Assembly: GCA_002163135.1 (NCBI GenBank)
Contig: MAAN01000011.1
Location: 186,001 to 250,000 of the forward strand
DNA length: 64,000 nucleotides
Reading direction: 5' to 3'
DNA from: Alphaproteobacteria bacterium 46_93_T64
GTDB lineage: Bacteria > Pseudomonadota > Alphaproteobacteria > Sneathiellales > Sneathiellaceae
The notes under the pieces were generated by a model. It ran no database searches. It saw only the letters and a program-made list of their open reading frames with translations, and was not told the origin of the DNA. The position numbers and the translations under genes were made by a program. Positions 1 through 64,000 of the stretch are shown here, piece after piece. How positions within the stretch are numbered: the first letter of the stretch is position 1; the number at the start of each line of letters is the position of its first letter.

Positions 1-57
1 CACAAATGATGACAAGAAAGGTACTCTTTTTCAAATAAATAAAAAGGAGAGACAAAA

Positions 58-876
58 ATGTCCGAAATGCCAGTCTGCGAAACATTGCTATTGGAACGTA
101 CTGAAGGTCGCCTTAATTTAAGCTTTAATCGGCCCGAAAGACGCAACGCTATAAATTCGGTTATGGGCGCTGAATTTGCCTCTGTCATCGAGTGGCTTAA
201 AGAAACACCGGCAGTTCGGGTTGTAGTCTTGCGAGGTGTTGGCGGGCATTTTTGTGCCGGCGGCGATATCAAAGAGCGCAAAAATATGGCTGATGAGGAG
301 CTTGACGGCTCTGAAGATCCCATTAAGGCACGTAACAAGAAAGCCGGATTAGCGTTTCAAGCATTCGAACATCTCCCCCAAACGACCATCTCAGTTGTAG
401 AAGGCTCAGCATTCGGCGGCGGTATGGGGTATGCCTGTCTGACTGACATTACTATTTTGACGAAGGGCGCTCGCATGGGGATGCCCGAAACGACTTTGGG
501 CGTGGCGCCAGCACAAATCGCGCCTTACGTGGTTAAGCGGATTGGCCTTACCCGCGCCCGACAGTTGGCGCTAACTGCAGAAAGATTTGATGGGCAAGCC
601 GCTTATAATTATGGAATAGGCCAGTATCTTTGTGAAGATCATGAAGTCAATCAGGTGACGGAAGATGTTGTGGCCAAGGTCCTGAATTGTGGTCCACTCG
701 CAAATGCTGCGACTAAAGAAATAATGCTCAAAGTCGGTAAGTTAAGTGATGAAGATCTGATCGCATTTTCTGCATCAAAATTCGCGACTCTAAATCGCGG
801 AGATGAAGGCAAAGAAGGACAAACGGCTTTTGCTGAAAAACGCAAACCTTCATGGCAGGTGATCGGCGATGAGTAA
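58..876 (+). CDS. enoyl-CoA hydratase/isomerase family protein
   Basis: Crotonase-fold protein of 272 aa, the usual length for a single-domain enoyl-CoA hydratase. Family hallmarks seen: HFCAGGD near residues 64-70 and GSAFGGG near 116-122 (the oxyanion-hole glycines), followed by MPETTLG with Glu near 144 at a position used catalytically in hydratases. The start is supported by AAGGAG a few bases upstream. Its last 8 bases overlap the next gene, an AtuA-like protein, so the pair is co-translated. By family knowledge AtuA/AtuE-type pairs act in acyclic terpene or leucine-type acyl-CoA degradation; the precise substrate here is inferred. It is probably cytosolic. Confidence 0.93.
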   Translation: MSEMPVCETLLLERTEGRLNLSFNRPERRNAINSVMGAEFASVIEWLKETPAVRVVVLRGVGGHFCAGGDIKERKNMADEELDGSEDPIKARNKKAGLAFQAFEHLPQTTISVVEGSAFGGGMGYACLTDITILTKGARMGMPETTLGVAPAQIAPYVVKRIGLTRARQLALTAERFDGQAAYNYGIGQYLCEDHEVNQVTEDVVAKVLNCGPLANAATKEIMLKVGKLSDEDLIAFSASKFATLNRGDEGKEGQTAFAEKRKPSWQVIGDE

Positions 877-2674
877 GAACCGCGAGACTAAAGTGATCCG
901 TATTGGCGGGGCTTCCGGATATTGGGGCGATAGTCAGGACGCACCAAGACAGCTGGTGATGCACGGTGATGTGGACTATCTGGTTTTCGATTATTTGGCT
1001 GAAGTGACCATGTCAATTTTGGTTCGCGCCAAGGAAAAATCGCCTGATCTTGGATATGCCAGAGATTTTGTCGATTTGGTAATGAAGCCGCTAATTCACG
1101 ATATCAAATCCAAAGGCATACGAGTTGTTGTAAACGCAGGGGGCGTAAATGTTCCAGCTTGTGCCGCGGCTTTACAAAAAGTAGCGGACGAGGCTGGTGT
1201 CAGTTTGAAGATCGGAACGGTTGAGGGGGACAATCTTCTGGATCAATTGGACGAATTGCAAGAGAACGGCATCAATGAAATGTTCTCTGGCGCCCCATTG
1301 CCAGAAAAAGTTATTAGCGCAAATGCTTATCTGGGAGCCTTTCCAATTGCGGCTGCGCTGAATGCAGGCGCGGATGTTGTGATCACGGGCCGCTGTGTGG
1401 ATAGTGCTGTCACGCTTGGACCGCTTATTCACGAGTTTGGATGGCGTGAGGATGATTTTGATAAACTCGCATCTGGAACGTTGGCAGGCCATATCATCGA
1501 ATGTGGGGCGCAGGCAACCGGTGGTAATTTCACAGATTGGCGCGATACTGTGGATGGTTGGGACAATATGGGGTACCCAATCGCCGTTTGTCGGAATGAC
1601 GGTAATTTCGCTATCACTAAACCTGCAGATACGGGTGGTATTGTCTCACGGCTCTCTGTCGGGGAGCAAATTTTATACGAAATTGGCGATCCTGCAGCCT
1701 ACATCATGCCGGATGTGGTTTGCGATTTCACTGAGGTTCAATTGAAAGAAACTCAAGCAGACTGGCTTGAAGTCTCAGGCGTCAAAGGATTGCCTCCCAC
1801 ACCAACCTACAAGGTTTCTGCTACATATCGGGATGGCTACCGTGCTACAGCGTCGACAATTATTACGGGGTTTGAAGCAGTTGAGAAGGGACAAGCTTAT
1901 TCGGATGCCTTGATCAAGCGGACCCGGCGGTTGTTTGCTGAACGAAATTTTGGCGACTATCGCGGCGTTGCCACACATATTGTCGGCGCGGACACTCTGT
2001 GGGGTGATAATGCAACAAGTCAGGCATTAGCGACTAGGGAAGTTACCGCAAGGATTGATGTACGTCATGATGAAAAGGCGGCCCTTGAATTATTCTCCAA
2101 GGAGACAACCGGTGTCGGGTTGTCCATGACAACAGGACGATGTTCTGCAGGTGCTGCGGGGCGGCCAAAGGTAACGCCGGTTGTTGCCATGTTCTCATTT
2201 CTCGTGGACAAAGAAAAAGTGTCCGCGAAGGTTTGTATCAATGGGGCAGAAATCTCTTATAATTCGCCTACTGTAAAAATCGACTCCAAGAAAAATCTAA
2301 CCGCACTGGTACCGGAAAGTGTGGTTCCTGTTCAAATTGAGAATGCGATCTCCATTCCATTGATCAAGCTTGCGGTGGCAAGAAGCGGTGATAAAGGGAA
2401 TAATGCAAACATCGGAGTAATGGCCCGAAAATCAGAATATCTTGATTATATTCGTGCCTCAATTACCGAAGACAGCGTGGCAAACTGGTTCAGCCATACT
2501 TTGCAAGGGGACGTTACCCGTTTCGAAGTTCCAGGAATGCAGGCGTTGAATTTTCTGATGACTGATTGTCTTGATGGCGGAGCAACATCGTCATTGCATC
2601 TGGATAACATGGGTAAAACCTATGCTCAGCAAATTCTGGCAATGCCTGTTTTGATACCGGAAGGTCTTATATAG
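869..2674 (+). CDS. AtuA-like (acyclic terpene utilization, DUF1446) protein
   Basis: 601 aa, matching the long form of the AtuA/DUF1446 family. The N-terminus RIGGASGYWGDS and the internal ITGRCVDSAVTLGPL and GGNFTDW segments are typical of it. The C-terminal ~110 residues (LIKLAVARSGDKGNNANIG onward) match the extra domain found in long AtuA proteins. The ATG at 869 lies inside the end of the hydratase gene (8-bp overlap), indicating an operon. AtuA is genetically linked to citronellol/geraniol catabolism in pseudomonads, but its biochemical role is poorly defined; in this organism it may serve branched acyl-CoA breakdown. It ends convergently over the regulator at 2667 (8-bp overlap of 3' ends). 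Confidence 0.88.
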   Translation: MSKNRETKVIRIGGASGYWGDSQDAPRQLVMHGDVDYLVFDYLAEVTMSILVRAKEKSPDLGYARDFVDLVMKPLIHDIKSKGIRVVVNAGGVNVPACAAALQKVADEAGVSLKIGTVEGDNLLDQLDELQENGINEMFSGAPLPEKVISANAYLGAFPIAAALNAGADVVITGRCVDSAVTLGPLIHEFGWREDDFDKLASGTLAGHIIECGAQATGGNFTDWRDTVDGWDNMGYPIAVCRNDGNFAITKPADTGGIVSRLSVGEQILYEIGDPAAYIMPDVVCDFTEVQLKETQADWLEVSGVKGLPPTPTYKVSATYRDGYRATASTIITGFEAVEKGQAYSDALIKRTRRLFAERNFGDYRGVATHIVGADTLWGDNATSQALATREVTARIDVRHDEKAALELFSKETTGVGLSMTTGRCSAGAAGRPKVTPVVAMFSFLVDKEKVSAKVCINGAEISYNSPTVKIDSKKNLTALVPESVVPVQIENAISIPLIKLAVARSGDKGNNANIGVMARKSEYLDYIRASITEDSVANWFSHTLQGDVTRFEVPGMQALNFLMTDCLDGGATSSLHLDNMGKTYAQQILAMPVLIPEGLI

Positions 2675-3347
2675 GGAAATGGGCTTGGAATTGGGTAGAC
2701 CCTTTTGGAGTGAAGGTAACAATGCGGCTGCCTTCATCCCGTTTCGCCCAACCTAAAGAATAGAAACGATTTAGCAATTCGGTTCCCAATGTTCCCGCTA
2801 AATGGCTGCGTCGGGCACTCCAGTCGAGACAGGACTTACAGACGGGACGCCTTGGTTTCTTAAGGGCTTCTGGATCTATGCCGAGTAGCTCGACAAATGA
2901 GATACCCTGATCCGATAGGGTGAGTTCTGTATCAACTCCTATAATGTGTTCATAGCGGATCAGGCTGTCTAACATCTGAACTCCCATTTCACCGGCTAAG
3001 TGATTGTAGCAAACTCTCGCATTTCTAAGGGCTGGATCTTTGGGACCAGTTCGCACCCGCGTGTGGCCTTTTTTCGCGGCAAAACCCAACATGCTTTCAA
3101 GAAGGCTCCCGACATCATCATCAGCCAAAGTGAAATATTTGTGTCTTCCTTGTTTCCTTCGATGGAGAAGGCCGCCAGCTTCAAGTTTTTTCAAATGTGA
3201 GCTGGTTGTCTGCAACGTCACGCTGGCTTCTGCTGCAAGTTCGGTCGCAGTAAGCGCCTTACCGCTTAGGAGCGCCATAAGTATGTTGGCGCGTGCTGGG
3301 TCTCCAATTAGTGAGCCGAGCAAGGCAATATCTGGACCTTCTTTCAT
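2667..3347 (-). CDS. ArsR-type winged-helix transcriptional regulator with C-terminal extension
   Basis: 226 aa. The N-terminal ~85 residues form an ArsR winged helix: LTATELAAEASVTLQTTSSH is the helix-turn-helix and LLHRRKQGRHKYFTL the wing. The remaining ~140 residues are an extension, making it about twice the length of a plain ArsR repressor; it contains a CKSC pair (RPVCKSCLDW) that could bind metal or sense redox, which is inference. The start is supported by AGGA upstream on the minus strand. It is divergent from the NIPSNAP/ABM/EamA operon with only 73 bp between starts, so it most likely controls that operon and itself. Confidence 0.85.
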   Translation of the reverse strand: MKEGPDIALLGSLIGDPARANILMALLSGKALTATELAAEASVTLQTTSSHLKKLEAGGLLHRRKQGRHKYFTLADDDVGSLLESMLGFAAKKGHTRVRTGPKDPALRNARVCYNHLAGEMGVQMLDSLIRYEHIIGVDTELTLSDQGISFVELLGIDPEALKKPRRPVCKSCLDWSARRSHLAGTLGTELLNRFYSLGWAKRDEGSRIVTFTPKGSTQFQAHFPI

Positions 3348-3420
3348 ACTTCGATCCTAATCGAAGCATTAATGAATGGCAATCCGTAAAATGGGCGTAC
3401 ATTTATTATGGAGACCAAAC

Positions 3421-3747
3421 ATGATTACCTGTTTTATTCGCTATCACATTGATCCCACAAAGAAAGAACAATTTGTTCAGTATGCTCAAAATTGGGGGCA
3501 AGCAATCCCGCGTTGCGGGGCCGATCTAGTTGGATATTATGCACCCCATGAAGGATCGAGTACATTAGCCTATGGCGTCTATAACATTGAAAATTTAGCA
3601 GAATATGAAGCCTACCGCGCGCGACTTTCAGCGGATCCTCTAGGTCGCGAGAATTATGAGTTCGCTCAAAAAGAAAAGTTTTTACTTCGGGAGGATCGCA
3701 CGTTTCTTAAGCTGGTATCTGAACCCCATGGACGAAAGGTGATTTGA
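3421..3747 (+). CDS. NIPSNAP family protein
   Basis: Small dimeric alpha/beta-barrel type protein. ITCFIRYHIDPTKKEQFVQYAQNW at the start and the GYYAPHEGSSTLAYGVYNIENLAEYEAYRARL middle are typical NIPSNAP features. The ORF track begins at 3376, but the ATG at 3421 has a GGAG ribosome site just upstream and fits the family N-terminus, giving 108 aa. It is first in a three-gene operon with an antibiotic-biosynthesis-monooxygenase-like protein (start codon overlapping this stop) and an EamA exporter. NIPSNAP and ABM domains share a fold; function in bacteria is generally unassigned, possibly small-molecule modification coupled to export. Confidence 0.85.
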   Translation: MITCFIRYHIDPTKKEQFVQYAQNWGQAIPRCGADLVGYYAPHEGSSTLAYGVYNIENLAEYEAYRARLSADPLGRENYEFAQKEKFLLREDRTFLKLVSEPHGRKVI

Positions 3748-4094
3748 TGATAGCTGTAATCTTTGAAGTGATCCCCCACAAAGAAACAAAGCAACAATAT
3801 CTGGACATTGCGGCCTCGCTTGCACCGAGGCTGAAGGAAATTGATGGATTTATTTCGGTAGAGCGGTTCCAGAGTTTAACCAATGAAAATAAAATCCTGT
3901 CGCTTTCTTTCTTCCGCGATGAAGAAGCAGTTACACAATGGCGTAATTTGGAGAAGCATCGTTCGGCGCAAAGCGCAGGCCGAGGCGGCGTTTTTGAAGA
4001 TTATCATTTACGTATTGCGCATGTTGTACGGGATTATGGTATGTTTGATCGCAACCAAGCGCCAAAAGATAGCAAAGAGCTACATAATGAATAA
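3747..4094 (+). CDS. antibiotic biosynthesis monooxygenase (ABM) domain protein
   Basis: About 115 aa, one ferredoxin-like ABM domain. MIAVIFEVIPHKETKQQYLDIA starts it, IDGFISVERFQSLTNENKILSLSFFRDEEAVTQWRN forms the core, and the tail has the HRSAQSAGRGGVFEDYHLRIAHVVRDYG pattern common in these proteins. The ORF track starts at a TTG (3744), but the adjacent ATG at 3747 overlaps the stop of the preceding gene and is the more natural start. The 3' end overlaps the ATG of the EamA transporter by 8 bp. ABM proteins are heme-degrading or quinone-forming monooxygenases or simple ligand binders; which applies here cannot be told. Confidence 0.85.
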   Translation: MIAVIFEVIPHKETKQQYLDIAASLAPRLKEIDGFISVERFQSLTNENKILSLSFFRDEEAVTQWRNLEKHRSAQSAGRGGVFEDYHLRIAHVVRDYGMFDRNQAPKDSKELHNE

Positions 4095-4995
4095 TAAAAA
4101 CAAGGCTCCGGTTGGCGAGCTTGCTCTGTTGGGCATGCTCGCACTTCTTTGGGGATCGTCTTACTATTTGACGAAAATTGCAGTTGGGACTATTCCGCCA
4201 GTTACTCTAATTGCCGTTCGCGTAAGTATAGCGGCAATTTTTCTGGTGATCGTTGTTTTCGTTAAGGGAGACGTTTTTCCAAAAGATAAAAAAACATGGA
4301 GAATGTTGCTTTTGCAATCCTTCTTCAACAGCATTGGTGGCTGGACATTGTTGGCCTGGGGGCAGCAGTATGTAGACAGCGCGCTGGCGAGTGTATTGAA
4401 TTCGACATCTCCGATTTTTGTCTTCTTTTTTACAGTGCTTGTGACACGTCATGAAAAAATGTCGTCTCTGAAACTGGTCGGCGCTTGTCTCGGGGTGTTT
4501 GGGGTTGCGCTCATTGTTGGGGCGGATGCGCTTCAAGGCATAGGCCAACAGGTGATGGCTCAAATTGCTGTTTTAGGGGGTGCGGCTCTGTATGCCTGTG
4601 CGGCTATTTATGGAAAGCGATTTTCGCATTTGCCCCCGACGATTACAGCAGCTGGGACGATGCTTTGCGCGAGCATTTGCCTTATACCGTTAAGCTTTGT
4701 TTTTGAAAACCCAATGGCAGTACGTCCTGCAACTGAAGCAGTGTTAGCTATCGTGTTCCTTGGTGTCGTCTCAACAGGAATTGCACTTTTGGTGTATTTT
4801 CGTCTGGTTCAGACTTTGGGATCGATGGGAGTTGCAAGCCAAAGCTATTTGCGGGCAGGGGTCGGTGTAATATTGGGTGTTGTCCTGCTCGGAGAGCATA
4901 TAACACCGGTTATGGGATTGGGGCTTGCAGCAGCTATACTCGGTGTTGCCGCAATCAATACCCCAACACGAACTAAAGAACTTGCTACTGAGTAA
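4087..4995 (+). CDS. EamA family (drug/metabolite) transporter
   Basis: 302 aa from the ATG at 4087; the ORF track runs further upstream through the preceding gene. Two EamA repeats with about ten hydrophobic segments: the first begins LALLGMLALLWGSSYYLTKIA with the typical WGSSY motif, and the second starts near AQIAVLGGAALYACAAIYGKR. The late motif YLRAGVGVILGVVLLGE is characteristic of DMT-superfamily exporters. The start overlaps the ABM gene, so translation is coupled. Probably exports a small metabolite handled by the two upstream proteins (inference). Its 3' end overlaps convergently with the hydrolase at 4985. Confidence 0.92.
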   Translation: MNNKNKAPVGELALLGMLALLWGSSYYLTKIAVGTIPPVTLIAVRVSIAAIFLVIVVFVKGDVFPKDKKTWRMLLLQSFFNSIGGWTLLAWGQQYVDSALASVLNSTSPIFVFFFTVLVTRHEKMSSLKLVGACLGVFGVALIVGADALQGIGQQVMAQIAVLGGAALYACAAIYGKRFSHLPPTITAAGTMLCASICLIPLSFVFENPMAVRPATEAVLAIVFLGVVSTGIALLVYFRLVQTLGSMGVASQSYLRAGVGVILGVVLLGEHITPVMGLGLAAAILGVAAINTPTRTKELATE

Positions 4996-5920
4996 AAAAG
5001 GAAACCAGTTCTTTTGAGACTTCATCCGGCATACTGTAGGTAATCGCATGAGTACCTTCTTTTAGGAATTTTAAGGAAGCAGACGGTATCGCGGTTTTTA
5101 GAAGTTCAGCATTTGACGGTGGAACGACTGTGTCTTCGGTTCCCCATATTGCCAGAACTGGAAGATCTGTCCGGCCTACATCAATATATTCCGTTTGCAT
5201 GTCGCTCATGGGGAAATGCCTTAGCGTTGACAACAATGCGGGCAGATATCCTGCATATGCCATTTGCGCGTCATAGCGTGCAACGATATCAGGAATAGCT
5301 TTTCCTTGATTGGCAGGCTTTTGCATTTCTTCCAGCATTGATTTGCGGCCCACGACATCCATCAGCCAATCTCCCATGATCGGGAGTTTGATAATTTGTG
5401 CCATAGTGCCTTCGTTTACGGGAAAGCCAGCAGGCGCAATCAACGCGAGATTTTTGACCTTGTCAGGGTGGTTCGCTGCGAAAAAGGTAGAAACAGCTCC
5501 GCCCATAGAATAGCCAACCATATTAACCGGACGTTTGATATTCATTTGTTCGAGTAAACGCAGAAGTTGCGTGTCGTAGAATTTCGCATCGTATACAGTA
5601 TTTGGGCGATCACTCCACCCACGCCCAAAGTGATCGTATGTTAAAACACGTAATCCAGCATTGGTTAGATTAACTAGAAGGCCTTTCCAGACAAAACTGG
5701 GCGTGGAAAATCCGTGAACTAAAACAGTAACGTCACCATTTTCTGGTCCATGCCATTGGTAATGAACTTTTCCATTTTCGAGGTTAGCAAAATTACCTGG
5801 GGCTTCTGCTCGTGCTGTTTCATCAAGGAGTTTAAGTTCGTTTACGATTGTGGACCGATAATACTCGGCAGCTCCCACTAGGACTGCGACTATCCCGATA
5901 AGCCAATATAATTTTTTCAT
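4985..5920 (-). CDS. membrane-anchored alpha/beta hydrolase
   Basis: 311 aa. An N-terminal hydrophobic stretch (LYWLIGIVAVLVGAAEYYRS) is a signal anchor, so the enzyme is probably on the periplasmic side. The alpha/beta-hydrolase core has the oxyanion segment LVHGFSTPSFVW, nucleophile elbow GYSMGG, acid region WGTEDTVVPP and histidine in EGTHAITYSMP. AGGGGAGG-like ribosome site upstream supports the start. Substrate unknown; the pattern fits esterase, lipase or C-C hydrolase relatives. Monocistronic, facing the EamA operon. Confidence 0.88.
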   Translation of the reverse strand: MKKLYWLIGIVAVLVGAAEYYRSTIVNELKLLDETARAEAPGNFANLENGKVHYQWHGPENGDVTVLVHGFSTPSFVWKGLLVNLTNAGLRVLTYDHFGRGWSDRPNTVYDAKFYDTQLLRLLEQMNIKRPVNMVGYSMGGAVSTFFAANHPDKVKNLALIAPAGFPVNEGTMAQIIKLPIMGDWLMDVVGRKSMLEEMQKPANQGKAIPDIVARYDAQMAYAGYLPALLSTLRHFPMSDMQTEYIDVGRTDLPVLAIWGTEDTVVPPSNAELLKTAIPSASLKFLKEGTHAITYSMPDEVSKELVSFFTQ

Positions 5921-5990
5921 TCAGATACCTCCCCTTTAACTTCTTTTCTAGAAGAGTAATTAAAATTAGGGATTTCTGAAACAAAATTAA

Positions 5991-6008
5991 TCCCTCATGT
6001 GTGAGGGA
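5991..6008 (-). terminator. hairpin downstream of polyprenyl synthase
   Basis: Perfect 7-bp inverted repeat TCCCTCA-TGTG-TGAGGGA. Read on the minus strand it lies 52 bp past the polyprenyl synthase stop and is followed by a T-rich but interrupted tract, so it is a weak terminator candidate. Confidence 0.45.
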
Positions 6009-6059
6009 ATAATGTTTAAAGGCTATCAACAAAATCAATAATGGGGCTCGGCATATTTT

Positions 6060-7106
6060 TTAGTAAGCGCGCTCAATAGCGAAATCTACAGCATCAATTA
6101 ATGCTGATTTGACGTCACTATCTTCAAAGGTATTTAGCGCTTCTTTTGCTAAGGCACCATATTTCCGTGCAGAAGCAAATGTGTCTTCAATTGTGCCATG
6201 TTTTTCAATCAATTCCAGTGCATGTTCCAGATCACCATCCTTCTGGTTATCTTCAATAACACGTGCCCAGAATTTCGTCTCTTCCGGCGTAGCTTTACGA
6301 ATGGCGAGTAGAACCGGAAGGGTCACTTTACCTTCACGGAAATCATCACCGATAGCTTTACCCAGAGACTGTTGTTCGGATGAGTAATCAAGCGCGTCAT
6401 CAATTAGCTGAAAAGCGATGCCGAGGTTGGTGCCGTAATCACCAAGTGCTTCAATCTCTTTCTTGCTACGATCCGCGACAACCGCGCCAACTTCGCAGGC
6501 AGCGGTAAACAGGGCCGCTGTTTTAGCTGCAATAACTTTGAAATAGCTTTCTTCGGTTAATGTAATGTCGCCGACATTCATCAACTGCAAAACTTCGCCT
6601 TCTGCAATGACCGCTGATGCACCAGATAGAATGCGTAAAACTTCGAGTGATCCGTCTTCCACCATCAACTGGAAAGAGCGGCTGAAAAGGAAGTCGCCGA
6701 CAAGAACACTTGCCTGGTTGCCCCAAAGCGCGTTCGCGGTTTGATTGCCGCGGCGAAGATTACTTTCGTCGACAACATCATCATGAAGTAATGTCGCTGT
6801 ATGAATGAACTCAACACACGCTGCCAGCTTTTTAGCGCGATCTCCCTCGTATCCACAAAGTTTGGCGGCGCCTAATGTGAGTACCGGACGAAGTCTTTTT
6901 CCACCTGCTGCAATCAAATGACGGGCAAGTGTTGGGATCAACTCTACATCGCTGTGCATTCTATCCAGAATTATCTGATTAGTATCATCAAGGTCTGATT
7001 TGACGATGTTCATAAGCGGCTGCAAAGACGCCTTTTGTTGCGCTGGAGCAATGTTTTTTAATTCAGTTGGTGCTGACAAAGTAACTTCTTTCACTGTCGC
7101 CGCCAT
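6060..7106 (-). CDS. trans polyprenyl diphosphate synthase (octaprenyl/decaprenyl type)
   Basis: 348 aa, typical of long-chain prenyl diphosphate synthases that make the ubiquinone side chain. First aspartate-rich motif LLHDDVVDESNLRRG and second QLIDDALDYS are both intact, followed by GDDFREGKVTLPVLLA. It elongates farnesyl diphosphate with isopentenyl diphosphate in the cytosol. Divergent from the DUF2007/methyltransferase/S49 operon, an arrangement widely conserved in alphaproteobacteria. No strong ribosome site is visible at the ATG; the first ~35 residues are poorly conserved, so the start is less certain than the function. Confidence 0.94.
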   Translation of the reverse strand: MAATVKEVTLSAPTELKNIAPAQQKASLQPLMNIVKSDLDDTNQIILDRMHSDVELIPTLARHLIAAGGKRLRPVLTLGAAKLCGYEGDRAKKLAACVEFIHTATLLHDDVVDESNLRRGNQTANALWGNQASVLVGDFLFSRSFQLMVEDGSLEVLRILSGASAVIAEGEVLQLMNVGDITLTEESYFKVIAAKTAALFTAACEVGAVVADRSKKEIEALGDYGTNLGIAFQLIDDALDYSSEQQSLGKAIGDDFREGKVTLPVLLAIRKATPEETKFWARVIEDNQKDGDLEHALELIEKHGTIEDTFASARKYGALAKEALNTFEDSDVKSALIDAVDFAIERAY

Positions 7107-7224
7107 TTGGCGAAATTTGTGCAGAGCATAGTCTAAGATAATTTGCGGTCAAGTTACAGTACAAAGCCTTGGTTTCTTTGTGAATAGCGATTAATGTTGA
7201 ACAAAAGAGGGGAGTACAAAATTC

Positions 7225-7443
7225 GTGGTTGAACTTATTCGAACAAATGATCTTGTATTGATTTCATATCTTGTATCTGTTTTGGAAGATGAAGATATCG
7301 GTGCTGTTGTTCTAGATGAACACACTTCTATTTTGGAAGGCAGTATTGGTGCTATTCAAAAGCGTATTGTCGTTCGGGAAACAGATCTTTGGGCGGCGAA
7401 ACAGATCATAAGAGATCTCGCTCCTGGTGAGTTGAAAGAATAA
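7225..7443 (+). CDS. DUF2007 domain protein
   Basis: 72 aa, beginning at a GTG with a GAGGGGAG ribosome site upstream. MVELIRTNDLVLISYLVSVLEDEDIGAVVLDEHTSI is the conserved start of DUF2007 (putative signal-transducing small proteins) and the end IVVRETDLWAAKQIIRDL completes the family. It sits 6 bp before the methyltransferase gene, as in many alphaproteobacteria. Molecular role unknown. Confidence 0.88.
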   Translation: MVELIRTNDLVLISYLVSVLEDEDIGAVVLDEHTSILEGSIGAIQKRIVVRETDLWAAKQIIRDLAPGELKE

Positions 7444-7449
7444 ACCCTG

Positions 7450-8223
7450 ATGCAATGGACAACTGACGGATTTTTAGGCGGTAAGTTGAGAATTAAACAA
7501 CCTGAGAAAGGTTTCCGCGCAGGCTCTGACGCTGTACTTCTTGCTGCTAGTGTCGACATATCCGAAGATCAAAGTTTGCTCGATGTCGGGTGCGGTGTTG
7601 GAACTGCAGCACTCTGTGTTAAATGGCGTGAGCCTTATTGCAATGTGTTTGGTTTGGAATTCCAATCAGAACTTGCGGGCGCAGCCAGAGAGAATGCGGT
7701 GCTGAATGAACTGGATCATAAATTTGAAATTCTAGATGCGAATATTGCCGATCGCCAGCAATTCAAGAGTCTATTTGGTCCCAATGGTCGAGAGTTTTTA
7801 GCAGATGCATTCGATCACGTAATCACCAACCCACCTTTTTATGAAGAGGGGAAAGCCCAACGCTCTCCCAGTGAAATTCGGACAAAAGCGCATATCGAAG
7901 GAGAGGCCGATCTAGAATTCTGGATTAGGTTTTGTGTCGCCAGATTGAAGCCGAAAGGAAGTCTGACAGTTATTCACAGAGCTGATCGCCTCGATGATTT
8001 GCTAGCGCATATGGGCGAAGGTTGTGGAAGTTTGAAAATTATCCCGCTTTGGCCAAATAGCACGACACCTGCAAAACGCGTACTGGTGCAGGGAATCAAG
8101 ACTGGAAAAGGACCGCTGAAATTGCTTTCGGGCGTAGTTTTGCATGAAATGGACGGTAAACCGACAGAAAATGCTGAAAAACTCCTCCGAAGTGGGGCCC
8201 CTTTGTCTCAAATTGGGAATTAG
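7450..8223 (+). CDS. class I SAM methyltransferase, TrmN6-like (tRNA1Val m6A37)
   Basis: 257 aa. SAM-binding motif I is LLDVGCGVGTAALCV and the N6-adenine methyltransferase signature NPPF occurs in VITNPPFYEEG. The N-terminal GFLGGKLRIKQPEKGFRAGSDAVLLAA is the conserved opening of the TrmN6/YfiC family, which methylates A37 of tRNA-Val. Second gene of the DUF2007 operon, followed closely by the S49 peptidase. Assignment to tRNA rather than another substrate follows from family similarity only. Confidence 0.88.
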   Translation: MQWTTDGFLGGKLRIKQPEKGFRAGSDAVLLAASVDISEDQSLLDVGCGVGTAALCVKWREPYCNVFGLEFQSELAGAARENAVLNELDHKFEILDANIADRQQFKSLFGPNGREFLADAFDHVITNPPFYEEGKAQRSPSEIRTKAHIEGEADLEFWIRFCVARLKPKGSLTVIHRADRLDDLLAHMGEGCGSLKIIPLWPNSTTPAKRVLVQGIKTGKGPLKLLSGVVLHEMDGKPTENAEKLLRSGAPLSQIGN

Positions 8224-8261
8224 TACTTGCGCCTTTTAATTGCGTGATTACGTTAGTTGCT

Positions 8262-9125
8262 ATGAAAATAAAGTCACTGATAGAAAAAACACCGCTGAAA
8301 CGTTGGTTGAAAAAAGATCCTGTTGTGGCGGTTATTCCGCTTCATGGTGTCATCGCTTCTGGCGGAGGTAAGCTTCGCGGGGAAAACCTGAACCTTATGG
8401 CATTGGCGCAAGTCATTAACGATGCTTTCGAAACCAAAGGGCTTGTGGCCGTCGCGCTATCAGTAAATTCGCCGGGGGGATCTCCCGTGCAGTCAGCTTT
8501 AATCGCGACACGTATTCGTCAACTAGCAGACGAAAAAGAGATCCCGGTTTATGCCTTCGCCGAAGATGTTATGGCTTCTGGAGGATATTGGTTGGGACTT
8601 TGTGCCGACGAAATTTATGCTGATAAAAACTCAATCGTTGGCTCGATTGGTGTGATTTCGGCAGGGTTCGGCTTTACTGGTTTGATGGATAAGCTGGGTG
8701 TGGACAGACGTACCTACTCGGCGGGCGAGAATAAAGCCAAACTGGACCCGTTTAGTCCGGAACAAGAAAAAGATGTTGAGTGGCTGAAATCGCTGCAAGT
8801 GGAAATACATGACAATTTCAAAAACTTTGTCAAAGAACGCCGCGGTGATCGTTTGAAGAAACGTAAAGATAAAGAATTGTTTTCCGGAGATGTTTGGACG
8901 GGAAGCAAGGCTGTAGAGCTTGGTCTGATCGATGGGATTTCTGATCTACGCGGTTTTATGCGCGAAAAATATGGCAAGAAAGTCAAATTCGAACTTCTTG
9001 AAGGACGCCGTAGCTGGATTCAAAAAACACTTGGACTTGGGTCGCAGTCACTCGCATCTGAGGCCGTCAGTTCTGTCGTGGATGCAGCTAAGAATGAAGC
9101 CGCCTGGAATAAATATAGTCTTTGA
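8262..9125 (+). CDS. S49 family signal peptide peptidase-like serine protease
   Basis: Single-domain S49 (SppA/SohB-type) protease of about 287 aa. The catalytic serine is in EDVMASGGYWLGL and the general-base lysine in AGENKAKLDPFSPEQ, with SIVGSIGVISAGFGF between them. The ORF extends six codons upstream to a GTG at 8244; neither start has a clear ribosome site and I chose the ATG. No obvious transmembrane segment is seen at the N-terminus, as in several short alphaproteobacterial S49 proteins. Expected to digest membrane-released signal peptides. Confidence 0.87.
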   Translation: MKIKSLIEKTPLKRWLKKDPVVAVIPLHGVIASGGGKLRGENLNLMALAQVINDAFETKGLVAVALSVNSPGGSPVQSALIATRIRQLADEKEIPVYAFAEDVMASGGYWLGLCADEIYADKNSIVGSIGVISAGFGFTGLMDKLGVDRRTYSAGENKAKLDPFSPEQEKDVEWLKSLQVEIHDNFKNFVKERRGDRLKKRKDKELFSGDVWTGSKAVELGLIDGISDLRGFMREKYGKKVKFELLEGRRSWIQKTLGLGSQSLASEAVSSVVDAAKNEAAWNKYSL

Positions 9126-9157
9126 TTCGCAAGTCGTCACAAATTTGAAAGTTTAAT

Positions 9158-9376
9158 ATGCTGTCGCCGATAAAAATCATTTTGCTCCTTTTGGTAATAG
9201 TCGGGGTTTTTACGATTTCAAAAATCGTCCGCAAAACTATCGCTGGACGGGCTGAGAATGATGAGATTTCGGAGGGAGAAAGCCGCAAACCCTCAAAATC
9301 CTCAACAGATCTAGTCCAATGCCCCGACTGCGGAACCTTTGTTGCGTCTCTGGAAGAGCACAACTGCGATACTTGA
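9158..9376 (+). CDS. small membrane protein with C-terminal zinc-ribbon-like tail (PP0621-like)
   Basis: 72 aa. One N-terminal membrane segment (IKIILLLLVIVGVFTISKIV), a polar linker and a Cys-rich end VQCPDCGTFVASLEEHNC that could bind zinc through CxxC plus His/Cys. The layout matches the PP0621 family of small membrane proteins. It lies 32 bp after the S49 peptidase and before glyQ, so probably belongs to the same transcription unit. Function unknown. Confidence 0.72.
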   Translation: MLSPIKIILLLLVIVGVFTISKIVRKTIAGRAENDEISEGESRKPSKSSTDLVQCPDCGTFVASLEEHNCDT

Positions 9377-9468
9377 TGGCATTTTAGAGGCATCGCTTTA
9401 TTGACCCCGACAAATGGGGGCTCTATGTTGCACCGCACCTATTATTAACAAGAATGTGGTCAGATTAC

Positions 9469-10362
9469 ATGTCGGCTAATGCAGCTTCGGCGCCTACTTC
9501 CTCGTTTCAGGACCTAATCCTGACGTTACAACATTTCTGGGCAGAGCAAGGATGTATCATCCTGCAGCCATACGATATGGAGGTTGGGGCAGGGACATTT
9601 CATCCGGCAACAACTTTGCGTGCGCTCGGCCCTGAACCATGGAAGGCCGCATATGTTCAGCCTTCACGCCGTCCAGCTGATGGCCGATATGGTGAGAACC
9701 CAAACCGTGGCCAGCATTATTATCAGTTCCAGGTAATCTTGAAGCCGTCCCCTGAAAATATTCAGGAACTCTATTTACAAAGTCTTTATGCCCTTGGCAT
9801 AGATCCTAAAAATCATGACATTCGGTTTGTTGAAGATGATTGGGAAAGCCCGACACTGGGCGCTTGGGGACTTGGCTGGGAAGTTTGGTGTGACGGCATG
9901 GAAGTAAGCCAGTTCACTTATTTCCAACAAGTTGGTGGCTTCGACTGCAATCCTGTAGCGGGTGAACTTACCTATGGATTAGAGCGTTTGGCCATGTATG
10001 TGCAGGGCGTAGACAGTATGTATGACCTTAAGTGGAACAATGATGGGGTCACATACGGCGACGTTTTCTTGCAAAATGAGCAAGAGATGTCTGCCTATAA
10101 TTTTGAGCATTCTGACCCTGATATTCTATTCCGCCAATTTGAAGATGCTGAGAAGCAATGTAGTCAGATTTTGGCTGCAGGTCTCGCGTTACCAGCCTAT
10201 GACCAATGCATGAAAGCCAGTCACGTATTTAACTTGCTCGATGCGCGCGGCGTTATCAGTGTCACCGAAAGGGCCGCCTACATTGGCCGAGTTCGGACAT
10301 TGGCAAAAGGCTGTGCGGAACAATGGCTTAGAAATCGTGGCCATCTGGATGGGGAAGCGTAA
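9469..10362 (+). CDS. glyQ: glycine--tRNA ligase alpha subunit
   Basis: Class II aminoacyl-tRNA synthetase alpha chain of the bacterial tetrameric (alpha2beta2) GlyRS; it holds the active site that activates glycine. Nearly invariant segments are visible: [54 protein letters not shown] and FQVILKPSP. From the ATG at 9469 it is 297 aa; the ORF track starts five codons earlier at 9454, and the family N-terminus does not settle which is used. Two bases separate it from glyS. Confidence 0.97.
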
Positions 10363-10364
10363 AT

Positions 10365-12422
10365 ATGAGTGAATTGCTGCTGGAGTTATTCTCCGAAGAA
10401 ATCCCTGCGCGTATGCAAACAAAAGCTGCCGGTGACTTAGCGCGTCTTGTGACCGCTGGTCTGAAAGAGGCTGGCCTTGAATATGCTGCGGTTACGTCAT
10501 ATTCAACTCCCCGCAGGTTGACACTTGTGCTTGCGGGCCTGCCGACGGCGCAACCTGATAAATCGGAAGAACGCCGTGGTCCGCGTGTCGGTGCCCCTGA
10601 TAAGGCGCTTGAAGGGTTTTTGAGATCCACTGGCCTTACCAAAGAACAGCTTGAAGAGCGAGAAACTCCAAAGGGCGCTTTTTATTACGCTGTGATCGAG
10701 ACGAAAGGGGGGCAGACCGCTGATGTTCTTATGACGGTTCTACCTACCGCTCTTTCCGCATTGCCGTGGGCAAAGCCGATGAAGTGGGGAGATTATAAGG
10801 CACGTTGGGTTCGACCTCTTCATAATATTTTATGCCTGTTTGACGGAAAATCTCTTCCGATTAAGTGGGAGCATCTCACTGCTAATGATCAAACCTTTGG
10901 TCATCGGTTCATGGCACCAGAAGCAATAACTGTTTCAAGTTCCGCTGACTACGAAGCAAAACTGAAATCCGCTTTTGTTGTGATTGAAGACAGTGAACGA
11001 CGTACAATTATTTCCAAGGACGCACATAGACTAGCCAAAGAAGAAAGCTTATCGCTGATTGAAGATGATGGATTGCTTGCAGAAGTTGCTGGACTTGTCG
11101 AGTGGCCAGAAGCTCTTATTGGGGCCATCGATCCTCAGTTTATGGACGTCCCCCACGAAGCTTTAATTTCAGCAATGCGCAGTCATCAGAAATATTTCTC
11201 TCTCTCTGATCAAAATGGCAATATGGCTCCACGCTTTATTACTGTTGCTAATTTGCGTGCAGAAGATGGCGGTAAGAAGATTACGGCTGGTAACGAGCGC
11301 GTATTAAGCGCGCGTCTCGCTGATGCGAAATTCTTCTGGGATCTGGATAAGAAAAATACTCTTGAGAGCCGGGTTGAGGCTTTGGAAAAAGTTGTTTTTC
11401 ATGCCCGTCTTGGAACCGTTCGTGAGAAGGTTGAACGTATTATCAAACTATCAGCTTATATTGCACCGTACGTAAGCGGAGCAGATGTTGCTGATTGTGA
11501 ACGGGCTGCACTTCTATGTAAAGCCGATCTCAGTACCCAAATGGTTGGCGAGTTTGCGGATCTGCAAGGCCTGATGGGACGCTACTATGCAGAGCATGAC
11601 GGTGAGAAACAAAGCGTCGCAACTGCAGTACAGGAACATTATTCACCGCTTGGTCCTGCGGACGTTTGCCCTTCAAATCCAGTGAGTGTTGTCGTTTCGC
11701 TCGCCGATAAAATTGACACGCTTGTCGGCTTTTTCGCGATGAACGAAAAACCGACGGGTTCCAAAGATCCTTATGCACTTCGCCGTGCAGCGCTTGGTGT
11801 TATCAGGTTGATCCTTGAAAACGGACTACGCATGCCACTTGTCAAAGTGTTTGAAGCCGCAGGAGAGCTCCAAAGTGTAGATGGAGCACTCGATGCAGGT
11901 GAATTATTAGCCTTCTTCGCTGATCGGTTAAAAGTTCATCTGAAAGCGCAAAATGTGCGTCACGACTATGTGGCAGCAGTGTTTGCTCTTGGCGGTACAA
12001 GTGATCTTGTGAGGCTCATGGCGCAGGTAAATGCGCTGGCGAGTTTCCTTGGTACTGATGATGGTGCCAATCTTCTTGTGGCATATCGACGGGCGGCAAA
12101 CATCCTTCGCATTGAAGAAAAGAAGGATGGTGTTTCTTACAATCAATTGCCAGATAGCAGCTTGATTAGTGAAGAGGCTGAAAAGACCCTTTTTGACAGA
12201 ATTGAAGAAGTGTCTGGCTTGCTTTCTACGGCTCTTGGAGCAGATGAGTTTGAAGTGGCTGGAAAAGCCGCGGCAACACTCCGCAAGCCTGTCGATGTTT
12301 TTTTTGATGATGTGATTGTAAATGCGGATGACGCAAGTGTACGTGCCAATCGCCTTCGGCTGCTCGCAGCCATTCGAAATTCTCTGGACCAACTGGCTGA
12401 TTTTTCAAAAATTGAAGGTTAG
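10365..12422 (+). CDS. glyS: glycine--tRNA ligase beta subunit
   Basis: 685 aa, the standard length for GlyRS beta, which binds tRNA-Gly and contains an HD-like region and a C-terminal anticodon-binding domain. Recognisable segments: LLLELFSEEIPARMQ at the start, RRLTLVLAGLP, and LADKIDTLVGFFAMNEKPTGSKDPYALRRAALG in the second half. Directly follows glyQ with a 2-bp gap and is followed by ppdK. Housekeeping, cytosolic. Confidence 0.97.
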   Translation: MSELLLELFSEEIPARMQTKAAGDLARLVTAGLKEAGLEYAAVTSYSTPRRLTLVLAGLPTAQPDKSEERRGPRVGAPDKALEGFLRSTGLTKEQLEERETPKGAFYYAVIETKGGQTADVLMTVLPTALSALPWAKPMKWGDYKARWVRPLHNILCLFDGKSLPIKWEHLTANDQTFGHRFMAPEAITVSSSADYEAKLKSAFVVIEDSERRTIISKDAHRLAKEESLSLIEDDGLLAEVAGLVEWPEALIGAIDPQFMDVPHEALISAMRSHQKYFSLSDQNGNMAPRFITVANLRAEDGGKKITAGNERVLSARLADAKFFWDLDKKNTLESRVEALEKVVFHARLGTVREKVERIIKLSAYIAPYVSGADVADCERAALLCKADLSTQMVGEFADLQGLMGRYYAEHDGEKQSVATAVQEHYSPLGPADVCPSNPVSVVVSLADKIDTLVGFFAMNEKPTGSKDPYALRRAALGVIRLILENGLRMPLVKVFEAAGELQSVDGALDAGELLAFFADRLKVHLKAQNVRHDYVAAVFALGGTSDLVRLMAQVNALASFLGTDDGANLLVAYRRAANILRIEEKKDGVSYNQLPDSSLISEEAEKTLFDRIEEVSGLLSTALGADEFEVAGKAAATLRKPVDVFFDDVIVNADDASVRANRLRLLAAIRNSLDQLADFSKIEG

Positions 12423-12459
12423 CCTAAAGTAAACAGCATAGCGAAAAGTGGACAAAAAG

Positions 12460-15138
12460 ATGACAAAGTGGGTTTATTCCTTTGGTGACGGAACAGCTGA
12501 CGGAACAGCTGAAATGCGGAACCTCTTGGGAGGAAAAGGCGCCAATCTTGCAGAAATGAGCAACCTCGGCTTACCAGTCCCCTCTGGATTTACTCTTTCC
12601 ACAGAAGTTTGTACTGCCTACTACGATAACGAAGAAAAATACCCAGAAGAACTTAGCGCGCAAGTCGATGCAGCGATTGAACAAATCGAAAACTCAGTGG
12701 GTGTTCAATTCGGGGACAAAAAGCAGCCGCTTCTCGTCTCTGTTCGCTCCGGCGCTCGGGCTTCCATGCCGGGCATGATGGATACGGTTCTTAATCTTGG
12801 CCTTAATGATGAAACTGTCGAGGGGCTGGCAGAGCAGTCTGGGGATAGACGTTTTGCATATGACAGCTATCGCCGGTTTATCCAGATGTATTCTGATGTT
12901 GTTTTGGAAGTAGATCATCATCATTTTGAAGACCTGCTGGAAATCCTGAAAGAAGAAAAAGGATATTTCCTCGACACGGATCTGGCTGCTGAAGACTGGG
13001 AAAATCTAGTTGGGCAGTTTAAGGCAAAAGTTGAAGAGGAGCTGGGACGCCCTTTCCCACAAAACGTTCAAGATCAACTTTGGGGCGCTATTACAGCTGT
13101 GTTCGGTTCATGGATGAACCAGCGGGCGATTACCTATCGCCGCTTGCACGATATTCCTGCAGCATGGGGAACGGCCGTAAATGTCCAAGCCATGGTATTT
13201 GGTAATATGGGCGATGATAGTGCAACTGGTGTTGCCTTTACACGGGATCCGTCAACAGGTGCAAAACTGTTTTATGGTGAGTTTCTTGTAAATGCTCAGG
13301 GTGAAGATGTCGTTGCCGGTATCCGGACGCCGCAGAACTTGACGAAACAGTCACGGATCGACGCAGAATCTGACGCACCTTCCATGGAAGAGCTATTCCC
13401 AGAAGTTTTCGCGGAACTGGTTGTTGTTTATAAAAATCTGGAAGCTCATTACCGCGATATGCAGGATATTGAGTTTACAGTCCAGCAGGGTAAGCTTTGG
13501 ATGCTGCAGACCCGTTCAGGGAAACGTACAGCGAAAGCTGCATTGCAAATTGCTATCGATATGGTTGAAGAAGATCTGATCACAAAAGAAGAAGCGATCA
13601 AACGAATTGAGCCTTCTTCTTTGGATCAATTGCTTCACCCAACCCTCGATCCGTCGGCTGATAGAAACATCATCGCACGAGGCTTGCCAGCAAGTCCTGG
13701 CGCGGCATCTGGCCAAATCGTGTTCAATAGCGATGAAGCCGAAGCAATGGCGAACGAAGGCAAGTCAGTTATTCTGGTTCGTATTGAAACGAGCCCTGAA
13801 GATATTCATGGAATGCATGCTGCCAAGGGCATTTTAACTAGCCGCGGTGGGATGACCTCTCATGCAGCTGTAGTTGCACGCGGAATGGGCCGTGCTTGTG
13901 TGTCAGGCGCTGGATCTTTGAATATCGATTACCGTGAACAAACCTTGAATGTACTTGGGCAGACTTTTAATAAGGGCGACATTATTACGATTGACGGGGG
14001 AACCGGCGAAGTGATGCTGGGATCCGTTGATATGATCTTACCTGAAATGTCAGGAACGTTTGGCACACTGATGGTTTGGGCCGACGAAATTCGCCGCATG
14101 AAAGTCAGAACCAACGCTGAAACGCCGCTAGACGCAGAAACAGCGCGCAAATTTGGTGCAGAAGGCATTGGTCTTTGCCGGACTGAACATATGTTCTTTG
14201 ATGCCGATCGGATTGTGGCTGTTCGCCAGATGATTTTGGCCGAAGATCTTGCTGAACGTGAAAATGCACTCGCAAAATTGTTGCCAGTGCAACGTGCAGA
14301 TTTTGTCGAACTTTTCCGCATCATGGCTGGCCTACCAGTGACAGTGCGCTTGCTTGATCCACCACTTCATGAGTTCCTGCCAAAAACAAACGAAGAAATT
14401 GATGACTTGGCCGTTGCGCTAGGCGCTGATGCTAAAAAACTTCGTCATCGCGCCCTACAACTCCATGAATTTAATCCTATGCTAGGTCATCGCGGGTGCC
14501 GCCTTGGTATTTCATATCCTGAGATCTACGAGATGCAAGCACGGGCAATTTTGGAAGCAGCTGCTACGGTCAGTAAAGAACTGGGCGAGACAGTTATTCC
14601 TGAGATCATGATCCCGTTGGTTGCGACAGATCGTGAACTTGAAATTCTAAAAGACAAAATTGCGGCAGTTGCGAAAACAATTTCCGAAGAAACAGGCACA
14701 GAAGTAGATTATTTGATCGGGACAATGATTGAATTGCCACGTGCTGCACTGCAAGCCGGAAAAATTGCGAAAGAAGCAGAATTTTTCTCATTCGGTACGA
14801 ACGATCTTACCCAAACCACATATGGCATTAGCCGGGATGATTCAGGTTCGTTCCTTGACGAATATGTTCGGCAGGGAATTTACGAGATCGATCCATTCGT
14901 CTCATTGGATATTGACGGTGTCGGCGAGTTGGTCAAAATCGCGGCTGAACGGGGCCGTGCAACCCGCAAAGATATCAAGCTAGGCATCTGCGGGGAGCAT
15001 GGTGGTGATCCTGCGAGTATCGATTTCTGCGAAGAAATTGGGTTGGATTACATTTCCTGTTCTCCGTATCGTGTACCGATCGCCCGACTTGCCGCAGCGC
15101 AGGCTGCACTTGGTTTGAAGCGGGTCTCAGAAGCATAA
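12460..15138 (+). CDS. ppdK: pyruvate, phosphate dikinase
   Basis: About 892 aa; interconverts pyruvate + ATP + Pi and phosphoenolpyruvate + AMP + PPi. Family segments in order: N-terminal ATP-grasp with NLLGGKGANLAEMSNLGLPVP, the swivelling phosphohistidine domain with GGMTSHAAVVARGMGRACVSG (His carries the phosphate), and the C-terminal TIM barrel with EGIGLCRTEHMFF and FFSFGTNDLTQTTYG. The ORF starts at a GTG (12448), but the ATG at 12460 (MTKWVYSFGDG) is the usual alphaproteobacterial start. Follows glyS, a common pairing in this class. Ends at a strong bidirectional terminator. Confidence 0.97.
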   Translation: MTKWVYSFGDGTADGTAEMRNLLGGKGANLAEMSNLGLPVPSGFTLSTEVCTAYYDNEEKYPEELSAQVDAAIEQIENSVGVQFGDKKQPLLVSVRSGARASMPGMMDTVLNLGLNDETVEGLAEQSGDRRFAYDSYRRFIQMYSDVVLEVDHHHFEDLLEILKEEKGYFLDTDLAAEDWENLVGQFKAKVEEELGRPFPQNVQDQLWGAITAVFGSWMNQRAITYRRLHDIPAAWGTAVNVQAMVFGNMGDDSATGVAFTRDPSTGAKLFYGEFLVNAQGEDVVAGIRTPQNLTKQSRIDAESDAPSMEELFPEVFAELVVVYKNLEAHYRDMQDIEFTVQQGKLWMLQTRSGKRTAKAALQIAIDMVEEDLITKEEAIKRIEPSSLDQLLHPTLDPSADRNIIARGLPASPGAASGQIVFNSDEAEAMANEGKSVILVRIETSPEDIHGMHAAKGILTSRGGMTSHAAVVARGMGRACVSGAGSLNIDYREQTLNVLGQTFNKGDIITIDGGTGEVMLGSVDMILPEMSGTFGTLMVWADEIRRMKVRTNAETPLDAETARKFGAEGIGLCRTEHMFFDADRIVAVRQMILAEDLAERENALAKLLPVQRADFVELFRIMAGLPVTVRLLDPPLHEFLPKTNEEIDDLAVALGADAKKLRHRALQLHEFNPMLGHRGCRLGISYPEIYEMQARAILEAAATVSKELGETVIPEIMIPLVATDRELEILKDKIAAVAKTISEETGTEVDYLIGTMIELPRAALQAGKIAKEAEFFSFGTNDLTQTTYGISRDDSGSFLDEYVRQGIYEIDPFVSLDIDGVGELVKIAAERGRATRKDIKLGICGEHGGDPASIDFCEEIGLDYISCSPYRVPIARLAAAQAALGLKRVSEA

Positions 15139-15155
15139 TCAAAGTCTGATTAAGT

Positions 15156-15194
15156 AAAAAAAGGGCTGGTAGAGTGATCTACCAGCCCTTTTTT
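15156..15194. terminator. bidirectional intrinsic terminator (ppdK / mrp)
   Basis: Perfect 11-bp stem GGGCTGGTAGA / TCTACCAGCCC with a GTGA loop, flanked by seven A on the left and six T on the right, so it can stop transcription from both convergent genes. Confidence 0.92.
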
Positions 15195-15207
15195 AATTTG
15201 TGCTTTG

Positions 15208-16311
15208 TTATTCCACAACGAAAGTAGGGCTTGTATCGGCAAGGCTCGCTTCGATTTTCTCCTGAACCTTGACGGCAATCGCTTTGTAAATTTCGGCGTG
15301 CACACTATCAGGTTCTGTAGCTGTAATTGGTGTGCCAGCATCGGACGTTTTACGAATGTCCATGTGCAAGGGAATTTCGCCCATGAAATCAAGGCCAAGT
15401 TCTGTGGCTGTATCACGTGCACCGCCATGGCCAAAGATATCACTGCGATCTCCGCACGAAGGACACAGGAAATAGCTCATATTTTCAATGATGCCGAATA
15501 CTGGAACATCTACTTTTTTGAACATATTGAGGCCCTTGCGAGCATCCAACAGGGCAATATCTTGCGGCGTGGATACAATAACAGCGCCTGTGAGAGGCAC
15601 ACGCTGCGCCATGGTGAGTTGAGCATCACCAGTTCCAGGAGGCATATCAACAACAAGAACATCCAGCTCGCCCCATTCTACGTCAAATACCATTTGCTGC
15701 AGGGCGCTCATTACCATTGGGCCGCGCCAAATCATGGGGGTATCTTCTTCCACAAGGAAGCCCATAGACATAACTTTAAGGCCCCATTTTTCCATCGGCT
15801 TAAGTTTTTTACCATCAGCCGAACTTGGTTTTCCTGATAATCCCAGCATACGGGGAAGAGACGGTCCATAGATATCAGCGTCCAGCATGCCAACACTTAA
15901 GCCTTGCGCCGCGAGACCGAGTGCAAGATTAACAGCACACGTAGATTTACCAACGCCGCCTTTACCTGATGCCACGGCGACGATGGATGCAACGCCGGGC
16001 ACTTCAGGCTTTTGCGCAGGTTGCTTCGGCGCAGGTTTTTGCGGTGCGGCTGACTGAGAAGATTTTTCTGCTGTTAGAACAACGCTTACAGACTTAACGC
16101 CATTCATGCCGTAAACGGCTTGCTCAGCTTCTTTTCTAAGAACTTCCATCTCACCGGCGTCTGCTGGATCGATTTCCAGTGCAAAGCCGACATTGCCATC
16201 CTTGACCACTAAACCGTTTACCATTCCCAAAGAAACGATGTCTTTACCGCTTTTTTTCTCGATAATTCGGCCTAAATGAGTAAGAATTTCTTGTTCTGTT
16301 ATGTTAGCCAT
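15208..16311 (-). CDS. mrp: Mrp/ApbC iron-sulfur cluster carrier ATPase
   Basis: 367 aa from the ATG at 16311 (MANITEQEIL), which has GGAG nine bases upstream; the longer ORF from 16389 lacks support. The N-terminal MIP18/DUF59 domain (~1-90) is joined by an Ala/Pro/Gln-rich linker to a deviant Walker A P-loop VASGKGGVGKSTCAVNLALG. The CPSC pair (YFLCPSCGDRSD) bridges the Fe-S cluster in the dimer. Acts in the cytosol to load Fe-S clusters on apo-enzymes. Convergent with ppdK, divergent from hflK. Confidence 0.95.
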   Translation of the reverse strand: MANITEQEILTHLGRIIEKKSGKDIVSLGMVNGLVVKDGNVGFALEIDPADAGEMEVLRKEAEQAVYGMNGVKSVSVVLTAEKSSQSAAPQKPAPKQPAQKPEVPGVASIVAVASGKGGVGKSTCAVNLALGLAAQGLSVGMLDADIYGPSLPRMLGLSGKPSSADGKKLKPMEKWGLKVMSMGFLVEEDTPMIWRGPMVMSALQQMVFDVEWGELDVLVVDMPPGTGDAQLTMAQRVPLTGAVIVSTPQDIALLDARKGLNMFKKVDVPVFGIIENMSYFLCPSCGDRSDIFGHGGARDTATELGLDFMGEIPLHMDIRKTSDAGTPITATEPDSVHAEIYKAIAVKVQEKIEASLADTSPTFVVE

Positions 16312-16447
16312 ACTTGAAAACTCCAGCTTTGCTACAAAATGGGTATACAACGCAATGCAGGTACATTGCAGAATTGTTCTGGGTGTCATATAACCCTTGT
16401 TACAATGTTAAGCAATTTTGCTGATTAGATAGAGGAGAGATTATCCC

Positions 16448-17539
16448 ATGCCTTGGAGCAATCAAGGTGGTAATGGCGGTGGTTGGCAAGGCGGCGGCGG
16501 TGGAAATCGCGGCCCATGGGGTCAAGGTCCCAGCGGTCAACAGCCCCCTAACCTGGAAGACATTATCAAAAAAGGTCAAGAAAAACTGAAGGACTCTCTT
16601 CCCGGTGGTGGCGGTGGAAAACTTGGTTTCTTCGTTATTATTATGGTTGCGCTTGTTGGCTGGCTCGCCAGTGGTTTCTACAAAGTTGAAACCAATCAGC
16701 AGGGTGTGGTTCTTCGCTTCGGTGAAAAAGTAGCGATTACACAACCTGGTCTGAACTATCATTTGCCATTTCCGATCGAAACAGTGCTGACGCCTAATGT
16801 TACCAAGGTGAACAGTATTGAAATCGGATTTCGCCAAACACGTTCTGGAGCACAAACTCCATTTACTGCTGAAAGCTTGATGCTGACAGGTGATGAAAAC
16901 ATCATCAATATTGGCTTTACAGTTCTTTGGCGTATTCGGGATGCTAGCGACTTCTTGTTTAACGTTGCGGATCAAGAAACGACCATTCGTGCAGCTGCTG
17001 AAAGTGCGATGCGTGAAGTTGTGGGCCGAACTGAACTCACAATTGCTATCACTGAAGGGCGTCTCGCCATTGAAAATGATGTGCAAGCAAAACTGCAAAA
17101 AGTAGTGGATGTATATGGCCTTGGTGTTGAAATTTCTGAAGTGAAATTGCAAGATTCTGAGCCGCCTGCGCAAGTAATCGACGCTTTCCGTGATGTTCAA
17201 GCGGCCGTAGCCGATAAAGAACGCGCACAAAACGAAGCACTCTCTTATGCCAACGACATTGTGCCTCGTGCACGTGGTCAGGCGGAGATGATGCGTCAGG
17301 AAGCTGAAGGTTATAAGCAACGTGTTATTGCTGAAGCTGAAGGTGAAGCATCCCGCTTTGTATCCATTTATGATGAATATAAAAAGGCACCAGGTGTGAC
17401 ACGCCAACGCATTTATCTTGAAACCATGCAAGAGGTGCTCAAAGGCAAAAATAAAGTGATCATTGATAGTAATGGTACAGGCCAAGGCGTGGTTCCGTAT
17501 TTGCCCCTTAATGAGCTGAATAAAAAGGGAGCGAAATAA
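16448..17539 (+). CDS. hflK: FtsH protease modulator HflK
   Basis: 363 aa. Gly-rich cytosolic N-terminus (WSNQGGNGGGWQGGGGGNRG), one membrane segment (LGFFVIIMVALVGWLASGFY), then an SPFH/band-7 domain with VETNQQGVVLRFGEK and a long C-terminal coiled coil (GQAEMMRQEAEGYKQRVIAEAEG). With HflC it forms a periplasmic cage around FtsH and restrains membrane-protein degradation. AGGAGAG ribosome site upstream. The stop overlaps the first base of hflC (TAATG). Confidence 0.96.
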   Translation: MPWSNQGGNGGGWQGGGGGNRGPWGQGPSGQQPPNLEDIIKKGQEKLKDSLPGGGGGKLGFFVIIMVALVGWLASGFYKVETNQQGVVLRFGEKVAITQPGLNYHLPFPIETVLTPNVTKVNSIEIGFRQTRSGAQTPFTAESLMLTGDENIINIGFTVLWRIRDASDFLFNVADQETTIRAAAESAMREVVGRTELTIAITEGRLAIENDVQAKLQKVVDVYGLGVEISEVKLQDSEPPAQVIDAFRDVQAAVADKERAQNEALSYANDIVPRARGQAEMMRQEAEGYKQRVIAEAEGEASRFVSIYDEYKKAPGVTRQRIYLETMQEVLKGKNKVIIDSNGTGQGVVPYLPLNELNKKGAK

Positions 17540-18417
17540 TGGGTAAGACAATTTCTATTGTTGTCGCAATCATCGTTGTTCTCGGCGGTATTGTTGCCTC
17601 TAGCACCATGTTCACTGTCACTGAAACGCAACAAGCAATGGTTATGCAGTTCGGTAAAGTTGGCACTGTTATCACAAAGCCAGGTTTGCAGTTCAAAGTC
17701 CCGTTTGTGCAAGATGTGATATTTGTTGAAAAGCGTGTAATGGCCGTTAATACGCGCCGAAGTGAAGTTGTTACACGAGACCAAAAACGTTTAATGGTTG
17801 ATAGTTTTGCACGTTTCAGAATTGTTGATCCACTGCTCTATTTCCAATCTTTTGGGAATTTGAACGTGGCGTTTGTTCGTATGGAAACTCTTCTCAGCTC
17901 ACAAGTGAAACAAATTTTGGGCCGTGAAATTCTGACGAGCATCGTATCCGGTGAACGCGCTAACCTGATGAACCAAATCAAAACTCAGGTAAATGCCGAA
18001 ACGGAAAGCCGTGGTCTTGAGGTGTTGGATGTTCGTATTGTTCGTGCTGATCTACCTCAAGCCAACAGTGAGAAAGTTTACGAGCGTATGCGGACGCAAC
18101 GTGAACAGGAAGCACGCGAAATTCGGGCGGAAGGTGCGGAAATTGCGCAGCGTATTCGTGCGAATGCAGATCGTGAAAAGACGGTTATTGTCGCTCAAGC
18201 CAAGAAAGATTCAGAAATCTTGCGTGGTAATGGCGATGGTGAGAAAAACCGTATTTTTGCTGAAGCCTTCGGGCGGGATGAAGATTTCTTCGGATTCTAT
18301 CGTTCCATGCAAGCTTATCGTGAAGCAATTTCAGATGACGACACAACATTAGTTCTGTCACCAAATTCTGACTTCTTCCAGTATTTTGGCTCGCAAGCAA
18401 GAAAATCTGCTGACTAA
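17539..18417 (+). CDS. hflC: FtsH protease modulator HflC
   Basis: 292 aa partner of HflK. N-terminal membrane anchor (ISIVVAIIVVLGGIVASSTMF) and band-7 domain with VTETQQAMVMQFGKVG, followed by the coiled-coil RMRTQREQEAREIRAEGAE and the conserved EDFFGFYRSMQAYREAI end. Starts on the A of the hflK stop with AAGGGAG upstream, so the two subunits are translationally coupled. A strong terminator follows. Confidence 0.96.
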   Translation: MGKTISIVVAIIVVLGGIVASSTMFTVTETQQAMVMQFGKVGTVITKPGLQFKVPFVQDVIFVEKRVMAVNTRRSEVVTRDQKRLMVDSFARFRIVDPLLYFQSFGNLNVAFVRMETLLSSQVKQILGREILTSIVSGERANLMNQIKTQVNAETESRGLEVLDVRIVRADLPQANSEKVYERMRTQREQEAREIRAEGAEIAQRIRANADREKTVIVAQAKKDSEILRGNGDGEKNRIFAEAFGRDEDFFGFYRSMQAYREAISDDDTTLVLSPNSDFFQYFGSQARKSAD

Positions 18418-18437
18418 TTGAGCAAATTTTAAAGACA

Positions 18438-18469
18438 AGCCTGCAGAGGAATACTCTGCAGGCTTTTTT
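18438..18469 (+). terminator. intrinsic terminator after hflC
   Basis: Perfect 11-bp stem AGCCTGCAGAG / CTCTGCAGGCT with a 5-nt loop, running into six T. It sits just before the DUF2065 gene, so that gene either relies on read-through or has its own promoter. Confidence 0.9.
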
Positions 18470-18482
18470 ATTGGAGGTTCTG

Positions 18483-18668
18483 TTGTTAGAAACTGTCCTG
18501 CTAGCAGGTGCGTTAGTTTTGTTTTTTGAAGGTGCGCTCTATGCGCTGTTCCCGGATGGTATGAAGCGGATGATGATATCCGTTCTACAAACATCAAGTT
18601 TAAACTTGCGTATATTTGGCCTGCTTTCAGCGATTTTTGGTGTTGTTTGTGTGTGGTTACTCAAATGA
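18483..18668 (+). CDS. DUF2065 family small membrane protein
   Basis: About 61 aa with two membrane segments: TVLLAGALVLFFEGALYALFPDG and FGLLSAIFGVVCVWLL. The EGALYALFP...MKRMM motif is the DUF2065 signature. The ORF track opens at a TTG (18471), but GGAGG lies at 18473-18477, inside that extension, so the in-frame TTG at 18483 is the better start. DUF2065 genes commonly sit between hflC and degP, as here. Function unknown. Confidence 0.82.
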   Translation: MLETVLLAGALVLFFEGALYALFPDGMKRMMISVLQTSSLNLRIFGLLSAIFGVVCVWLLK

Positions 18669-18909
18669 CTTTAATTTTGTTGAAATAAATAAATCAAATT
18701 TTAAAAGAAATTCGGCAAAAATGGCTGAATACACAATTATGCCATAATTAGCTTCCAGTTAATGATAGATCAGTATCGCGCATGTCGTGGATGGCAATTC
18801 CGTGGATACTGTAAGTTTTGTGTCAAAGAGTAGATACCAGAACGGGACGTTGAAAATATGTTTCAGGATTTTGGGATCTGCATAAGGAATAGATAGAAGG
18901 ACCGTCAAG

Positions 18910-20421
18910 TTGTACACACCCTATCACACTTCAGAAATTCGAAGGTCAGCGCCCGTCAGACAAGACCAGGCTAAAGTGAAAGCTCAGAGTCAGTCAGGCA
19001 ATCAGCTTATTTTGGCAGTGACTGTTTTTGTTGCCGTTTCTTTGTTTGCCTTTAGTGCCTTGGCAAAGGCCGCGCCCGACAGTTTTGCAGATCTTGCAGA
19101 AAAATTGTCACCGGCAGTTGTGAATATTTCTACGACGCAAATCGTTAAAAGCGAGCGTAGTGGTGTGTTGCCGCAATTCCCACCGGGTCATCCCTTTGAA
19201 GATTTCTTTAAGGATTTTGGCGACAAAGGTAAAAAAGGGAACAGGGAGCGCAAAGCAACCTCGCTAGGGTCCGGGTTCGTTATTGACGAAGAGGGTCTGG
19301 TGATTACCAACAATCATGTGATTGATGGAGCGGACGAGATTTTTGTGATTTTCCAAGACGGCGAAAAAGTTTCCGCTGAGCTTGTTGGTAAAGATCCAAA
19401 AACAGACGTTGCAGTATTACGGATTGACCCAGGTGACAAAAAACTTGTTTCTGTCGAATGGGGCAACAGCGATAAATCTCGTGTTGGGGATTGGGTGCTG
19501 GCAATCGGCAATCCATTTGGTCTTGGCGGAACAGTAACTGCGGGCATTATCTCTGCACGTGGCCGCGATATTCGCTCGGGTCCATATGATGATTACATCC
19601 AAACTGATGCCTCCATTAATAAAGGAAATTCAGGCGGCCCGTTGTTCAATATGAAGGGGCAAGTGATCGGAATTAATACAGCGATTTTCTCCCAATCTGG
19701 CGGCAGCATCGGTATTGGATTTTCTGTGCCATCGCAATTGGCAAAGAAAGTTGTGCAACAGCTTGTTGAATTTGGCCAAACCCGTCGTGGCTGGCTTGGC
19801 GTGGTTATCCAAAATGTAACAGACGAGCTTGCTGAAGGCCTTGGCCTTGGTAATACAGACGGTGTTTTAGTTGCCGGTGTTCCAGAAGATGGACCAGCGT
19901 TTAAAGCCGGCATCAAAGCGGGTGACGTTATCTTGAGATTTAACAAAAAACGGGTACGTGAAACCCGTGAACTGTCCCGAGCGGTTGCCGAGACTGATGT
20001 GGGATCAAAAGTTAAAGTTCAACTGTGGCGCAACGGTAAGAAAATTTCGAAAACAGTTCGCTTGGGAGAGCTTGAAAAAGCTGAAACAAAATTTGCTGAA
20101 AGAAACGGCTCCAAAACGGCGACTGCGTCTGTCTTGGGTATGGAGCTTGCTACAGTTTCCGCCAAATTTCGGGAGCAGTTTAAACTAAGCGATGATGTCG
20201 AAGGTGTGATTGTCATCGACGTTGAAGAAGGAAGTGAAGCGGCAGAGAAAGATATACGTCCCGGCGATCAAATTCTTGAAGTGCAGCTGAAGCCTGTGTC
20301 GACAGTGGCAGATGTTAAAGCCAGCATGAAAGACATTGAGGAATCGGATCGTAAATCAGTTCTTATGCTTACTCGCAGAGGTTTAGGATCACGATTTGTT
20401 GCTTTAAGCATGGATAAATAA
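18910..20421 (+). CDS. degP: Do/DegP family periplasmic serine endoprotease
   Basis: 503 aa from a TTG with AGAAGG upstream. Hydrophobic segment at ~31-53 (LILAVTVFVAVSLFAFSALAKA) is a signal peptide or anchor. The trypsin-like domain has His136 (NNHVIDGADE), Asp166 (KTDVAVL) and Ser241 (GNSGGPLF). Two PDZ domains follow, the first around RRGWLGVVIQNV and the second starting near ASVLGMELATV. Acts in envelope protein quality control. The 241 bp upstream carry no gene and probably its promoter. Downstream are a UUCG-loop hairpin and a strong terminator. Confidence 0.94.
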   Translation: MYTPYHTSEIRRSAPVRQDQAKVKAQSQSGNQLILAVTVFVAVSLFAFSALAKAAPDSFADLAEKLSPAVVNISTTQIVKSERSGVLPQFPPGHPFEDFFKDFGDKGKKGNRERKATSLGSGFVIDEEGLVITNNHVIDGADEIFVIFQDGEKVSAELVGKDPKTDVAVLRIDPGDKKLVSVEWGNSDKSRVGDWVLAIGNPFGLGGTVTAGIISARGRDIRSGPYDDYIQTDASINKGNSGGPLFNMKGQVIGINTAIFSQSGGSIGIGFSVPSQLAKKVVQQLVEFGQTRRGWLGVVIQNVTDELAEGLGLGNTDGVLVAGVPEDGPAFKAGIKAGDVILRFNKKRVRETRELSRAVAETDVGSKVKVQLWRNGKKISKTVRLGELEKAETKFAERNGSKTATASVLGMELATVSAKFREQFKLSDDVEGVIVIDVEEGSEAAEKDIRPGDQILEVQLKPVSTVADVKASMKDIEESDRKSVLMLTRRGLGSRFVALSMDK

Positions 20422-20427
20422 ACCGAT

Positions 20428-20443
20428 TTAATCTTCGGATTAA
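20428..20443 (+). other. UUCG-tetraloop hairpin after degP
   Basis: TTAATC-TTCG-GATTAA, a 6-bp stem closed by the very stable UUCG loop, seven bases past the degP stop. Probably stabilises the 3' end of the messenger; not itself a terminator. Confidence 0.6.
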
Positions 20444-20450
20444 GCCTAAT

Positions 20451-20479
20451 AAAAAGCCCCGCAAATGCGGGGCTTTTTT
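20451..20479. terminator. bidirectional terminator (degP / serB)
   Basis: AAAAAGCCCCGCA-AA-TGCGGGGCTTTTTT: 8-bp GC-rich stem flanked by A and T tracts between convergent degP and serB. Confidence 0.93.
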
Positions 20480-20488
20480 GGTGTCACA

Positions 20489-21376
20489 CTAGTCGGTCAC
20501 GAACTCATTTTCAGAGTAGCCTTGGAAATAAAGTAATACCGTTAGATCACCGTATCGTATCGACGCATCGGCGGTAGCTTCCGCCGCTGGTTTTGCATGG
20601 AAAGAGACCCCGAGCCCCGCAGCTTCAATCATCGGAATATCATTCGCCCCATCTCCAATCGCAACACTTTGGATACGTTTCAGTCCTTTTTCTTCCAAAA
20701 GACGGTTCAGATTTTTCAGCTTGGCTTGTGAATTCAATATAGGTTCAGCAGCAAGCCCTGTGAGGGCGCCATCTTCAAACAGAAGCTCGTTTGCTTCCTG
20801 CATGTCAAATCCCACCAAGTCGCAAACGCGGCTAGTGAAATACGTAAAGCCACCTGAAACCAAGGCCGTATAGGCACCGTTTGCTTTTATGGTTTGAATG
20901 AGTGTTCGAGCGCCGCCGGTTAGCTTTACGCGTTCTTCAAAAGCGGTGTTGAGGACGTTTTCCTTAAGCCCTTTTAACATGGCTACGCGGGAGCGAAAAG
21001 CCTCGTCAAAATCCAGCTCACCGCGCATGGCGCGTTCGGTGATCTCAGATACCGCGTCCTTGATATCCGCAAAACCAGCCAATTCATCAATGCATTCAAC
21101 AGTGATTATCGTACTGTCCATATCTGCGAGGAGCAGCATCTTCTTTCTATTTTCGGCGGATTGAAGGCAGTAATCGGCAGCGCGAATTGTTTTATCCAAA
21201 TCCTCGCTCGTCACCGTACCTTCAAAAGCTAGATCAACAGCGTGATCTTTTTTAAGCCACTTCATTTTTAAATTTGTCGCGCCTAGTTCGCAAAGTCTAG
21301 CCTCAGCGGCGTTGACTATGCTAGAGAATGAACTGAGATCGGAAGGATCCGCAACGAGCGTCAATACAGTCGTCAT
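20489..21376 (-). CDS. serB: phosphoserine phosphatase
   Basis: 295 aa HAD-superfamily enzyme, last step of serine synthesis. Motif I is LLADMDSTIITVECIDELA (nucleophile and acid Asp of DxDST), motif II is VSGGFTYFTSRV, and motif III is IGDGANDIPMIEAAGLGV. The N-terminal ~75 residues are a regulatory domain typical of long SerB. Divergent from miaA with 23 bp between the start codons, so promoters must overlap the opposing reading frames. Confidence 0.96.
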   Translation of the reverse strand: MTTVLTLVADPSDLSSFSSIVNAAEARLCELGATNLKMKWLKKDHAVDLAFEGTVTSEDLDKTIRAADYCLQSAENRKKMLLLADMDSTIITVECIDELAGFADIKDAVSEITERAMRGELDFDEAFRSRVAMLKGLKENVLNTAFEERVKLTGGARTLIQTIKANGAYTALVSGGFTYFTSRVCDLVGFDMQEANELLFEDGALTGLAAEPILNSQAKLKNLNRLLEEKGLKRIQSVAIGDGANDIPMIEAAGLGVSFHAKPAAEATADASIRYGDLTVLLYFQGYSENEFVTD

Positions 21377-21399
21377 GATTTTTTACCGGTAATCCAAAT

Positions 21400-22374
21400 A
21401 TGGTCAAAACAGATATCAATGCCCGAAACGAACAAGGTTGTGTTCTTTTAGCAGGCCCGACGGCCAGCGGCAAATCCGCGTTGGCAATTTCCATTGCTAA
21501 CGAGTTTGACGGTGTTGTTATCAACGCAGATTCCATGCAGGTCTATTCCGGCCTTTCCGTAATCACTGCGCGTCCCGATGCTGAAGAAGAAGCGTCCGCT
21601 CCCCATCGTTTGTATGGAGCGTTGGCGCCTGATGATTTTTGTTCGGCGGCCCGTTGGCGCGATATGGCGCTGTCGGAAATCGCAAAATGCCATGAAGATC
21701 GTAAACTCCCCATCCTTGTTGGCGGTACAGGAATGTATTTCGAAATCCTGGCCAAAGGGATAGCACAAATCCCAAAGATCAGTGATGACGTACGAGAGGG
21801 TTTGCGATCTTTGCAAAAAGAGCAAGGTAATCAGGTAATCTATGATCGCTTAGTTGAAAAAGATCCTGAAATGGCGACCAAACTTAATCTCGGCGATACG
21901 CAACGTTTATTAAGAGCCTTGGAAATTGTTGAGGAAACAGGAACGTCTATGACGGAATGGCACCGCAAAAGCCCCGAAGGCCCAATATTGGAATGCCCGC
22001 ATCTTTGGTTGGCACTGACACCAGAACGGCAATGGCTTTATGAGCGATGTGATCGCCGTCTTGACTGGATGATGGGCGACGGTGGTGCTGTTGAAGAAGT
22101 AAAATTGTTGCTTGAACAGAATCTGGATCCGTCTCTTCCCGCAATGAAAGCGCTTGGAGTTCCCGAAATAGCTGAATTTTTGGCTGGGGAATTGACGAAG
22201 GATGAAGCTAGCGAGCGCATTAAAATGCTGACCCGGCGTTACGCAAAGCGTCAGATGACATGGGTTCGGAATAAAATGGAGACGGCGGAAAAGTCAACCG
22301 CGCAAGATTTGGAAAGTTTGAAAGCAAATTTCTTTCCATTTATTCGCCATTTTTTGTTGACCCTTGAAGATTGA
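21400..22374 (+). CDS. miaA: tRNA dimethylallyltransferase
   Basis: 324 aa. P-loop GPTASGKSALAISIANEF, substrate region INADSMQVYSGLSVITARP, and VGGTGMYFEIL are diagnostic; the RYAKRQMTWVRN motif near the end binds tRNA. Transfers dimethylallyl to A37 of UNN-reading tRNAs. Divergent from serB and followed by a terminator-like hairpin ahead of ilvB. Confidence 0.96.
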   Translation: MVKTDINARNEQGCVLLAGPTASGKSALAISIANEFDGVVINADSMQVYSGLSVITARPDAEEEASAPHRLYGALAPDDFCSAARWRDMALSEIAKCHEDRKLPILVGGTGMYFEILAKGIAQIPKISDDVREGLRSLQKEQGNQVIYDRLVEKDPEMATKLNLGDTQRLLRALEIVEETGTSMTEWHRKSPEGPILECPHLWLALTPERQWLYERCDRRLDWMMGDGGAVEEVKLLLEQNLDPSLPAMKALGVPEIAEFLAGELTKDEASERIKMLTRRYAKRQMTWVRNKMETAEKSTAQDLESLKANFFPFIRHFLLTLED

Positions 22375-22401
22375 AAGTCTAGTTTCCGTTTTGCTGACGA
22401 A

Positions 22402-22471
22402 GGGAAAGTCTTTATATTTCCCGATTTATCAGCCGGAGTTTCGCTCGGATTTGAATTCCGGGCGCTTTTTT
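22402..22471 (+). terminator. tandem hairpins between miaA and ilvB
   Basis: First hairpin GGGAAA...TTTCCC (22402-22422), second CCGGA...TCCGG (22433-22461) followed by GCGC and six T. The second resembles an intrinsic terminator. No leader peptide rich in Leu/Val/Ile was seen, so this is more likely the miaA terminator than an ilv attenuator, although the latter is not excluded. Confidence 0.5.
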
Positions 22472-22525
22472 CGTTTAATCAATTTTTTAGTGGTTACCTT
22501 ACTTAATAGAAATTAGAGGCTTCCA

Positions 22526-24289
22526 ATGGCAAACCAGGAAATGACTGGCGCAGAAATCGTAATCAAGGCACTTGTTGATCAAGGTGTCGAAGTGATTTTC
22601 GGATATCCCGGCGGCGCTGTCCTTCCCCTATATGACGAATTGTTCAAACAAAATAGCATCCGTCATATTCTGGTCCGTCAAGAAGGCGGCGCACTTCATG
22701 CGGCGGAAGGGTATGCACGTTCTACCGGTAAGCCCGGTGTGGTGCTTGTGACATCCGGCCCTGGTGCGACCAACGCGGTAACAGGCCTTGCCGATGCTTT
22801 GCTCGACAGTATTCCTATTATTTGTCTGACAGGTCAGGTAGCAACGCATTTGATCGGTAATGACGCCTTTCAAGAAGCTGATACCGTTGGTATTACCCGC
22901 CCAGTGACTAAGCATAACTATCTTGTGAAATCTGCAAATGATTTGGCAAAAACCATGCATGAAGCATTTCATGTGGCAACGAGTGGCCGTCCGGGCCCGG
23001 TTGTGATCGATTTGCCAAAAGATGTTCAGTTTGAAAAGGGTACCTATATTCCTAAAACACTTGTGCAGCACAAAAGCTATAAGCCGCAAGTTAAGGGCGA
23101 TCTGAAAAAGATCAAAGAAGCCGTGAAAATGATTGCGGGCGCCAAAAAGCCGATTTTCTATTCAGGTGGCGGCGTTATCAACTCTGGCCCGAAGGCATCG
23201 AAAATTTTAACTCAACTGGTTCGGATGACAGGTTATCCGATTACCAGCACCTTAATGGGTCTTGGCGCCTATCCGGCATCGGATGAGCAGTTTCTTGGTA
23301 TGCTTGGTATGCACGGAACGTTCGAGGCCAACAATGCCATGCATGACTGTGATGTTATGATATGTGTGGGCGCGCGCTTTGATGATCGGATTACAGGTCG
23401 TTTGGACGCGTTCTCACCAAACTCCAAGAAAATTCATATCGATATTGATCCATCGTCGATTAATAAAAACATTCAAGTGGAGCTGCCCATTGTTGGTGAT
23501 ATCGCTCATGTTCTGGAAGATATGGTCAAGGTTTGGAAATCCGAAGTTTGCAAGCCGGATGCAGCGGCACTTACTGAATGGTGGAAAGAAATTGCCGCTT
23601 GGCGATCTCGTGACTGCCTGAAGTTCAAGCAAGAAAGCACAGTAATCAAGCCGCAGTACGCTCTATCGCGCTTGCAAGAACTGACAAAAGATATGGATCG
23701 CTATATCACAACCGAAGTGGGCCAGCATCAGATGTGGGCCGCGCAGTATCTTACATTTGAAGAGCCAAATCGCTGGATGACTTCTGGTGGCCTTGGTACT
23801 ATGGGTTATGGTCTGCCAGCAGCAGTGGGTGTTCAGATAGCACATCCTGATGCGTTGGTTGTGGATGTGGCGGGTGAAGCCTCCACCATGATGAATATTC
23901 AGGAAATGTCGACAATCCTTCAATATCGTCTGCCTGTGAAGATTTTCATTCTGAATAACCAGTATATGGGTATGGTTCGTCAGTGGCAGGAACTGATGCA
24001 CGGTAGCCGCTACTCTGAAAGCTATATGGAAAGCTTGCCTGATTTTGTGAAACTGGCGGAAGCGTTTGGCGCAACAGGTCTTCGTTGTGATCACGTAGAC
24101 AATGTGGATGATTGCATCAAGGAAATGATTGAAACACCGGGAGCGGTTCTTGTGGACATGCTGGTGGATCAAGTGGAAAATGTGTACCCAATGGTCCCAT
24201 CGGGTGCGGCGCATAATCAAATGCTGCTTGCGGACGATAAGGCCGGCGTGAGCCCAGAAGTTGCTGAAAAAGGCCGGGCGCTAGTTTAA
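22526..24289 (+). CDS. ilvB: acetolactate synthase large (catalytic) subunit
   Basis: 587 aa ThDP-dependent enzyme making acetolactate or acetohydroxybutyrate, first common step of Val/Leu/Ile synthesis. GAEIVIKALVDQGVEVIFGYPGG at the start has the active-site glutamate region (RHILVRQEGGALHAAEGYAR). GGLGTMGYGLPAAVGV and VVDVAGEASTMMNIQEMST form the ThDP site; the AGEAS version is usual in alphaproteobacteria. Followed by ilvN (84-bp gap) and ilvC. Confidence 0.96.
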   Translation: MANQEMTGAEIVIKALVDQGVEVIFGYPGGAVLPLYDELFKQNSIRHILVRQEGGALHAAEGYARSTGKPGVVLVTSGPGATNAVTGLADALLDSIPIICLTGQVATHLIGNDAFQEADTVGITRPVTKHNYLVKSANDLAKTMHEAFHVATSGRPGPVVIDLPKDVQFEKGTYIPKTLVQHKSYKPQVKGDLKKIKEAVKMIAGAKKPIFYSGGGVINSGPKASKILTQLVRMTGYPITSTLMGLGAYPASDEQFLGMLGMHGTFEANNAMHDCDVMICVGARFDDRITGRLDAFSPNSKKIHIDIDPSSINKNIQVELPIVGDIAHVLEDMVKVWKSEVCKPDAAALTEWWKEIAAWRSRDCLKFKQESTVIKPQYALSRLQELTKDMDRYITTEVGQHQMWAAQYLTFEEPNRWMTSGGLGTMGYGLPAAVGVQIAHPDALVVDVAGEASTMMNIQEMSTILQYRLPVKIFILNNQYMGMVRQWQELMHGSRYSESYMESLPDFVKLAEAFGATGLRCDHVDNVDDCIKEMIETPGAVLVDMLVDQVENVYPMVPSGAAHNQMLLADDKAGVSPEVAEKGRALV

Positions 24290-24373
24290 TAGCGCTATTA
24301 ATGGGGACAATCTCTCCGATTTGTTATATTAGATTGGGCATGTAAAAAGGCCCTTGGAAATACTTGGACAAAG

Positions 24374-24883
24374 ATGGACGCAAATAAAATTCACCGGCAT
24401 ACAATTGCTGTACTGGTTGACAACGAATTTGGCGTATTGGCGCGCGTTGTTGGCCTGTTCTCCGGTCGTGGTTATAATATTGAAAGCCTGACAGTTGCGA
24501 AGGTTGACGATATGGAAAACTGGTCACGTATTACCATCGTGACCACAGGTACTATGATGGTCATTCAACAGATCAAGGCTCAGTTAGAACGTCTTGTCCC
24601 TGTCCATAAAATTGCAGATCTAACCATTGACGGCCCCAGTGTAGAGCGGGAAATGGCTTTGGTGAAAGTAGAATGCAAAGGCGAGAAGCGGGTTGAAGCA
24701 TTACGCATGGCGGATATTTTCCGTGCACGTGCAGTGGACACAACCGAGACTTCCTTTGTCTTTGAAGTAACAGGCGTTCGCGACAAGGTAAAAGCCTTTG
24801 TCAATCTGATGGAACCGCTTGGAAGAATAGAAGTTTGCCGCACAGGTGTTGTGGCCGTGAGACGAGGCAATAAAACCATTTAG
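24374..24883 (+). CDS. ilvN: acetolactate synthase small (regulatory) subunit
   Basis: 169 aa (also called ilvH). N-terminal ACT domain HTIAVLVDNEFGVLARVVGLFSGRGYNIESLTVA binds valine for feedback inhibition; the C-terminal part (REMALVKVECKGEKRVEALRMADIFRARAVD) is the second conserved domain that activates IlvB. Lies between ilvB and ilvC. Confidence 0.96.
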   Translation: MDANKIHRHTIAVLVDNEFGVLARVVGLFSGRGYNIESLTVAKVDDMENWSRITIVTTGTMMVIQQIKAQLERLVPVHKIADLTIDGPSVEREMALVKVECKGEKRVEALRMADIFRARAVDTTETSFVFEVTGVRDKVKAFVNLMEPLGRIEVCRTGVVAVRRGNKTI

Positions 24884-24909
24884 CAGGTTGTTGCCAATTC
24901 AAAAATTAA

Positions 24910-25959
<1,050 letters not shown>

Positions 25960-25988
25960 GTGCTTTGCACTTTTTGAGTGGAATGCTG

Positions 25989-26021
25989 AAAAGCCGATGC
26001 AGAAATGCATCGGCTTTTTTT
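25989..26021 (+). terminator. intrinsic terminator after ilvC
   Basis: 10-bp stem AGCCGATGCA / TGCATCGGCT with a GAAA tetraloop, preceded by A and followed by seven T. Confidence 0.93.
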
Positions 26022-27414
<1,393 letters not shown>

Positions 27415-27473
27415 GAAAAGCGGATTGATCTAACGGCAGTTTTGCTTTTGGATCGTGTGTCGGGATTAGTAAA

Positions 27474-28364
27474 ATGGCTTTGGAACAGAAAACAACATGG
27501 AAATTAGCATTTCCGTTGAGAGTGTTTTTTCAACGCTTTGCTTTTCTGTCCCTAATTAGTTTATCCATAGTCCTACTTGTTCTTGGAAAAGCGGATCTTG
27601 TGTTGATGGAGCGTATCCGCACCATCAGCACCGATGCGATCTCTCCTGTTCTTGGGGCGTTGTCTCAGCCTGTAAATGCTTTTAATAAAGGAATAGAGCG
27701 GGTTCGTGAACTTGCTTCTCTTGTTGAAGAAAACGAACGCCTACGTCGTGAAAACGAACGTCTTTTGCGCTGGCAATCGGTGAGCCGTACCCTCGATAAA
27801 GAAAATGACTATTACCGTCAGCTCCTAAATGCGCTGACCGATCCACTTGTTCTACCTATTACCGCGCGGGTTATTGGGGATTCTGGTGGACCGTTTGTTC
27901 GCACGTTGCTTTTGGGTGCGGGACAGCTGGATGGCGTACGTGTGGGGCAGGCTGCTGTTGGACCGTTAGGGGTTATCGGCCGCGTTGTGGAAGTTGGGCA
28001 TCTGTCCGCCCGCGTTCTTCTGCTAACAGACTTGAACTCTCGCGTGCCGGTGAAACTTGAAAAATCTCGTTATAAAGGCATTCTGGTGGGGGATAACTCA
28101 ACGTCACCGAAACTTGAATTTTTGCCAACCAATGCGCAAATCTCAGCGGGAGACCGTGTGGTCACATCTGGGGATGGGGGCATGTTGCCCGCGGGCTGGC
28201 CAATTGGAATTGTTTCCTCCGTTACAGAGGGGCAGGTGCGTGTTCAAGCTTATGCTGACTGGACCCGCCTCGAATATATCAGTGTATTACGCTACGATTT
28301 GCCGGGGTTGACAGACAGGGCAACAAATCCGGGTGATCTTGGTGAAAGCAAGTTGGGCAACTAG
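27474..28364 (+). CDS. mreC: rod shape-determining protein MreC
   Basis: 296 aa. One membrane segment (FAFLSLISLSIVLLVLGKADLVLM), a coiled coil (VEENERLRRENERLLRWQSV) and the periplasmic beta domain with LLLGAGQLDGVRVGQAAVGPLGVIGRVVEVG and GDRVVTSGDGGMLPAGWPIGIV. Links MreB to PBP2 in the periplasm. Located between mreB and mreD. Confidence 0.95.
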   Translation: MALEQKTTWKLAFPLRVFFQRFAFLSLISLSIVLLVLGKADLVLMERIRTISTDAISPVLGALSQPVNAFNKGIERVRELASLVEENERLRRENERLLRWQSVSRTLDKENDYYRQLLNALTDPLVLPITARVIGDSGGPFVRTLLLGAGQLDGVRVGQAAVGPLGVIGRVVEVGHLSARVLLLTDLNSRVPVKLEKSRYKGILVGDNSTSPKLEFLPTNAQISAGDRVVTSGDGGMLPAGWPIGIVSSVTEGQVRVQAYADWTRLEYISVLRYDLPGLTDRATNPGDLGESKLGN

Positions 28365-28379
28365 CGAAGTGTATTTCCC

Positions 28380-28895
28380 GTGACACCGACTTTTTCGTAT
28401 CAGATAAACCGCCTTTTACGCGGTAGTATCCCCTTTTGGCTCTCGCTTTTTTTAGTGTTGTTGAGCGTTGTTCCTCTACGCATAAATGGTTTCGCCTCAG
28501 TAACGCCGTCTTTCCTCTCTATTGCTGTCTTTTACTGGAGCTTGCATCGTCCATATCTGATGCCGGCGCCGTTGGTTTTCATCCTCGGTTTGATCTTTGA
28601 TATTCTGACCGGTGCCCCAATGGGATTATCTTCGCTGATGCTTTTGCTTGTTCACGGAATAGCCGTATCGCAGCGGCAGGTTTTTGTTGGAAAAGCCTTC
28701 CTGGTGACGTGGTGGGGTTATTTGCTGTTGGGCACTGTGATAGCGGTTTTATCATGGGGATTTGCCAGTCTTCTCTCCCTCACCTTAATTCCAATATTAC
28801 CGCTTTTTGTACAGCTGTTGCTGACCGTACTGGTTTTCCCGTTACTCGCGTGGATTTTCGGATTGGTTCAAAGCAATCTGTTGAGGCATATTTGA
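28380..28895 (+). CDS. mreD: rod shape-determining protein MreD
   Basis: 171 aa from a GTG start, five or six membrane segments (FWLSLFLVLLSVVPLR, VTPSFLSIAVFYWSLHRP, PLVFILGLIFDILTGAPMGLSSLMLLLVHG and others). The FILGLIFDILTGAPMGLSS segment is the family signature. One base separates its stop from mrdA. Confidence 0.9.
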   Translation: MTPTFSYQINRLLRGSIPFWLSLFLVLLSVVPLRINGFASVTPSFLSIAVFYWSLHRPYLMPAPLVFILGLIFDILTGAPMGLSSLMLLLVHGIAVSQRQVFVGKAFLVTWWGYLLLGTVIAVLSWGFASLLSLTLIPILPLFVQLLLTVLVFPLLAWIFGLVQSNLLRHI

Positions 28896-28896
28896 C

Positions 28897-30765
28897 ATGT
28901 CCACAGCCCGCGAAAAAGAGAAAGCCAGACTTTTCACAAGACGTTCCCTGATCATGGCAGGCGGGCAAGCGGCGCTTATGTCTGTACTTGCCGGCAGGCT
29001 TTATTACCTGCAAGTTCTGCAATCTGATGAATATACAATGATGGCCAACGAAAACCGGATGAATATTCGGCTTTTGGCACCGCTTCGTGGGCGCATATTG
29101 GACCGCGGCGGCGTAGAAATTGCCAGCAATCGGCAAAATTATCGAGTTGTTCTAATTCGGGAACAAACGAAAGATGTTTCAAGAACATTGGATCGTTTGT
29201 CTGATTTGGTGCCGGTTTCCGACTCTGATCGAGCACGTGTTTTGAAAGAGACTAAACGTAAACGCGGATTTGTTCCTATACCGGTGATGGAGAATCTAAC
29301 GTGGGAGGAATTCTCACGCATTAATGTACACAGCCCGGAGCTTCCAGGCATTCAGTTGGATGTCGGTGAGACGCGCCATTACCCATACCGGAATTTGTTT
29401 GCACATATTGTTGGATATGTCGGATCTGTATCTGAAAAGGATTTACGTAATCTTGAACCAGATCCTTTACTGGAATTGCCTGGCTTTCGAATTGGCAAAA
29501 ACGGCATTGAAAAATATTACGATCTTTCTCTACGGGGAACAGCCGGGACCAGTCGTGTTGAGGCAAACGCCTATGGCCGTGTCATTCGGGAATTAAACCG
29601 GCAAGAGGGAAGTGCTGGCGATGATCTTGAATTGACCATCGACGTTAATTTGCAAAATTATGCGGTTGAGCGAATGGGCGAAGAAAGCGCTGCCGCTGTT
29701 ATTTTGGACATTCATACGGGCGATGTCTTGTCTATGGTCTCTGTCCCGAGTTTTGATCCAAACAGTTTCACCACAGGCATCGGAATTAAGGAATGGCGCG
29801 GATTGCAATCCAATCCCAAACATCCTTTAAGCAACAAAGCTATCGCAGGCCAATATCCTCCAGGCTCAACCTTCAAGATGGTGGTGGCACTGGCAGCGTT
29901 AGAAGCCGGCGTCATTACACCGGAGCATCGCGTGTATTGCGTGGGTCACACCAAGCTCGGTCGTCATAAGTTCCATTGCTGGAAACGTGGTGGTCATGGG
30001 AAGCTTCATTTGCGTGAAGCGATTGAGCAATCATGTGATGTTTATTTCTATGATATTGCCAAAAAAGTAGGGGTGGATAAGATTGCCGAAATGGCGAACA
30101 GATTTGGATTAGGTGAGAAACTGGATCTTGATCTTTTTGGTGAAAAATCAGGATTGATACCTACAAAATCATGGAAACAAGCTGTGCGCGGGGAACGATG
30201 GCAGGTTGGTGATAGTTTTAACGTCGGTATTGGTCAAGGCTATGTTCTGACAACTCCGTTGCAATTGGCTGTAATGACGGCCCGGCTTGCAAATGGTGGT
30301 AAAGCTGTCAGCCCTCGGTTGGTTAAAGAAAGTAAGGAAAGTGCGCCCGATGATGTTCAACTTGACGAAAAATCTTTGGATATGGGACTCAGCAAAGCAG
30401 CACTTCAAAGTGTTCTAGGTGGTATGTTCGATGTGGTCAACGGTGTCAAAGGCACCGCGAGAGGCGCAAAGATAAAGACTGAAGGTTGGGAAATGGCAGG
30501 AAAGTCAGGAACAGCACAAGTTCGCCGTATTTCCAAAAAAGAACGTTTGAGCGGTGTGCTGAAATCCAGTGAACGACCTTGGAAAGATCGCGACCACGCC
30601 TTGTTTGTGGCTTATGCACCTTTCAATAATCCACGCTACGCGGTGGCGGTGATTGTAGAGCATGGCGGCAGTGCCTCTAAAGTAGCAGCCCCCATCGCTC
30701 GTGATTTGTTGGAAGAAGCTCTCCGTATCGATCCTGTTCGAAAGAAGGCGCGCGATGATGCTTAG
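28897..30765 (+). CDS. mrdA: penicillin-binding protein 2 (elongation transpeptidase)
   Basis: 622 aa. Uncleaved N-terminal anchor (RSLIMAGGQAALMSVLAGRLYYLQV), dimerisation/pedestal domain with LAPLRGRILDRGGVEIASNR, and the transpeptidase with active-site serine in QYPPGSTFKMVVALAALE, SCD at the second motif, and KSGTAQV as the KTG-type motif. Cross-links peptidoglycan for lateral growth with RodA. Its last codons overlap the rodA start. Confidence 0.97.
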   Translation: MSTAREKEKARLFTRRSLIMAGGQAALMSVLAGRLYYLQVLQSDEYTMMANENRMNIRLLAPLRGRILDRGGVEIASNRQNYRVVLIREQTKDVSRTLDRLSDLVPVSDSDRARVLKETKRKRGFVPIPVMENLTWEEFSRINVHSPELPGIQLDVGETRHYPYRNLFAHIVGYVGSVSEKDLRNLEPDPLLELPGFRIGKNGIEKYYDLSLRGTAGTSRVEANAYGRVIRELNRQEGSAGDDLELTIDVNLQNYAVERMGEESAAAVILDIHTGDVLSMVSVPSFDPNSFTTGIGIKEWRGLQSNPKHPLSNKAIAGQYPPGSTFKMVVALAALEAGVITPEHRVYCVGHTKLGRHKFHCWKRGGHGKLHLREAIEQSCDVYFYDIAKKVGVDKIAEMANRFGLGEKLDLDLFGEKSGLIPTKSWKQAVRGERWQVGDSFNVGIGQGYVLTTPLQLAVMTARLANGGKAVSPRLVKESKESAPDDVQLDEKSLDMGLSKAALQSVLGGMFDVVNGVKGTARGAKIKTEGWEMAGKSGTAQVRRISKKERLSGVLKSSERPWKDRDHALFVAYAPFNNPRYAVAVIVEHGGSASKVAAPIARDLLEEALRIDPVRKKARDDA

Positions 30766-31897
30766 AGAGTTAGGGGGGGCCGACAAAACTATTCCGCTAT
30801 CCCGCAAAATTTGGGATTTGAATTGGGGATTGGTTCTTCTGATTTGTGCCACAGCATCGGTGGGATTTCTGATGCTGTATTCAGCAGCTGAAGGAAATTT
30901 GGAGCCATGGGCATCGCGACAAATGATCCGCTTCGCCGCAGGACTTTGCATCATGTTTGTTGTCGCCCTTACTGACATTCGAATTTGGTTGCGGCTCTCT
31001 TATCCTTTCTATGCAATTGCCCTGTTAATGCTGGGAGCGGTTGAAGTGATGGGGGTTATTGGTATGGGTGCCCGAAGGTGGGTGGAAATTGGTCCCATTC
31101 AAGTGCAACCTTCTGAAATTATGAAGATTACATTGGTAATGGCGATTGCCCGTTATTTCCATGATATCTCATTGGAGGATGTCAGACGACTTCGTTGGCT
31201 GATCCCGCCGCTTATTCTTGTTGCTCTGCCAGCGGCACTGGTTCTAAGGCAGCCTGACCTTGGAACAACGCTATTGTTGGTCGCTGGTGCTGGGATTGTC
31301 TTTTTTGTTGCTGGTGTTCAGTGGTGGAAATTTGCATTGGTAATCGGGACTGCTATTCCGTCAGGCTTCTTTGCTTATCAATTTTTGCATGAATACCAGA
31401 AGAAACGAATACTGATTTTCCTTAATCCGGAATCCGACCCACTGGGGGCTGGGTATCATATTATGCAGTCCAAAATTGCGCTTGGTTCTGGAGGTGTTTT
31501 TGGAAAAGGATTTGTTCAGGGAACGCAAAGTCACTTGAATTATCTCCCTGAAATGCGAACGGATTTTATATTTAGTATGTTGGCGGAAGAATTTGGCATG
31601 ATCGGCGGCCTCATTCTTTTTGCACTGTATATTCTGTTGTTGGCCTATGGGTATGCCATTGCGTTTAGATCACAAAATCACTTTGGTCGTTTGCTGGCTC
31701 TCGGACTCACGGGCGTGTTTTTTCTGTATATCTTCATCAATATTGCGATGGTAATGGGGCTGGTTCCGGTCGTTGGTGTTCCGCTTCCGCTTATCTCATA
31801 CGGTGGCACTTCAATGTTGACGTTGCTTATCAGCTTTGGACTGATCATGAGCGTTTACGTTCATCGTGATATAGAAATGCAACGTAAACAATATTAA
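30755..31897 (+). CDS. rodA: rod shape-determining protein RodA (SEDS glycosyltransferase)
   Basis: About 380 aa; the ORF track starts upstream inside mrdA, but the adjacent ATGs at 30755/30758 overlapping the mrdA stop are the natural starts. About ten membrane segments; SEDS hallmarks are GMGARRWVEIGPIQVQPSEIMKI, LRQPDLGTTLLL and VPVVGVPLPLISYGGTSMLT. Polymerises lipid II with PBP2. Last gene of the operon. Confidence 0.96.
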   Translation: MMLRELGGADKTIPLSRKIWDLNWGLVLLICATASVGFLMLYSAAEGNLEPWASRQMIRFAAGLCIMFVVALTDIRIWLRLSYPFYAIALLMLGAVEVMGVIGMGARRWVEIGPIQVQPSEIMKITLVMAIARYFHDISLEDVRRLRWLIPPLILVALPAALVLRQPDLGTTLLLVAGAGIVFFVAGVQWWKFALVIGTAIPSGFFAYQFLHEYQKKRILIFLNPESDPLGAGYHIMQSKIALGSGGVFGKGFVQGTQSHLNYLPEMRTDFIFSMLAEEFGMIGGLILFALYILLLAYGYAIAFRSQNHFGRLLALGLTGVFFLYIFINIAMVMGLVPVVGVPLPLISYGGTSMLTLLISFGLIMSVYVHRDIEMQRKQY

Positions 31898-31965
31898 TCA
31901 TTTCATTGTGACTTTGGCTGTTTTCTATCTGTGTTATGTAAAGACGAACACGGGAGCTTAAGTCT

Positions 31966-32439
31966 ATGAGAGAAATCGCGTCTATAATTGTCTTTGTTTG
32001 CCTTCTTGTTCCCTCGGCCTTTGCAGAGGGGATGAAAGGCACCGCCACTGTTCTAGATGCTGTGACCCTCCAAATTGGGGCGGCGAAGTTTCGCCTGCAG
32101 GGTATTGGTGCACCTAAGCCCGGTCAAATTTGCAAAAACAGAATTGGCAAGAACTATGATTGTGGGGCGATTGCCGCGACCGGCCTTATGGATCTAACCG
32201 CAGGCGCAGTGGTTGACTGCCGATATCTCGATAAAAACCTCACGCAGAAAAGTTGGGCACGCTGCTTTGCAGATGGCTATGATCTGTCAAAAGGCATGGT
32301 GTATACAGGATGGGCTCTTCCCTTGATTAAAGATGATCCTGCTTTTGCTTCAGTCTTGAACACGGCCAAAACCAAGAAGCACGGTCTTTGGGCAGGTACT
32401 TTTTCTTCACCCGTAAGCTGGTCTCACAACGCTCAATAG
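31966..32439 (+). CDS. exported thermonuclease-like (SNase-fold) protein
   Basis: 157 aa with a Sec signal peptide (EIASIIVFVCLLVPSAFAEG). The rest resembles the staphylococcal-nuclease-like fold of periplasmic thermonuclease-family proteins: GTATVLDAVTLQIGAAKFRLQGIGAPKPGQIC, CGAIAATGLMDLTAGAVVDCRY and the closing AKTKKHGLWAGTF. The Arg/Asp/Glu set of active SNase is only partly visible (D is replaced in the A-T-V-L-D-A motif region), so catalysis is doubtful. Four Cys could form disulfides. Monocistronic between rodA and the YeeE gene. Confidence 0.75.
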   Translation: MREIASIIVFVCLLVPSAFAEGMKGTATVLDAVTLQIGAAKFRLQGIGAPKPGQICKNRIGKNYDCGAIAATGLMDLTAGAVVDCRYLDKNLTQKSWARCFADGYDLSKGMVYTGWALPLIKDDPAFASVLNTAKTKKHGLWAGTFSSPVSWSHNAQ

Positions 32440-32525
32440 GATGCTCGCGGCAAATTGAACTGCATGTGAGCACAACTCTCTCTACATTCGGAATAAGAGC
32501 TTTTACGCTAAGACCGAGGAACTAA

Positions 32526-33704
32526 ATGAGAGTGAGCATATATACATCGGCAAGGTTCCCAGAATATAGAACCCTTATAGTGGTCGCAGTGTTGATCTCG
32601 ATTATCGGATCTCTCTTGTTGTCAAACATGAACATGGCTTGGATGTTTACAATTGCGCTTTTCATGGGCGTTTCTCTTTATCATGCTGCATTTGGTTTTA
32701 GCGCGGCTTATCGTCAGCTGTTCTTGCATAGACACGTCAAGGGAGCACAAAGCCATCTTATTCTAATTGGTATAACGACACTCCTGTTTGCCCCGTTTCT
32801 GGCGGAAGGATCTGCTTTTGGAAATCCAGTTGGCGGTGCAATCGCACCTGTGGGGATTGGAATGGCGTTCGGTGCCTTCATCTTTGGTGTTGGTATGCAA
32901 CTAGCTAATGCGTGCGCATCTGGGACGTTATATACAGCCGGGGGTGGGAACCCGAGAATGCTGATTGTACTGATTTTTTTCTGTGCGGGTGCATTCTGGG
33001 GAAGTCTTGACTTAAGCTGGTGGCAAGACCTTCCTGGATTTGGCGCCGTGTCGCTTGGTGAAAAATTCGGGTGGACAACAGCAGTATCACTCCAACTAAT
33101 ATTCTTGGCTGTCATTTTTGTGTTGTTGAGAGTGTTTAGCCAAAACGAAAAGATCGAAACAGATACTGATACGGATCAAACGCTAATGTCAAAACTGTTT
33201 CGCGGTCCCTGGCCGTTGGTTTGGGCGGTTCTCTCACTTGCTTTTTTAAATTGGTTAACGCTGATAAGCGCGGGGCACCCATGGTCAATTACATGGGGAT
33301 TTACACTTTGGGCTGGGAAATCCGCACTCCTTTTAGGCTGGGATCCAGCAACGAGCAGTTTTTGGTCCAGTGGTTTTCAACTAAACGCGCTCAGAGGTTC
33401 AATATTGGCAGATACAACATCTGTTATGAATATTGGAATTTTGGCTGGGGCTGCTCTTGCCTCTCTTGCTGTAAAACGTAAAACGGCAAGTTGGAGCGGG
33501 CGGAAATGGCGTTCAATGTTAGCAGCGATTATAGGCGGGCTATTGCTAGGGTACGGTGCACGGTTAGCTTATGGATGTAACATTGGCGCTTTTGTGAGTG
33601 GTGTGGCTTCCACAAGTTTACATGGATGGGTTTGGATAGTGTGCGCGCTTCCGGGAAACTGGATCGGCGTGAAACTAAGGCCATACTTTCATCTAACGAA
33701 TTAG
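32526..33704 (+). CDS. YeeE/YedE family sulfur-compound permease
   Basis: 392 aa inner-membrane protein with about ten hydrophobic segments and two YeeE/YedE halves. Each half carries the pore motif with a conserved Cys: GMQLANACASGTLYTAGGG (first) and GYGARLAYGCNIGAFVSGVAS (second). Homologues such as TsuA import thiosulfate; the same family is used for other sulfur or selenium species. GAGGAAC ribosome site precedes the ATG. It is the first gene of the locus that holds the Cys-rich repeat proteins, which suggests a sulfur demand or sulfur chemistry there (inference). The next gene starts 32 bp after its stop. Confidence 0.9.
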   Translation: MRVSIYTSARFPEYRTLIVVAVLISIIGSLLLSNMNMAWMFTIALFMGVSLYHAAFGFSAAYRQLFLHRHVKGAQSHLILIGITTLLFAPFLAEGSAFGNPVGGAIAPVGIGMAFGAFIFGVGMQLANACASGTLYTAGGGNPRMLIVLIFFCAGAFWGSLDLSWWQDLPGFGAVSLGEKFGWTTAVSLQLIFLAVIFVLLRVFSQNEKIETDTDTDQTLMSKLFRGPWPLVWAVLSLAFLNWLTLISAGHPWSITWGFTLWAGKSALLLGWDPATSSFWSSGFQLNALRGSILADTTSVMNIGILAGAALASLAVKRKTASWSGRKWRSMLAAIIGGLLLGYGARLAYGCNIGAFVSGVASTSLHGWVWIVCALPGNWIGVKLRPYFHLTN

Positions 33705-33736
33705 ATATTAGTAAAACAACGAAACAGGAGAGACCA

Positions 33737-34231
33737 ATGCGTAGTCAGTTAAAAATATCAAAGGCCCAGTATCTTTTAATTGCTGGTGGTGTGCTGGTCT
33801 CTAATCTATTAGGCAGTCAAGCTATAGCCGCGCCGACAATAATTGAGCTGGTTCAGGTGCCGTGCCAGTTTCTGGGAATAGAACAGGATCACGGATTTAC
33901 TTCACAGAAAAAGGCCGATTGTGAAGCGATAAACGAGAAAACAGCGGCTGAACGGCTTGAAAAATCAAAGGTGATGATGTTGAAGCCCGGCGAGTATATT
34001 TTTCGTGTGAGCAATAAAAACGTCCCTTATGAGCTTGGGTTTTGGCTTCGAGAAAAAGATTATAACTGGGCGAATCCAGTACACAAGCTGACAAAAACTA
34101 GTATTTCTGGCGGCGGAATGCATATGGGAAAAACAATAGAATATGAGGTAACGCTTAAACCTGGTGAGTATCTCTTTTCGTGCCCATTGAATACGACACC
34201 GGATTATAACCTTATCGTGTCTGATAGTTGA
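33737..34231 (+). CDS. exported cupredoxin-like protein
   Basis: 164 aa from the ATG at 33737, which has AGGAGAG upstream; the longer ORF from 33626 overlaps the permease and is unlikely. A signal peptide (YLLIAGGVLVSNLLGSQAIAA) is followed by a beta-rich domain with the repeated LKPGEYIFRVSNKN and LKPGEYLFSCPLNTTPDY patterns of cupredoxin folds. The Cys of FSCP fits a copper-ligand position, but the usual downstream His/Met pattern and the first His are not evident, so copper binding is uncertain; HM in GGGMHMGKT is another possible site. Same strand as, and close behind, the YeeE permease. Confidence 0.6.
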   Translation: MRSQLKISKAQYLLIAGGVLVSNLLGSQAIAAPTIIELVQVPCQFLGIEQDHGFTSQKKADCEAINEKTAAERLEKSKVMMLKPGEYIFRVSNKNVPYELGFWLREKDYNWANPVHKLTKTSISGGGMHMGKTIEYEVTLKPGEYLFSCPLNTTPDYNLIVSDS

Positions 34232-34239
34232 GCTTTGGG

Positions 34240-35097
34240 TTAATCTTCTCGAACGAGACGAAAACCGATTAGAATGTGTTTGAGGGCAGCAGGGCGACTG
34301 TGACGTGCCGCTGCCCGGCAAACACCGCATCCTTTGTCATCCCAAGAGCCCCCCTTTACAATGACACGGTCATTGCCTGCTACATTACGGGTCCATTCGA
34401 AAACCTGTCCCGCCGCATCCATCATCCCGTATGGGCTTTTGCCATTTGGAAAACCACCAACCGGCGTTGTGTCAAACGGACCAGCATCATGGCTATTGAG
34501 CTTCATTGCATCAAAACCGTTACCCCATGGAAAATACCGACCGTCAACACCTCGCGCTGCCTTTTCCCATTGTCTTTCAGTGGGGAGTAGCCACTGATTT
34601 CCAGTTCGCTTTGAAAGCCAATTCGCATAGGCTTTCGCATCAGTCTGCGATATCAGGACAACCGGATGATCCTTTCTACCTGCGGGTAGTGATCCTTTTT
34701 CCCAGAAAAATCTTTGAGTTCTTTCAAACGGATGTACAAGTCCATAGCTATGCCATGTTTCTGCCGTCACATAAGGTGCTACGTGGGCAGTCTCGCGAAT
34801 GAAAGCCGCATACTGATTATTGGTGACCAGATTTTCAGTAATGGAGAATGACGGCTCAAAAATTGTACGTCTTGGTATTTCGTTTTCATACCACCCACCA
34901 ACTCTTGTGCGATTATGGCCATAGGATTTTTCATCTAAACGATAACCATATTCGCGTTCAGTTTTATCCGAGCCTTGAATGAATTCTCCCGCAGGAATTT
35001 GGAGCAGTTTCGGGATTTCGTCGATTTTATCATCCGCATTAGCAATAGGTGCATACGCAATTAAGGCAATGATGAGTGTTGCGCTGATATTCGTCAC
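34240..35097 (-). CDS. exported SUMF1/formylglycine-generating-enzyme-like protein
   Basis: About 285 aa. The ORF track opens at a TTG (35115); the GTG at 35097 has AAGGA seven bases upstream and is preferred. Signal peptide ISATLIIALIAYAPIANA, then a complete FGE-sulfatase fold: LLQIPAGEFIQGSD, NQYAAFIRET, PVVLISQTDAKAYANWLSKRTG, LLPTERQWEKAARG, and VKGGSWDDKGCGVCRAAARHSRP...IGFRLVRED. Genuine FGEs have two copper-binding Cys in the last block; here one aligns (KGC), the other position appears to be Trp, and a second Cys sits three residues later, so activity as a classic FGE is uncertain. Convergent with the cupredoxin-like gene, divergent from the CNPC-repeat gene. Confidence 0.82.
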   Translation of the reverse strand: MTNISATLIIALIAYAPIANADDKIDEIPKLLQIPAGEFIQGSDKTEREYGYRLDEKSYGHNRTRVGGWYENEIPRRTIFEPSFSITENLVTNNQYAAFIRETAHVAPYVTAETWHSYGLVHPFERTQRFFWEKGSLPAGRKDHPVVLISQTDAKAYANWLSKRTGNQWLLPTERQWEKAARGVDGRYFPWGNGFDAMKLNSHDAGPFDTTPVGGFPNGKSPYGMMDAAGQVFEWTRNVAGNDRVIVKGGSWDDKGCGVCRAAARHSRPAALKHILIGFRLVRED

Positions 35098-35232
35098 TGA
35101 AATTTCCTTTTTCAAGGCGTCACAATTATTTGAAGCATCGTTATTAGAGAGTAGGGACTTGCTCTGCCATATTCAATTCAAGGGAACACGAAATCAAATG
35201 GAAAAACCATTTACTAGCAGGAGTCATTTAAA

Positions 35233-36453
35233 ATGCGTGCGTTTCGTCTTAAGCTCAAATACTCTACATTTATTCCAGTATTGTTTGGGGCAGGGATAGT
35301 TGTCGTCGGAAGTGCTGTCGCAGCAAACCAACCCAGCACACATCAAAATCTGACCCAGACAATTAATCCATCTGCTGTTTCAAAAACGAACCGAGTATCA
35401 GCGACTTTGGAGATTGTAGTTGCTGCAAACCCTTGCAATCCGTGTGCTGCGAAAAATCCATGCGCGGCAAAGAACCCTTGTAATCCATGCGCTGCTAAAA
35501 ACCCTTGTGCCGCAAAAAATCCATGTAATCCATGTGCCGCGAAAGCGGGAATTTCTTCAAAAAAATGCTTTATTCCACGTCTTCATGCTTCGATGAGCCG
35601 ATGTAACCCATGTGCAGCCAAAAACCCATGCGCTGCGAAGAATGCATGTAACCCATGCGCAGCTAAAAACCCATGCGCTGCGAAGAATGCATGTAACCCA
35701 TGCGCAGCTAAAAACCCATGCGCTGCGAAGAATGCATGTAACCCATGCGCAGCTAAAAACCCATGCGCTGCGAAGAATGCATGTAACCCATGTGCAGCTA
35801 AAAACCCGTGCGCTGCGAAGAATGCATGTAACCCATGTGCAGCTAAAAACCCATGCGTCGCAAAGAACCCATGTAATCCATGCGCCGTCAAGAACCCTTG
35901 TGCTGCCGCAAATCCGTGTAACCCCTGTAATCCGTGTGCTGCTGGTGAAGTTCCCGAACTCACTGCTGCTGAAGCGAGTGCTGCATATGATTGTTTGAAA
36001 GACAGCATGGCTGCTGGATATGCAAAGTCAGGTGTCTCTGAAATGGCGGATTATACAAGTTGGGTCAACGTAGCAACTAGCCCTTATCAGGCAGGTACCC
36101 ATGGTGACCGTTATGTAAATAATTGGATCAACGAAATTGGACTGGCGCGGTACCAGAAGTATGAAGAACTCGGCACGATGCCGGTAGGATCTGTCGTTGC
36201 AAAAGATAGTTTTTCTGTGAATAGCAAAGGCCAAACGTCTGCCGGACCAATGTTCTTGATGGAAAAAATGCGAGACGGTTTTGCTCCTGCGACAGGAAAC
36301 TGGCGCTATACAATGGTGATGCCGAATGGATCGGTATTCGGCCGTACGAATGGCAAGAATTCGGCTGCAATGGTATTTTGCTCGGACTGCCATCAAGCCG
36401 TTGCAGAAGATCAGGATCACTTGATGCTTCTACCTGATGAGAACCGTAAATAA
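35233..36453 (+). CDS. exported CNPC-repeat protein with cytochrome P460-like heme domain
   Basis: 406 aa; AGGAG nine bases before the ATG. Signal peptide to ~31, a polar segment ending LEIVVAA, then Cys-rich array 1 (~67-104, NPCNPCAAKNPCAAK), a 19-residue non-repeat insert (~105-123, AGISSKKCFIPRLHASMSR), and array 2 (~124-238) of seven 15-residue units CNPCAAKNPCAAKNA. The arrays carry 32 Cys. Residues ~240-406 resemble cytochrome P460 (TSWVNVATSPYQAGTHGDRYVNNW, GSVVAKDSFSV) and carry the c-heme motif CSDCH (383-387). Likely a periplasmic redox or metal-binding protein; function is unassigned. Divergent from the SUMF1-like gene and followed by a second CNPC protein. Confidence 0.85.
   Translation: MRAFRLKLKYSTFIPVLFGAGIVVVGSAVAANQPSTHQNLTQTINPSAVSKTNRVSATLEIVVAANPCNPCAAKNPCAAKNPCNPCAAKNPCAAKNPCNPCAAKAGISSKKCFIPRLHASMSRCNPCAAKNPCAAKNACNPCAAKNPCAAKNACNPCAAKNPCAAKNACNPCAAKNPCAAKNACNPCAAKNPCAAKNACNPCAAKNPCVAKNPCNPCAVKNPCAAANPCNPCNPCAAGEVPELTAAEASAAYDCLKDSMAAGYAKSGVSEMADYTSWVNVATSPYQAGTHGDRYVNNWINEIGLARYQKYEELGTMPVGSVVAKDSFSVNSKGQTSAGPMFLMEKMRDGFAPATGNWRYTMVMPNGSVFGRTNGKNSAAMVFCSDCHQAVAEDQDHLMLLPDENRK
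35602..35916 (+). repeat. seven 45-bp tandem coding repeats
   Basis: Units start at 35602, 35647, 35692, 35737, 35782, 35827 and 35872. The first five are nearly identical at the DNA level (TGTAACCCATGCGCAGC...), the last two diverge. Near-identity, including silent positions, points to recent expansion and possible copy-number change by slippage or recombination. Confidence 0.95.
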
Positions 36454-36547
36454 CGGCTCTTCTTGGACTTGGGAGCTCGGTTGAGTGCTCTCAAATCCTT
36501 CAATTTTCGACCCCAAATTTGAATAAATTACAACTAGGGAATATATT

Positions 36548-36838
36548 ATGCTTAAAAAATCACTTACAGCTACTGCTTTCGGTCTAACAATTCTATCCGC
36601 CGCAGCAATTGCTGCGGTTCCAGCGGCTCAGGCAGAACAAAGAGATGGGCAAATTGTAGTTGCTGCAGCTTGTAACCCTTGTGCAGCTAAGAAAAATGCC
36701 TGCAATCCTTGCAACCCATGTGCCGCAAAGAAAAAGAACGCATGTAATCCATGTGCTGCAAAGAACCCTTGTAATCCATGCGCTGCGAAGAACCCTTGCA
36801 ACCCATGTGCTGCAAAGAATCCATGTAAAGCCAGCTAA
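36548..36838 (+). CDS. small exported CNPC-repeat protein
   Basis: 96 aa. Signal peptide SLTATAFGLTILSAAAIAAVPAAQA, a short segment EQRDGQIVVAAA, then nothing but Cys-rich repeats: CNPCAAKKNACNPCNPCAAK and further CNPCAAKNP units, 12 Cys in all, ending CKAS. AGGGA ribosome site precedes the ATG. The IVVAA segment directly before the first Cys is shared with the larger repeat protein, like a common leader/core border. Codes no other domain, so it looks like a periplasmic metal-binding or modified peptide. Followed by a terminator-like inverted repeat. Confidence 0.8.
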   Translation: MLKKSLTATAFGLTILSAAAIAAVPAAQAEQRDGQIVVAAACNPCAAKKNACNPCNPCAAKKKNACNPCAAKNPCNPCAAKNPCNPCAAKNPCKAS

Positions 36839-36899
36839 TATCCAAGCTGGAAGAGAGCGCCTTTCTATGGTTTCATATGAAGGTGTTCCTTTGAATATG

Positions 36900-36939
36900 C
36901 GTCACGCGTAGTCTTTGGATTACACGTGACGTTTGTTTT
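36900..36939 (+). terminator. terminator after the CNPC-repeat genes
   Basis: CGTCACGCGTA and TACACGTGACG form an 11-bp stem with one mismatch and a 10-nt loop, followed by TTTGTTTTG. Fits termination of the repeat-protein transcript. Confidence 0.7.
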
Positions 36940-36961
36940 GACATAAGGAATGAGGCGACTA

Positions 36962-37669
36962 ATGCTGGATTGGGACAAGCTTTCACGGGAAGAAATGGAA
37001 GCAATGGCAGAAGCTGGGCATCAAGTGCTGAATTGCTACCGGGTTCTTACCAAGTCTGGGGATAATATTATCGGTGAAGTGCTTAAGGGACAGGGCACAT
37101 TTTACGAGATGGACCATTATCCACCCGGCGATATCTATGACCCGGAAAGCCATAGTCAGTATTACTATCACGCCCACCGAGGCGGAGAACACGGGCATTT
37201 TCACACGTTCCTTCGCTCTGAGGGCATGGAAGCGGAAATTAATCCTATCAAAGATCAGTCTGATCAAGATTACATGCAAGAGCGGGAAGATCAGATCTGC
37301 CATCTTGTCGCTATATCTATGGACAGCAAAGGGTTTCCGACAAGTCTCTTCACAACAAATCGCTGGGTTACTGCAGAAAACTGGTATAGCGCTGAAGGCG
37401 CAATAAAATGCCTTGATAGGTTCGAGATTGACCTTGTCCCACCTTCTTGGCCTGTAAATATCTGGCTTACGTCCATAATTCGTCTTTATCGCCCTATCAT
37501 CAAAAATCTCATTTTGGAGAGAGATTTAAAAATTGCGAGTTGGCAAACGAAATACCCTGACCGCGATGTGTTTGAGGATCGAGATCTCGAAGTTACTTCG
37601 GAAATTGCACTCTCTGTGGAAGAATACCTAAAGGAAATCGAAAGTCATCTGTTGAAAAAGAGAGCTTGA
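36962..37669 (+). CDS. DUF6969-like protein
   Basis: About 235 aa, no signal peptide or membrane segment. The middle is strongly patterned: EMDHYPPGDIYDPESHSQYYYHAHRGGEHGHFHTFLR, a His/Tyr-rich stretch that could bind metal; the C-terminal half is helical and ends VEEYLKEIESHLLKKRA. I recognise it as the family named DUF6969 from memory, not from a search. The ORF track starts at 36950, but GAGG lies better for the ATG at 36962. Downstream of the CNPC terminator; whether it belongs to that locus is inferred only from position and the His-rich motif. Confidence 0.7.
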   Translation: MLDWDKLSREEMEAMAEAGHQVLNCYRVLTKSGDNIIGEVLKGQGTFYEMDHYPPGDIYDPESHSQYYYHAHRGGEHGHFHTFLRSEGMEAEINPIKDQSDQDYMQEREDQICHLVAISMDSKGFPTSLFTTNRWVTAENWYSAEGAIKCLDRFEIDLVPPSWPVNIWLTSIIRLYRPIIKNLILERDLKIASWQTKYPDRDVFEDRDLEVTSEIALSVEEYLKEIESHLLKKRA

Positions 37670-38126
37670 AAGGCCACGCGATGCTTGCGCTAAGTCTTGC
37701 TTTAGTAGCATCTACGCAATACCGATTTTCTCGATGTTTCGAAATTTTCAAAAGCATCCTTCCAAAGCCCTAAGGCAGGGCTACCGGATAATGGTAAGGC
37801 AATTTTGCACAGAGAATTTTGGTTGAAGGGTATTACGAAACTGATCTCGTTTGAGGTGCCTCCTGGCGGGGACGGAAAATACTTCTGGGGCGATTACCGT
37901 CAAGGTTTTGAGGGCAGACGCAACTTTCAATCGCGGACTATCGTATGTTGAAGTTGGGTCCCGCATCGGCCGCCATCGAAATTTGCATAGTAATATTTCA
38001 CCCTCCTTGGATGAGCGCCCGGGGATGTTCCTGTAATGCTGTATTGTATTATGTACATGAATAAGTGGTATTTTCACATCGACTAATTCTAAAAATGGAT
38101 GCTATATTAAGGTATTGGAATATTTA
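37670..38126 (+). other. gene-free stretch before tRNA-Lys
   Basis: 457 bp without a confident gene. An open + frame from about 37708 to 37948 reads coherently (EFWLKGITKLISFEVPPGGD) but has no ATG, and a 98-codon ORF lies opposite it; either could be a remnant. The tRNA-Lys promoter should lie at the right end. Confidence 0.4.
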
Positions 38127-38202
<76 letters not shown>

Positions 38203-38771
38203 TTAAAATGATAGTAATTTAAGTACTTTACTGTATTCTTCATCTTTACATTGTGGTATTGTGGAACCCTGAAATCCTTGTGGGGTTCCTTAGGGGTTCC
38301 TAGCGGACGCGTTTCAATGTATAATCAGAGGCAAGGAAATTTCGAAGTAGATCCTCAAAAATGCTCACCCTAACTAGATACACGACTAGCCCTTATCTAG
38401 GGATCATGCAGCAGTGCCGAATGAGGGAATGTCTGAGAGCTAAGTAAGCTAAGGTAAGCGTTTATCAATACGGCACGGAGCGAATGTGCTGGTATTGTTA
38501 TTAAGCGGTTTAGCGTTAGCCCGAAGGAGTGAGTGAGGGAAAGTACGGATGCATGATCCCGGCCTAAAATTCCTTTTAAGCAATCTTTTCCTTATTGCAG
38601 TACGCTTTAATCAGGATGAGATGTCGCTGAACAATAAAAGCGGATATCAAACTTTTGCTGCTCCTCTCAAAGCAGACATTATTCGAGGCCGCTACTATAG
38701 TCTGTTCAGTGCCAATAACCTGTTGAAACGGCATCTCTATGACCTATGGTGCAATCGACCGGTTCGGAATT
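38203..38771. other. gene-free stretch after tRNA-Lys
   Basis: 569 bp with no credible gene. GGAACCC (38263-38269) can pair with either of two GGGTTCC copies (38283-38289, 38294-38300). The remainder has short compositional repeats but no recognisable element; likely eroded island border. Confidence 0.4.
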
Positions 38772-38970
38772 CTATTGATCGCCATGCAGCTTATTTATGA
38801 TGCGACGGAGAACCCGCCCAGCGGCCCGAGCCTTGTCTTTCTCGCGGGCGATATGCCTGGCCTCGTCGACAACGCCCCGCGCGACCTTGGCCGCATTTTC
38901 CCTCGCCCGGGGGCTCGGAGGCTAGTTTTTGTGCCGAATAACGGGGGATATAGCGCAGGAGGAAAGACAT
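38772..38970 (-). pseudogene. small frameshifted gene of GC-rich origin
   Basis: An ATG at 38970 opens MSFLLRYIPRYSAQKLASE; the reading then makes sense only after a one-base shift near the CCCCCGGGCGAGG run, continuing ARENAAKVARGVVDEARH and ending RVLRRIINKLHGDQ at 38772. The 199-bp span equals 66 codons plus one base, as a +1 insertion would give. On the minus strand TTGCGG-17 bp-TAATGT lies just upstream, a good promoter with a very short leader. The segment is much richer in GC than its surroundings. Family not recognised. Confidence 0.5.
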
Positions 38971-39478
38971 GGCGACACATTAGCAAATCGGCTCGAGTGC
39001 CGCAAGGCCGGAGGTTAGCACGCCAGCATCACGAATGTCAGCAAAGGGTTGGAAGGAGGTGTTCCCCAGCCTTGCCCGGATGGGAGTAAAGAGAACGAGC
39101 TGGCTACATGGTCGGAGAGTCCGCTTGGTGCCAGAAGCAGAATGGCCATCCTTCGAACATTCTTTGTTCGCCCTCCATTACTTAAAGTGTAACGATGAAC
39201 CAATAATCCTCTCCTGCGCAAATTCAATATTCTTTCTCATGAATCCTGACGGGAAACACCGTTAATTTGCTCCATAGGCGCTGATGTCAGGCAGCGCTGA
39301 TCAAAGAAAACTTCCAATATACTACCATCTTGGTAGATTGTATATTTTACGCCAAGAATTCCATTTGGGATCTCATGTTTCTAAGTTTTTTGGAAAATCT
39401 CATAATCTGTTACCACTTGGTGTCGGGCACCTCAGTTAGAAAAGTCCTGTAACTAGATTCTATAGCAAGGAAATTACA
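38971..39478. other. gene-free stretch
   Basis: 508 bp. Left part continues the GC-rich patch, right part is AT-rich. Short ORFs occur on both strands but none has a ribosome site plus a coherent product. The promoter of the small gene at 39479 should lie at the right end. Confidence 0.35.
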
Positions 39479-39604
39479 ATGCCAAAAAAAACAACCAGCA
39501 CACCTAAACCAACAAAAATCCCAAAAGGCAAAGGAGGATGGCCTTCGAAAAAGCCAGGCCAACCATCTGGTGGTGGGCGTGACGACAATCCTGCAAGAAA
39601 ATAG
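39479..39604 (+). CDS. small basic Pro/Gly-rich protein
   Basis: 41 aa, too short for the ORF track. MPKKTTSTPKPTKIPKGKGG then WPSKKPGQPSGGGRDDNPARK. A clear AAGGA sits eight bases before the ATG and a strong terminator follows within 11 bp, so this is a self-contained transcription unit. Highly basic N-terminal half, Gly/Pro-rich end, probably disordered; a nucleic-acid-binding role is possible but unproven. Confidence 0.65.
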   Translation: MPKKTTSTPKPTKIPKGKGGWPSKKPGQPSGGGRDDNPARK

Positions 39605-39611
39605 TGATGAG

Positions 39612-39638
39612 AAAGGGCAGCAACCGCTGCCCTTTTTT
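39612..39638 (+). terminator. intrinsic terminator after the 41-aa gene
   Basis: GGGCAGC-AACC-GCTGCCC followed by six T; perfect 7-bp stem. Confidence 0.9.
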
Positions 39639-39682
39639 AAACGCTCTACGTCATTCAACAAGGAAGCCAAGAATATGACTAG

Positions 39683-40957
39683 TCAAGCTGAGAAAGTTCT
39701 CTTTTCTCCAGCTACGACTTTTACTGCATGTTGATACGCTGGTTCATAGATTTTTAGAAAACTACTTATGCCATCTGGAAATACAGAATTTTTTTGATCT
39801 TCCGCCATGACTTCATACTCAAACCACACTCTATGAAAAGATCTGGCTGCAATGAAAACCAACCAGTACAAATCATATCGATAGTCCTCCCGAAAGGCCT
39901 TCCGATCATCCTCACTGTCAAACTCGTCATCGAATTTTTTTAATCTGATCTCTTTTAAGAAGAAGTCCGCTTTTTCGACAGTGTATTTGTTAAAGACCCT
40001 TTCATCATCGGAGTTCACCTTAGCGGTCGCTAAATCCCTTTTAAAGCTGGATTTCCATGAATTTGTGTATTTTCCTTCTATAGATTCTTCTGAGGCTTTT
40101 GCAGTTTTTTCATCATCAATATAACAGCTTATTAATGCCTCAAGATCCTCCTGACATTTAACTTCATCTGTTTTAAAATCATGCTCCAGTTTCGCAAACC
40201 CAATTTCTCTTCCGATGTTGTTTATTGATAATAACTCTTCATTTTCTTTGGAAGAGAATTGAGAAAAAAACCTCTGCATTGGTTTACAGTTGTCATCGCA
40301 GTATGGAGCATTCAAAAGAACTTCAGATATCAATGATCCAGGTATCTGATCTTCCTCTGAAAGCCAGAATGCTTCAAATAAAGCCAGAAGATACAGACAC
40401 CCTCTGAAATATAGTTTCTTTTTTAAGATGCCCGGATCAGGGGTATCCCATCCTTCCCAGTACTCAGGAAAAAGCTCTATCTTCAGAACAATCTCTGCAA
40501 TAGCTTTAGTATTTTCTTTTTTGACGGCCTCACTAAACTGGGAAGAAAGCTCAAACAGATCCTCTATATGGTCAAACAACCTGTTTTTTGCTTCAATAAA
40601 GTTCTGAGAAACCTCAATACCTTCAAGAGCCAAGTCACAATGCTTCTTCCAAGTCTCCAGCAATGTTTTATTAGCATCCAATAATGAGGGGCGTTTTCCA
40701 TCTTCGTAAAAACCGTTTAATAGTTCCACACGGCTTCGATGCAAATCGTAAAGTTGTCTGGCTTTTGTGTTGTTCTCTAAAAGTTTTTTTTCAGTACTCC
40801 CATTTATCGGTATCTCTGCTTTCCTAACCTTTTCTTTTGTCGTTCTATTTAATTCTAAAAAGTCTTTAGATGTAATGCTGGCGAAAATCTCATCAGACTC
40901 TCCGTTTTCAAGAGAAAGAAATTCAATTTGAAATTCTGCTAGGGAAGGGTAAAACAT
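39683..40957 (-). CDS. hypothetical protein (424 aa)
   Basis: Unrecognised, soluble, acidic and mostly helical by composition. Begins MFYPSLAEFQIEFLSLENGE and ends QHAVKVVAGEKRTFSA. Contains a hydrophobic helix GCLYLLALFEAFWLSEED mid-protein and an aromatic-rich block YDLYWLVFIAARSFHRVWFEYE near the C-terminus; no signal peptide or catalytic motif was spotted. No strong ribosome site. It stands alone between the 41-aa gene (opposite strand) and an IS3 remnant, and its AT-rich codon use resembles the accessory region. Confidence 0.7.
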   Translation of the reverse strand: MFYPSLAEFQIEFLSLENGESDEIFASITSKDFLELNRTTKEKVRKAEIPINGSTEKKLLENNTKARQLYDLHRSRVELLNGFYEDGKRPSLLDANKTLLETWKKHCDLALEGIEVSQNFIEAKNRLFDHIEDLFELSSQFSEAVKKENTKAIAEIVLKIELFPEYWEGWDTPDPGILKKKLYFRGCLYLLALFEAFWLSEEDQIPGSLISEVLLNAPYCDDNCKPMQRFFSQFSSKENEELLSINNIGREIGFAKLEHDFKTDEVKCQEDLEALISCYIDDEKTAKASEESIEGKYTNSWKSSFKRDLATAKVNSDDERVFNKYTVEKADFFLKEIRLKKFDDEFDSEDDRKAFREDYRYDLYWLVFIAARSFHRVWFEYEVMAEDQKNSVFPDGISSFLKIYEPAYQHAVKVVAGEKRTFSA

Positions 40958-41022
40958 AGGTTTCTAGCCGTGTTGAGTTGTATGTGAATTCACTTGATGA
41001 CGGACAGTTCTGTTTCACCTGA

Positions 41023-41328
41023 CTACAATTTCTTGCGAGCTTCAAGAAAATCCTTTGACCAGCGGTAATTGGGGGTCCGCATGCTGCCCTTCTGGCGGCA
41101 GAGTTCTGCAATACCGTATTCACCACGTAGGCGTTCGAGCACCATGCGGACCTTTTCTTCTGCTGAATACTGTTTGTGTGTTGCCCGGCGTATGTCTTTG
41201 ATTGCCTTCGTGGCACCCGTCTGTATTGTCTGCGATTTCAGTTTTATCTGGATTTCTTGAAAGGTCTGCCTTGGGTCAACAACAGTTGTTTTCGATAGTC
41301 TAAAAACACTTCTGCTTTGCCCCCTCAT
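41023..41328 (-). pseudogene. IS3 family transposase OrfA remnant
   Basis: 101 codons. ATHKQYSAEEKVRMVLERLRGEYGIAELCRQKG and YRWSKDFLEARKKL are the helix-turn-helix part of IS3-type OrfA. A stop follows KKL where relatives continue with RLAGDT-type sequence, and the reading after it (SGETELSVIK) is quickly lost. No OrfB or DDE domain is present nearby, so this is a dead fragment of an insertion sequence. Confidence 0.8.
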
Positions 41329-41802
41329 AGCGGGCGTTAGAAAAACACTAAGTTGTTTGCTCTTAGTATATTGAGCTCAAGTTTCCTAAATATTTAAGGT
41401 CAAACTATGTTTGGCCTTCGGCCCTTTGGCGAGAATGGGGTTAGCAAACGGAATTGAAATAGAGCGGAGCCGGGTTGTGCGGTGAGCTAGGCTAACAGCC
41501 TTGCGAGTCAGCGACCCTGCTGTGCTGTAGATTGCAATTCAGAGCGCGAGGGGCAACGCCCCTTAGCCTTCTGACCATGAGCTTATAGAGACTTTATGTT
41601 ATAATGCTGGGATCGTTTAGCTAGCAGATCCTGTGAAGTCATTTAAAGCCCCCAGAGAGTTTTGTGTTGGGAGGCTACTGGATTTTGTAGCTAAGGAGTC
41701 TGTCGCCTGCTCTGAGGCGGTTACTTAAGGGGTTGTTTTGTTTTGTGTTAGTTCACGGGGCTTATGTGTATTTATCTAAAAGAACCTTTTAGTCGGCAAT
41801 AC
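41329..41802. other. gene-free, structured stretch
   Basis: 474 bp. Contains hairpins GGTCAAAC-TAT-GTTTGGCC (41398-41416), overlapping GGCC-TTC-GGCC (41413-41423), and AGGGGC-AAC-GCCCCT (41549-41563). Richer in GC than its neighbours and without coding sense; might be an RNA or an element end. Confidence 0.4.
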
Positions 41803-42165
41803 TCAGAATGGGATATCGTCGTCATCGAACGAGTATGAACTTTCTAGCTGCGTTGTATTAAATACTTCAGGAGCAGAGGTTGGGATGTATTCTGCCTCAG
41901 CACCAGCCCGTTTAACTTGCCATGCTTTTACATCAGTATACTAACGACCGTTATATTCTCGGCTTTCTATGTCTACTGAGATAACAAGGTTTTCTCCCTC
42001 CTTGATGGCGAATTCGTCTATTTTATCACCCCAGACCATGAAGCAGATCTTCTTAGGGTATTGGCCCTCAGTTTCTAGAATATACTCTTGCTTACGCCAT
42101 GTGTCATTTGATGATTGTCCGGATTTCTCTTCCAGGAGTTCAATGATCTTACCGTTTATTTCCAT
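41803..42165 (-). pseudogene. DUF3127/SSB-like protein interrupted by an amber codon
   Basis: From the ATG at 42165 it reads MEINGKIIELLEEKSGQ, TWRKQEYILETEGQYPKKIC and VSVDIESREYNGR-like DUF3127 (OB-fold) sequence, then TAG at 41941-41943, then continues in frame YTDVKAWQVKRA to the end SSYSFDDDDIPF at 41803. In relatives known to me the stop position is Trp (NGRWYTD), one base from TAG. The tail DDDIPF equals the tip of single-stranded DNA-binding proteins that recruits repair enzymes. The frame after TAG is intact for 46 codons, so the lesion is recent or is read through. The ORF can extend upstream to 42234. Typical of phage or plasmid-like elements. Confidence 0.75.
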
Positions 42166-42234
42166 GGTGGGTATCCCGTTGAGTGGGGAAGTAAGTTTCT
42201 CTGATGGCATAGCTACACAGTAATCCTGCAACAT

Positions 42235-42486
42235 TCGATAAGAGTTGTCCGCTGAGTGATGCTGTCAGCTGTTCTGTGTAAGATGTAGTTATCCAGTACC
42301 ATTGCTTGTGTATAGCCCTGTAGGGCTATCTGTAGGCTCTCTGGCACCTGATGAAGTCGATCTAAATGTATTCAGGCCACCATTAGCTTTGAACTAAATA
42401 TAAATGGTCCTTCTGGGCACCGTCTTACTGTGTGATGTGTAAAAATGGACTAGGAGCCCGAAGGCCCTTAGAGGTTGGAGTGCAGC
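42235..42486. other. gene-free stretch with 8-bp perfect hairpin
   Basis: ATAGCCCT-GT-AGGGCTAT at 42312-42329 is a perfect inverted repeat. No coding sense found. Confidence 0.4.
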
Positions 42487-42693
42487 TTACATCTTAGTTA
42501 TGCCTAGTTCTGTCAGACCGGATGCTTGCTCAAGTTTCTTGAGATCGTTGAGAGACTCCAGTGCCTGCTCCTGACGAGCTGAGTGGCAGACGTCCTTGTA
42601 CATTAAGGACAGCTCGTTAGTACCATCAGTGAAGTTATCTAGTACTGAGAGTAGATTGGTTATTGATTTGGATATAGCTTTCCAGAGTTTCAT
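42487..42693 (-). CDS. hypothetical small helical protein
   Basis: 68 aa. MKLWKAISKSITNLLSVLDNF then a polar helical segment ending LKKLEQASGLTELGITKM. AGGGG seven bases upstream of the ATG (minus strand) makes it a likely real gene. Amphipathic, no known motif. Its placement beside the DUF3127 remnant suggests common origin from a mobile element. Confidence 0.55.
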   Translation of the reverse strand: MKLWKAISKSITNLLSVLDNFTDGTNELSLMYKDVCHSARQEQALESLNDLKKLEQASGLTELGITKM

Positions 42694-43124
42694 GATAATC
42701 CCCTAGGTTGGTGGAATATTCCCGCGTGACGAAGTCACATGTGTAAAAAGATAGTTAGTGAAAATAGGCCGGGGGGGGGATAGCTTGACCCAAATGCAAT
42801 CAGTTAGTTTACTGCCTCCATACCTAATTTAATAATTTTTTTTAGATGTTTTCGTTTGGTTTTCGGTGACAGCTGTAAGTTGCACTATGTAAAACCAGTT
42901 TCTATTCATGCCGAGATCTGTGGAAATTGTGTCTAAAAAATATAAAAATGCTATCAATAATTGCCCATTACCCTCAAATCAAAGTCTGTACATTACCGAA
43001 TTGCAATCTACTATTAGTGTATAAAAATATTGCGCTAATCACCTAAAGGTGGATATTATTGTTTCAAATTACCGTATCAAACTTAGCTAATAATTATGAA
43101 TACATCTCTTAAGGAAATTTCCAA
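42694..43124. other. gene-free stretch containing dispersed-repeat copy 1
   Basis: 431 bp, strongly AT-rich. Includes a G9 run near 42771 and the first copy of a dispersed repeat at 42808-42834. The promoter of the exported protein at 43125 should be near the right end. Confidence 0.4.
42808..42834 (+). repeat. dispersed repeat, copy 1
   Basis: GTTTACTGCCTCCATACCTAATTTAATAA, similar to copies at 45129 and 45760 (consensus TYTACTGYCGCCATAYTTAATTTGATAAA). Least conserved of the three. Confidence 0.5.
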
Positions 43125-43928
43125 ATGAACCGTCCAACAAAATATTGTTCGATCATAATCTTGTTGGTAGCCACTGTTTTTAGTGAGGGAAATATGGCAA
43201 ATGCGCAAGAATTGGAATTAGGTGATGGTGGAAAAATAAACGCATCCGAGTTACCCTTTTTGTTCAAACGGTCAAAAATATTAGATTTTGTTAGAAATGC
43301 AGAGACAAATTCATTTGCCCTTGCAGTAGGTGCGGCACCTTGCTCTTCTTATTCTTATTCGTCTTGGGGAGGCACATCTCCTAAAAAAAGATCAGTAGAG
43401 CAATGTAATGCATTTCTAGAGACTTGGTTGATCGATTATCCGCAAAGTGTTGTAAAAAACTGCTCGTGTAATATTGCTATCTTGAACAAAAAAATCATAG
43501 ACAAACCTCGTCTCAATAACGATCAATATTACTCTATTCTCAAATTGTATATCTCTGATGCTTCTGGGAAAGTAAATATTCATCGTGGTTTTTTGGGATA
43601 CGAAGTGGAGGAATTAGTCAACCAAGAAGCTCACATTTACAATCAAAATTTTGATGAGATATGCAAAGGTAACCTAGACCCTTCGTTAGGAACCGGTGGA
43701 TTTAAATTGGAATGTTTTGGCGCTTCCATGAAAGCGGAAGGTGTAATGACCATGAAGGTAGGATTGTTTTCAAAGACGCATTCAGTCGGCAATGCGGTTC
43801 TGGATACTGGTGAAAAATTCGGGTTCATTACTGGACTAAACGATGAAGATATTAAGGAGCTATACCCAAGTTTTCCAGATCCTGAGCCAGAGTCAAACTC
43901 ACCCAAACAAGCTAATGAAAGCCCTTAA
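43125..43928 (+). CDS. exported protein of unknown function
   Basis: 267 aa; AAGGAAA ribosome site. Signal peptide YCSIIILLVATVFSEGNMANAQ. Several Cys (APCSSYSYSS, VEQCNAF, NCSCNIA, EICKGN, LECFGA) suggest disulfides in the periplasm. A region GKINASELPFLFKRSKILDF follows the signal, and the tail FPDPEPESNSPKQANESP is disordered. Family not recognised. Its stop lies 13 bp after the start of the following protease gene, so the two are co-translated and probably work together. Confidence 0.7.
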   Translation: MNRPTKYCSIIILLVATVFSEGNMANAQELELGDGGKINASELPFLFKRSKILDFVRNAETNSFALAVGAAPCSSYSYSSWGGTSPKKRSVEQCNAFLETWLIDYPQSVVKNCSCNIAILNKKIIDKPRLNNDQYYSILKLYISDASGKVNIHRGFLGYEVEELVNQEAHIYNQNFDEICKGNLDPSLGTGGFKLECFGASMKAEGVMTMKVGLFSKTHSVGNAVLDTGEKFGFITGLNDEDIKELYPSFPDPEPESNSPKQANESP

Positions 43929-44886
43929 AATGCTCGCTCATAGAGTATGGTTAGTTTCAACCGTATCTTTTCTTCTTGTTGCAGTTCAACTGAGTCTTGT
44001 GGGCGCGGAAGAAAATAGCTCTTTCAATCAATGTTTTAGTGATCCAAAAACTTGCTTTAAAGACGGGAACCTTTGGCACAAAAAATCAGGTCAAGTTGAA
44101 CGCGACCGTAAAGAGAGAGACAGAAAGGCAGCTGAAGAAGTAGAAAGGAACCGGAAGGCCGCAAAGCTAGAGCAACAACGTAAGGCACAGGACGAAAAAA
44201 CAGCAGAGGCAGCGCGAAGAGCAGAAAAAGCTCGAAAACCAGTGTTTGCTTCTTCAGGAACAGGGTTCGCCGTTTCCAAGCTTGGTCATATTGTGACAAA
44301 TCGCCACGTTATCGATGGATGTAGCGAGATTAATATTCATGATGGCACCGATATTGTTAGAGCGCGAGTAGTCTCAGAGGATATCCGAAATGATTTGGCG
44401 CTTTTAAAGGGAAATTTTGAGCCTTCGACAATTTTTCCATTGAGTAGAAAAAATCCCGAATTGATGCAAGAAATTTATGTCGCAGGCTATCCATTTGGAA
44501 AAGAAATTAGCTCTTTATTAAAAATTACAAGTGGTATCGTAAGCTCTCTCTCGGGCGTAGGAAACGACTTTTCTAATGTTCAAATTGATGCCGCTATTCA
44601 ACCAGGCAACAGTGGTGGTCCGATATTTACCGTATATGGGAACGTCATCGGTGTAGTAGTCTCAAGATTGAGCTCCAAAGTAATAAGTGAAATATGGGGA
44701 GTCGCTCCAGAGAACACAAATTTTGGAATAAAGTCGACTATACTTATTAATCTCTTGGAAAGTAATAATGTTCGTCTTGCTCGGGAACATACTAAAATAG
44801 TATCCAAATCAGAGTTAGGTGCGATGATCGCAGGCGCGACTTACTATCTTTCTTGTTGGAAAATTAGATCTCAGATCAAAAAATGA
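43915..44886 (+). CDS. exported trypsin-like serine protease with coiled coil
   Basis: 323 aa from the ATG at 43915, overlapping the previous gene by 14 bp; the ORF track begins further upstream in that gene. Signal or anchor segment VWLVSTVSFLLVAVQLSLVGA, then a highly charged coiled coil (~61-108, VERDRKERDRKAAEEVERNR), then a DegP-type protease with His131 (NRHVIDGC), Asp160 (RNDLALL) and Ser233 (GNSGGPIF). No PDZ domain follows, unlike DegP at 18.9 kb. Probably activates or processes the upstream exported protein, or senses stress through the coiled coil (inference). Confidence 0.82.
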   Translation: MKALKMLAHRVWLVSTVSFLLVAVQLSLVGAEENSSFNQCFSDPKTCFKDGNLWHKKSGQVERDRKERDRKAAEEVERNRKAAKLEQQRKAQDEKTAEAARRAEKARKPVFASSGTGFAVSKLGHIVTNRHVIDGCSEINIHDGTDIVRARVVSEDIRNDLALLKGNFEPSTIFPLSRKNPELMQEIYVAGYPFGKEISSLLKITSGIVSSLSGVGNDFSNVQIDAAIQPGNSGGPIFTVYGNVIGVVVSRLSSKVISEIWGVAPENTNFGIKSTILINLLESNNVRLAREHTKIVSKSELGAMIAGATYYLSCWKIRSQIKK

Positions 44887-45035
44887 AGTCATCAAAAGAT
44901 GATGTTCGAAGAGGTTCAGGAAAAATAGGGCTGTCAGATGAATGCGAACTGGTCTCAGTTAAGCATGGTATCGCAGCTATTAAGCGCCACCAAATTGTCG
45001 CCACTCAGCAAGAGCTGCGTCACGTAGAACTTTAA
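44883..45035 (+). CDS. possible small translationally coupled ORF
   Basis: 50 aa, below the track cutoff. Its ATG overlaps the protease stop as ATGA. Reads MKSSKDDVRRGSGKIGLSDE, then CELVSVKHGIAAIKRHQIVA and ends LRHVEL. Polar, helical, no motif. Coupling is the only support; it may be the tail of a longer degraded gene. Confidence 0.35.
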   Translation: MKSSKDDVRRGSGKIGLSDECELVSVKHGIAAIKRHQIVATQQELRHVEL

Positions 45036-45128
45036 GTGTGTCTCAAGAATTTAGATGACGTTCCTTGTTGAATTGGTTGGAAATTGAAGAATGAATTTCG
45101 AGCCTGTCCCAAGTTTTGTGTAAGTGTG

Positions 45129-45157
45129 TTTACTGTCGCCATGTTTAATTTGATAAA
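45129..45157 (+). repeat. dispersed repeat, copy 2
   Basis: TTTACTGTCGCCATGTTTAATTTGATAAA, closely matching copy 3 at 45760. Confidence 0.55.
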
Positions 45158-45759
45158 ATTCGTTATGGGCTTCTGGAAACTTCATTTCACTTAGGTCAAT
45201 TCGGTCAAGGTAGCAGATAACCGTTTGATTGCGGCCTTCGAACTTTGGTGGCGATGCCTCTTATGTGAGGAGCTGTTTATTTGGGTAATAGTACAGTAAT
45301 TCAGTAGTCAAAACAGAACTCAACATTCTTAGTACCAATTAACTAGACGCAAATTAATCACGCTGCTAGTCTGGCCCCTATGACGAGTTTTTGATCCTTA
45401 TCAGAACTCCTTAAGGGAGAAGCTTAATGTCGCAATAGATCAACTGTGATGCTACGGGAGAGATCGAGTAACTATAGAATAATTGTAGGAGTTGGACCAC
45501 CATATCAAAAAGGGGATCGGGATTATTTGTCGGTGGTGCAGGCTTAGAACTTGTTGACGAGGAAAAAGGTAAAAAAGATATGAGCGCTCTAAATATGTCA
45601 ACTAAAGGTATATGCAGTAAATAAATGAGGCATTATTAGAGGTATCTCTAATTGACTCTAAATCGTAAACAGATATCCGGCTCCTGCGCTGTCGCTGTGG
45701 CTAGGAACGGGGTATAGGTGTATTTAGATAATTGAATAGACCATTAGAATGTTTGGGCC

Positions 45760-45788
45760 TCTACTGCCGCCATACTTAATTTGATAAA
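45760..45788 (+). repeat. dispersed repeat, copy 3
   Basis: TCTACTGCCGCCATACTTAATTTGATAAA; lies about 80 bp before the small membrane protein gene. Confidence 0.55.
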
Positions 45789-45868
45789 TATCGATATCGG
45801 CATGAAGGCATCTCCAAAAATGTTATGAATTTTTAAAAATCAAATAACTAGAGAGAGTAGAATAGAAA

Positions 45869-46081
45869 ATGCAAATAATATTAAAGATAGTTTTTACTGT
45901 CGGTGTTCTATTTGTTGCTTTGGTTTTGTTGGGATTGACTAATATACCAGGGTATGGCGGTGCATTGCCGATGATGATCATCGGGTTAGCTACGTTTGCT
46001 GGAATACGTGCTGTTTGGAAATATAAATCAAAAGAAAAAGAAGTCTCTTCCAATATGCCTAAACTTGATAAAGGTGCTTAG
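45869..46081 (+). CDS. small membrane protein
   Basis: 70 aa with two hydrophobic segments (IILKIVFTVGVLFVALVLLG and GGALPMMIIGLATFAGIRAVW) and a basic polar tail. Purine-rich sequence before the ATG. Ends 6 bp before a J-domain gene, suggesting an operon and a functional pair at the membrane. Not recognised. Confidence 0.55.
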   Translation: MQIILKIVFTVGVLFVALVLLGLTNIPGYGGALPMMIIGLATFAGIRAVWKYKSKEKEVSSNMPKLDKGA

Positions 46082-46087
46082 CACTTA

Positions 46088-46531
46088 GTGTTCATTGATT
46101 ATTATTCAATTCTGAATGTAGACCATAAAGTTAATTCAGAAGTCATAAAAAAAGCCTACAGAAGCCAAGCTATTAAATGGCATCCTGATAAGAATTCAGG
46201 GAAGAATACAACTAGAGAGATGGAGCAAGTAAACGAGGCTTACTTGATCTTGGGCGATCCTGATGCGCGAAAAAGATATGACAAAGAATATACGCTATTT
46301 ATACAAAGAATTGCGGACAATAAAAGTACTGATTCAAATTATGATATTCAGGATGATGTCTTAAAGGAATGGATAAATAAGGCGAGACGGCAATCTATTG
46401 ATTTAGCAAAACAAACGATACAAGATATTTCTGGATTGACTAAAGAAAGCGCTAGTGCAGCATTTACTAGAGTGAAGTATCTAGTTATTTTGTATATTTT
46501 AATTCAAATTGCATGGGTTCTGGTTACTTAA
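46088..46531 (+). CDS. J-domain (DnaJ-like) membrane-anchored co-chaperone
   Basis: 147 aa from a GTG start. A J domain fills residues ~3-68: DYYSILNVDHKVNSEVIKKAYRS, WHPDKN with the essential HPD, and VNEAYLILGDPDARKRYD. A linker (ISGLTKESASAAFTRVKY) leads to one C-terminal membrane segment LVILYILIQIAWVLV, making it tail-anchored. No Gly/Phe or zinc-finger region, so not canonical DnaJ; it would stimulate DnaK at the membrane. Paired with the preceding small membrane protein. Confidence 0.82.
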   Translation: MFIDYYSILNVDHKVNSEVIKKAYRSQAIKWHPDKNSGKNTTREMEQVNEAYLILGDPDARKRYDKEYTLFIQRIADNKSTDSNYDIQDDVLKEWINKARRQSIDLAKQTIQDISGLTKESASAAFTRVKYLVILYILIQIAWVLVT

Positions 46532-46745
46532 AAATTTCATTTGTCATGCCTTAAGTTTTATGAATTAGCAGACAAGACAGATGGCTCCAGCCAAGGCGAT
46601 CGATGATATCCATCGGGCAACGAGTGAACGCTATTTATAAACTCTTTGTAAGATGGAGAAGTCAAGAAATTGACTGTATCGCCCTTCATTCCTATACCTG
46701 TTTCAATGCCCTTGCGAAGGGTGTGAACAGGCTCCTCCCTGAAAT

Positions 46746-47429
46746 CTACACCTCAATGATGGCATGCCTTGGTTCACTACTCCAATTCCCCCAACCAGGG
46801 TTTACTAGATTAACCCCATTTACCTTATCAGTATTCGAAACAGGAATATGTATATGTCCGGACAACAAGTAAGTAGGTTTTAACAAACCCGTTTGTAATG
46901 ATCTCCGAAGTTTCGGGCATCCGTAATCACCAAACTGACCAATTGATACTTTGGTTTTTGCTGGAGGAACATGACATAATAAGACGTCACATTCCTGAAA
47001 CTTGTAATGGTCTTCCCCTTGATAAGGCATGCAGCCTATTTTCACACCATCCAAATCAACTATGGCACCGTCAGTATAAACTCCGGGCAAACCAATTTTT
47101 GACAGCCACGTTTCCTCCTGTGGCATTTCAGGCTGCGAAGAAAATTCCATATATTCTTCATCCTCTACAAAAAGCGCCTCAAGAGCTCCCATACTCAGAT
47201 CGGGCTCCAAGACATCATGATTGCCCGAGCACATGAACACTGGTTTCGGCAAATCTTCCAGCCAAGATAACATCCTTGCAATTTGTTTTTCTGGCGACCC
47301 TTCGTTTTCACCTGCCTCGCTCATAAAGTCACCGGTCAAACAAACAGCGTCGAAGTCACCAGCTCGTTTCGATATCCAGTTGAAAATTGACTTGTCGAAA
47401 TGAATATCTGTTACATGCAGAAATTGCAT
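46746..47429 (-). CDS. calcineurin-like metallophosphoesterase
   Basis: 227 aa. Metal-binding motifs of the family are all seen: VTDIHFD at the start, LTGDFMSEAG, CSGNHDV, DVLLCHVPP and LSGHIHIPVS. The ribosome site AGGAGGGG lies immediately before the ATG. Last gene of a four-gene minus-strand group with a 135-aa unknown, a PD-(D/E)XK protein and an MBL-fold hydrolase. Substrate is likely a nucleic acid end or nucleotide phosphodiester (inference from family). Confidence 0.88.
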   Translation of the reverse strand: MQFLHVTDIHFDKSIFNWISKRAGDFDAVCLTGDFMSEAGENEGSPEKQIARMLSWLEDLPKPVFMCSGNHDVLEPDLSMGALEALFVEDEEYMEFSSQPEMPQEETWLSKIGLPGVYTDGAIVDLDGVKIGCMPYQGEDHYKFQECDVLLCHVPPAKTKVSIGQFGDYGCPKLRRSLQTGLLKPTYLLSGHIHIPVSNTDKVNGVNLVNPGWGNWSSEPRHAIIEV

Positions 47430-47460
47430 AGCCCCTCCTCACAAAAAAATTCAAGAGGCC

Positions 47461-47868
47461 TTAGCCTTGTTTGAATATTACGTCCTCAAGCGGTACTCGA
47501 AATTCACTTAGAATTTTTTCTTTTAAGTCAGGGTATTCAACAAAATACTCATTACGTGTGAACACATAATACTTTTGATTTTCTTTAGCGAAATCGATAT
47601 AGCCTCTTGGGAAATCGGTAAATTCACGGTCCCTAATTTCAGGAATATCCTTCCTTAATCCCTCCCAATATCGGGATTGAGCGCTTTCTGTTTTTTGACC
47701 ATCTACAAATCCCTCACCTTCCCGAACTGGCATAGAGTTTACTAGAAGATTACCGCTTGGAAGCAACCACCAAACCCCTACCTCGGGGCTTCCAACCGCT
47801 ATTTGCGTTTTAATTCTCTCTTGCCGTTCCACGATAGGCTTAATGGGGATATTTCTCTGTGACTTCAT
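47461..47868 (-). CDS. hypothetical protein (135 aa)
   Basis: The ORF track opens at a TTG (47895), but the ATG at 47868 has AAGGA eight bases upstream and starts MKSQRNIPIKPIVERQERIK. A middle block VGVWWLLPSGNLLVNSMPVREGEGFVDG and a C-terminal block RGYIDFAKENQKYYVFTRNEY look well folded. Not recognised. Lies 31 bp before the phosphoesterase and after the nuclease-like gene, so is part of the same transcript. Confidence 0.6.
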   Translation of the reverse strand: MKSQRNIPIKPIVERQERIKTQIAVGSPEVGVWWLLPSGNLLVNSMPVREGEGFVDGQKTESAQSRYWEGLRKDIPEIRDREFTDFPRGYIDFAKENQKYYVFTRNEYFVEYPDLKEKILSEFRVPLEDVIFKQG

Positions 47869-47943
47869 GCCAGAAATCCTTTGCTCTAAGTTCAACGCGC
47901 CAGCATTTTAAAAGAATGAGAGGGAAAGTGAAGTTAGGTGACT

Positions 47944-48897
47944 TTACGGCATATTCCATGAGGCGGCCTCACAAAGAAGCGAGCCAAAACCAGAGCTAAC
48001 CTCATTGCTACTCTCTGAAAAATGAAATCGCCCATCGACACATAGCGTACTGCTTTTTGTCCATATTTTATTCTTCCCATTCAATTCATTCAGTGCAGGC
48101 TGAAGCCAAATATCTCCATTTTTTGTTGACTTTTGATTATCCATAGGCATATCACCTGGATCATCAACTATAAGAAGGGCAACAGGCCTCACCACCCCCT
48201 CAGGCATCGGGATTTGAGTGTCAAATAGCTCGTTTACTAGAGAAATTGAATTCTTGTATGCCTTAACTATTTGGTTTTCTCTACACTTCAGTTGAGCATT
48301 ATATTTTCCAACTTGACTAATTACTTCTGGCTTTCCAATTGCGCTTCTCACACGACTATCCCGTCGGCGTTTAACTTCGACAAAAAACAATTTTTTGTTC
48401 GGCATCAGAAAGACGAGATCTATGCGATCACTTCTTCTTCCTTCTTCGTGATCGAGTGAATAGAAAGTTGCCTCAACATCGATGAGAAGAGGTTTTTTCC
48501 CATCGAATTTGTTAGCGATGGCTGAAAAATTCCTAAACAATTTAGAGATTTGAAAATTTTCTCTTGATGCTTTCCCTTTCAACTGACATCTCTGCTTAAT
48601 TGCAATGAAATTTCGATCTATGTCATCAGCAGGCACTAAAATTTCACCACTTTTTGGTGAAGCCTCACCTTTAGAAGGAAAATAAGCATCATTCATTCGA
48701 TAACTCTTCGAGTTTCTACTGAAAGGCCGTGATCCAGCAAAATAGAAGTCGAGTTTATTTTCTCTGAAAGCCGCAAAAAACTCTCCACCTCGAGTGGCTG
48801 GTTTCAAGTTTTTCCGAAAAAAAATGCAATCCTTCATATTATCGAGAGAAGCAAACTTTCTTAAAAACTCTCTTTTTATTCCAATTCCATTTGTCAT
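47944..48897 (-). CDS. PD-(D/E)XK nuclease-like protein
   Basis: 317 aa. AGGAG nine bases before the ATG. The stretch SDRIDLVFLMPNKKLFFVEVKRRRDSR has the Asp and the ExK of a PD-(D/E)XK nuclease core (near residues 160-180), preceded by LLIDVEATFYSLDHEEG and followed by a predicted helix VISQVGKYNAQLKC. N-terminal half unrecognised. Second in a putative operon headed by the MBL-fold enzyme. Likely cleaves DNA; target unknown. Confidence 0.65.
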   Translation of the reverse strand: MTNGIGIKREFLRKFASLDNMKDCIFFRKNLKPATRGGEFFAAFRENKLDFYFAGSRPFSRNSKSYRMNDAYFPSKGEASPKSGEILVPADDIDRNFIAIKQRCQLKGKASRENFQISKLFRNFSAIANKFDGKKPLLIDVEATFYSLDHEEGRRSDRIDLVFLMPNKKLFFVEVKRRRDSRVRSAIGKPEVISQVGKYNAQLKCRENQIVKAYKNSISLVNELFDTQIPMPEGVVRPVALLIVDDPGDMPMDNQKSTKNGDIWLQPALNELNGKNKIWTKSSTLCVDGRFHFSESSNEVSSGFGSLLCEAASWNMP

Positions 48898-48964
48898 GAG
48901 TATATACTCCTAAATTCAGCTACTTAGACGGTATTGATTAATCTGAATTTGCTACTCGCAAGTG

Positions 48965-50215
48965 CTAAACAACCCACCATTCCACATCGCTTTTTTGTTT
49001 TACATTGTCGAAAAACTCTTCAAATCGATCCGTTTCAAAAGAGTGGATCGGTACAAGTTTTTTAGGCGCTAAAGCTTCTGAAAGACGCTTTAGGTCTTTG
49101 ACAGGAGCATGACCGGATGTGTGTATCTTTGACATAGGGATGCCCTTTTTCTTCAGCCATTTTTGAAACTTGATCATACGCTCTTCTTGCAGATATCCGC
49201 TCCACATTGAATAGGCGAAACGTGCGCCGTTTAGGCAGTCAGCAAACTCCAAATCCCTATACATCCAGGGACGCATGAGCATCACATATTTATCTGGGTT
49301 ACTTGAAAGATCTTCAGGATAGATGCGGTCAATATTGTGTCGCTTTAAATCTCCAAATAACTCGTTCTTTTTGATCTGAAGTCGTTGTGCATGGGGTGTA
49401 AATAAATTCACCCCTTCCCATGATGTTTGCGGAATTGTGTCGGCGCCTGTGGCCTCCAGAATGACGGCGGTATAGAGATCAATGACCAAATTTCGCCCTG
49501 TTCTTTTCGCCGCCCTATAAGTGGTCACAACTCGATCAATATTTTGGGCGCTGGTATAGATCAGATACAAACCTTCTGTTTGTTTGATATCTGCGACAAA
49601 CTTCTCTTCAAGATCACTTTCTGTTGGAAAACCAAGTTCCGTATTGGTTCGGCCAATTGTTGTTCCCTCCATCAACAACAGATCTATATCTTTGGGAGGA
49701 TTGCGTACCAATCGTTCAAACAATTGTTGTTTACGTCCGTGGGCCCTAAAATCACCAGAATAAAACAGCCTCTTTCCATTTGCTTCAATAAGAAGTGAGT
49801 ATGCATCAAAAGCGGAGTGATCGACCAAATAGGGCGTGATCTTGAAAGGACCAATTTCAAATGATTTTTGGTTTTCAAAATGAACAGTGTTGTCGAAGTA
49901 CTTTCCGTTCGGGACATACTTGCTCGCTGCCTTGAGAATGTTGTTGGCACTCTCCCCAATATAGACAGGAACATCATTGGGTAGAAGATGGGCGAGGCCG
50001 AAATGATCTTGGTGAGGGTGAGAGATAACGACCCCCAGCAGATCTTCATCCGGTTCTCTAAATCCTTTGACTTCAGGCAAGAGATCTAGCTCGCTCGTGC
50101 TATCGTCAGCATCCAATGGCAATCCAACATCGAGAGCAATTCGTTTGCCTTCTGCTTCTAGTTCGATACAAGTTCCGCCAATTTGCTTGGTACCACGGTG
50201 AATATTAACGCGCAT
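48965..50215 (-). CDS. MBL-fold metallohydrolase (RNase J / beta-CASP-like)
   Basis: 416 aa from the ATG at 50215 (MRVNIHRGTKQIGGTCIELE), which has AGGGGGGA upstream; the track start at 50278 adds an unsupported leader. Zinc ligands are in VVISHPHQDHFG (HxHxDH), VDHSAF and LFYSGDFRAHG, with HTSGHAPVKDL near the end as in beta-CASP nucleases. Leads the group MBL / PD-(D/E)XK / unknown / metallophosphoesterase, so three of four products are predicted to hydrolyse phosphodiesters. Fits an RNA- or DNA-processing or defence role. Confidence 0.83.
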   Translation of the reverse strand: MRVNIHRGTKQIGGTCIELEAEGKRIALDVGLPLDADDSTSELDLLPEVKGFREPDEDLLGVVISHPHQDHFGLAHLLPNDVPVYIGESANNILKAASKYVPNGKYFDNTVHFENQKSFEIGPFKITPYLVDHSAFDAYSLLIEANGKRLFYSGDFRAHGRKQQLFERLVRNPPKDIDLLLMEGTTIGRTNTELGFPTESDLEEKFVADIKQTEGLYLIYTSAQNIDRVVTTYRAAKRTGRNLVIDLYTAVILEATGADTIPQTSWEGVNLFTPHAQRLQIKKNELFGDLKRHNIDRIYPEDLSSNPDKYVMLMRPWMYRDLEFADCLNGARFAYSMWSGYLQEERMIKFQKWLKKKGIPMSKIHTSGHAPVKDLKRLSEALAPKKLVPIHSFETDRFEEFFDNVKQKSDVEWWVV

Positions 50216-50332
50216 TCGATCCCCCCTATAAGATGAATAAAATGTAACCCCAAATTTATAGAACACACAACCTATCAAGTTGAATTAAAGAAACTACAAA
50301 TACATCCCCATGGCGATCTGCATTTCTGAACT

Positions 50333-50769
50333 TCAATATTTTTCTAATTCTGGATAGTCATAATGAAGGCTATCCAGCTCCTCTACTTCTGAAATTTATT
50401 CTGGAATTTTCTCACGCTTTATCGATTTTTCATAATGCTCGCCGGCCACCAAGCGGGTACATTTGCGTTCAAGAAAAAGTTTCGCCAACACCGCCCGTAC
50501 TGATGCTTGGTCACGTAGAAAATATGCAGATGCGCATGGAATAAATCCTTTATTCGTTATGCCGATCACACTGCCCCGTTGGACATCAGGATAGTCTTTG
50601 TTCCAAAATCATTGTTGGAGTTCTGACTATTGGGCCATGCATCAACATGGCAATGAGGACCATTATAAAACCCTTCAATCTTCTCAGCTTCAGAAAGAGG
50701 AACAGAAAAATCGTAAACGACATCTTTCCAGTACCACCAGTTTCCAATTCTTGGTTCAATATCTGTCAA
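50333..50769 (-). pseudogene. degraded gene with frameshift and nonsense mutation
   Basis: A TTG at 50769 opens LTDIEPRIGNWWYWKDVVYD and reads to SQNSNNDF; sense then continues only in another frame (WNKDYPDVQRGSVIGITNKG, then CASAYFLRDQASVRAVLAKL), as if one T were lost from the T4 run. After EKIPE a TAA follows, and the same frame resumes ISEVEELDSLHYDYPELEKY to a TGA at 50333. Upstream, the frame is closed by TAG without an ATG, so the N-terminus may be missing too. Product not recognised. Confidence 0.6.
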
Positions 50770-50861
50770 TTTCTCTCCATTGAGAATTACCTATTTTCTG
50801 TAAATACTAAACTGCTCTGAGATGTGAGAAACCTCACTCCTACAATAGAAGACAGATTGGA

Positions 50862-50878
50862 GTGTCAATTTCTGACAC
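50862..50878. promoter_or_regulatory. candidate operator of the WYL regulator at 50940
   Basis: GTGTCA-ATTTC-TGACAC, perfect 6-bp half-sites with a 5-bp spacer, ending 61 bp before the regulator start. Suits a dimeric WYL autoregulator; binding is inferred. Confidence 0.5.
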
Positions 50879-50939
50879 ACACTTTAAAATAAATGAAATT
50901 GATGCATTTAATTAAACTGTAGGTCGCACGGGGACACTA

Positions 50940-51935
50940 ATGCCAATAGAGAAAACCAAGGGTATATTAAAACTCACGCACCACTTACACACATTAAAAG
51001 TGGGGGCTTCCGTTGATGAAATTTCTGAAGAATACGGTATCAGCCGCCGAACCGCGTATCGCTGGTTAAATGAAATAAGAAACTCTGGTCTTTGGGAAGT
51101 AGAAACTGTTGAATATTCTGGTGAAAGTGGTGTTGTTCGATACAAAATTGTTTCGGCTAAAATGCCAACGTCACTAAATATCGGGCCCGATGAATTAGCT
51201 GATCTGGAAGTTGCTGTATCCAAATTCAAACAAGATAACCTTTTACCGCAAGCAAAACGTTTACAAGGATTACTAAATAAGGTGCAGGCGCTTATGGATG
51301 CTCCCACATTAACGAAGTCCACAGCTGACCTAGAAACACTTACCGAAGCAGAAGGGTTGGTAATGCGGGTTGGGCCACGGCCAAACATCAAGCCCTTGAT
51401 TATGGATGCATTGAGGAAAGCAATAAAAGCCTCTTCTGAAATCACAATCCGCTATCACAACAGAACACGAGGAACAACGAAAGACAGGCTCGTTAGGCCA
51501 TATGGTTTTATCCATGGTCATCGACATTACCTTGTTGGATTCCACATTCATGAAAAAGCCAACTGCGTCACCATGTTCAGAATACCGGATATCAAATCAG
51601 TAAAGCTGACAGATCGTATTTTTGTAAAGCCATCTGATTTCAATCTTCAAGAATTTACTGAAAGGTCGTTTGGCACATATCAGGAGGAGCCCTTCGATGT
51701 TGTGTGGAAGTTCTCTCACGAAGCCGCGGAGGCAGCAAAAGACTTTCAATTCCACCCCTCCCAAACATTGGACGAACAAATAGACGGCACTCTCGTCGTA
51801 AAATTTCGAGCAGGAGGCCTGTTGGAGATGGCATGGCACTTGTTCATGTGGGGAGATAAAGTTGAGGTTATTGAACCGTTAAAACTACGCGATATGATGG
51901 AAAACCATCGGCCAAACTGGGACGCGCTTCCATGA
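50940..51935 (+). CDS. WYL-domain transcriptional regulator (YafY/PafC-like)
   Basis: 331 aa. N-terminal winged helix with the HTH VDEISEEYGISRRTAYRWLNEI, a linker, then a WYL domain (ITIRYHNRTRGTTKDRLVRPYGFIHGHRHYLVGFH) and a C-terminal WCX-like region (FAERSFG to ENHRPNWD equivalents, here EFTERSFGTYQEEPFDVVWKF). WYL proteins sense nucleic acids or nucleotides and often control phage-defence loci. Here the target is probably itself or a neighbour through the palindrome upstream; no gene follows directly on the same strand for 700 bp. Confidence 0.85.
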   Translation: MPIEKTKGILKLTHHLHTLKVGASVDEISEEYGISRRTAYRWLNEIRNSGLWEVETVEYSGESGVVRYKIVSAKMPTSLNIGPDELADLEVAVSKFKQDNLLPQAKRLQGLLNKVQALMDAPTLTKSTADLETLTEAEGLVMRVGPRPNIKPLIMDALRKAIKASSEITIRYHNRTRGTTKDRLVRPYGFIHGHRHYLVGFHIHEKANCVTMFRIPDIKSVKLTDRIFVKPSDFNLQEFTERSFGTYQEEPFDVVWKFSHEAAEAAKDFQFHPSQTLDEQIDGTLVVKFRAGGLLEMAWHLFMWGDKVEVIEPLKLRDMMENHRPNWDALP

Positions 51936-52637
51936 ATTTGAGTGAATTTAATATTCTCGATTGGTGTGCATAATTCCGTTAGAGTAACAGCTATCAATGA
52001 GACAACATCCTCAAATTCGATATCGATAGGTATTACCAAAGGTTCGCTGGTAATATTAAATGGAACAAATAATTTAAATAGGTGTTCTCGGACGGAAGCT
52101 AGTCAAAGAGTGGATCTAAAAAAAGAAGGTATGGTTTCCACGTGAAGTTCCATCTGAGTGTATGTTCTTGGTAGTCAAAAACACGCTAAATTATTGAAAA
52201 CATTATAGTATCTGACGTGATCCAAACTTAAAAACTCTGCTTTCGGAGGGTGCCAGATAACGAGTTTCTGTAGTTTGCCAAAAATGCCATGACAATTGCT
52301 ATTGCAAACTAAACCATTGTAAAATAACCCAAACTTGTGGTCGATGGGCTTACTGAAAATTTGTTGCGTGTATCTTTAACGATGTGTTCGGGGTTGTTCG
52401 TGCCTTCCTAATGGACCGATTTATTCTTCCAGATAACGAGAGTAATATTCACGAACTTGAACTGAGTGACAAATCTTTCTGCGTCAAGGTGAGTTGCAAG
52501 GGCAAATTTAATATGCTGTTTTCTACTTTTTCTGAAAGAGTCGGCGTTCTTGTATGAAACTATTTGATGGGATGTAAAGGTAAATGTTACACTTTTAAAT
52601 TGTTCAATAATTCTGTTTATCTTGTGGGAGAGGAAAA
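51936..52637. other. gene-poor stretch
   Basis: 702 bp. A 67-codon GTG ORF on + (51942-52145) and an overlapping minus ORF both read moderately coherently, but neither has a ribosome site or known motif. Right end should carry the promoter of the HEPN gene. Confidence 0.35.
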
Positions 52638-53309
52638 ATGGAAACTCAAACAATGGAACTCAAATTTTCGGGCCTTAAAGCTAAACAGCGTGGAATTCGG
52701 GATACCTTTCCAACTGATCATGGCCTGCGTATTCACCGAGCTTTAAGTTGGCTAAATCGCGCCGAGCTCGCCGGTGAAGATTATGATGCCTCTTTTATTT
52801 TTTACTGGATCTCTTTCAACTCGGCCTATGCAGAAGATGCCGTTGGAGCCGTGAGCGGATCAGAACGCAGTGCGTTTGACGGCTATTTCCAAAAGATTAT
52901 TTCGTTAGACAATGATCAGCTCATCTATAGTGCTATATGGCAGAAATTTTCTGCTTCCATTAGACTGTTGCTTAACAACAAATACGTTTTTCAGCCATTT
53001 TGGAACCATCACAATCAGTTGGATGGGTATAGTGATTGGGAAGCACGTTTTGAAAAGAGTAAATACAAAACGAAAATTGCAATGCAGGAGAGAGACACAA
53101 AAATTATTCTAACTACATTGTTTGACAGGCTTTATGTTCTTAGAAATCAATTGGTGCATGGCGGTGCAACTTGGAATAGTTCGGTAAACCGTGATCAAGT
53201 TCGCGATGGCTCTCGGATACTTGGATTTCTTATCCCGCTATTTGTTGATCTAATGATGGACAATTCAAAGCTAAATTGGGGTGCTCCATATTATCCGGTT
53301 GTGGAATAG
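52638..53309 (+). CDS. HEPN-domain protein (Apea-like)
   Basis: 223 aa; GGGAGAGG just before the ATG. The HEPN RNase signature RxxxxH is present as RNQLVHGG near residue 170, preceded by the helix ILTTLFDRLYVL. The N-terminal helix SWLNRAELAGEDYDASFIFYWISFNSAYAE is typical of Apea-like HEPN proteins. Such proteins are often ribonucleases in toxin or defence systems; no partner antitoxin gene was recognised. AT-rich like its surroundings. Confidence 0.75.
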   Translation: METQTMELKFSGLKAKQRGIRDTFPTDHGLRIHRALSWLNRAELAGEDYDASFIFYWISFNSAYAEDAVGAVSGSERSAFDGYFQKIISLDNDQLIYSAIWQKFSASIRLLLNNKYVFQPFWNHHNQLDGYSDWEARFEKSKYKTKIAMQERDTKIILTTLFDRLYVLRNQLVHGGATWNSSVNRDQVRDGSRILGFLIPLFVDLMMDNSKLNWGAPYYPVVE

Positions 53310-53404
53310 CCCGGCTAAATAGATACGCTCAAACTGTTGAAACAAACCGAACGACTTCTGTGCTTTGCTATAATCAATACAATCATTTGAATATGAAAAA
53401 AATA

Positions 53405-53842
53405 TCATAGATCCCTATATTGTGATGTTTTATGTGCTTCAGCAATTCTAGCGCGAAGGACTGGAAGGTTCGTTAGATTCCCATTATTGAGATCGGTTAA
53501 GTTTTCAACCGAATAATTGTTTGTTGTTTTAGTCGATCCATGTGTGTCAGTTTTATTGATGATTTCAAAAACCACGTTTTCAAAGAAAATTTCGTTCCAT
53601 TTTCCTACGCCCGTTCGACTTAATGTTCGATAGAAGTAGCCGGGGTATCCACGTATTTGTTTTTTTGAATCTGTTAGTTTGTTCTCTAGTAAGGTTATCA
53701 GTTGCCTAAAAAAAGCTTCTGCTTCCTCTAGTTCATATTTATCAGATAACTTTATGGCATGTTTTTTAGCATGTTCTATTCCAATCTCTATTTCGTTAGC
53801 AGATTTATTTTTCCAACTTTCAAGTAATTTTTGATAATTCAT
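53405..53842 (-). CDS. hypothetical protein (145 aa)
   Basis: AGAGGTG six bases before the ATG supports it. Helical first half (EIEIGIEHAKKHAIKLSDKY, EEAEAFFRQLITLLENKL), then IRGYPGYFYRTLSRTGVGKW and a polar end. Soluble. Family not recognised. Same strand as the membrane protein at 54007 but separated by 164 bp. Confidence 0.55.
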   Translation of the reverse strand: MNYQKLLESWKNKSANEIEIGIEHAKKHAIKLSDKYELEEAEAFFRQLITLLENKLTDSKKQIRGYPGYFYRTLSRTGVGKWNEIFFENVVFEIINKTDTHGSTKTTNNYSVENLTDLNNGNLTNLPVLRARIAEAHKTSQYRDL

Positions 53843-54006
53843 TTATATCACCTCTTCGTATCCAGTAAGAGCGAGAGATTCATATCACCCGATCAAATTT
53901 TTATTATATAAATTGCCATTTTTTGTTGTTGTTGCACTTGGATCCAATTTAATTCGTGAGGGCGGAGCACTATCCGGTCGTAATATTTAAGTAAAACTTA
54001 GGATAA

Positions 54007-54648
54007 TCATCTGGAGCCAGCATCTGCAGTTGCAATTTTCGTGAGAAGTTCTTGCAAAACATTTAGAAATTTCTCATTAGGAGAAATTGTTCGTTTAATG
54101 ATATCTCCTCGCTGTTTTTCATAAGCATACCAGATTTCGACAATAACCTTTTCAATGGGCCACTCAATAGTCGATATTTCGTTTCTATTTTCTATTAGGC
54201 GGCAACCCTCAATAATTGCTTCTTTTCGTCTTTTCGTGTCGGATTTATGCCAGCTATCGATCGTTAGATCAGCTAAGGGGATATAGCTATTATCCAAGCC
54301 ATAATTTGCCTGTTTTTCTTTGTTGTCTTTAATAATGATAAAAGCAGCGATTCCCCCAGATATAAAGGAGGTTGCCATCAAAATAGAGGTAATTAATCCT
54401 GGAAATATATCGCTGAAAAACACCGCCAAAGTAAAACAGAAGATCGAAAGGAAAATTAGTCCGGAGCTGCCGGCTTCACCAATGTTTCTAAAAATCTTGA
54501 ATAAAATTATTAATCCAATAGTTCCGAAAACAAGTGCGATAATCAGACCAGTGCTTTCCCCGCCCCAGAACAAAGCAACCATTAGCCATAATATAGCCAG
54601 CCAGAATATTCCTAATGCCCAATTGGGTTTAAATGGTTCGTTGGACAT
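54007..54648 (-). CDS. hypothetical membrane protein (213 aa)
   Basis: GGGAGAG six bases before the ATG. Four membrane segments in the N-terminal half (WALGIFWLAILWLMVALFWGG, GLIIALVFGTIGLIILFKIF, GLIFLSIFCFTLAVFFSDIFPG, ILMATSFISGGIAAFIIIKD), then a soluble domain of ~95 residues ending LLTKIATADAGSR. Not recognised. Confidence 0.6.
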   Translation of the reverse strand: MSNEPFKPNWALGIFWLAILWLMVALFWGGESTGLIIALVFGTIGLIILFKIFRNIGEAGSSGLIFLSIFCFTLAVFFSDIFPGLITSILMATSFISGGIAAFIIIKDNKEKQANYGLDNSYIPLADLTIDSWHKSDTKRRKEAIIEGCRLIENRNEISTIEWPIEKVIVEIWYAYEKQRGDIIKRTISPNEKFLNVLQELLTKIATADAGSR

Positions 54649-54723
54649 TATTGCTCTCCCATCTAAGCTGGTGAAACAAGGGTTGTATTGCTACTGCTAC
54701 TAAAGCCTCTTAATTTTAGATGG

Positions 54724-55101
54724 CTATACCTCTTCGTTGAGATCTGTAATCATTTTTGGCCATGATTTGATCAGATCGAGATTTTCCCAAAACCAGTGTT
54801 TGAGCTCGTTTGCGAGCCGAATACCTTCGAGTATTTGGTCTAATTGTTCATTCGCCGATTTTTTGTTATCGATAGGAGGAGACTTCATATAGAGCGTCAG
54901 TCCGGAATTTCCTCCTTTGCGTGGATTTACTGTCGTAGCAAGATTGATAGGCGTTTCCAAAAGGTTTGTTGTGAATTTTTCAGTGGTCTTCTCATAATTA
55001 TTTCCCAGGAACCTAGGTTGATGCTCACACTAAGCTTGGCTGCTTTGGAGTGTATGACACACTTCGCAAAGACTATTGAATTCGTTTCGATAGTAGATAA
55101 T
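54724..55101 (-). pseudogene. amber-interrupted ORF of unknown function
   Basis: The track shows only a 78-codon ORF from a TTG at 54960. The same frame is open upstream to 55101 apart from one TAG at 55030-55032: FNSLCEVCHTLQSSQA, stop, CEHQPRFLGNNYEKTTEKF, then ETPINLATTVNPRKGGNS and finally LKHWFWENLDLIKSW. Neither part has a convincing start codon with a ribosome site. Most likely a decayed gene. Confidence 0.45.
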
Positions 55102-55142
55102 TTATTCTCGCTGTTGGGTAGGTTATTGGAAGCAGAAGAAAA

Positions 55143-56633
55143 TTATCTAAAATCCATGTCGCGCACAAGCATCAATAGGCGTTTGAACTCTTCATTGTCT
55201 GTGTCACTTTTCCAAAAATTGATGAACCGGCACACGATCTGAAGATTGTCTTCCTCATAATGCCCATTGCTGTCAATTCGGTCGGGCGACGGTAGAAGGT
55301 TTTTGTCATCATTGGTAGCGTCTTTACTAAATTTTAGGCCAGTAAGTGCGCAACGACCTTCCTGAAGGTGATACAAGGAAGTCATTAATTTTTCTAACTG
55401 CGCCGATGTCATCCTCAGTTCTTTGTTTTTCGATGTCCGTTCAACAGTCTGTCCGTTGGAATTGCGAACAGTATTCTCGATCGAAAGGCACATAGCGACT
55501 ATGGTTTTCTCGCTCCCCCCCAGGATGCGACCTTGGTCATTTCCACCTTTCGAATTTTCGAGTGCGCCAGTAGTTTCCTGCTTCAACAGCGTTGAGAATA
55601 TCCAGCAGAAGGAATGGGCGTCTATAAGACGTACGTTTTCTAAATCGGCGGCGACTGCGATCTGTGGCCGCAGGTTCTCCAGGGTCTGATTATACATGAC
55701 ATAGTTTTCCCAACTACACTGTCGCAATGTAGTGAAATCGATGCCAAGCTCGCAGAAGGCGCGGTCAAATCCTGTAGGCTGAATTGGCATAAACTGATCC
55801 ATATCCTTGAGAAAATAGAAATAGGCGAGCAGCGGATACTTACCACCCGTAAGCTCACTCAGGCGATCGAATGCCACCCCATCTTCCAAATCACCCCGAT
55901 ACAACCCGAATAGTAGATCTTCAATTTCATGTTTCAGTTTAGGATCTGCTACTGCTTCCAGAAGCACCTTATGATCTCTGTTCGCATGTCCGAAGCGGTT
56001 CTGCCAGAAAACAAGATTGTTATCGAGGGTGCTGCTGCTTTCCTGAATCTCAATCGCCGCGATCATGTGGTTCAGAATTACACCTGATCCGATGTCACCC
56101 TCCGACCAATTAGGGGTGTTTAAGAGCTCAAGCGCACGCTCGCGTAGTCGTGGTTTATAGTTTTCCCAAACGGCCGCGAGCCCTTCGTTGAAGTCTTTGA
56201 AGGGATGTCCAGATTTTTCCTCAACCAGATCCTGAAAGTGTTGATATGCAGAGCTGAAAACAAATTTAGTGTGAGGGGCGATGCCAAGCGGACTTTCTGA
56301 AACTGATTTGTCACCCAGATACCAATCGAGAAAGCGAACTAAAGCCTCGGAGCTCTCCACCTCAACCCTTAGCGTCGTTGATGCCGTTAATGGAAGCAGC
56401 TGACCAACTAAATTGGAGTTTCCGTTGGATGGACTATCCATCAGTCTTACGCCTTCAATTGTTGGCGGGGCTGGGGGTTCGAACCAAATACGCGTTTCAG
56501 CAGCCTCCCGGTGAACGGCCAAAACCTTCCCAATTGGGGTAGTGAAGCCAATTACTTTGTCTGTGGGTGTTTTAGTCGGTTGCCCGAGTTTTGATTGAAG
56601 GATCTTCTCAGATTCTTGAATTGATAAAGTCAT
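55143..56633 (-). CDS. HNH-type endonuclease-like protein
   Basis: 496 aa from the ATG at 56633 with GGGG upstream (the track start 56645 is a TTG). The C-terminal ~80 residues carry an HNH-like treble-clef signature: LYHLQEGRCALTGLKF, LLPSPDRIDSNGHYEEDN and LQIVCRFINFWKSD. The first 400 residues are unrecognised, helical, with a segment MDQFMPIQPTGFDRAFCELG. No membrane segment. Same strand as the AddA-like gene, 231 bp downstream of it, so it may belong to that module. Confidence 0.65.
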   Translation of the reverse strand: MTLSIQESEKILQSKLGQPTKTPTDKVIGFTTPIGKVLAVHREAAETRIWFEPPAPPTIEGVRLMDSPSNGNSNLVGQLLPLTASTTLRVEVESSEALVRFLDWYLGDKSVSESPLGIAPHTKFVFSSAYQHFQDLVEEKSGHPFKDFNEGLAAVWENYKPRLRERALELLNTPNWSEGDIGSGVILNHMIAAIEIQESSSTLDNNLVFWQNRFGHANRDHKVLLEAVADPKLKHEIEDLLFGLYRGDLEDGVAFDRLSELTGGKYPLLAYFYFLKDMDQFMPIQPTGFDRAFCELGIDFTTLRQCSWENYVMYNQTLENLRPQIAVAADLENVRLIDAHSFCWIFSTLLKQETTGALENSKGGNDQGRILGGSEKTIVAMCLSIENTVRNSNGQTVERTSKNKELRMTSAQLEKLMTSLYHLQEGRCALTGLKFSKDATNDDKNLLPSPDRIDSNGHYEEDNLQIVCRFINFWKSDTDNEEFKRLLMLVRDMDFR

Positions 56634-56864
56634 GATGTGCCCCAAAAACTAAGTTGTGCTTTAAAAAAGTAAAATATATTTCAAGAGAATTCTCGGTTAT
56701 ATGTCAGGATTTTTCTCAATGGTTCGTGCCACCGAATGAGACTGGCTTCCTTGTTAGTTCGGAAGTTTTCAATCTATGCATTTGGTTCTCTTGGTGACCT
56801 ATATTGATGTTCTGAGAATTGATCCTTTTGCAATAAACAATCGAAGTGACAAAGATTCTATAAT

Positions 56865-59800
56865 TCAAACCAATTGAACCAGTCCTCCTGTCACCGCGAA
56901 ATGAATCCATTTACTGATCACTGGTTTCCCTGTGGCTTTACTGATGCCTTTTGCATAAGCTTCAAGTTGCCCCGAATAACTGAGGGCAATTTTCTCCCAT
57001 TCTGATTTCGCGCGTGGGGAAGCCTTGTGGTCAATGAGAATAAAACCTTCGTCTGTCTCCAGTAACAGATCTATCCAACCGGCTATGCGTTGGCCTGTTT
57101 CGAGTTCGTATTGAATGGGATATTCTGAGTAATACCGGATAGGTTTAAAGTTGTCAGAAACGGCACTCAGAAAACGGTTAACGGATTCCTCAGCAGCTTC
57201 CTTTGAAATGGTATTCTGCATTTCGTGGTCTATAAGTATGCGTTTGGTAGCATCCTGTCCCAATATTGTCGTGGCGATTACTGCATGTAATGCTGATCCG
57301 AGCGTCGCCGGGTCATAGTGACCACTAACTTCAATGCGATCGCCTAGTGGAATTATTTCTCCAACGCTTGCCGTTTCAATAGGCTCGGCGCTGGAAGGAC
57401 TTACTTTCAGGGGTAGAAACTCTTCTTTGTGAGTAGCTGTTAGAGGCCAGATTGGTTTGAATTCTTCGGTGGAAGTTATTGACTCTCCAGCACTCAATTC
57501 ACGGACCCGGCTGGGTATTGAGGTACCATCGGGTAAAGCAAGCATATCACCGCCAGGAAGCATCCAGTCCGCATCCAATGTACCCATCCACGGGCCTGTA
57601 TCCGTCTGGTTAGGCATTGTAATGATCAGGGCGTCGCGGGGACGAGTGAGAGATACGTATAACAATCGTTTTACTTCGGCGATCTCCTGCTTCGAGGCGA
57701 CAACTCCCTCTGGGCTTGCTTCTATTTCCTCGATTAGTGCAACATTCTGGCCCTGTAAGCCAAAGAACAATGGCCAATAGCGAAGAGTACGACCTGCAAG
57801 TGGATTTTCCAATGTTATTGGTTCCGGAGACGGCAAAACTGAAAGTCCCCAAATTCGTGGTTTCAACTTCGATTCAAGATCGATAGCAATCACAATAGGC
57901 CATTCCAAACCTTTGGCCCCGTGATGTGTGATGAGCTGGATCGCATCTTCACTTTCTCCCCCTGCCTGAGTGTCTTTCTCCGCTTCTTTCAAGGCGTATA
58001 GCCAAAGGATCAGGCCTGCAGATGTTGCCGGTTCATTTTGAGCTTCACACTGACCGATATAGTCGTCTGCATGCCGCAGAAGAGCTGAAAGATTATTCAT
58101 GCGATGCTGGCTTTGATGTGCACTGGGGCCCCATCGAAAGGCACATTTTTGAACATCTCCAGCATCCATTGCCACACGGAGAGCTTCAACTGGAGTCAGA
58201 AACGGAAGGCGACTTCGCGCTGCTTTCAATGCCGCCAGTGGGCCATCTTTTATATCTTCCAGCCAGGCGTTTGATCGGACATCTGGATCTTTTAAGTAGT
58301 CTATGCGTTTACCAATCCAATTTTCCGGATTTTCGCAAGTCGTCAGGCTGTGGATTTCTGCCGTGGCCAGGGTGTCTAGAGGATCAATGAGGCGGCGGAA
58401 GCATGCCATTGCCAAGCTAGCCTCGGGAGTATTCAGAAGGCCAGCCCGATTATAACGGATCGGTAGGTTGGCTTCAGCCAGTGCGGTCGCTATTTCTTCC
58501 AAATTAACGTTTGTGCGGCAGAGGATAGCAATATCGCTGAATGTTGCTTTGCGCTGTTCATCTGTTTCTTTATCAACGATTGTTTTCCCATTCCCAAATA
58601 ATGAGAGAATTCCTTCCGCAAGGGCTTGGCTTCTCAGTTTTTTATTTTTCCCTGCGAGGCGCCAAAGCTCAACAGCGGGCTCGCCTAAAACAGGTTTTCG
58701 CGCGGCTTCAAGGGTCACCTGTTCAGCAGACAAGGTGTCTGAAAATGCGGGTGCAAAAAGATTATTGGCATATGCCACGAGGTCTGGGGTGGATCGCCAT
58801 GATTTTCCGAGTATCTCGAGAGACTGACCATCTTCAATAATGCGGTCAACCACGGCAGTCATGAGAGAGGGGTCAGATCCACGAAACCCGTATATGGACT
58901 GCTTCACATCCCCAACCCAGATCACCTGATCCGCAAGCTGCGAGAGTTTGAGAAAGAGGGCTAACTGTATTGGGCTGGTGTCCTGGAATTCATCCACCAT
59001 GAGAAGTTGGAGTTCTTCCTTCAGGGTTTGTTTTACCAACGGATTCTCCAGCAGCTTGTACAGGCGTTGCTCCTGGTCAACGAAATCGATAAGACCCTTT
59101 TGGGTTTTTACCTGCTGATAGGCATCGAGTGTATCAGCAGCAATTTCAAAGGCTTTCTCAGCAAAATTTCTGATGTCCTCTTGAAGCCGCGAGTGTTTTC
59201 CAAAGTCGATTGCAATATCGGCAATTAGCTCGGCGTAAGATTTAGATTTGGCGCCTGGCCAATTTTTTTCTTTAGTTAGAGCAATCCATTCAGCCCAGGT
59301 CGCTCTTCTATTTTGTAGAGCAGTTCTGAGGCCCTGGATCCGGGAGAGGTATTCGCGTGTTTTTTTCGTTCCGTCTAAATCCGTATCAATGCTCGAGATC
59401 GCAGCAGTTAAAGAGCCAACCAAGGCTTCATCTAAATTGCGACCCGTTGGCGCGGGGAAATGCGATAACAGTTGATCCGCACTGGACCGGCCCAGATGTC
59501 TGATATCATCAGCTGACTGGTTGTTGGCACGCGCCGCATCAACAATCGACTTTATTTCCGCGCGCCATTTCATCTGATTGTTTTTATCGTTGATCTGAAG
59601 ACGGTGGCAAAGATCGTTCATTTGTTTTAAGGGAGCTGTATCTTTCTCAAATACTTGCTCCATCGCCCGATAGAAAACGATTTCACTCTGAACCTCATCT
59701 AGCACCTGCTGGTCAGGCGGCATGCCGGCTTCGAAGGTGAAACGCCGAAGGATTTCTCCGCAAATGCTGTTGACAGTACCAATCAGAGATTGTTCCATCT

Positions 59801-60008
59801 GATTTGCTACGTCGAGCCTGCCAGACAGTATCAGTTTGCTGCGAACACGCTCTTTGAGTTCGCCAGCGGCCAGCTTGGTAAATGTTGTTGCAATGACACC
59901 AGCAGGTTCAACTCTTCCTGAAGAGAGCATTTCTTCCATTTTTTCAGTAAGTGTATAGGTTTTACCGCTGCCAGCACCGGCACTGATGAAATTAATGTTT
60001 ATGTTCAT
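56865..60008 (-). CDS. AddA/RecB-like UvrD-family helicase-nuclease
   Basis: 1047 aa. Walker A ISAGAGSGKTYTLTEKMEEM at residues ~7-27, Walker B/motif II LMVDEFQDTSPIQLALF, motif III GDVKQSIYGFRGSDPSLM, motif VI RLLYVSLTRPRDALII, and a C-terminal RecB-type nuclease with GFILIDHKASPRAKSEWEK and SGQLEAYAKGI. This is the AddA architecture: SF1A helicase plus PD-(D/E)XK nuclease for processing double-strand ends. Its ATG overlaps the stop of the AddB-like gene (ATGA), so the subunits are co-translated. Confidence 0.88.
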   Translation of the reverse strand: MNININFISAGAGSGKTYTLTEKMEEMLSSGRVEPAGVIATTFTKLAAGELKERVRSKLILSGRLDVANQMEQSLIGTVNSICGEILRRFTFEAGMPPDQQVLDEVQSEIVFYRAMEQVFEKDTAPLKQMNDLCHRLQINDKNNQMKWRAEIKSIVDAARANNQSADDIRHLGRSSADQLLSHFPAPTGRNLDEALVGSLTAAISSIDTDLDGTKKTREYLSRIQGLRTALQNRRATWAEWIALTKEKNWPGAKSKSYAELIADIAIDFGKHSRLQEDIRNFAEKAFEIAADTLDAYQQVKTQKGLIDFVDQEQRLYKLLENPLVKQTLKEELQLLMVDEFQDTSPIQLALFLKLSQLADQVIWVGDVKQSIYGFRGSDPSLMTAVVDRIIEDGQSLEILGKSWRSTPDLVAYANNLFAPAFSDTLSAEQVTLEAARKPVLGEPAVELWRLAGKNKKLRSQALAEGILSLFGNGKTIVDKETDEQRKATFSDIAILCRTNVNLEEIATALAEANLPIRYNRAGLLNTPEASLAMACFRRLIDPLDTLATAEIHSLTTCENPENWIGKRIDYLKDPDVRSNAWLEDIKDGPLAALKAARSRLPFLTPVEALRVAMDAGDVQKCAFRWGPSAHQSQHRMNNLSALLRHADDYIGQCEAQNEPATSAGLILWLYALKEAEKDTQAGGESEDAIQLITHHGAKGLEWPIVIAIDLESKLKPRIWGLSVLPSPEPITLENPLAGRTLRYWPLFFGLQGQNVALIEEIEASPEGVVASKQEIAEVKRLLYVSLTRPRDALIITMPNQTDTGPWMGTLDADWMLPGGDMLALPDGTSIPSRVRELSAGESITSTEEFKPIWPLTATHKEEFLPLKVSPSSAEPIETASVGEIIPLGDRIEVSGHYDPATLGSALHAVIATTILGQDATKRILIDHEMQNTISKEAAEESVNRFLSAVSDNFKPIRYYSEYPIQYELETGQRIAGWIDLLLETDEGFILIDHKASPRAKSEWEKIALSYSGQLEAYAKGISKATGKPVISKWIHFAVTGGLVQLV

Positions 60009-62707
60009 CCGTTTGTCCTCCAGCCGGTAATGGCAGAATAATCATTAAAACTGTCACTCGTTTTGGGTATTTCCAGACCATCCTCATCAGCCTTAGACTC
60101 GTCGGTAGGCTCGGTACCAGATACGGTCACTTCGATAAGACCTTGATCAAATTGTTCCTTGCGCCACCGCCAGGTATGTTCAAATCGCTGCCAGTATTGC
60201 GGCCAGTTTTCCTGATTTTCCGGAATAATGCGTTCAGCACCTGGAAACCAATCATGATCCAGGCTGAGCATTTGAGCGTCATTCACGATGAAAAAGCTGA
60301 GGGCAGGAGAATGAGCAGGATTTATGCCAAAACGCATATGGGCGTATGTCGCTAACTGAAGATAGTTACTGGATAGCAAGGACTTGCGTCTATATGTTCG
60401 CCCGCCCCATTTTATATCAATTATGGCTTCTTTACCGTCATTGCGGGTCGCTAACAGGTCGATCGAGCCTGTCAAGTTGCCACCTATAAAAGTACCATTT
60501 TGCCCGAGCTCCATCTGGACACTGACTATTTTTGCCTGCTGCAACTGACCAATCAGGAAAGAGAGTGAATCCTGTAAAATACGAATAAGTTGCTGACACT
60601 CGGCCTGGCGCCCAAGTTCGAGCAAATTGGCCCCTTCCTGCTGAAATAGCGTTCGGGCGTGTTTCTCCACCCAATCAGGAATAAGCGAAATATCAATCGC
60701 CTGTATGTCCGTGTGGTTATTCAGAAAAATCTCGTAGAGGCGATGCGCTAGACTACCTTTCAGCAGGTTGCCGTCCTTCACCTTGGCAAGTGATCCAGCC
60801 TTTATTCTGGCAGCATACCGCAACAACCATTGGTAGGGGCTGTGAATATAGGCGTCGAGGCTTGAATATGATTCAAATTCTCTGGGAGATAATTCTACAT
60901 TTTCAGGTAATTTCCACCATCTGGCCCGGGCAGGGAGAGCTTGAATTTCAAGCTCGGATTGAGAAATTCCCAGAGATGAAAGGACACCATCATCTCCGAG
61001 TGAGAATACTGGCAAGCCTTCCGTTAGACTGGATATTTGATCCCACACAGGGTGGTGGCGATCGACATCGCTGTGAAGAACAATAACGCATTTCTCAACG
61101 GTGTTCAGGATGGGTCTTAGCCATGCCTTGCCGAGCCATTTCAGTTGCGCATCTTCCGTCTGCAATTGAACACCATTATCTGCAAGTGCTTTTCTCTCAG
61201 CCTTGGACCAAGGCCAGCGGTGGATATGGTCAGTTGCCTGACAGTCCCACCAGACTACTGAGTTTACGGGATCGTAAAATGCACCAGCATGTTCTGCCCG
61301 AAGGGCTTTCGGCAGCCCTGCACAAGTTTCTGCCTGTCGGTCTGCGACTGGAGCGCCTGTTCCTCTCACGTCTTCGATGAGGCGCTGTACATTGTCTCTT
61401 GTTAGCGTATCGAGACCGTGAGCCTTAAGGCGTTCGATGGCGTGCACAAATTCATTGGTTTGATTTTGCGCAATGTAATACAGAGATTTCAGGGTTGGAT
61501 TTTCGGTTGCTTCCGTTGCCTCTATCAACCAATTGGCGATCCTCTGTGCACGCTCAGTAAGTGTTGCGCTATCCACTCCACTCGTTGGTGAAAATCGAGG
61601 AGATTCCAGCCAGTAACGGATATTTTTCAGCTGGCGCTCTTTGGATTTCCCGTCTTCATCAGCCAAGCAGTGTTCAATCGCTTTTTCCCATTCAGCACTG
61701 CCTATACCTGGAACATCTGCGACAACTCGCGCCAACTGTTCGCGATGACGAGCTGGAATTGGTCCTAAGGAATGGGACAAAAACTGAAATAGTGCAGTTG
61801 TATTCAGAGGTTTCCATAGGAGGTCGCAGGCCAATGGCAACACTTGAAAAATGGGCCGCCAGGGTGATAATGCGCTATAGCCCAGGCGGGGATTGTTTGT
61901 TGCCTCAAGCATTTCGTCAAGCAGGTCACCCCGTTTTTCCGCCAGGATAGCGTGAGATTTGTCTGGGAACTCTGTAAGCCGTTTTTGAGTGAGAAGCGAG
62001 GTCATCAGGAGACTGTCATGCACAGAACTTGCGCGTAACACAACGATCGAGCCATCACCACTAAGGCCGACTTTTTCATTGGACGACCGAAGGAGGTGCT
62101 GTTGCAGATTGTATATATCACTTCCTGCTGCGCCTTGAGGAGGTATGTCTTCAGCCTCGGTGACTGAAGTGCCGACAGCTTCAATCAGCCGTTGCCACAG
62201 ATACGGAAAATCCACCAGTTGATCCAGCAGATGTATAGACGCAATAGCGACCGGGTTATTGGCAAGTAACTCAATCACCTTCTGTATGCGCTGGCCGAGT
62301 CCTGGTTCTACCGCGCCCGCTGCAATTTTCTCAATAGCCGCCATATCGACAAGTTTGGGTGGGACGGCTTTGTCAAACCGGCTATTCCATCCTGCGAGAT
62401 ACCAGTGATCCCGCCACTGCAAGAGTGTTTTAGCCACTGAAAATGGGTCGGCATCATAGGAAGCATGATAAAAAGCATTCTTATGATTGGTTTGTTCAAC
62501 GCAAGCCAGATATTGAATCATGCGGGCTGTGAAAGAAACATCGGAAGTCGGAATGCCTAGTTGGGTTTCTAGCAGGTTCAAGAAACCGTTGGGGCCAACA
62601 GTGATTGTCCCGAGCGCATCAGAAGGGGCAGCGGGCAGGGCGCCATCGGCTTTGAGGCCGAGAGAGACGTGAATTTTACTCGATACAATTTCTAAATCGG
62701 CAGCCAT
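60005..62707 (-). CDS. AddB-like PD-(D/E)XK nuclease subunit
   Basis: 900 aa. The C-terminal RecB-family nuclease core is seen in GSIDLLATRNDGKEAIIDIKWGGRTYRRKSLLSSNYLQLATYAHM (Asp, IDIKW, QLATYA). Before it, SSLDAYIHSPYQWLLRYAARI fits the nuclease-domain entry helix. The N-terminal ~550 residues resemble an inactivated helicase-like scaffold without a P-loop. Pairs with the overlapping AddA-like gene. Lies 104 bp downstream of a WYL regulator on the same strand. AddAB in alphaproteobacteria usually sits near tsaE and trxA; here the setting is accessory. Confidence 0.78.
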   Translation of the reverse strand: MAADLEIVSSKIHVSLGLKADGALPAAPSDALGTITVGPNGFLNLLETQLGIPTSDVSFTARMIQYLACVEQTNHKNAFYHASYDADPFSVAKTLLQWRDHWYLAGWNSRFDKAVPPKLVDMAAIEKIAAGAVEPGLGQRIQKVIELLANNPVAIASIHLLDQLVDFPYLWQRLIEAVGTSVTEAEDIPPQGAAGSDIYNLQQHLLRSSNEKVGLSGDGSIVVLRASSVHDSLLMTSLLTQKRLTEFPDKSHAILAEKRGDLLDEMLEATNNPRLGYSALSPWRPIFQVLPLACDLLWKPLNTTALFQFLSHSLGPIPARHREQLARVVADVPGIGSAEWEKAIEHCLADEDGKSKERQLKNIRYWLESPRFSPTSGVDSATLTERAQRIANWLIEATEATENPTLKSLYYIAQNQTNEFVHAIERLKAHGLDTLTRDNVQRLIEDVRGTGAPVADRQAETCAGLPKALRAEHAGAFYDPVNSVVWWDCQATDHIHRWPWSKAERKALADNGVQLQTEDAQLKWLGKAWLRPILNTVEKCVIVLHSDVDRHHPVWDQISSLTEGLPVFSLGDDGVLSSLGISQSELEIQALPARARWWKLPENVELSPREFESYSSLDAYIHSPYQWLLRYAARIKAGSLAKVKDGNLLKGSLAHRLYEIFLNNHTDIQAIDISLIPDWVEKHARTLFQQEGANLLELGRQAECQQLIRILQDSLSFLIGQLQQAKIVSVQMELGQNGTFIGGNLTGSIDLLATRNDGKEAIIDIKWGGRTYRRKSLLSSNYLQLATYAHMRFGINPAHSPALSFFIVNDAQMLSLDHDWFPGAERIIPENQENWPQYWQRFEHTWRWRKEQFDQGLIEVTVSGTEPTDESKADEDGLEIPKTSDSFNDYSAITGWRTNG

Positions 62708-62811
62708 GGTGCAAAATCCGTTTTCTTGTAAGGCAATAAGGGCATTTGTATAGTTTGTGTTTCGGGTGCTTCTCTAAGATCAGCCAATAATTGGCGTTGG
62801 TTCGTTGTTGA

Positions 62812-63642
62812 CTATTTTTTTGGTTCCGTGGGCGCTCTTGCCGGTATGGAATCTGGAATATATTCGGTTTTTACTTTGACCAGACGTGAATAGGTTTCAT
62901 TCAAGCCCCAACGTCTGTCCGTATAATGTTCCAGTGCTTTGCGGGTTTCCACTATCAGAGTTTCATTTTCAAAGGCAAATTCCCTTCGCACGGCGCTCTT
63001 TTGTTCCGCTGACAGGGAATCCTTGGGAGCAAGGGTAAAGCGGGCGATCGTGTGCCAGTCAGTGTCTACCGGTAAGGGCTCAATCAGTTGTTCAGTTCTG
63101 AAGCTACTGTCCGGGTTGATCCTTACTGGGACATAATCTCGAAAATCATTGTTGTTGAAGCTGTAGGCCCGTAAATGCAGTCGCATGCCGTCGGAAGCAA
63201 AATTCACTGGTGCAATCCACTGCTCTGCCGGGTCCCCTGTTGTCATTGACGTATATTGCAGCAAAATCTTTTCTTTGTTTTCGAGAGCCCGGTTCAACCT
63301 GGCCAGTATTCTCGGGTCACAGTTGCGTGTGAGTGCAGGCAATTCGCAGAAACTCTCTCCCTTGATCTCCCGTAACTCACTTTCCCAGTTGTTTAGAGCT
63401 CCGCTTTGAAACAGGGCCACCGGAGTTGGTTGCGCGACATATCGTTTTTTTACAGTGTCATATTCTGGAGAATTCTCTCTTGAGAGTGACAAATATTTTT
63501 TAAAATCGAGAGCGGCCTGAGCCATTGAAATGCCAAAACGATCAACAAGGTCCCGGCGGTTGGCTTGGCCCCGCCAATAGAACAGCTTGTCCAGAAACGC
63601 GATACGTTCACGCTGTGCATGTTTTAGGTCGTTTACATTCAT
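62812..63642 (-). CDS. WYL-domain transcriptional regulator (BrxR/CapW-like)
   Basis: 276 aa. N-terminal winged helix with the HTH RRDLVDRFGISMAQAALDFKKY and the wing YDTVKKRYVAQPTP; WYL-type domain with ILLQYTSMTTGDPAEQWIAPVNFASDGMRLHLRAYSFNNNDFRDYVPVRI; C-terminal dimerisation region FALENETLIVETR-like (here FAFENETLIVETRKALEHY). This layout is that of BrxR/CapW repressors that guard phage-defence operons. It heads the addB/addA-like unit and is divergent from sbcD across 74 bp that contain a perfect palindrome. Confidence 0.83.
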   Translation of the reverse strand: MNVNDLKHAQRERIAFLDKLFYWRGQANRRDLVDRFGISMAQAALDFKKYLSLSRENSPEYDTVKKRYVAQPTPVALFQSGALNNWESELREIKGESFCELPALTRNCDPRILARLNRALENKEKILLQYTSMTTGDPAEQWIAPVNFASDGMRLHLRAYSFNNNDFRDYVPVRINPDSSFRTEQLIEPLPVDTDWHTIARFTLAPKDSLSAEQKSAVRREFAFENETLIVETRKALEHYTDRRWGLNETYSRLVKVKTEYIPDSIPARAPTEPKK

Positions 63643-63656
63643 TCAACATAAATAAC

Positions 63657-63697
63657 TTGACTCTAATGTTTTGTCCATATAAAAATTATACGTATAA
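63657..63697 (+). promoter_or_regulatory. intergenic promoter and palindromic operator (WYL / sbcD)
   Basis: TTATACGTATAA at 63686-63697 is a perfect 12-bp palindrome. TTGACT (63657) and TATAAA (63678) form a possible + promoter, though the 15-bp spacer is short. The palindrome overlaps the region just downstream of that promoter, suiting repression by the divergent WYL protein. Confidence 0.5.
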
Positions 63698-63716
63698 ATA
63701 ATAGTCGGATAAAATA

Positions 63717-64000
63717 ATGAAAATATTGCATACTAGCGACTGGCATTTAGGGCGCCAATTTCATGGTCAGTCTCTCGAAGAGGATCATGCAGTTATTCTC
63801 GCTCAGGTTTTGATCAATGTCAGAGAGCATGATCCAGACGTCTTGATCATTGCGGGTGATATTTTCGACCGCGCGTCTCCTCCGGCGAGCGCAGTTAAGC
63901 AATTTAACGAATTTCTAAATAGTGTGGCTCAGAAAAGTCAGGCGGCCATCGTAATTATTGCGGGTAATCATGATTCCGGCGATCGAATAGCGACTATGGC
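63717..64000 (+). CDS. sbcD: exonuclease SbcCD subunit D (partial, cut by window end)
   Basis: The first 94 codons only. MKILHTSDWHLGRQFHGQSL, LIIAGDIFDRASPPASAV and IIAGNHDSGDRI contain the phosphoesterase metal motifs DWHLGR, GDIFDR and GNHDSG of SbcD/Mre11. With SbcC it cleaves hairpins and protein-blocked ends. It is divergent from the WYL regulator; sbcC would be expected just beyond the window. Confidence 0.93.
   Translation, partial: MKILHTSDWHLGRQFHGQSLEEDHAVILAQVLINVREHDPDVLIIAGDIFDRASPPASAVKQFNEFLNSVAQKSQAAIVIIAGNHDSGDRIATM

Follow-up and report, generated by a model that had tools for sequence, protein, structure and literature searches.

The window, a stretch of 64,000 nucleotides from Alphaproteobacteria bacterium 46_93_T64, carries at positions 32,526 to 36,939 a locus rich in CNPC repeats. 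A preliminary description had placed five genes there, and all five were present at these positions (Table 1), the signal peptides being called by eye. Three features had been overlooked, namely a P460 haem domain, a spacer (CFIPRL) within the repeat array, and the neighbouring DUF6969 gene. The terminator, which had been presented as shared, is real and strong, but its scope is the pair formed by the P460-CNPC and small CNPC genes, which it closes. No terminator-like structure was found between the convergent cupredoxin and FGE genes.

Table 1. Features of the CNPC locus and its immediate neighbours (positions in the window).
Feature	Position	Strand	Evidence or comment
SNase-like exported protein, minor recurrent neighbour	31966..32439	+	9-10 of 119 CNPC loci (at least 119 loci listed)
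YeeE/YedE-family permease, 392 aa	32526..33704	+	PF04143, E 3.4e-64; invariant Cys130 and Cys351; recurs beside CNPC genes
Exported EfeO-type cupredoxin-like protein, 164 aa (Cys43, Cys62, Cys149)	33737..34231	+	AF2 fold, Foldseek, alignment A2, genome co-occurrence
Exported FGE/SUMF1-like protein, 291 aa, TTG start	34240..35115	-	PF03781, E 2.6e-40; 28-member subfamily
CGVC motif (Cys263, Cys266) of the FGE-like protein	34318..34329	-	Invariant in 28 locus relatives
CNPC-repeat cytochrome P460 fusion, 406 aa, 36 Cys	35233..36453	+	ORF, Pfam, Cys counts
CNPC repeat array, 32 repeat Cys, spacings mostly 3 and 6	35428..35943	+	Cys count, pattern matches
Spacer CFIPRL within the CNPC array (C-x-[VI]-P-R-L)	35566..35583	+	Motif recurs mid-array in most P460 fusions
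Cytochrome P460 domain	36046..36417	+	PF16694, E 4.8e-8, 33.9 bits against a cut-off of 27; alignment A4
Haem c motif CSDCH	36379..36393	+	Sequence; Cys147, Cys150 and His151 of the P460 domain invariant in A4
Small exported CNPC protein, 96 aa, 12 Cys	36548..36838	+	ORF, Cys count; relatives found
Terminator hairpin with U tail	36893..36938	+	-23.4 kcal/mol, z -5.7, then UUUGUUUU
DUF6969 protein, 239 aa	36950..37669	+	PF22308, E 3.7e-83; invariant H/D/E set

The repeat region consists mainly of C (24%), A (23%), P (18%), N (17%) and K (10%); Asp, Glu, His and Met are almost absent, a composition that suits soft-metal binding by thiolates only. The counts of 32 and 12 repeat cysteines given earlier were correct (32 of the 36 cysteines of the long protein, and 12 in the short one). 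The array of the window holds a single conserved spacer, C-x-[VI]-P-R-L, which also lies mid-array in most P460 fusions, the variant CVVPSV occurring within the same genus. The long protein had been taken for a repeat protein alone, but it is also a haem protein: its C-terminal part is a cytochrome P460 domain, which matches PF16694 above the curated cut-off and has a CxxCH motif (CSDCH). Cross-linked, NH2OH-oxidising P460 cytochromes possess a Lys bound to the haem and a carboxylate on the distal side; here, Lys88 and Lys109 are invariant in A4, which is a sequence alignment of this domain and not a structure-based one. Searches of the PDB with the P460-domain sequence and with the A4 profile found no P460 structure, only chance matches, and no relatives of the domain were found in the plasmid collection.

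In other bacteria, the fusion partner of the CNPC array is a haem domain unrelated to P460, PF21342 SoxA/TsdA (E 1e-7 to 2e-12), with a conserved Cys in an [FI]C[ML]..M stretch. This domain replaces P460 in Marinobacter, Hahella, tubeworm symbionts and others, the gene set being otherwise the same. The exchange of the haem domain between two unrelated families points to a redox function more than to a single substrate.

Public genomes yielded at least 119 stretches with CNPC arrays, belonging to Alpha- and Gammaproteobacteria, Acidobacteria, Methylomirabilota, Tectomicrobia and SAR324. The same gene set recurs in many bacteria from marine and sulfidic habitats, several of the hosts being sulfur oxidisers or tubeworm symbionts. 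Among 385 alphaproteobacterial genomes, 24 contained the pattern CNPCAAKNP and none the reversed pattern, an excess over chance. The preliminary description had proposed a search for recurrent association of these families as a way to refute it; once run, this search showed that DUF6969, FGE-like, EfeO-type cupredoxin and YeeE genes adjoin CNPC genes far above chance. The element common to the recurrent set is the CNPC repeat itself, in keeping with the earlier view of the repeats as the functional material. FGE-like genes were present in 15 of 29 CNPC genomes, compared to 1 of 51 others, and EfeO-type cupredoxin genes in 18 of 29, compared to 1 of 51; the YeeE permease adjoins 18 to 20 of 119 CNPC loci (at least 119 loci being listed). 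Genes for ECF sigma factors and zf-HC2 proteins were also found at CNPC loci, and a cytochrome c554-like multihaem gene adjoins some gammaproteobacterial ones. A second type of CNPC locus contains a VTT membrane protein, an FAD disulfide reductase and a histidine kinase, with a gamma-glutamyltranspeptidase in several cases. The flavoprotein of this second type was considered as a mercuric reductase, an assignment that was rejected: by eye, it has no MerA C-terminal Cys pair, and it is merely a member of the Pyr_redox family.

The most constant partner, DUF6969, had been left out of the initial gene set. It was present in 28 of 29 CNPC genomes, compared to 14 of 51 others. Its conserved core is His-rich, with an invariant H/D/E set, and H56, D61, H74, H76, E80, H83, H85 and H118 make up a putative metal site. 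No signal peptide was seen on this protein, and no PDB relatives were found either by sequence or by fold.

The protein initially called cupredoxin-like retains this name by its fold, as modelled with AF2 (pLDDT 88.5), while the sequence match is weak (Cupredoxin_1, E 0.0025, below the Pfam cut-off). EfeO provided the top two Foldseek matches to the model, the best being PDB entry 7wgu (E 1.8e-5, with a query TM-score of only 0.44), and by this match of the modelled fold to the EfeO Cup domain the protein is of EfeO type. The type-1 copper ligands His-Cys-His(-Met) are absent from alignment A2, where the ligand loop reads SCPLN with no conserved His.

For the SUMF1/FGE-like protein, the FGE-sulfatase domain was confirmed (139 bits against a cut-off of 23.3). 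The 28 aligned members of its subfamily have a mean column identity of 63% and share the C-terminal motif GGSWDDxGCGxCRxAAR. The copper site of canonical FGE is C-x4-C; a catalytic Cu(I) Cys pair with this spacing is absent from the 28 aligned members, in which an invariant CGxC takes its place. CGxC is absent from the FGE-domain paralogs of the sampled genomes that have a readable C-terminal motif. The locus had been interpreted with reference to the oxidation by FGE of Cys in CxPxR, but the repeats (CNPCAAK) hold no CxPxR, and the nearest sequence is the lone spacer C-x-[VI]-P-R-L. The C-x-[VI]-P spacer is not strictly tied to the FGE-like gene: 15 spacer-bearing P460 fusions have an FGE gene nearby and 23 do not, and SoxA-type fusions near FGE genes are devoid of the spacer.

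The putative sulfur-compound permease belongs as proposed to its family (Sulf_transp), but it falls far under the equivalog cut-offs for a more precise assignment: the NCBIfam TsuA models gave 66 and 30 bits against cut-offs of 400 and 645, and the YedE/FdhT model 123 against 350. Its two cysteines listed in Table 1 are invariant among 15 locus relatives.

Exported Cys-repeat proteins, a haem fusion and a recurrent, undescribed gene set together indicate that the CNPC locus probably encodes a system of the bacterial cell envelope, so far unrecognised, for the handling of metals or thiols. Our leading proposal, to which we give a probability of roughly 0.4, is an exported thiolate polymer that would buffer a soft metal, probably Cu(I), with the fused haem as redox partner. 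The anatomy, the fusions, the conservation and the co-occurrence are observed, and the metal, the redox role and the order of steps are our inference. The two CNPC-repeat proteins would be exported from the cytoplasm, and in the periplasm thiolate clusters of their many cysteines would bind the metal, which is most likely Cu(I). On the long array, the haem c domain might accept electrons from Cu(I) or from thiols, or else a small ligand might react with it. The FGE-like CGxC protein, also exported, could handle copper on the repeats or oxidise Cys of the repeats or spacer, the EfeO-type cupredoxin could act as a soluble metal carrier, and the YeeE-like permease may supply reduced sulfur for the Cys-rich CNPC proteins. 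DUF6969, predicted to be cytoplasmic with its His/Asp/Glu core, might, as a metalloprotein, mature the precursor or guard it until export; as it has no known fold relative, this role is a guess.

Two modules belong to families linked to copper or other metals, namely FGE, a Cu(I) enzyme (PMC12123546), and the EfeO-type cupredoxin fold; moreover, at the genome level the FGE-like, cupredoxin and DUF6969 genes follow CNPC. On the other hand, clustering did not identify a copper ATPase, CopZ, CueR or the like as a recurrent neighbour, the cupredoxin has no type-1 ligands, and a YeeE permease is not usual in copper systems. Rather doubtful is the idea that the locus represents a new class, an exported thiol polymer that is matured post-translationally. 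There, cysteines of CNPC and related Cys-rich precursors would be modified or loaded by DUF6969, a new cytoplasmic metalloenzyme; the exported FGE-like protein with its CGxC would be a second cuproenzyme that oxidises Cys; and the thiols would be coupled to the respiratory chain through the fused haem domains (P460 or SoxA/TsdA).

It is unlikely, in our estimate, that the locus serves to handle sulfane sulfur, with CNPC cysteines accepting sulfur as persulfide or S-thiosulfonate, the fused cytochrome loading them as SoxA loads SoxY, and the YeeE-like protein moving sulfur across the membrane. The alternative haem domain, with its conserved Cys, would fit this scheme, as would the presence of sulfur oxidisers and tubeworm symbionts among the hosts and the recurrence beside CNPC genes of the YeeE family, which carries thiosulfate or zero-valent sulfur (PMC11582611). 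However, SoxY is not linked to CNPC (9 of 29 compared to 11 of 51 genomes, P = 0.25) and is absent from the window's own genome; sulfur oxidation by Sox was accordingly rejected as a CNPC partner, since Sox genes do not track CNPC. In addition, YeeE was not seen to have a TusA-like partner next to it, no sulfur chemistry is known for P460 domains, and the FGE and EfeO-type cupredoxin are left unexplained.

A defence against nitrosative stress or hydroxylamine, in which P460 would oxidise hydroxylamine or bind NO and the thiols of the repeats would absorb NO or reactive nitrogen, appears quite unlikely. P460/c'-beta proteins do bind NO, and some oxidise NH2OH (PMC11928373); the c554-like gene at some gammaproteobacterial loci also points this way. 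Yet P460 gives way to the SoxA/TsdA-type domain within the same gene set, and activities are not shared between P460 family members that differ in their pockets. Even less credible is a disulfide-linked structural or redox-buffer material, in which the repeats would cross-link into an envelope thiol/disulfide polymer drained of electrons by the haem domain. The extreme Cys content with its regular spacing, the fusion to cytochrome domains, and the second locus type with its disulfide reductase, VTT protein, histidine kinase and, in several, gamma-glutamyltranspeptidase would agree with this, but most CNPC proteins are small, and DUF6969, YeeE and the cupredoxin remain unaccounted for. Finally, the near-identical 45-bp units of the window's array imply that copies expand readily, but the view of the repeat ORFs as functionless low-complexity expansions deserves almost no credence, being already contradicted by the conservation of the motif, export signals, haem fusions and partner genes across several phyla and of a single spacer kept mid-array.

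With the CNPC locus, the small group of exported Cys-rich systems gains a gene set that is widespread and had not been described, and DUF6969 and a distinct FGE-like subfamily are given a genomic context. The combination of haem c domains with long thiolate arrays suggests a chemistry so far undescribed. Should the system be a buffer for copper or another soft metal, such buffers would have evolved more than once in bacteria, with unrelated enzymes; should CNPC proteins carry sulfur or NO, they would represent a new multi-site carrier. The 96-aa protein is small enough for direct testing.

The earlier statement that no system of this composition had been described was borne out by our literature search, and the literature searched mentions neither the CNPC repeat string nor DUF6969. 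The individual parts do have counterparts. The P460 domain makes the long protein a member of the cytochrome P460/c'-beta superfamily, with CxxCH near its end, to which it adds an N-terminal CNPC array. The gammaproteobacterial fusions share their haem domain family with SoxA/TsdA cytochromes, but have a single haem domain within a CNPC array and no associated Sox genes. The permease shares PF04143 and conserved cysteines with TsuA, SoxT and YedE/FdhT, although it lies below both the TsuA and FdhT equivalog cut-offs. The FGE-like protein shares the FGE-sulfatase fold family with FGE (SUMF1), but differs from it by CGxC instead of C-x4-C, and scores ToxD and CalU17 above FGE. The cupredoxin resembles that of EfeO in fold and in conserved Cys near both fold ends, but stands alone, without the imelysin domain, and has the additional invariant Cys62. 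CNPC proteins are also, like metallothioneins, short Cys-rich chains with CxxC spacing; unlike them, they are exported and haem-fused, with no Pfam metallothionein match.

The bufferins are exported Cys-rich proteins that chelate copper; rare natural Buf1 fusions with Cytochrom_C and FGE-sulfatase domains have been reported, and Buf1 loci include sigma factor genes (PMC12452194). These are the same kinds of parts as at CNPC loci, which lends some weight to the metal-buffer proposal. Bufferins (Buf1 DUF2282, Buf2) and oxazolins are MNIO-modified RiPPs, likewise exported, Cys-rich and with a Sec-type signal. A linkage of the CNPC locus to MNIO was nevertheless rejected, as PF05114 had no match in the whole of the window's own genome; nor did Pfam give a match to DUF2282 or DUF2063 at the locus, or any match above cut-off, and hence no bufferin signature, with either whole CNPC protein as query. 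Because the host has no MNIO, the CNPC system may work in a bufferin-like manner but with different enzymes, and it is set apart from bufferins by its CNPC repeats, its constant partner DUF6969, and its fusion to a P460 or SoxA/TsdA haem domain.

All five genes named in the preliminary description were confirmed, and a sixth partner, encoding DUF6969, was added (see table). Its counts of repeat Cys (32 in the long protein, 12 in the small one) agreed with our recount. The terminator that it had described corresponds to a hairpin followed by a U tail, which was not among the predictions of a consensus terminator scan. The FGE-like gene and the P460 fusion gene are divergent, the former being on the minus strand. 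For the long protein, the CNPC repeats are indeed there, but a haem domain had been overlooked: when the repeat was taken out of the query, the last 170 residues matched Cytochrome_P460 (E 4.8e-8, above the curated cut-off), and CSDCH is present in this region. The long protein is therefore a CNPC array on a cytochrome. The P460 domain is single copy in the window's genome.

Positions of features in the window and in loci from other genomes (L-numbers)
Feature	Position	Remark
Five named genes	window 32526-36838	confirmed
Hairpin, U tail after it	window 36893-36938	-23.4 kcal/mol, z -5.7
DUF6969 gene, sixth partner	window 36950-37669	family match
tRNA-Lys gene	window 38127-38202	
Region after tRNA-Lys	window 38200-64000	few family matches; may be an integrated island
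CNPC array within loop of small membrane protein (Acidobacteria MAG)	L086:6115-6870; L108 near 4917	FGE-domain gene adjoins
Cys-rich exported neighbours of DUF6969	L208:4014-4304; L210:6787-7173; L213:6955-7374	HHHHH/CAPK, CGGSHAGD, CSPCAAAKCG repeats

The region after the tRNA-Lys encodes a metallophosphoesterase, an MBL-fold hydrolase, two WYL regulators, an AddAB-like UvrD/PD-(D/E)XK helicase-nuclease pair and several unknown proteins.

Across 140 CNPC ORFs, arrays consist of C (24%), A (23%), P (18%), N (17%) and K (10%), acidic residues, His and Met being nearly absent; Cys spacing is 3 in 53% and 6 in 30%. Most P460 fusions have one interruption of the array, C-x-[VI]-P-R-L (CFIPRL in the window); same-genus relatives retain C-x-V-P, with S replacing R. 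In some CNPC proteins (L085, L041, L115, L111) the signal is of the twin-arginine type or a lipobox is present, which hints at folded export or membrane anchoring. In one MAG group (L033, L035, L036), the neighbours of CNPC-P460 include a DUF3179-like protein and a P460-like paralog from which CxxCH has been lost, joined in two of the three by an ArsM-like methyltransferase whose tail is Cys-rich.

The CNPCAAKNP DNA pattern was found in 24 of 385 alphaproteobacterial genomes, in which a reversed control gave 0 matches. This strict pattern undercounts, because a looser one found CNPC in 5 more of 56 apparently negative genomes, and CNPC-P460 fusions are present in all five species of the same genus that were examined for the P460 domain. 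With one genome per species, the pattern scan yielded at least 119 CNPC stretches. Hosts among the matches listed are Alphaproteobacteria (Sneathiella, Pelagibius, Minwuia, Kordiimonadales, Hyphomicrobium), Gammaproteobacteria (Marinobacter, Hahella, Leucothrix, Thioploca, tubeworm symbionts), Acidobacteria, Methylomirabilota, Tectomicrobia and SAR324.

Neighbourhoods were counted in 119 CNPC loci of up to 8 kb among the matches listed. The proposed recurrent association with SUMF1-like, cupredoxin-like and YeeE genes was seen in 34, 19 and 20 loci (32, 16 and 18 by clustering); P460 was present in 51 and DUF6969 in 53 (52 by clustering), with less than one DUF6969 locus expected by chance at a rough rate of 0.4% per locus. 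Among 80 alphaproteobacterial genomes, counted as independent with kinship ignored, DUF6969 occurred in 28/29 CNPC-positive versus 14/51 negative genomes, FGE-like genes in 15/29 versus 1/51 and cupredoxin in 18/29 versus 1/51; the negatives (56 under the strict pattern, of which 51 stayed negative under the looser one) had been chosen by hand from the 385-genome scan list before the partner-family searches.

The DUF6969 model is confident (pLDDT 93), and a fold search found no relative in the PDB. H56, D61, D64, H74, H76, E80, H83, H85 and H118, kept in 96-100% of 73 sequences, look like a putative metal site. Several DUF6969 genes in strict-CNPC-negative genomes adjoin other Cys-rich exported proteins (for example, CGGS and CAPK types); DUF6969 may therefore be linked to Cys-rich export in general. 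A DUF2336-like protein, named by eye, often adjoins DUF6969 (L202, L203, L204, L206, L211, L218-L220), in several cases with a small cytochrome c, and this arrangement also occurs where the spot has no CNPC gene. In the FGE-like subfamily, GGSWDDxGCGxCR.AARH.R is invariant; in two genomes it is present in the locus copies and absent from the other readable FGE-domain paralogs. In a comparison with the canonical FGE motif, one Cys of the copper pair has a possible counterpart and the second has none. The cupredoxin was modelled with confidence (pLDDT 88.5), with EfeO as nearest structure; its alignment lacks the usual copper ligands.

We favour, at a probability of roughly 0.4, a reading in which the exported thiolate arrays would buffer a soft metal, probably copper, with the haem as putative redox partner. 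Elsewhere, namely in Marinobacter, Hahella, Leucothrix, tubeworm symbionts and some Alphaproteobacteria, another haem domain, SoxA-TsdA_cyt-c (PF21342, E 1e-7 to 2e-12), lies within or after the CNPC array. DUF6969 adjoins these fusions too, and several of the loci have an ECF sigma factor, beside a zf-HC2-like anti-sigma gene in Marinobacter and one tubeworm symbiont. The SoxA/TsdA domain and YeeE, whose Cys130 and Cys351 are conserved and whose score falls under the equivalog cut-offs, point to sulfur transfer, which we consider rather unlikely, as SoxY does not track CNPC. Nitrosative chemistry, to which a P460 haem might be put, is less likely still, since P460 gets replaced by this other domain. 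In a recurrent second type of CNPC locus (L040, L047, L051, L093, L104, L144, L177), a small CNPC protein is encoded together with a VTT (TVP38) membrane protein, an FAD disulfide oxidoreductase and a histidine kinase, to which some loci add a gamma-glutamyltranspeptidase.

In keeping with the earlier remark that no described system of this kind was known to its author, a literature search with subscription papers mostly outside its coverage mentioned neither the CNPC repeat nor DUF6969 and gave no match for P460 with cysteine-rich repeats. We rate the CNPC set as a variant among exported Cys-rich metal or thiol proteins, with a reasonable chance of its being something more. By analogy, the strongest outside support for metal buffering is the reported occurrence in nature of a bufferin fused to Cytochrom_C and FGE-sulfatase, together with Buf1 loci that contain sigma factor genes (PMC12452194), both features resembling the CNPC set. 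Unlike the bufferins, which are modified by MNIO, the CNPC set occurs in a genome (that of the window) with 0 MNIO; its relation to them is therefore one of likeness rather than membership.
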